This document shows, piece by piece, positions 1 through 25,032 of a stretch of DNA of 25,032 nucleotides; position 1 is the stretch's first letter, and each line of letters starts with the position of its first letter. A program made the position numbers and the translations under genes. The DNA is from a virus. The notes below the pieces were generated by a model. That model did no database searches. It was not told where the DNA came from and saw only the letters and a list, made by a program, of their open reading frames with translations. Location: positions 1-25,032 of the IMG/VR virus record IMGVR_UViG_3300029811_000191, one strand, 5' to 3'.

Positions 1-264
1 AACTTTAAGGACGGATGCTTCAGCATCCTTGCCGGACTTTCCGGCAGCCGCATCTCCTAACTTATGACCTAAGCCGAATGGTCCGAGCTTAGCTTGGATA
101 CCTTGAGGAAGTTTATTAAAAGGAAACTCCATTGTCCCTTTTTCCCCTCCATCTACAGTGATTAGGACTACTCCAGGCTTTGTAGTCAGATCCTTTGAGA
201 GTTTCTTTCTCTTAGACTTTGGTGCTTCTGTTGGGTCTTGTTTTGGTGTTTCTACTTCTGTCAT
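1..264 (-). CDS. Small phage protein, 3' part cut by window edge
   Basis: The first 88 codons are visible and the reading frame is open at the left edge. The ATG at 264 is preceded by GAGGAG at a spacing of about 8 nt. The N-terminus is rich in T, K, P and E. A conserved-looking core follows, from about residue 44 (GTMEFPFNKLP) to about residue 75 (FGLGHKLGDAAAG). This core aligns with the 7374-7709 protein, which has GKVYDYGVLTP and LGFGTKLVDNLAG in the same order and spacing, so I infer the two are paralogues. I associate this pattern with small phage proteins of unknown function. A short hairpin (GGAGC, GAA, GCTCC; 280-292) lies just upstream of the ribosome site and could affect initiation. 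Confidence 0.8.
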   Translation of the reverse strand, partial: MTEVETPKQDPTEAPKSKRKKLSKDLTTKPGVVLITVDGGEKGTMEFPFNKLPQGIQAKLGPFGLGHKLGDAAAGKSGKDAEASVLKV

Positions 265-321
265 TGTTCATTCTCCTCTGGAGCGAAGCTCCTTTTAAGT
301 TGTTTGTTTTTGTTTTGTTTA

Positions 322-346
322 AGAAACGATAATTTTTGCCTTTTCT
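322..346 (-). repeat. 25-nt palindromic element, copy 1
   Basis: On the minus strand this reads AGAAAAGG, then CAAAAATTA, then TCGTTTCT. It lies about 20 nt beyond the stop codon of the ribbon-helix-helix gene 366-656, before the next leftward gene. It matches the family consensus AGAAAMGG-N9-ACGTTTCT and has the fixed length of 25 nt. Confidence 0.75.
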
Positions 347-365
347 GAGGGTTTTGCCCTCTGGT

Positions 366-656
366 TTATTTACCTCCCTCCTTCTCCATAAGTAGTTTAA
401 GTGCCTGTCTGAGTAACTCAGCCAAAGAAACATCCTTATCTACAGCCATCTTCTTTAACTCTTTATAGTCCTCAATAGGGACTCTTGTCTTAGCCCATGC
501 AGATAAATTTTCTGCTGGTATTAAACGAAGACGAGACGAAGAATTTCTTCTGTCTTCTTGTTTGTAAGGCTTATCAGAAGCAGTTGGTAGCTTAATTAAG
601 GTAGTTCCACCTTCTATTCTATAGCCTTTCTCTTTAAGCCCACTTGTGATCGTCAC
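366..656 (-). CDS. Ribbon-helix-helix DNA-binding protein
   Basis: The protein has 96 residues. The C-terminal third (about residues 57-92) looks like a ribbon-helix-helix fold of the Arc/CopG type: a short strand (TRVPIEDYKELKKMA) followed by a helix-turn-helix-like pair (VSLAELLRQALKLLMEK). The N-terminal 55 residues are basic, low-complexity and probably flexible. The start is GTG at 656, supported by a strong AGGAGG 4 nt upstream. It overlaps the stop of 653-820 by 4 nt (GTGA), which implies translational coupling. Ribbon-helix-helix proteins bind DNA as dimers and often repress their own promoter. Here the likely target is the promoter at 826-854, but that is inference. Confidence 0.8.
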   Translation of the reverse strand: MTITSGLKEKGYRIEGGTTLIKLPTASDKPYKQEDRRNSSSRLRLIPAENLSAWAKTRVPIEDYKELKKMAVDKDVSLAELLRQALKLLMEKEGGK

Positions 657-820
657 TTTGCCTCCTCTTTAGTACTACTTAAAAATGCAGCAATAATATT
701 TCTGGTAAATTCTGCTAAAGTAATACCTTTATCTAAGGCTAATACTGTCAGTGCTCTATGCACTTCAGCAGTTAATAAAACTGAGAGCCAACGCGGTGGT
801 TTATAAATTTCATTTTTCAT
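653..820 (-). CDS. Second, 55-residue ribbon-helix-helix protein
   Basis: The ORF runs from ATG at 820 to TGA at 653-655. It begins MKNEIYKPPRWLSVLLTAEV and ends in a helical region (GITLAEFTRNIIAAFL) that matches the register of the downstream regulator's VSLAELLRQALKLL. It therefore looks like a second minimal ribbon-helix-helix domain. It is the first gene of the unit with 366-656 and is coupled to it by a GTGA overlap. There is no Shine-Dalgarno sequence. The -10 hexamer of a good promoter ends 5 nt before the ATG, so the transcript is probably leaderless. The two proteins could form homo- or heterodimers. Confidence 0.8.
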   Translation of the reverse strand: MKNEIYKPPRWLSVLLTAEVHRALTVLALDKGITLAEFTRNIIAAFLSSTKEEAK

Positions 821-825
821 AACCC

Positions 826-854
826 GTTATACCGCATTTTATCCAGGAAGTCAA
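826..854 (-). promoter_or_regulatory. Sigma70-type promoter for ribbon-helix-helix pair, leaderless
   Basis: On the minus strand, TTGACT (854-849) is followed by a 17-nt spacer and TATAAC (831-826). Only five bases (GGGTT) separate the -10 box from the ATG at 820. Transcription should start at or next to the A of the ATG. No ribosome-binding sequence is present upstream. Confidence 0.7.
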
Positions 855-890
855 CCTTTTTTTCTAAGATTCATTGATTATTTTCAAGTC

Positions 891-1025
891 CTATTCCCAA
901 TCTTCAAGCTTTCTCTTCTTTTCAGGAAGAACTGCATCAGTGATGCAAAAACCTACAAACAGGAAGCCGAACCACCAAAAGTAGTCACAAATAAATCTTA
1001 TAACAGAATCGAATAATTCGTACAT
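891..1025 (-). CDS. Small single-span membrane protein (44 aa)
   Basis: The ATG at 1025 has an excellent AGGAGG 5-7 nt upstream, and the frame ends at TAG (891-893). Residues about 9-32 form a hydrophobic aromatic stretch (RFICDYFWWFGFLFVGFCI), typical of one membrane span. A short basic tail (PEKKRKLEDWE) follows, which the positive-inside rule would place in the cytoplasm. Small phage membrane proteins of this type include holin-like, superinfection-exclusion and regulatory proteins, and nothing here separates these options. It is followed by the ribbon-helix-helix unit, which has its own promoter. Confidence 0.75.
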   Translation of the reverse strand: MYELFDSVIRFICDYFWWFGFLFVGFCITDAVLPEKKRKLEDWE

Positions 1026-1040
1026 TGTCTCCTCCTTTTA

Positions 1041-1298
1041 TTAAGAAACGTCAATTTTTACCGCTTCTCCAATTTTTAGACTAAGTTTATAGACTCCCGC
1101 TCCTATAGACTTTGCGATAACTTCATAATGGTTACCATCTATAAAATAAGGGGCATTAAGTAAGAGTCTACGAACTACCTTAATTGTAGCTTTGTGTTTA
1201 GTAGTTCGGTCTGTTTTAAAAGCGTTAAGGATTCTTTCAGCCTCCTCTACTATACATTTTTGTTTAGCTCGTGCTTTGATAATAGCCATTGCTCCCAT
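1041..1298 (-). CDS. Hypothetical protein, 85 aa
   Basis: Start ATG at 1298 has AGGAGG 7 nt upstream. The protein is small and basic. It has an N-terminal helical segment (about residues 5-45, rich in K, R and A), then a segment of predicted strands ending in KIDVS. I do not recognise it. The last codons and the stop lie inside copy 2 of the 25-nt palindromic element, so its C-terminus is encoded by the repeat. Confidence 0.7.
   Translation of the reverse strand: MGAMAIIKARAKQKCIVEEAERILNAFKTDRTTKHKATIKVVRRLLLNAPYFIDGNHYEVIAKSIGAGVYKLSLKIGEAVKIDVS
1044..1068 (-). repeat. 25-nt palindromic element, copy 2
   Basis: On the minus strand this reads AGAAGCGG, TAAAAATTG, ACGTTTCT. The arms pair over 7 bp, allowing one G-T pair. 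It overlaps the 3' end of the 1041-1298 coding region, immediately ahead of its TAA stop. Confidence 0.8.
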
Positions 1299-1467
1299 AA
1301 TATTTCCTCCTTTTTTATTAAGAATGTTTATAATATGCGTTTTGCGACGTTGTTATTAAAAAGGTATACCGTGGTATGTGTTTAATATTTAATGCCGTTA
1401 AACGGCACGTGACGTCGTCCTATGGGGTATTCTATTATTACCAATAAACAATTTAATGACGAAATTA
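1299..1467. other. Intergenic region with hairpin and GGTATACC sites
   Basis: There is no convincing gene in this ~170-bp spacer between the ligase and 1041-1298. It holds the palindrome GGTATACC (1363-1370), a perfect 7-bp hairpin TGCCGTT-A-AACGGCA (1393-1407), and the upstream region of 1041-1298. No clear -35/-10 pair could be fixed. The layout of a GGTATACC site followed by a short GC-rich hairpin and GACG-rich sequence loosely resembles 6401-6600. Confidence 0.4.
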
Positions 1468-1492
1468 AGAAACATTAAACTTTGACGTTTCT
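1468..1492 (+). repeat. 25-nt palindromic element, copy 3
   Basis: On the plus strand this reads AGAAACAT, TAAACTTTG, ACGTTTCT, with a perfect AGAAAC/GTTTCT stem. It begins 2 nt beyond the stop codon of the leftward ligase gene, and its orientation is opposite to that gene. Confidence 0.75.
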
Positions 1493-1494
1493 GA

Positions 1495-2349
1495 CTAATT
1501 AATAACTTTAACTGCCACGCAGCATAAGGGTATTCCGTTTTTTGTCTTTAGCATTTCGTGCTTAACAAGTAAATCCCTGCCTATGAGACTTCCTCGTTCT
1601 TTCCAGAGTTTAGTTCTCTCTGAATGCTTCATTTTTCCTGCTCCAATTTTGAAGAATGTTCCATCATCCCCATGAACTACAAAGGCGCCAATCATGCTTT
1701 TAGCTATTCCTTCTTGTGAAATAGCTTCGATTATATCACAAATCTTATAAACATCAGTTTCTGAGGGTTTGAATTTTAAAAGTCCCTTTGACCTTTTTTC
1801 TTCGTAACTATATAAGGGGCCTCTAAAAATTGCCCCTTCGTAGCCTTGTTGGGTGTACTCAAGTACTTGATCCATCCAGTCCTGAGGGGCAGTGCTGACA
1901 GCTGTATAAGGAACATAGACTAAGGGCCAGTTGAAGCAACCTGAGTCTTTCTTCTTTGTCAGGGTATGAATTCTTTGCCATTGGCTTTCATCACTTTTAT
2001 AGTCGAAAATATGGAACTCTAATTTTAGAGTGTCTGGATTATCATTCTTTACTTTTCTGCTTGCAGCAGAGTGGATTCTTTCTCTTGACCAGCCATGTTT
2101 GTAGATTTCACCGTCTAAAGATAACTGATTATAACCAAAGCTTTGTTTTATAGCCTCTTTGATATGACTTAGAAATTTAAGCTCATTTCCATATGATGAA
2201 AGTAGGACGGGCTCCTCGTGAAACCATTGAATGATGGCTCTCTCACCGTTAAGTTTCGCTTGGCTAAAGCAACTATCACCAAGTTGAAGCATAGCCTTCT
2301 CAGTTGCAGGGTTAGCAAGTAAAATTCCGTGTCTTTTAGGTCTCTTCAT
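1495..2349 (-). CDS. ATP-dependent DNA ligase
   Basis: The protein has 284 residues and seals nicks in duplex DNA using ATP, probably during phage DNA replication or repair. The nucleotidyltransferase motifs occur in order: motif I KLNGER (32-37, K32 being the predicted AMP-linked lysine), motif III DGE (79-81), motif IIIa EFHIFD (111-116), motif IV EGAI (171-174) and motif V LLKFK (190-194). The C-terminal ~85 residues fit an OB-fold domain. It is about the minimal size for viral ligases. Motif I has N where many ligases have D, a tolerated variant. I chose ATG at 2349 because AGGAGG lies 6 nt upstream. An in-frame TTG at 2388 lacks such a site. The gene overlaps 2336-2509 by 14 nt. Confidence 0.93.
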   Translation of the reverse strand: MKRPKRHGILLANPATEKAMLQLGDSCFSQAKLNGERAIIQWFHEEPVLLSSYGNELKFLSHIKEAIKQSFGYNQLSLDGEIYKHGWSRERIHSAASRKVKNDNPDTLKLEFHIFDYKSDESQWQRIHTLTKKKDSGCFNWPLVYVPYTAVSTAPQDWMDQVLEYTQQGYEGAIFRGPLYSYEEKRSKGLLKFKPSETDVYKICDIIEAISQEGIAKSMIGAFVVHGDDGTFFKIGAGKMKHSERTKLWKERGSLIGRDLLVKHEMLKTKNGIPLCCVAVKVIN

Positions 2350-2509
2350 TTTCTTCCTCCTTGCTTTTACTAAGCAGTCTTTGGTCAAGAAGTTCTTGGG
2401 TTAGTTCAAGAATAAAACCTGCGAGCTTTTTTGTATGTGCTGTAAAGTCATTATTCTTTGTTTCTAAAGCAGTTAGCCTCCACTTTCTTAATTTTCTTTC
2501 AGAAATCAT
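2336..2509 (-). CDS. Hypothetical charged helical protein, 57 aa
   Basis: ATG at 2509 has AGGAGG 6 nt upstream, and the frame ends at TAA (2336-2338). The product starts MISERKLRKWRLTALETK and ends with an E-rich tail. It is predicted all-helical and soluble. It overlaps the upstream gene by 4 nt (ATGA) and the ligase start by 14 nt, so the ligase ribosome site lies inside this gene. The position suggests co-translation with the ligase. I do not recognise the protein. Confidence 0.7.
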   Translation of the reverse strand: MISERKLRKWRLTALETKNNDFTAHTKKLAGFILELTQELLDQRLLSKSKEEENEET

Positions 2510-2712
2510 TCAATACCTCCTGAGGTTTCAAATCTTTCGTAAGCTTTTTCTATAAGCTCTTTAAAGGACTTAGCTCTTACATTGGCTCCTTTAAGGGCAG
2601 AGAATAAGTTATGGTCTCGATAAGAACTTAATTCCCAATCTACAAAATGAACAATTGTAAGTGTTCCATCCGCAGCTTCATTCATTTCTTCTATTTTTTC
2701 CTCTATTTTCAT
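2506..2712 (-). CDS. Hypothetical acidic protein, 68 aa
   Basis: Start ATG at 2712 has GGAGG upstream. The N-terminus (MKIEEKIEEMNEA) is acidic and helical. The middle is mixed (TLTIVHFVDWELSSYRDHN) and a helical C-terminus follows (FKELIEKAYERFE). Its stop overlaps the start of 2336-2509 by 4 nt. I do not recognise it. Confidence 0.7.
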   Translation of the reverse strand: MKIEEKIEEMNEAADGTLTIVHFVDWELSSYRDHNLFSALKGANVRAKSFKELIEKAYERFETSGGIE

Positions 2713-2726
2713 CTTATTCCTCCCTT

Positions 2727-3143
2727 TTAAGTTAATAAGTTTAAGTCTTCTCTGGTTAAAGTTCCCTCTATTTCTTCTATCTCTTCAACAGTAAGATTAT
2801 CTTCCTTCATTAAGTTGATTCTTCTTCTCCTTTCAGAAGGATCATCTATCAGAACTCTTTCAACCTCTCCATTCTTTCCTTTCTTAAAGGCAATGAAGGG
2901 ACTATAAGCTACCTTCTTTACTACAAGCCAAAACCGGTGATCTTTAAATTTAGTTGCTATAAGAAGCTCAGATGCAGAGATGGCGTCTATCTTGGCCAGA
3001 ATTCTTAATTCACTGGAGAAGAGCTTGAGCTTTTCCTTCGCATCTTGCTTACTTGTTGCAGGAAGTAGTAACTCTTCTCCAGTGGATAGTTCTTCAAGTA
3101 CACTCTGCATCCATTTCTGGGCCAGTTTCCTGGATTGCTCCAT
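2727..3143 (-). CDS. Hypothetical protein, 138 aa
   Basis: The ATG at 3143 is preceded by GAGG at about 9 nt. Residues 1-50 are predicted helical (EQSRKLAQKWMQSVLEEL). Residues about 58-95 read as alternating strands (SELLIATKFKDHRFWLVVKK, then SPFIAF). The C-terminus is charged, with RRRR and an E-rich run. There is no recognisable catalytic motif. Only 4 nt separate it from 3148-3303, so the genes are co-transcribed and probably coupled. Confidence 0.7.
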   Translation of the reverse strand: MEQSRKLAQKWMQSVLEELSTGEELLLPATSKQDAKEKLKLFSSELRILAKIDAISASELLIATKFKDHRFWLVVKKVAYSPFIAFKKGKNGEVERVLIDDPSERRRRINLMKEDNLTVEEIEEIEGTLTREDLNLLT

Positions 3144-3147
3144 TTCT

Positions 3148-3303
3148 CTATTCCTCCTCTTCTTCTATTTCTCTGTCTATTATTGCAAGAGGGATACAGT
3201 CCCAATTTTCTGCTTCTGCAGTAGTCTTAAATTTTTTGCAGAGATAATGCTGCGCTACTTCAGTAAGATCTTCAAAGTAAATATTAAAGTGAATTATTTT
3301 CAT
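3148..3303 (-). CDS. Hypothetical protein, 51 aa
   Basis: ATG at 3303 follows AAAGGAGGTAAATA, an excellent ribosome site. The product begins MKIIHFNIYFEDLTEVAQHY and ends in an acidic run of five glutamates. It overlaps the end of 3284-3715 by 20 nt, so its ribosome site lies inside that gene. The strand-helix arrangement suggests a small folded domain, but I cannot assign a family. Confidence 0.7.
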   Translation of the reverse strand: MKIIHFNIYFEDLTEVAQHYLCKKFKTTAEAENWDCIPLAIIDREIEEEEE

Positions 3304-3715
3304 TATTTACCTCCTTTTCTCCCTGGGTCAAACCTTGAGCTGCTTCAATCTTCGCAGCAACTTCATCGAAGCCTTCTACTTCTTTAGTTTCTTCCTCTAT
3401 TTCTTCTGTTTTCTCTACTTCTTCTATCTCATCATCAAAGGGCTTAGCTACCCCGTCTTCGATGATGAAGACTCCTGAAAGGCTATTATCCTTGGTGATG
3501 TAAATAGTCCATCTATTAGCTGTAGCTTTTCTGGTAATATCTAAGGAGTATGCAAGTTCTTTATGGCTTTTCTCTAATTGTTTTCTAAGTTTATACAGTC
3601 TTATTCTGAGCCTCTCCATTTCTATGTAAGAGGGACAAGCAATAGTAATTGCTCCCCCTTCTTTAAGAAGAATAGCTCGGTCGATTAGTTTATTAGCTGT
3701 TACTGATACATTCAT
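3284..3715 (-). CDS. Hypothetical protein with acidic C-terminal region, 143 aa
   Basis: The N-terminal ~90 residues look folded: a helix-rich part with a basic stretch (MERLRIRLYKLRKQLEKSHKE), then strands (RWTIYITKDN, GVFIIEDG). Residues about 92-125 are highly acidic (E/V/K) and probably disordered or a coiled coil. The start ATG at 3715 lies about 13 nt from GGAGG, an unusually long spacing. Its first codons (MNVS) and the preceding ~10 nt nearly duplicate the start of 3721-3939, as if an initiation region had been copied. The function is unknown. Confidence 0.7.
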   Translation of the reverse strand: MNVSVTANKLIDRAILLKEGGAITIACPSYIEMERLRIRLYKLRKQLEKSHKELAYSLDITRKATANRWTIYITKDNSLSGVFIIEDGVAKPFDDEIEEVEKTEEIEEETKEVEGFDEVAAKIEAAQGLTQGEKEVNNENNSL

Positions 3716-3720
3716 AGTAG

Positions 3721-3939
3721 TTATTTCACCTCCTTTTTGTATTTTCCGGTAGAACTGAAGACAGTTCCACCTCCCTTATCCCAATCCATTCTTCCTTCGT
3801 GCCCAGGACATGCATTGTGAGGAATATATGTTTTATAAAATTCGCTATAATAAGCGCTTCCACAGTGAGAGCCTAAAGTAAAGCCGCAGTTCTTACATAG
3901 CTCTTTAAGCTGTTTCGGTATTGATATTGATACATTCAT
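3721..3939 (-). CDS. Small putative zinc-binding protein, 72 aa
   Basis: A CKNC pair near residues 15-18 is followed by H and C at about 25-26 and a later HNACPGH segment. This spacing is consistent with a zinc-ribbon or zinc-knuckle, but no exact family is recognised. The start ATG shares the ATGAATGTATCA beginning with 3284-3715. It is one of four small proteins in 3.7-5.7 kb with CxxC pairs. Such proteins in phage early regions often bind nucleic acid or host polymerase, but that is general family knowledge and not shown here. Confidence 0.7.
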   Translation of the reverse strand: MNVSISIPKQLKELCKNCGFTLGSHCGSAYYSEFYKTYIPHNACPGHEGRMDWDKGGGTVFSSTGKYKKEVK

Positions 3940-3944
3940 AGTAA

Positions 3945-4121
3945 TTACTCCTTTTCTGACCTTAAAATTTCTAATACTCTTGTATAAGCAAAAGCTTTCC
4001 CGCTGAGGAAGCTAATTGCCTTATCGTTTCTACCTGGCAGTTTAAAGAAATCATTTGCTGCATTCTGAGTTTCTTGGAGTAAATCTTGTATCTCTTGTAT
4101 TTGCTGTGCTGATGTTTTCAT
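3945..4121 (-). CDS. Hypothetical helical protein, 58 aa
   Basis: The frame runs from ATG at 4121 (GGAGG about 11 nt upstream) to TAA at 3945-3947. The N-terminus (TSAQQIQEIQDLLQETQNAA) is a probable coiled-coil helix. The C-terminus (KAISFLSGKAFAYTRVLEIL) is a second helix. It could be a small helical-hairpin dimer. It lies 5 nt upstream of 3721-3939. I do not recognise it. Confidence 0.65.
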   Translation of the reverse strand: MKTSAQQIQEIQDLLQETQNAANDFFKLPGRNDKAISFLSGKAFAYTRVLEILRSEKE

Positions 4122-4139
4122 AGCTTTAATTACCTCCCT

Positions 4140-4370
4140 TTAATCCCCAAAGATTAGCGATAAAAGTACATAGACATTTACAAACCCAGCCAATACTATA
4201 ACTAAACTACAAGCTCCCAGAACGTCATTGAGGATGTCTTTTTTTTCTCTCTTCATTTTAAGTCCTTTCAATCTCTGTTTGATTATTCTTTGTGTAGCAG
4301 GGTCAATCCACTGCCCTTTTAGTTTTACTACATTACCTGCATTTTTATCACTTGGTGTGTTTAAAAGCAT
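4140..4370 (-). CDS. Small C-terminally anchored membrane protein, 76 aa
   Basis: Start ATG at 4370 has GGAG 6 nt upstream. Residues 1-47 are basic and soluble (several K/R clusters, for example RLKGLKMKREKKD). Residues about 51-73 form one strongly hydrophobic span (ACSLVIVLAGFVNVYVLL) close to the C-terminus. The topology should be a cytoplasmic basic N-terminus with a C-terminal anchor. The start overlaps the end of 4348-4545 by 23 nt. The function is unknown, with a membrane-associated early protein most likely. Confidence 0.7.
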   Translation of the reverse strand: MLLNTPSDKNAGNVVKLKGQWIDPATQRIIKQRLKGLKMKREKKDILNDVLGACSLVIVLAGFVNVYVLLSLIFGD

Positions 4371-4545
4371 CTAACTCTCCTTTTGTTAATTCAATTAACA
4401 TATTTATAGCTAAGTCAATATCTGCTCTAATTCTACTTTCTAACTCCCAACAACTATCACATCTTTTAGTGCTAAGCATTCTTGTTGGCCGTTTACACCA
4501 CCTGCAAGGAACTGTTTTTTGCTTATTATTGTGTAAATTTTGCAT
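4348..4545 (-). CDS. Small zinc-ribbon-like protein, 65 aa
   Basis: I place the start at ATG 4545 because GGAG lies 7 nt upstream. The frame stays open further upstream, but that part overlaps the preceding gene. The protein has CRWC (about residues 14-17) and CDSC (about 29-32), a compact four-cysteine zinc-ribbon arrangement, followed by a helical acidic C-terminus. It lies 1 nt from the end of 4547-4801, which also carries two CxxC pairs. Confidence 0.75.
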   Translation of the reverse strand: MQNLHNNKQKTVPCRWCKRPTRMLSTKRCDSCWELESRIRADIDLAINMLIELTKGELDAFKHTK

Positions 4546-4546
4546 T

Positions 4547-4801
4547 TTAACTCTCCTTTCCAACTCTAATAGGTCGAAGTTTATCCTCACAGTAAGGACA
4601 ATATTCGTTTTGTTTATAATTACTGGCAGTAGGAAACAGCCACATTTCTTCAGGATTTGCCTTAGTCCATTCTGTACCAAGCCATTCTACAAGTTCTGAA
4701 GGTTTGCTTCTGTCACAAGTGAGAATGAGTAATTGTCCACAGTTCTTGCAGCGAGGAAGCTTATGTATTAATATATAATTAGCTGTTTTCTTTTTCTTCA
4801 T
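4547..4801 (-). CDS. Zinc-ribbon-like protein, 84 aa
   Basis: Two CxxC pairs, CKNC (about residues 18-21) and CPYC (about 68-71), are separated by about 46 residues containing W-rich sequence (VEWLGTEWTKANPEEMW). This is consistent with a zinc ribbon carrying an insert. The N-terminus is very basic (MKKKKT). The start overlaps the end of 4779-5048 by 23 nt. A role in nucleic-acid binding is plausible but unproven. Confidence 0.72.
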   Translation of the reverse strand: MKKKKTANYILIHKLPRCKNCGQLLILTCDRSKPSELVEWLGTEWTKANPEEMWLFPTASNYKQNEYCPYCEDKLRPIRVGKES

Positions 4802-5048
4802 TCTTTATTCCTTTCATCTCAGTTGTGAGTGCATAATCTGTCCAGTATAATACGTCATACCATATATGCTTTAGAAGAAGGTAAATTAATTGTACTCCGC
4901 ACTTATTAAGATTGGCCTCATCTCCGGCTTGTTTGCAGCTTTTATATAATATTGAGTTGTAGTCTGCATCTTTCTGGAGGGCGCAGGAATTTCTGTGTAT
5001 ATCTGCAGCCCTTCTTAATATTTTAGCTATTTCTTCCATATTTATCAT
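4779..5048 (-). CDS. Hypothetical helical protein, 89 aa
   Basis: Start ATG at 5048 has GGAG 5 nt upstream. The sequence is predicted mostly helical: IAKILRRAADIHRNS, then CGVQLIYLLLKHIWYDVLYW. The second stretch is hydrophobic and aromatic but is broken by K, H and D, so I do not call it a membrane span. There is no known motif. It is packed between overlapping neighbours in the same leftward operon. Confidence 0.68.
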   Translation of the reverse strand: MINMEEIAKILRRAADIHRNSCALQKDADYNSILYKSCKQAGDEANLNKCGVQLIYLLLKHIWYDVLYWTDYALTTEMKGIKNEEKENS

Positions 5049-5059
5049 TTTGTCTCCTT

Positions 5060-5290
5060 TTAGTCCTCTGGGTATACTCCTGCACTAAGCATTTTTAAAT
5101 AGTTTATAAGTTCTCTGAGAAATCTCACTTTGGTCTTTGTAATTATATATCTTTCAGTGGGAAAGTTATTAACTAAAGGAATTACTTCGTTTTTAACAAC
5201 TATATTTTGAAGTTCCGTTATCTTATCCTCAAGGAGCACTTGCAAAGCAAAAGTTAAAGTTTCTATTAAAACTTCGTTAGTATCAGTCAT
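5060..5290 (-). CDS. Hypothetical helical protein, 76 aa
   Basis: Start ATG at 5290 has GAGG upstream. The product is helical with leucine-rich stretches (LIETLTFALQVLLEDKITEL, then VRFLRELINYLKML). There are no recognisable motifs. It starts 3 nt beyond the end of 5293-5694, indicating co-translation. Confidence 0.68.
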   Translation of the reverse strand: MTDTNEVLIETLTFALQVLLEDKITELQNIVVKNEVIPLVNNFPTERYIITKTKVRFLRELINYLKMLSAGVYPED

Positions 5291-5292
5291 TA

Positions 5293-5694
5293 TTATTTCC
5301 TCTTTCCTTCTAACATTATTATCCTTTTTATTAATTCCCTCTTTGTTTCCTTCGCCAGGACTTCATAACAGTGGAAACAGCCGTTACAGGACTCTTTTTC
5401 TTCCTTTATCCTATCCCCTGGAAGAAGATCACTGAAAGCTATTTCCCTTGCTTGTAAAACATAGGGGTCTTGCAGAGAGGGTAGCATTCTAAAATGCCTG
5501 ATGAAGGTTATTTCACAGAGGGTGCATTTAAATGTCTTGAGAAGGACGTAAGGTTCTGGTAGTGGCAGGGGCTCCTTTAATAAGGGCTTGCCTTTCAAGG
5601 GCTTGACTAAGTCAAGGATGTTGAGTGTTTCAAGAATTTCCTTGTCGCTGGAAGGCAAGTCCTTCCATTGTTTGTTAGTCATTCTTACTGTCAT
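5293..5694 (-). CDS. Putative zinc-binding protein, 133 aa
   Basis: ATG at 5694 has GGAG 6 nt upstream. A CTLC pair (about residues 57-60, followed by a histidine) and a CNGCFHC cluster (about 103-109) could bind one zinc. The N-terminal half is proline- and lysine-rich. The C-terminus is a basic helix (KRELIKRIIMLEGKRK). It is the largest of four CxxC proteins in this arm. The family is not recognised. Confidence 0.7.
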   Translation of the reverse strand: MTVRMTNKQWKDLPSSDKEILETLNILDLVKPLKGKPLLKEPLPLPEPYVLLKTFKCTLCEITFIRHFRMLPSLQDPYVLQAREIAFSDLLPGDRIKEEKESCNGCFHCYEVLAKETKRELIKRIIMLEGKRK

Positions 5695-5722
5695 TTCATT
5701 CTCCTTCCTTTATTTTGAAACC

Positions 5723-5747
5723 AGAAAAGGTAATTTTTGCCTTTTCT
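5723..5747 (-). repeat. 25-nt palindromic element, copy 4
   Basis: On the minus strand the stem is perfect over 9 bp: CAGAAAAGG, loop CAAAAATTA, CCTTTTCTG (including one flanking base each side). It lies about 10 nt after the stop of 5758-6087. Both arms differ from other copies in a compensating way (AAGG/CCTT), so pairing is kept. Confidence 0.82.
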
Positions 5748-5757
5748 GACCTATTAA

Positions 5758-6087
5758 TTAGTGTCTAAGCTTATGCTCAGGCTTAAGAATTCTAACCGCC
5801 CTATAAAAACTCTTCCTTAATTGTTCTATCTTAGGAGAAGGATAACTTGGGTGTTCTTTCATAAAGGAATTAGCTCCATGAAACCCTGAAAGGCAATGTC
5901 TTAGAGCTTCCTCTTTTGTGTAGCCAAGCTTAAGCTTGCAAGTCATTTCTTCTCTTTTATCTACTCTCTTAATCTTGGCTTTTATTTCACTATCTATTTG
6001 AGGCTGTTCTTCACCTTCTTCACTTTCTTCCAAATCTATGACTTCAAGTAGAGTTCCATCTTTATCAAATATACCTGCTGTAAACAT
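5758..6087 (-). CDS. Hypothetical protein, first gene of early operon, 109 aa
   Basis: ATG at 6087 follows AAAGGAGGTGATTTAA, a strong ribosome site. The protein starts MFTAGIFDKDGTLLEVIDLE, followed by an acidic E/Q run (about residues 20-32). The C-terminal half is basic and has YTKEEALRHCLSGFHGANSF. The FDKDGTL string resembles the start of HAD phosphatases, but the other HAD motifs are absent and the protein is too short, so I do not call that. It is the gene nearest the strong promoter at 6141-6169. Confidence 0.72.
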   Translation of the reverse strand: MFTAGIFDKDGTLLEVIDLEESEEGEEQPQIDSEIKAKIKRVDKREEMTCKLKLGYTKEEALRHCLSGFHGANSFMKEHPSYPSPKIEQLRKSFYRAVRILKPEHKLRH

Positions 6088-6140
6088 TTAAATCACCTCC
6101 TTTTAGTTTAAAGAATTTAAAATCTTGATTCAATAAAATT

Positions 6141-6169
6141 ATCATAACATAATAAAATCAAGGTGTCAA
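6141..6169 (-). promoter_or_regulatory. Strong sigma70-type promoter of leftward early operon
   Basis: On the minus strand, TTGACA (6169-6164), a 17-nt spacer and TATGAT (6146-6141) give a near-consensus promoter. It points at 5758-6087, whose ATG is about 50 nt downstream. A 7-bp inverted repeat brackets the -10 box, CTTGATT at 6124-6130 and AATCAAG at 6156-6162, and could be an operator. Confidence 0.8.
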
Positions 6170-6359
6170 GAGGGAATATCAAGGGAGCCAGACTGTGCCT
6201 GTATTGACGTGTGTAACTATGTTCCGTGTATCACTTCTATTCAAGGGTACAGGGTGCAGGGGACAGAATATTATCTAAGCAAAATATTATTACTTAATAT
6301 ATATTACTTATATATATATATATCTTATTATTATTATATTACTTATATATATTATTTTA

Positions 6360-6384
6360 AGAAAAGAGAATATTTCCCCTTTCT
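6360..6384. repeat. 25-nt palindromic element, divergent copy 10
   Basis: AGAAAAGA, GAATATTTC, CCCTTTCT: the same 25-nt length and arm sequence as the family, but the core has diverged. It lies inside the AT-rich core of the long inverted repeat and is not tied to a stop codon. Confidence 0.5.
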
Positions 6385-6400
6385 TAGAAGTTTCTAAGAC

Positions 6401-6421
6401 GGTATACCTGTATGGTGTACC
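6401..6421. promoter_or_regulatory. Paired GGTATACC/GGTGTACC sites
   Basis: GGTATACC (6401-6408) and GGTGTACC (6414-6421) are two near-palindromic 8-mers 13 nt apart, start to start. GGTATACC also occurs at 1363-1370, and a related sequence covers the -10 box at 818-833. These could be binding sites for a dimeric repressor. Confidence 0.35.
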
Positions 6422-6475
6422 CTATTGTAGAAGTGATACACGTTTCACGGTTACACGTGTAAAATACAGGTACAG

Positions 6476-6653
6476 ATTCCAAATCGTGCATTTAACGCGT
6501 TTCAATTTGACCGTGTATGTTTGTATATGTTTGATGGTTAAATGGCCGGAAACGGCCGATTTGACGCCGTGGTGACGTTATTCATGGCGTATGGATATGG
6601 TGAATATTCCATTCCATTCCATATGGAATGAAAAATGGAATTTCTGAAAGAAA
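6476..6653. other. Non-coding region with hairpin and GGAAT/ATTCC cluster
   Basis: No gene is seen. A GGCCG-GAAA-CGGCC hairpin (6544-6557) is followed by three tandem ATTCC pentamers (6606-6620). A perfect 16-bp palindrome, CATTCCATATGGAATG (6615-6630), overlaps them, and another GGAAT lies at 6637-6641. Iteron-like clusters of this kind can bind initiator or repressor proteins. Confidence 0.45.
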
Positions 6654-6735
6654 ACCCAGCGAGAAGTAAAGTTTACTTTTATCTTAGTGTTTAATTACTT
6701 CTCACTGGGTGTTTAATTACTTCTATCTGGTATTA
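6654..6735 (-). terminator. Duplicated 3' block, copy A, terminator-like hairpin
   Basis: This 82-nt block matches 7054-7113 except for a 22-nt internal insertion that partly duplicates GTGTTTAATTACTT. In the leftward direction it forms a ~15-bp hairpin (CCCAGTGAGAAGTAA paired with TTACTTCTCGCTGGG). The hairpin ends in GGGTTTTCTTTC, so it could act as a Rho-independent terminator for 6723-7007. The block includes the last codons of that gene. Confidence 0.6.
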
Positions 6736-7007
6736 TTCTTAAAGAGCTTGTAAAGACCTGGAGGAGCACAAAAGTTTAATCTGACCAGGCCACTTTTCAA
6801 AGCTTCGTAAAGTGTTCCTTCATAATTTTCAACTTCCTCCATAAGAAGAACTTGAATTTCTTTTAGCTTCAGTTTTACTTTATCTTGCTTTTTAGTTAAG
6901 CAAAGCTTTGTATAGTCTGACACATTATTTTTTGCTTTTTCCGTTTCTTTTATTTCCTGTTTTAATTCATCTTGGATTGCAAAAAGATCTTGAATTGTGT
7001 TTTCCAT
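6723..7007 (-). CDS. Hypothetical coiled-coil protein, 94 aa
   Basis: ATG at 7007 has GGAG 8 nt upstream. Residues 1-60 are predicted as a long charged coiled coil (ENTIQDLFAIQDELKQEIKE and KLKLKEIQVLLMEEVEN). The C-terminus (GLVRLNFCAPPGLYKLFKNN) looks like a small globular end. Its final codons (AAT ACC AGA TAG) lie in the block shared with the 3' flank of 7111-7284. I do not recognise a family. Confidence 0.7.
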   Translation of the reverse strand: MENTIQDLFAIQDELKQEIKETEKAKNNVSDYTKLCLTKKQDKVKLKLKEIQVLLMEEVENYEGTLYEALKSGLVRLNFCAPPGLYKLFKNNTR

Positions 7008-7053
7008 GATAAATCTCCTATAGTTATAGTTTTAAACCCGTATTTTATGACCG

Positions 7054-7113
7054 ACCCAGCGAGAAGTAAAGTTTACTTCTCACTGGGTGTTTAATTACTT
7101 CTATCTGGTATTA
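7054..7113 (-). repeat. Duplicated 3' block, copy B, 16-bp palindrome
   Basis: CCCAGCGAGAAGTAAA (7055-7070) and TTTACTTCTCACTGGG (7072-7087) pair over 15 of 16 positions around a single central base. This block directly follows the stop of 7111-7284 and is a copy of 6654-6735. There is no U-run after the stem here, so termination is less likely than at copy A. Confidence 0.65.
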
Positions 7114-7284
7114 GTATGGAAGCTCTGTTAATGTTTTAGCTGTGTTTGAAGTCTGAATTATATACACTTCAGCATCATCATTACATACCAGTTCAACGCT
7201 GCCTGTGTATTTATGCTCCTGTAACCAGGCAATTGCTCTTAATATTCCACTAAAATGGCTGTCGTCAATAATAAACTTGTTCAT
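7111..7284 (-). CDS. Hypothetical small protein, 57 aa
   Basis: I place the start at ATG 7284, because AGGAGG lies 7 nt upstream of it but only 1 nt from the in-frame ATG at 7290. The product begins MNKFIIDDSHFSGILRAIAW and ends TAKTLTELPY. The strand/helix alternation suggests a compact domain. The upstream sequence AGGAGGTATGACAATG closely resembles the initiation region of 7374-7709 (AGGAGGTATTGACAATG). I do not recognise a family. Confidence 0.7.
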   Translation of the reverse strand: MNKFIIDDSHFSGILRAIAWLQEHKYTGSVELVCNDDAEVYIIQTSNTAKTLTELPY

Positions 7285-7318
7285 TGTCATACCTCCTGTT
7301 GTTTAACTCCTGTGATTT

Positions 7319-7359
7319 AACTCCCAAGAAGGGGCAAAAATTACCACTTCTTGGGAGTT
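7319..7359. repeat. 13-bp perfect hairpin carrying 25-nt element copy 5
   Basis: AACTCCCAAGAAG (7319-7331) and CTTCTTGGGAGTT (7347-7359) form a perfect 13-bp stem around a 15-nt loop containing GCAAAAATTACC. The inner 7327-7351 is a 25-nt family member. The stem is longer and different in sequence here, while the loop is conserved. It sits 15 nt beyond the stop of 7374-7709. Confidence 0.85.
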
Positions 7360-7373
7360 GTAATAGCTTGCTA

Positions 7374-7709
7374 TTATTTCAACAGTCCTAACCTCTCCAT
7401 TACTGCCAGTTCTTCCGGTGTAGCTTTCTCCTTGGCAGCTTCTAACTTCTTCTTCATACTCTGCACGCCCTCTCCAGGAATCCTCCAATTCCCTGCTTTC
7501 AGGGCAGTATAAACTTTGTCAACCCTCTCCAACTTTTCCTCTGGAGTGTATGCCTTCATCCCTGCCAGGTTGTCCACCAGCTTCGTACCAAAGCCCAGGA
7601 ATCCACACATGTCCTTCATCTCTGGGGTTAACACTCCATAGTCATAGACCTTCCCAAGTATGGTGACAGTCTGCTCCTTCCAGTCTCTTTCCATTGTCCT
7701 CTTAGCCAT
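7374..7709 (-). CDS. Hypothetical phage protein, paralogue of left-edge gene
   Basis: The protein has 111 residues. ATG at 7709 has AGGAGG 8 nt upstream; a TTG at 7715 is too close to that site. Residues about 19-50 (GKVYDYGVLTP, LGFGTKLVDNLAG) align with the partial protein at 1-264. The next segment has DKVYTALKAGNWRIPGEG, then a K/E/A-rich helical C-terminus. I associate this pattern with a small protein family found in many tailed phages, whose function I do not know. It is the first gene of the second leftward group and faces terS across the regulatory region 7710-8099. Confidence 0.75.
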   Translation of the reverse strand: MAKRTMERDWKEQTVTILGKVYDYGVLTPEMKDMCGFLGFGTKLVDNLAGMKAYTPEEKLERVDKVYTALKAGNWRIPGEGVQSMKKKLEAAKEKATPEELAVMERLGLLK

Positions 7710-7731
7710 TGTCAATACCTCCTGTATGTAT

Positions 7732-7766
7732 GGGCAGTGTACTGCCCGTTAATAAACAAATGTCAA
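7732..7766 (-). promoter_or_regulatory. Perfect palindrome next to a leftward -35 box
   Basis: GGGCAGT-GT-ACTGCCC (7732-7747) is a perfect 7-bp dyad. A minus-strand TTGACA (7766-7761) lies just upstream, so the palindrome covers where the -10 of a leftward promoter would sit (TACACT, 19-nt spacing, weak). It could be a repressor operator for 7374-7709. It could also be an enhancer site for the sigma54 promoter, because it lies about 147 bp upstream of that start. Confidence 0.55.
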
Positions 7767-7860
7767 CGTCTTGAAAAACATTAAATCACGATTTGAAAAC
7801 AATGTCAAGCGTTTTGTTTTGCTCGAAAGAAAAGACAATAAAATCAACGTGTTACAAACA

Positions 7861-7877
7861 TGGCACAGATATTGCAT
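7861..7877 (+). promoter_or_regulatory. Candidate sigma54 (-24/-12) promoter, rightward
   Basis: TGGCAC (7861-7866), five bases, then TTGCA (7872-7876). The invariant GG (7862-7863) and GC (7874-7875) are 10 nt apart, exactly as RpoN requires. The start would be near 7887, giving a leader of about 210 nt before terS that contains several hairpins. No enhancer-binding protein is encoded in this window. Confidence 0.6.
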
Positions 7878-7888
7878 ACATGGACAAT

Positions 7889-8031
7889 ACTGGCTATGCC
7901 AGTGGGATAGTGCCTTAATATTATTAAGGACCCCCCACCGAGCCCCAACGGGTAGGGTGTAGTGGTGATGATTACACCCAGTTTACACACGAGTGAAAAT
8001 TAAAAGCTGAATGTCTTGGTTCTAAAGAACC
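7889..8031 (+). promoter_or_regulatory. Palindrome-rich leader with competing hairpins
   Basis: There is no gene here. In order: ACTGGC-TAT-GCCAGT (7889-7903); the perfect 17-bp palindrome CCTTAATATTATTAAGG (7913-7929); a hairpin CACC-GA-GCCC-CAAC-GGGT-AG-GGTG (7936-7959); a hairpin GGGTGTA...TACACCC (7955-7961 with 7973-7979); and GGTTCT-AA-AGAACC (8018-8031). The third and fourth share GGGTG and cannot both form. The GC-rich patch next to terS is also where a packaging site could lie. Confidence 0.5.
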
Positions 8032-8064
8032 TTTAAAATAAATGCCTTTCTTACGAGAAACCTC

Positions 8065-8094
8065 TTGACAACTTGGAAAATTTATGCCCATAAT
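8065..8094 (+). promoter_or_regulatory. Sigma70-type promoter for terS, probably leaderless
   Basis: TTGACA (8065-8070), an 18-nt spacer and CATAAT (8089-8094). Five bases (AGAAT) separate the -10 box from the terS ATG at 8100. This is the same 5-nt distance as at the ribbon-helix-helix promoter. No Shine-Dalgarno sequence precedes the ATG. Confidence 0.65.
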
Positions 8095-8099
8095 AGAAT

Positions 8100-8561
8100 A
8101 TGTCTAGACCTAAAATTGAAATACCTCCAGAAATACTTCTCGATCTGAAGGAGATGGGCCTCACTCAGAAGCAGGCTTCCAAAGAACTTGGCGTTTCCTC
8201 TCAGACACTTTCCAAGCGAATGGCAGATGTTCAGAGTAAACAGGGATTACTTCTTCAATACCGTGCTTTACAATCCCTCCAGCTCACTGAACTTCAGGCC
8301 AGGATTCTGGAAGCAATTACACCAGAGAAAATAGAAGAGGCGGGTATGAAAGACTTAGTCCTCGCCTTTAAGATCTTGAAAGATAAAGAACAAGTTATTG
8401 AGGGAAAGCCTACTGAGATTAAAGGGCTTGTCTCTTATCTTATAAAAATAGAGGAAGAAGAATTTGCCTTAGCAGAATCTGTTCCTGAAGGTAAGATTGA
8501 AGAGGTAACTAAAGTTACCCGCGAAATAACTGACCCTGACTATCTTCCTAATTTAGATTGA
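8100..8561 (+). CDS. terS: Terminase small subunit (probable)
   Basis: The protein has 153 residues and sits directly before terL, the usual place for the small terminase subunit that recognises packaging DNA. Residues about 8-45 contain a helix-turn-helix-like region (LKEMGLTQKQASKELGVSSQ). A leucine-rich helical region (about 55-105) fits the oligomerisation core. The acidic C-terminal tail could contact the large subunit. Assignment rests on position, size and domain layout more than on a family signature. The start ATG at 8100 has no ribosome site and the -10 box is 5 nt away. The next in-frame ATG (codon 18) falls inside the helix-turn-helix, so I keep 8100. Confidence 0.78.
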   Translation: MSRPKIEIPPEILLDLKEMGLTQKQASKELGVSSQTLSKRMADVQSKQGLLLQYRALQSLQLTELQARILEAITPEKIEEAGMKDLVLAFKILKDKEQVIEGKPTEIKGLVSYLIKIEEEEFALAESVPEGKIEEVTKVTREITDPDYLPNLD

Positions 8562-8566
8562 GCTAA

Positions 8567-8650
8567 GCACGCCTCTTGGGCGTGCAGGGTGACATTGATA
8601 ATCAACTTCCAAGCAAACGCAAGCGTTTGCAGGGTGCAGGGTGCAGGGTG
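8567..8650 (+). repeat. Two hairpins each followed by GCAGGGT repeats
   Basis: A hairpin GCACGCC...GGCGTGC (8567-8585) runs straight into GCAGGGT. A second perfect 8-bp hairpin, GCAAACGC-AA-GCGTTTGC (8613-8630), runs into three tandem GCAGGGT units (8629-8649). There are no U-runs, so neither looks like a standard terminator. A related ACAGGGTGCAGGGG occurs near 6250. Confidence 0.6.
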
Positions 8651-8670
8651 GCTTAACTAGGACGATGCCA

Positions 8671-8695
8671 AGAAAAGGGAAAATTTGACGTTTCT
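8671..8695 (+). repeat. 25-nt palindromic element, copy 6
   Basis: AGAAAAGG, GAAAATTTG, ACGTTTCT. It lies between terS and the 36-codon ORF. Its TTGACG followed 17 nt later by TATCTT could double as a weak promoter for the packaging genes. Confidence 0.75.
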
Positions 8696-8722
8696 GATAT
8701 CTAATAGTATCTTGGGAGAAAT

Positions 8723-8833
8723 ATGAATAAGAAAAGGAAAGATCTTTTTAAAAGTGTCTTAGCAAAAGGTGCAGGAAATATTAAGATCTTAAAAAAGAAG
8801 AGGCATAGAAAAGTTGCAAGGCCAGGAAAGTAG
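8723..8833 (+). CDS. 36-residue very basic peptide between terS and terL
   Basis: The frame runs from ATG at 8723 (GGGAG 4 nt upstream) to TAG at 8831-8833, and the terL ATG follows immediately at 8834. The product starts MNKKRKDLFKSVLAKGAG and ends RHRKVARPGK. About 40% of residues are K or R. The abutting stop and start suggest translational coupling to terL. It could be a nucleic-acid-binding peptide or a pure translation leader. I know no family for it. Confidence 0.6.
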   Translation: MNKKRKDLFKSVLAKGAGNIKILKKKRHRKVARPGK

Positions 8834-10315
8834 ATGAATAAAAGCGCGATGAAAAAACTGAAGGAATGGAAGGCATCTCCTTTAAAATTTGTGGTAGAGT
8901 GCATAGGTGCCACTCCTTCTAAGCAGCAAGTTAAGGCATTGGTGCTTCTGCCAAAGACTAAGCGATTATCCATTCGTTCAGGACATGGTTGTGGTAAAGA
9001 CGGATTCTGTGCTTGGGCTCTGTTATGGTTCATGACAACTCGCGCATATGCAAAAGTAGTCTGCACTGCTCCCACAGCTCATCAGTTAAGTGATATTCTC
9101 TGGAGTGAAATTTCTAAATGGTTAAGACAATCACTTGTTGCTGATGAATTTGTTCTTCAGAAAGATAAGTTCTTTCATAAATCAAGTCCTAAGGAATATT
9201 GGGCGAGGGCTGTCTCACCCTCAGTAAAGGCTAGCAAGGAAGATCAAGCAGAGACCTTGGCCGGTTTTCATGCTGATCACTTAATGATTATAGTAGATGA
9301 GGCCAGCGGCGTACTTGATCCAGTATATGTTCCCTTGGAAGGCGCTTTAACACAAAAAGATAATATGGTTATCTTAATAGGAAATCCAACTAAGAATACT
9401 GGTTACTTTCACAACACACAGTTTCATCCTACCTTCTCAAGAAGGTGGACAAAGTTACATTGGGACTCTAGAGATAGTGAACTTGTCTCAGATGATATGG
9501 TTAGTTACTTTAAAGATAATTATGGGGAAGATTCCAACATATTTAGAATCAGGGTTATGGGAGAGCCCCCAGTAGATGATGAGTCAACCTTCATTCCTTT
9601 GTCATGGGCATTAAGCTGCGTGGGCAACCCTATAGAAACAGATCCAAGTTGGCCTCTTCATCTCTCAGTAGATGTAGCTCGTTACGGCGATGATGATAGT
9701 ATTATCTTACCAAGAAGGGGTATGAAGATAGATCCCTGGGAAAGGTTTCACGGAGTTCATACATTACAGTTATCTCACCATATACTCAGGACATATAAGG
9801 ATATGGAAGCTGATGGGGTTGCTATAGACGCCATTGGAGTAGGTGGCGGTGTGGTTGACTGGCTTCAGAATGATCCAAGAGGCCTAGGCTATGATAAGGT
9901 ATTTGAATTCACTGCTTCTGAAGGCTCAAGTGATCCTAAGAAATACTATCGATTAAGAGACGAATTATGGGATAAAGTAAGGACAAATTGTATGAAACAG
10001 AAGTATTCCTTTCCTGATCAAAGTATAAGACTCTTTGGAAAAGATATGAACTTAGGCCATATGCTAGCAGATGAACTTGCGAGTGTAAAGTATAACTTAG
10101 ATAATAGTGCCATTAAGATTGAGAGTAAAAAAGATATGAAAGCTCGAGGCGTTGCATCTCCTAATATTGCAGATGCACTTTGTATTTCTGAATACTTCTC
10201 GAAGGACATTGCATTTGGACTTTGGTCACCAAGACAGAGAGCTATAAAGAAGAAAAGAGTTCTTCCTGGGTCTGACTATAGTCGAGTAAATCAGCAAAGT
10301 TGGATGGCCGTATAA
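8834..10315 (+). CDS. terL: Terminase large subunit
   Basis: The 493-residue packaging motor contains both the ATPase and the nuclease. The ATPase has a Walker A-like loop SGHGCGKD (49-56) and Walker B MIIVDE (151-156). A segment at 180-190 (ILIGNPTKNTG) fits the coupling motif. The RNase H-like nuclease has candidate acidic residues D280 (SVDVARYGDD), D332 (AIDAIGVGGG) and D447 (NIADAL). The Walker A loop has D where S or T is usual after GK. The length is normal for a complete large subunit. The ATG directly follows the stop of the 36-codon ORF. The protein moves DNA through the portal and cuts it. Confidence 0.95.
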   Translation: MNKSAMKKLKEWKASPLKFVVECIGATPSKQQVKALVLLPKTKRLSIRSGHGCGKDGFCAWALLWFMTTRAYAKVVCTAPTAHQLSDILWSEISKWLRQSLVADEFVLQKDKFFHKSSPKEYWARAVSPSVKASKEDQAETLAGFHADHLMIIVDEASGVLDPVYVPLEGALTQKDNMVILIGNPTKNTGYFHNTQFHPTFSRRWTKLHWDSRDSELVSDDMVSYFKDNYGEDSNIFRIRVMGEPPVDDESTFIPLSWALSCVGNPIETDPSWPLHLSVDVARYGDDDSIILPRRGMKIDPWERFHGVHTLQLSHHILRTYKDMEADGVAIDAIGVGGGVVDWLQNDPRGLGYDKVFEFTASEGSSDPKKYYRLRDELWDKVRTNCMKQKYSFPDQSIRLFGKDMNLGHMLADELASVKYNLDNSAIKIESKKDMKARGVASPNIADALCISEYFSKDIAFGLWSPRQRAIKKKRVLPGSDYSRVNQQSWMAV

Positions 10316-10318
10316 ACC

Positions 10319-10343
10319 AGAAATAACAAATTTTGACGTTTCT
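10319..10343 (+). repeat. 25-nt palindromic element, copy 7
   Basis: AGAAATAA, CAAATTTTG, ACGTTTCT. It begins 4 nt after the last base of the terL stop codon and ends before the portal ribosome site. Confidence 0.78.
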
Positions 10344-10366
10344 TAGATTAGAAGGAGTGCTGTATA

Positions 10367-12214
10367 ATGCCGTTAGCTGAGAGAGAAGACAGTCCTATTA
10401 GACTTGGGATTAACGCAAAGGAAGATAAGGACTTAACGCAGCTCTTGGAGTGGCTTAAACAAGCTGAAGAGAGTAAACCTGAAACAACTTATAGAGAAGT
10501 TTCTTCTGAAGATTATAACTTCTACGCAGGAGATCAAGATACCGCTGAGGTTAAGTTGACCTTAGAGGCGAAGAAAAGGCCTGCTACTGTCTATAACGAA
10601 ATCAAGCCAAAAATTGATATGCTTGTAGGCATGGCAGCACAAACTAAACATGAAACAAGTATCCTTCCCGTAGGAACAGAAGATGAGTCCTTTGTTGAAT
10701 TGATGAATGGAACGTTGAAACACTTTCAGAAAAAGACAAAGGCTAAGAGGAAGGAACTGGAAGTCTTTGAGCATACTGTGAAGAGTGGAAGGTCATTACT
10801 TTACTTCTATATTGATAAAGCAAATCCTTTTAAACCTGTTATCAAGAGTAAAAGAGTTGAGGGTAGAAATTTTTGGCTGGATCCAGATGCTCAAGAGTAT
10901 GATCTTTCCGATTCGAGATTCCTGTTTATAGATAAGTGGCTTGACGAGAGAGAGATAAAACAGTTCTGGCCTAAGTTCGATACTTCTCAGGCAGAGCAAT
11001 CTGGAAGGCAGAGTGATGACCCAAGCTTTTTTGATGAGGCTAGGGAGAAGTATAGAATTGTAGAGGGGTGGTATTATAAACTTACTGAAGTTATATACTT
11101 TATTAATCCCATGACCGGAGAAGTAGAATGGTTGACACCCTCGAATTTTAGTAAGTTTGTAAAGACCTTAAGAGAAGGAATTGATATTGGGAAGGAAGAG
11201 CCCTTCACTTATAATGAAGCTATTACACAACAGAAGTCTTTTAAGAAACAGTATCATTATATGATATTCTCAGGAACTGTTAGGCTTGAGGGAGATCTAA
11301 GTCCACTTAACTGGGAGGGTATTCCCGCAGTCTTCTGTGGAGCTTATAAAGCCTATGATACAAATTCTTGGTTTGGTGCTGTGACAGGGATGAAAGACCC
11401 CCAGAGAACACTTAATACTAATAGAAGGCAATTGATTTACCTGCTTCAGACACTTCCTAAGGGAACTTTAATGCATGAAGTTGGAGCTATTCTTAATATT
11501 GAAGAGTATGAAGAGAGGGCATCTGACCCTAATTTCCACTTAGAGATTGCGCAGGGAAAATTTGATAAGGTCAAATTTATGCAGCAACCTACTATCTCTA
11601 ACATTTATAGCTTGTTTGATTCAACTTGTATACAAAGTATAAAGGACACTTCGGGAGCGCAGGATTCACTCATGGGAATACAGACTTCTTCAAGGGAACC
11701 TGGGATTACTGTTAAGGCAAGGCAAGAGACGGGAATTGCAGTACTGTATATCCTTTTTGATAACTTTAGAGAGACAAGACTTAACGCAGGAAGACTATTG
11801 TTATCTCTAATCCAGCAATATGTAACAGAAGAGACTATTGTTAGGCTTGAGGGAGAAAAGGGAATTCAACTGCTTGAGATTAATAATCAGATGAATCCAC
11901 AATTGGAAGGGTTTAATGATATCTCCGCAGGAGAATTTGATTATACTGTCTCAGAGACGGCCGAGACAATGACCATTCGTGCAGCTACAGCTCAGATGTT
12001 AATTGACTTTAATCATAATCAGCCAGGAACAATTCCTCCGGATGTCTTACTCGACTATGTTGACTTGCCCTTCACGGCTAAACAGAGAGTTAAAATGCAG
12101 TGGGAGCAACAGCAGGAAGCACAGAAGGAAGCAGCTGATAGGGAATATGAGCTTAAATTGAAAGAACTAGATATTAAATCTCAACAAGCAAACAAGACTA
12201 AAAAGGAGAGTTAG
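10367..12214 (+). CDS. Portal protein, P22-like
   Basis: The 615-residue protein would form the dodecameric ring at one capsid vertex through which terminase drives DNA. Features of the P22-type portal family include an N-terminal region with KKRPATVYNEIKPKIDMLVG (69-88), an HTVKSGRSLLYFYID segment (136-150) and WLDPDAQEYDLSDSRFLFI (170-188). The last ~40 residues (QQQEAQKEAADREYELKLKE) are a charged helix that could be a barrel or coiled coil. ATG at 10367 has GAAGGAG upstream. The final codon overlaps the start of the homing endonuclease by 1 nt. Confidence 0.9.
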   Translation: MPLAEREDSPIRLGINAKEDKDLTQLLEWLKQAEESKPETTYREVSSEDYNFYAGDQDTAEVKLTLEAKKRPATVYNEIKPKIDMLVGMAAQTKHETSILPVGTEDESFVELMNGTLKHFQKKTKAKRKELEVFEHTVKSGRSLLYFYIDKANPFKPVIKSKRVEGRNFWLDPDAQEYDLSDSRFLFIDKWLDEREIKQFWPKFDTSQAEQSGRQSDDPSFFDEAREKYRIVEGWYYKLTEVIYFINPMTGEVEWLTPSNFSKFVKTLREGIDIGKEEPFTYNEAITQQKSFKKQYHYMIFSGTVRLEGDLSPLNWEGIPAVFCGAYKAYDTNSWFGAVTGMKDPQRTLNTNRRQLIYLLQTLPKGTLMHEVGAILNIEEYEERASDPNFHLEIAQGKFDKVKFMQQPTISNIYSLFDSTCIQSIKDTSGAQDSLMGIQTSSREPGITVKARQETGIAVLYILFDNFRETRLNAGRLLLSLIQQYVTEETIVRLEGEKGIQLLEINNQMNPQLEGFNDISAGEFDYTVSETAETMTIRAATAQMLIDFNHNQPGTIPPDVLLDYVDLPFTAKQRVKMQWEQQQEAQKEAADREYELKLKELDIKSQQANKTKKES

Positions 12215-19488: not shown

Positions 19489-21140
19489 TGTCAGTAAAAC
19501 ATGTTGCCAGAGGTGATGAATTAAAGGCTTGGAGCCTTATGGGTGAAGGGCGTCACCAGCTCTCGATTTTGAAAAACCTAATGCAGTTTCAGAATCTTGA
19601 ACAGCAGCAAAGATCGGTAACTTATAGTGATGGGACTATTATTAAATGTTTGAGTTGCTTTGGTCAAGATGTCATTGATGTCTTTGTTCCTATTCCTGCT
19701 GGAGAGCTAAGAGAAGAGCAGAGAGAAATACCACTTTCTAAGTATTATCCTGCATTCGAAGCTTACGACGGAAAATTGTGGGGTTCAAAATTCATGGGTG
19801 TAGTTTTATGTAAAGGTGGAGGTTTTGATCCTCCTTATGAATTTATTGAAAAAGATTCTCTACCTAATGATTATCCTGATGAGCCAATGGGGAAGTTGCC
19901 TAAAGAACGGATATGGTGGCCAGAAATAAACAGACGACTTCAGGATGTTATACCAAAGGGCATTGCGGAAGCTGATATTGTTAATGAACAAGCAACTATA
20001 GTTAATGAATCTTGGCCAGGTGGATTTACTGGAAATTATCTGCCTAAGAGTTGTCGGTATTGGTATGAGTCTGAGTTATACTGCGAAGGTGCTTGGTGGT
20101 ATCACGCCAGAGCAGGTGCATTATATCAGTATAGCAGAACGGAAAGTCTTAATGCAAGTCCAGGATTTAGTTATATACCGGAGGATGAGGCGTCTCCAGG
20201 ATATTGGCCAAATTATACTTATAATGATAGTTCACACTGGGGCGGACGAAAGCCAAGTATTCTCCTAGATATAAGTTACAATTTTTATCGTATAGTTCAG
20301 GGTAGTGGAAGCAACAGTTTTTTTGGTCATATTTACCCAGGTGTTGATGATTATGCCTGTAAGTTTATTGTTGACGAAATTATAGGAGGAATAACATTTG
20401 GACATTGGGAACAAGATCCTAGTGTTACCTATGATACAATAGAGGCAGATGCAGTGGCTCAGGCTACAGCCTCACCTCCAGGCGAAGAATACACTTTTGA
20501 AAAACGAAGTGATTTTTACCTATCAGCTTTTGAGTATTCTTATCTTGATGATTATCGTGAGATATGGAACGGCTATGGAAGCGTATTAGATGCTGATCAT
20601 TATGCACTTACCTTTAGCGGGCTGAATGGAAAAGTTGGTAGAGCTTATAGTAGAGCAGTAGGAGAGATAAAAGATTGTCTTGCACTTTATTGTTCTCCTT
20701 CTGCAGAAGAATGTTCAGCAGATCCTGCTTTAGTAGTAACAGATGTACGAACAGAGGGTCCTCTTGTTGTTGCGATAGATGGTGTAGTATTTGAACTTTT
20801 TCCCGAAACACAACCAGAAAATTCTCCTAGGTTGCAACAGGCTTATCAAAAATATTTCAGGGTTGGAGATCGCAGTATTGGCTTATTTCACATAGCAAAA
20901 AATTATTGGGACCCTCTTGATTATATATACGTATATGCAGAAGTACAGCATAAAGAAGGGGAACCCGCTAATTCAGAGGTTACACGACTTGTAATTACTG
21001 AAGTAGAAGAACACAGTACATATCATGTAATTCCTGATGTAGTAGACTTAGATAATAATCCTCTTTATGGCAGAGGTAAATTTCGTTTAATCTATGAGGA
21101 AGAAATAGTGAGAGAAGATGGTACACCGCTTAGTACTTAG
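19488..21140 (+). CDS. Tail-module protein of unknown function, 550 aa
   Basis: The N-terminal ~75 residues (HQLSILKNLMQFQNLEQQQR, then DGTIIKCLSCFGQDVIDVFV) match a pattern I associate with phage tail-region proteins following the nozzle genes. The middle (about 100-330) is rich in W, Y, G and P with several cysteines, and the end is acidic and beta-rich. There is no enzymatic motif. Possibilities include a tail-tip or fibre-like adhesin. The gene is coupled to its upstream neighbour by TGATG and is the longest tail gene here. Confidence 0.6.
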   Translation: MSVKHVARGDELKAWSLMGEGRHQLSILKNLMQFQNLEQQQRSVTYSDGTIIKCLSCFGQDVIDVFVPIPAGELREEQREIPLSKYYPAFEAYDGKLWGSKFMGVVLCKGGGFDPPYEFIEKDSLPNDYPDEPMGKLPKERIWWPEINRRLQDVIPKGIAEADIVNEQATIVNESWPGGFTGNYLPKSCRYWYESELYCEGAWWYHARAGALYQYSRTESLNASPGFSYIPEDEASPGYWPNYTYNDSSHWGGRKPSILLDISYNFYRIVQGSGSNSFFGHIYPGVDDYACKFIVDEIIGGITFGHWEQDPSVTYDTIEADAVAQATASPPGEEYTFEKRSDFYLSAFEYSYLDDYREIWNGYGSVLDADHYALTFSGLNGKVGRAYSRAVGEIKDCLALYCSPSAEECSADPALVVTDVRTEGPLVVAIDGVVFELFPETQPENSPRLQQAYQKYFRVGDRSIGLFHIAKNYWDPLDYIYVYAEVQHKEGEPANSEVTRLVITEVEEHSTYHVIPDVVDLDNNPLYGRGKFRLIYEEEIVREDGTPLST

Positions 21141-21159
21141 TGCAGGGGAAAGGTAAATT

Positions 21160-22488
21160 ATGGGCTCGTTCAGAATAGGAATGGATGAAAATAAGATTGC
21201 ACAATTAGTAGAGAATTATTTCTCTGCTTCGACCACTATGGCAAGTGGACGTTCTTCTGCATTGACTTCTCTCCTGAGTCAATTATCGAGCCTTTTCAGT
21301 GGTGCTGCAATACCAACTATTGATGCTGCATATAATCATCAATCTATATCTCTCCATTCAGATTCAGCATCTAAACCCACTGCTCCTACTCTGTCTATAG
21401 ATGAAGATGCTCCAGTGATGGGAGAATTGGCCAGCTTTTCAATGCCGACAATCACTATTCCTTCTTATGCAATTACGGAGCCTGTAGCAGAGCTTGACTA
21501 TAATGAAGCAATATATCAGTCAGATATACAAGATGCCTTAAAGATTGCCCTTCTGGAGTTCATTAAAAGTGGAGGAGCGGGTCTCGGTGCAGATGTAGAA
21601 GATGCCTTGTGGGCGAGAGGTAGGACAGAGCGGGACTTAGTAAATGAAAGGGCTTATAATGAAGTTGAAGAATTTATTGCTTCGAAAGGTTACTGTGTTC
21701 CAGCAGGTGCTTTGAATGGATTAAGGTCAAGAATCTTGGCTGAGCAGACCAGGGCAGATGCAGAGGTGAACTTTAAGATAATGATCGAACAGGCCAGACT
21801 TGCACGAGGCCAATCTGAGCATACAATGAGTATGTCCATTGCACTTGAAGGACAAGAGAAGGAGCACTTCAATAATGTTGCAAATAGGACTTTGGAATGT
21901 GCAAAGGCAGCAGCACAGGTTATTCTTAGTTTATATGCTGCAAAGGTAATGGGATATCGCAAGCAAATGGAAGGGGCTAAGATAGCGGTTGAAACAAAAA
22001 AGACTGAGATTGATGCTATTGTTGCAGGGAATAAGGGTGTCATTGATACATACTCAGCAAGTGTAGAGGGCTACAAAGCTAAGCTTTTGGCAGAGATAGG
22101 AATAGTAGAAGCCTTTGCCAAATTGTACGGCTTTGAAATTGCAGGGTATAGGACTGATACAGAAATAGTTGCGATTGATCTTGATGCTCAGATTAAAGCT
22201 TACCAGAGTAAAATAGACCAAGCAAATAATCAAACAGCATTATCTTTGCAGGAAGCTGAAATAGCAATAAGGTCTTATTTAAAAGCTGTCCAATTGACAG
22301 AAGGCACAATAAGTGGCGGAGGTGGTCTGTCTGCGCAGGCAATTGCAAGTGCTTTAAGTGCAATAAATGTTAGTGCAAGTATAGGTGACAGTGTTTTTAG
22401 TAATGCAAAGTCAAATGTTAGTGATACAAAAAGTCGTCGTAGCAGCGTTAATTGCTCGGAAATTCATAGATATGATCATACGGAGTAA
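21160..22488 (+). CDS. Coiled-coil virion protein, paralogue 1, 442 aa
   Basis: The N-terminal ~100 residues are S/T/A/P-rich and low-complexity. The rest is a long helical region with ALWARGRTERDLVNERAYNE, RADAEVNFKIMIEQARLARG and GQEKEHFNNVANRTLECAKA. It aligns along its whole length with the next protein. Both end in a shared C-terminal tag, here SEIHRYDHTE. Related helical proteins are encoded in the tail regions of many phages. A role as tail or ejection protein is inferred. Confidence 0.7.
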   Translation: MGSFRIGMDENKIAQLVENYFSASTTMASGRSSALTSLLSQLSSLFSGAAIPTIDAAYNHQSISLHSDSASKPTAPTLSIDEDAPVMGELASFSMPTITIPSYAITEPVAELDYNEAIYQSDIQDALKIALLEFIKSGGAGLGADVEDALWARGRTERDLVNERAYNEVEEFIASKGYCVPAGALNGLRSRILAEQTRADAEVNFKIMIEQARLARGQSEHTMSMSIALEGQEKEHFNNVANRTLECAKAAAQVILSLYAAKVMGYRKQMEGAKIAVETKKTEIDAIVAGNKGVIDTYSASVEGYKAKLLAEIGIVEAFAKLYGFEIAGYRTDTEIVAIDLDAQIKAYQSKIDQANNQTALSLQEAEIAIRSYLKAVQLTEGTISGGGGLSAQAIASALSAINVSASIGDSVFSNAKSNVSDTKSRRSSVNCSEIHRYDHTE

Positions 22489-22491
22489 GTT

Positions 22492-23841
22492 ATGGGTGAC
22501 TGTGGTATTAATATAAGAAGTGGAACAGTAACATTAGGAGATTCTAGTTCTCCTAATAATGTGTCTAAGAGATTTGAGCTTGGAACAAGCGTAGCTTCTG
22601 CTCAATCATCTGCAGCATTAACTTACCTTTCTGCATTGAGTTCAGTGTTTGCAGAGGCAACAATGCCTGATGCAGATATTTCCTACAGTTTTGGAGATAT
22701 TTTAAAGAAGTCGATTTCTGCTCCTACACCCCCTAGTCCATCTATAGATACGAGTGGGGAACCAACAGTTGGAGAGCTAATTAGCATTGCAGTTCCAACA
22801 GTTACCATTCCTTCTTATACAGTAATAGAACCTGGTATAGTAGACCTTGGATATGATGAGGCTGCATATTATTCAGATATTCAGGATGCTCTAATGGTTG
22901 CCCTGGTTAATTTTATTGAAAACGGTGGGACTGGAATTGATGCTGATACAGAAGCTGCACTATGGGAAAGGGGTAGGGAAAGACAAGCAATTTTAAACGG
23001 GAGTTTATATAGCGAGGCTAGTGCTCATATTGCATCTAAGGGATATAACCTTCCTGCTTGTATATTGACAGGGCTGCTATCTGAATCTCTCTTAGAACAA
23101 AACAGGGCAGATGTACAACTTGAAAACGAAATACTGATTGAACAAGCCAGGCTTACAAGAGCACAGTCTGATTATTCTATTAAGGCAGCTATTACATTTG
23201 AAGGGCAGGAGAAGACGCACTTTAATAACATTGCTAATAGGACGCTAGACTGTGCAAAGGCGGCAGTGCAAGTTATAATTGATTTGTATCTTACAAAACT
23301 TGATGCTTATATTGTTAAGTTAGAGGCTGCCAGAGTATCAGCTGAGATTGCAAAGATACAAGCTGGTGCTGTTGCCGCGACAAATGAGAATACTGTTAAT
23401 ATCTATAAGGCAGATATAGAGGGATATAAAGTTAGACTGCAAGCAGAGATAGGAATAGCTGAAACAATAGCTAAGATATATGGATTCAAAGTTATGGCTT
23501 ACGAGATTGAGGCAAAGACAGCAATGCTTGACCTTGACGTACAAATTAAGAAATACCAAGGCGGGATAGATCAAGCTAAGAATGAAACAGTATTATCTTT
23601 GAAAGAAGCTGAAATGGTAATACAAGAGTATCTGGGAAGTCTTCAATTGACAGCGGCGTCAGGACTGGCTAAAGGACGTGTCTACACACAATGGCTTGCG
23701 GCTGCTCTGGGTATGGCCAATGCAAGTGCAAGTCTTGGAGAGAGCGTTACTCGTGCAGCAACTTGTACTGATAGCTCTACGGGGACAAAAATAAGGTCTG
23801 ATTCTTACTCAGATATACACAGATATGATCATGAGGGGTAG
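22492..23841 (+). CDS. Coiled-coil virion protein, paralogue 2, 449 aa
   Basis: A tandem duplicate of the previous gene, 3 nt downstream, with GGAG inside the end of that gene as ribosome site. Matching blocks include VPTVTIPSYTVIEPGI, YYSDIQDALMVALVNFIE, ALWERGRERQAI, RADVQLENEILIEQARLTRA and GQEKTHFNNIANRTLDCAKA. It ends SDIHRYDHEG. The N-termini differ more than the helical region, as expected if the two proteins contact different partners. Confidence 0.7.
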   Translation: MGDCGINIRSGTVTLGDSSSPNNVSKRFELGTSVASAQSSAALTYLSALSSVFAEATMPDADISYSFGDILKKSISAPTPPSPSIDTSGEPTVGELISIAVPTVTIPSYTVIEPGIVDLGYDEAAYYSDIQDALMVALVNFIENGGTGIDADTEAALWERGRERQAILNGSLYSEASAHIASKGYNLPACILTGLLSESLLEQNRADVQLENEILIEQARLTRAQSDYSIKAAITFEGQEKTHFNNIANRTLDCAKAAVQVIIDLYLTKLDAYIVKLEAARVSAEIAKIQAGAVAATNENTVNIYKADIEGYKVRLQAEIGIAETIAKIYGFKVMAYEIEAKTAMLDLDVQIKKYQGGIDQAKNETVLSLKEAEMVIQEYLGSLQLTAASGLAKGRVYTQWLAAALGMANASASLGESVTRAATCTDSSTGTKIRSDSYSDIHRYDHEG

Positions 23842-23864
23842 CTTTTTAAAAGGGAGGAGATCTA

Positions 23865-24605
23865 ATGTATGGAGGAAAATTTTTATACCCACGAGCTTCT
23901 GAACAGTCGCATCGACTGGAAGTAGCACGCCTTAAAGAAGACCGTCTTGCAGAAGAGGCAAAATTTGCTCGCAGAGAAGCTTTTGACAAATGGAATATAA
24001 GAGAAAAGCCTGGGCCTGCGGGAGCTGAAGTTTTCTCCGATAGAGGACCAGATAAGTTAACATCTGTTGTTCATTACGGCCAAAGAGGAGATCCTGCAGG
24101 GGCTGAATTAGCAGAGGCTTTCCGCGCGGCTAGGAGTGGAACTAGGCCAAGAGAGGCTGCGGGTATAGAAAAGACTAGAGCTGAAGCTGCGGGGATAAGA
24201 TATGGTATAGCATCTGAGAGAGGTACTGAAGGTTTAGTAGAAGATATTCTGAAGGCAAAGGGAGCTATGGGGAAAGCAAAGGTGGAGGAACTTAATCTTG
24301 CTATTAAGGAGGCACAGCGTGGAGCCAGGCTTAGAGATGAAGCTGAAATAACAGAGGCTGAGAGGTTAGAGGCTGCTAGAATTGCTGAAGAAACAGAAAT
24401 GCCTTCGCCAGAGGCAGCAAAACCTGGAAGGAAGTTAAGACCTAGTATAAAGAAAGCTCTCTTTGGAGGACCAATTTCAGAAGCATCTACTCTTACCCCC
24501 GCACCACTTTTTTCTCCTAAAGGAGGCTGGGGAGAAGCTTACGAATCCTTTCTGGGTCGACCTCTGAAAGAAGCTTATGAATATGCTTTCCCAAGGAGTA
24601 GATAA
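23865..24605 (+). CDS. Charged, alanine/glutamate-rich protein, 246 aa
   Basis: ATG at 23865 has GGGAGGAG upstream. The product is rich in A, E, R and K and mostly helical, with repeats of the type REAAGIEKTRAEAAGIRYG (about 95-115). The C-terminal ~50 residues are proline- and glycine-rich with SPKGGWGEAYESFLGRPLK. It could be an internal virion (ejection) protein, like those encoded late in podovirus structural operons, but no family is recognised. The stop overlaps the next start by 1 nt (TAATG). Confidence 0.62.
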   Translation: MYGGKFLYPRASEQSHRLEVARLKEDRLAEEAKFARREAFDKWNIREKPGPAGAEVFSDRGPDKLTSVVHYGQRGDPAGAELAEAFRAARSGTRPREAAGIEKTRAEAAGIRYGIASERGTEGLVEDILKAKGAMGKAKVEELNLAIKEAQRGARLRDEAEITEAERLEAARIAEETEMPSPEAAKPGRKLRPSIKKALFGGPISEASTLTPAPLFSPKGGWGEAYESFLGRPLKEAYEYAFPRSR

Positions 24606-25032
24606 TGAGCTTATCTAGCCAAATAATATCTCAAGCTTTATCTGGCGGTTGGGAAACAGGCGAAGGCTATCTTGCCAAGCGAGAGAAGGAGCGTGGGAAG
24701 AAGCTTGAAAAGCGTGCTGACCTTCTTGCTAGGCCGGGTGAACTGGAGAAGAGAGTTGCAGATGCTGCACAAGTACTTTCCCTTTCTACTCGAAAGTTAA
24801 GGACTAGAAGATATGATAGTAAACTGCAGGCTCTTGAAGCTCAGTCAGAGGGAACACCGCAAGAAGGTTTTGCTTCTGAATTGCTTGTAGAGTATACTAA
24901 AGCTTTGCAAGATCCAAGACATCTTGATGTATCTGACAGGCAGCTTCTTGCTGGTGTTACTGAAGGTCTAATGAGAATGCCCGATAAGGAGGGAAGGTCA
25001 AGACTTGACGATGCTCATAGATATAAATGGGA
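24605..25032 (+). CDS. Charged helical protein, truncated by window edge
   Basis: The 142 complete codons run off the right edge. ATG at 24605 overlaps the preceding stop. The N-terminus is MSLSSQIISQALSGGWETGE, followed by a K/R/E-rich helical region (AKREKERGKKLEKRADLL). The rest is mostly helical and soluble. Following a similarly charged protein, it may also be an internal virion protein. The full length is unknown. Confidence 0.65.
   Translation, partial: MSLSSQIISQALSGGWETGEGYLAKREKERGKKLEKRADLLARPGELEKRVADAAQVLSLSTRKLRTRRYDSKLQALEAQSEGTPQEGFASELLVEYTKALQDPRHLDVSDRQLLAGVTEGLMRMPDKEGRSRLDDAHRYKW

Follow-up and report, generated by a model that had tools for sequence, protein, structure and literature searches.

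A putative sigma54-type promoter in the early/late control region of a phage and its relatives

Bacterial sigma54 (RpoN) promoters give no transcript before an activator that runs on ATP has sensed a condition of the host, and their published consensus is YTGGCACGRNNNTTGCW. A match to this type of promoter lies between two divergent operons in the DNA of an uncultivated phage analysed here, 25,032 nucleotides of IMG/VR record IMGVR_UViG_3300029811_000191 (positions 1 to 25,032; hereafter the window), and raises the question of whether a phage has placed its genes under this host sigma factor. A sequence-only reading had proposed RpoN control of the structural genes, with a perfect dyad further upstream as the enhancer site. 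Our best reading, to which we assign a probability of about 0.6, is that the element is a functional sigma54 promoter of the phage's early/late control region that would act as a conditional second input beside sigma70.

The spacer is divergent and the element faces terS, both as the sequence-only reading had described (Table 1). Pfam and PHROGs place terS, terL, portal, major head protein and more structural genes to the right of the spacer, and a ligase together with genes without assigned function to the left. The terS match is weak, and the start codon of the gene is backed by alignment with relatives. An Rfam search gave no match. Within TGGCACAGATATTGCA, the GG (7862-7863) and GC (7874-7875) pairs are separated by 10 nt, again as claimed; agreement with YTGGCAC-N5-TTGCW is 11/11 with both pairs in place, and the base just before is A, not Y. 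Transcription is predicted to start at about 7887 and to run towards terS. Further along the window we observed, in the gap from terS to terL (8612-8652), short tandem direct repeats (gcagggt), an HNH endonuclease ORF (phrog_99) that separates the portal gene from the next structural one (12214-12684), and two neighbouring genes of about 445 aa each (21160-22488 and 22492-23841), similar in sequence and unassigned to a family.

Table 1. Coordinates of the spacer elements and flanking genes in the window
Feature	Position	Strand	Basis
Leading gene of the left operon (start codon ATG, 7709), with homologues in the corresponding position of L012, L010 and L005	7374-7709	-	ORF list
Dyad GGGCAGT-GT-ACTGCCC, two 7-nt arms, non-symmetric GT centre	7732-7747		Sequence
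Leftward sigma70-type promoter TTGACA-N17-TTTAAT (11/12), for the left operon	7780-7808	-	Sequence
sigma54-type -24/-12 element TGGCACAGATATTGCA (TGGCAC-N5-TTGCA)	7861-7876	+	Sequence, pattern search, shuffles, spacing control across relatives
C-rich element CCCCCCACCGAGCCCC, between the rightward and leftward sigma70-type promoters	7931-7946	+	Comparison with relatives
sigma70-type promoter TTGACA-N18-CATAAT (11/12), between TGGCACAGATATTGCA and terS	8065-8094	+	Promoter scan
terS, small terminase subunit, N-terminal helix-turn-helix, first late gene	8100-8561	+	Pfam, PHROGs
terL, large terminase subunit	8834-10315	+	PHROG phrog_2, E 1.2e-39

Could such a match be accidental? When the 390-bp spacer was dinucleotide-shuffled 20,000 times, a perfect TGGCAC-N5-TTGCW arose on the + strand in 5 cases (p ~2.5e-4, for this spacer and strand), and TGGCACAGATATTGCA is the only perfect sigma54 match in the window. 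Shuffling the whole window 1,000 times gave a perfect match, on one strand or the other, in 17 cases, and matches with up to two mismatches are about as common in the window as chance predicts (5 observed against 4.7). The element is better than chance, though by itself not overwhelming. One alternative is that the match in the window is a coincidence, with the late operon served by the well-placed sigma70-type promoter before terS alone and the group-wide sites described below being real; the whole-window frequency favours it and the spacer frequency speaks against it.

The closest relatives also favour coincidence. In the TerL tree the window groups with L224, L002, L223, L234, L230 and L137 (support 1.00), and the spacer is visible in two members of this clade, L002 (TerL 75% identical) and L137, both of which are without the motif and its GG/GC pair. 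The sigma54 motif is likewise missing from the spacers of L004, L005, L009, L010 and L012, which come next, and all seven loci share the order left gene, leftward sigma70-type promoter, C-rich element, sigma70-type promoter, terS. It is absent, too, from the neighbouring L236 and L258. Judged from these sequences, the window's site is a singleton in its TerL clade, and, consistent with coincidence, the window holds no recognisable activator site. Taken by themselves, these nearest TerL relatives pointed to a verdict of chance, which a wider set changed.

That set, gathered by scanning with TerL, portal and TerS, comprised 61 non-redundant related terS/terL loci. In the 1.3 kb upstream of terS (69 kb), TGGCAY-N6-TGCA occurs at 29 sites in 17 loci, which, the 61 loci being related by descent, are not independent events; each of the other spacings, N0-N5 and N7-N14, gives 0-2 sites in the same region. 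The remaining 433 kb of the 61 loci contain 4 TGGCAY-N6-TGCA sites and 0-5 at every spacing, a background rate that predicts fewer than one site in 69 kb against the 29 seen and so argues against coincidence. Control patterns (reversed, half-swapped or with the spacing changed by one) gave 0-1 sites at a threshold of at least 10/11, compared with 23 for the true pattern, and sigma54 sites at this threshold are 11 times as dense there as in the rest of the loci. In larger viral records the motif is almost restricted to the region upstream of terS. Sigma54 demands just such a fixed spacing, and another explanation for the pattern is hard to find. From the exact-spacing enrichment upstream of terS we infer that sigma54-type -24/-12 elements have been selected in the master control region of this group.

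Conservation of the motif with drifting flanks had been proposed as a check on the site. Across the group it holds: N5 and the flanks vary, and the bases in the GG, A and GC columns do not, GG and GC being preset in the scan. It does not hold among the nearest relatives L002 and L137, in which the motif is absent; the loss of GG/GC in close relatives, named beforehand as counter-evidence, is thus seen in part. A separate DNA pattern scan with CCCCCACCGAGCCCC returned mostly unrelated phages, the relevant matches being L040 (on the same contig as L002) and L071 only, and a scan for relatives of L280 returned its own contig only. Three matches were judged accidental: those in L123 and L118 lie inside plus-strand genes, and that in L107 lies within a left-leader hairpin and is absent from its close relative L163.

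The sites face both ways. Leftward sigma54-type sites occur in 16 loci and rightward ones in 8 including the window, with L099 as a ninth (CGGCAC), and on these counts the group's commoner use of sigma54 would be mostly for the left (early) operon. In L280, L109, L099, L286, L283, L288, L291 and L295, rightward copies stand ahead of the C-rich element and terS. L280 reproduces the window's whole order, with rightward TGGCACAGTTCTTGCA, then CCCCCACCGACCCCC, TTGACA-N17-TAGAAT and terS, and this shared layout is a further point against coincidence, which we regard as rather unlikely. Members of a group that we call clade B (L165, L288, L291, L099/L109, L140, L211, L212, L285, L209 and L201) fall together in the TerL tree, and L280, L286 and L295 fall together in the TerS tree; by these placements, with the window in a TerL clade of its own, sigma54 sites arose or moved more than once.

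Clade B offers the most elaborate arrangement. Its leftward sigma54 site occupies the position of the sigma70-type promoter of other members, and a leftward sigma70-type promoter (at least 11/12, within 700 bp upstream of terS) is present in 1 of the 16 loci with a leftward sigma54 site compared with 14 of the 42 without. Perfect TCGACA-N4-TGTCGA dyads stand in tandem 70-190 bp upstream of this site, and 16 of the 19 such dyads in 2.29 Mb of sequence (duplicate records included) are at clade B sites. They were seen in L209, L210, L201, L165, L099, L109, L140, L288 and L291, with three each in L288 and L291, and are the group's strongest candidates for activator sites. Clade B also has a gene for a small Cys-rich protein ahead of terS as its first late gene (for example, L099 1858-2085, L201 1366-1584 and L209 2831-3073).

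Some loci carry arrays of sites, with three leftward copies 25-35 bp apart in L282 and four leftward copies plus one rightward in L295, too close together for simultaneous use. Clustering and dual orientation of this kind are what would be expected if TGGCAY-N6-TGCA marked operators of a phage-encoded DNA-binding protein, with TKGCA directly repeated at a distance of roughly one helical turn and only resembling the consensus for sigma54, since overlapping sigma54 promoters could not all be used at once. Weighing against operators, the conserved positions fit the sigma54 consensus down to the T before TGG, the purine after CAC or CAT and the final W, the leftward sites sit where other members have sigma70-type promoters, and the clade B dyads lie at an enhancer-like distance. 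We consider the operator explanation improbable and retain sigma54 promoters as the preferred reading of these sites.

A dyad of the clade B type was not found in the window; the best approximation, 10/14 at 7792, reaches a score that is attained at many other places. The perfect dyad put forward by the sequence-only reading, some 147 bp from the predicted start, does exist, but its role as an enhancer site is not supported: an inverted repeat as good arises in 160 of 2,000 shuffles of the region. On the left transcript, RNA folding gives GGGCAG-UACA-CUGCCC, a 6-bp stem with a UACA loop, shortly before the ribosome site of the left gene and near its start codon, and the left leader of L012 likewise folds into a hairpin of six base pairs and a loop of four bases. 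To read the dyad as a hairpin in the leader of the left transcript is simpler and, from these predicted folds, more likely than to read it as an activator site.

The left leaders share another element. Within 1.3 kb upstream of terS, boxA-like sequences number 14 on the minus strand and none on the plus strand, compared with 7 in 433 kb elsewhere. They take the form G[CT]TC[TA]TTGA[CA]A, as in L009, L163, L286 and L012, often beside a hairpin, and the window has a weak boxA-like sequence at 7760-7772 on the minus strand. The boxA-like leader is a candidate for a nut-like element through which the left operon would be antiterminated. The leftward sigma70-type promoter of the window has counterparts in L002, L004, L005, L009, L010, L012, L071, L114 and L135.

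What, then, drives the late genes? RpoN control of the structural genes, taken as exclusive, is not supported, given the near-consensus sigma70-type promoter directly before terS, which has counterparts in L004, L005, L009, L010, L012, L209, L211, L280 and L105. The strongest form of that proposal, in which RpoN controls every late gene and has the window's dyad as its enhancer, can point to a site that faces terS and a dyad at a plausible distance from the predicted start. That sigma70-type promoter, the frequency of equally good dyads in shuffles and the hairpin shared with L012 make it very improbable. Because a widespread sigma70-type promoter stands between TGGCACAGATATTGCA and terS, RpoN would be at most a second input to the late genes. 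The -10 of the terS promoter ends about 5-10 nt short of the start codon (5 nt in the window, 8089-8100, with L004 and L005 alike), and the terS mRNA may have a very short leader or be leaderless.

Between the divergent promoters, C-rich elements are found upstream of terS on the + strand in 23 of the 61 loci and on the - strand in one. In several relatives the element is followed by a TTTTACACACGAGTAAA-like stretch (window region 7931-7998). The conserved C-rich element is a candidate cos/packaging (pac) site.

The sigma54 activator domain PF00158 was not found in the window, nor among the viral records searched, which may be incomplete; its only matches were in a 2-Mb MAG, G023. As no activator domain was found in these phage records, a host activator must be assumed. 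The RpoN DNA-binding domain is present in 3 of 6 MAGs or genomes with a terL relative, none of which is known as the window's host, and no integrated relative more than 50% identical was found in a named isolate genome. Because their dyads differ in sequence, the lineages probably differ in their activators.

Together these observations suggest a model in which host RNA polymerase bearing sigma54 would bind the element as a silent closed complex, to be opened by a host enhancer-binding protein. From about 7887, transcription would then run to the right, across the C-rich element and on into terS with the late operon, a conditional input added on top of the constitutive-type sigma70 promoter. 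Against this model stand the singleton status of the motif in its clade, the sigma70-type promoters in both directions, the absence of a clade B-type dyad and the lack of a PF00158 match in the phage records searched. Across the group, sigma54 promoters would have been gained in several lineages, mostly driving the left (early) operon. The broader scenario, which we hold to be somewhat better than an even bet, is that these widespread, uncultivated tailed phages have drawn host sigma54 into their master control region: the left promoter was swapped from sigma70 to sigma54 in several lineages, one of them with tandem dyads, and the late operon was targeted in others including the window, tying timing to host enhancer-binding proteins, with the differing dyads suggesting differing signals. 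This organization suggests phages that may be switchable by a host stress or nutrient signal. If sigma54 is used, the phage could read host physiology without encoding a sensor, and the exchange of sigma70 for sigma54 at one promoter position offers a case in which a change of a phage's host-signal input can be tested.

Our searches of open-licence papers turned up no phage group whose early/late control region is described as carrying sigma54 promoters. For a Pectobacterium phage, a sigma54-like protein has been guessed at (PMC7693777). In Staphylococcus aureus, sigmaH controls prophage integration and excision (PMC2869324), and there, as proposed here, an alternative host sigma factor gates phage genes; the sigma factor here would belong to another family, one that needs an ATP-driven activator, and would act on the terminase and left operons rather than on integration and excision. 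Gifsy-1 prophage genes affect the RpoN/RtcR regulon and are reported to help determine how a host RpoN operon is expressed (PMC9879122), which links RpoN-dependent transcription to prophage genes, whereas here the sites lie in the phage's own operons.

The window's element resembles bacterial sigma54 promoters in its GG at -24, its GC at -12, the 10 nt between them, a T-rich -12 side and its non-coding spacer, and the clade B relatives add upstream dyads at enhancer distance. Those promoters precede host stress, nitrogen, motility and transport genes, whereas the predicted RpoN site here lies in a phage control region. That region in turn is laid out like the divergent early and late regions of lambda-like phages (the pL side with its boxA leader), with a leftward promoter, a boxA-like leader and a late promoter beside terS. 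Unlike them, it has at least one sigma54-type promoter added, and in clade B the leftward sigma70 promoter is replaced.
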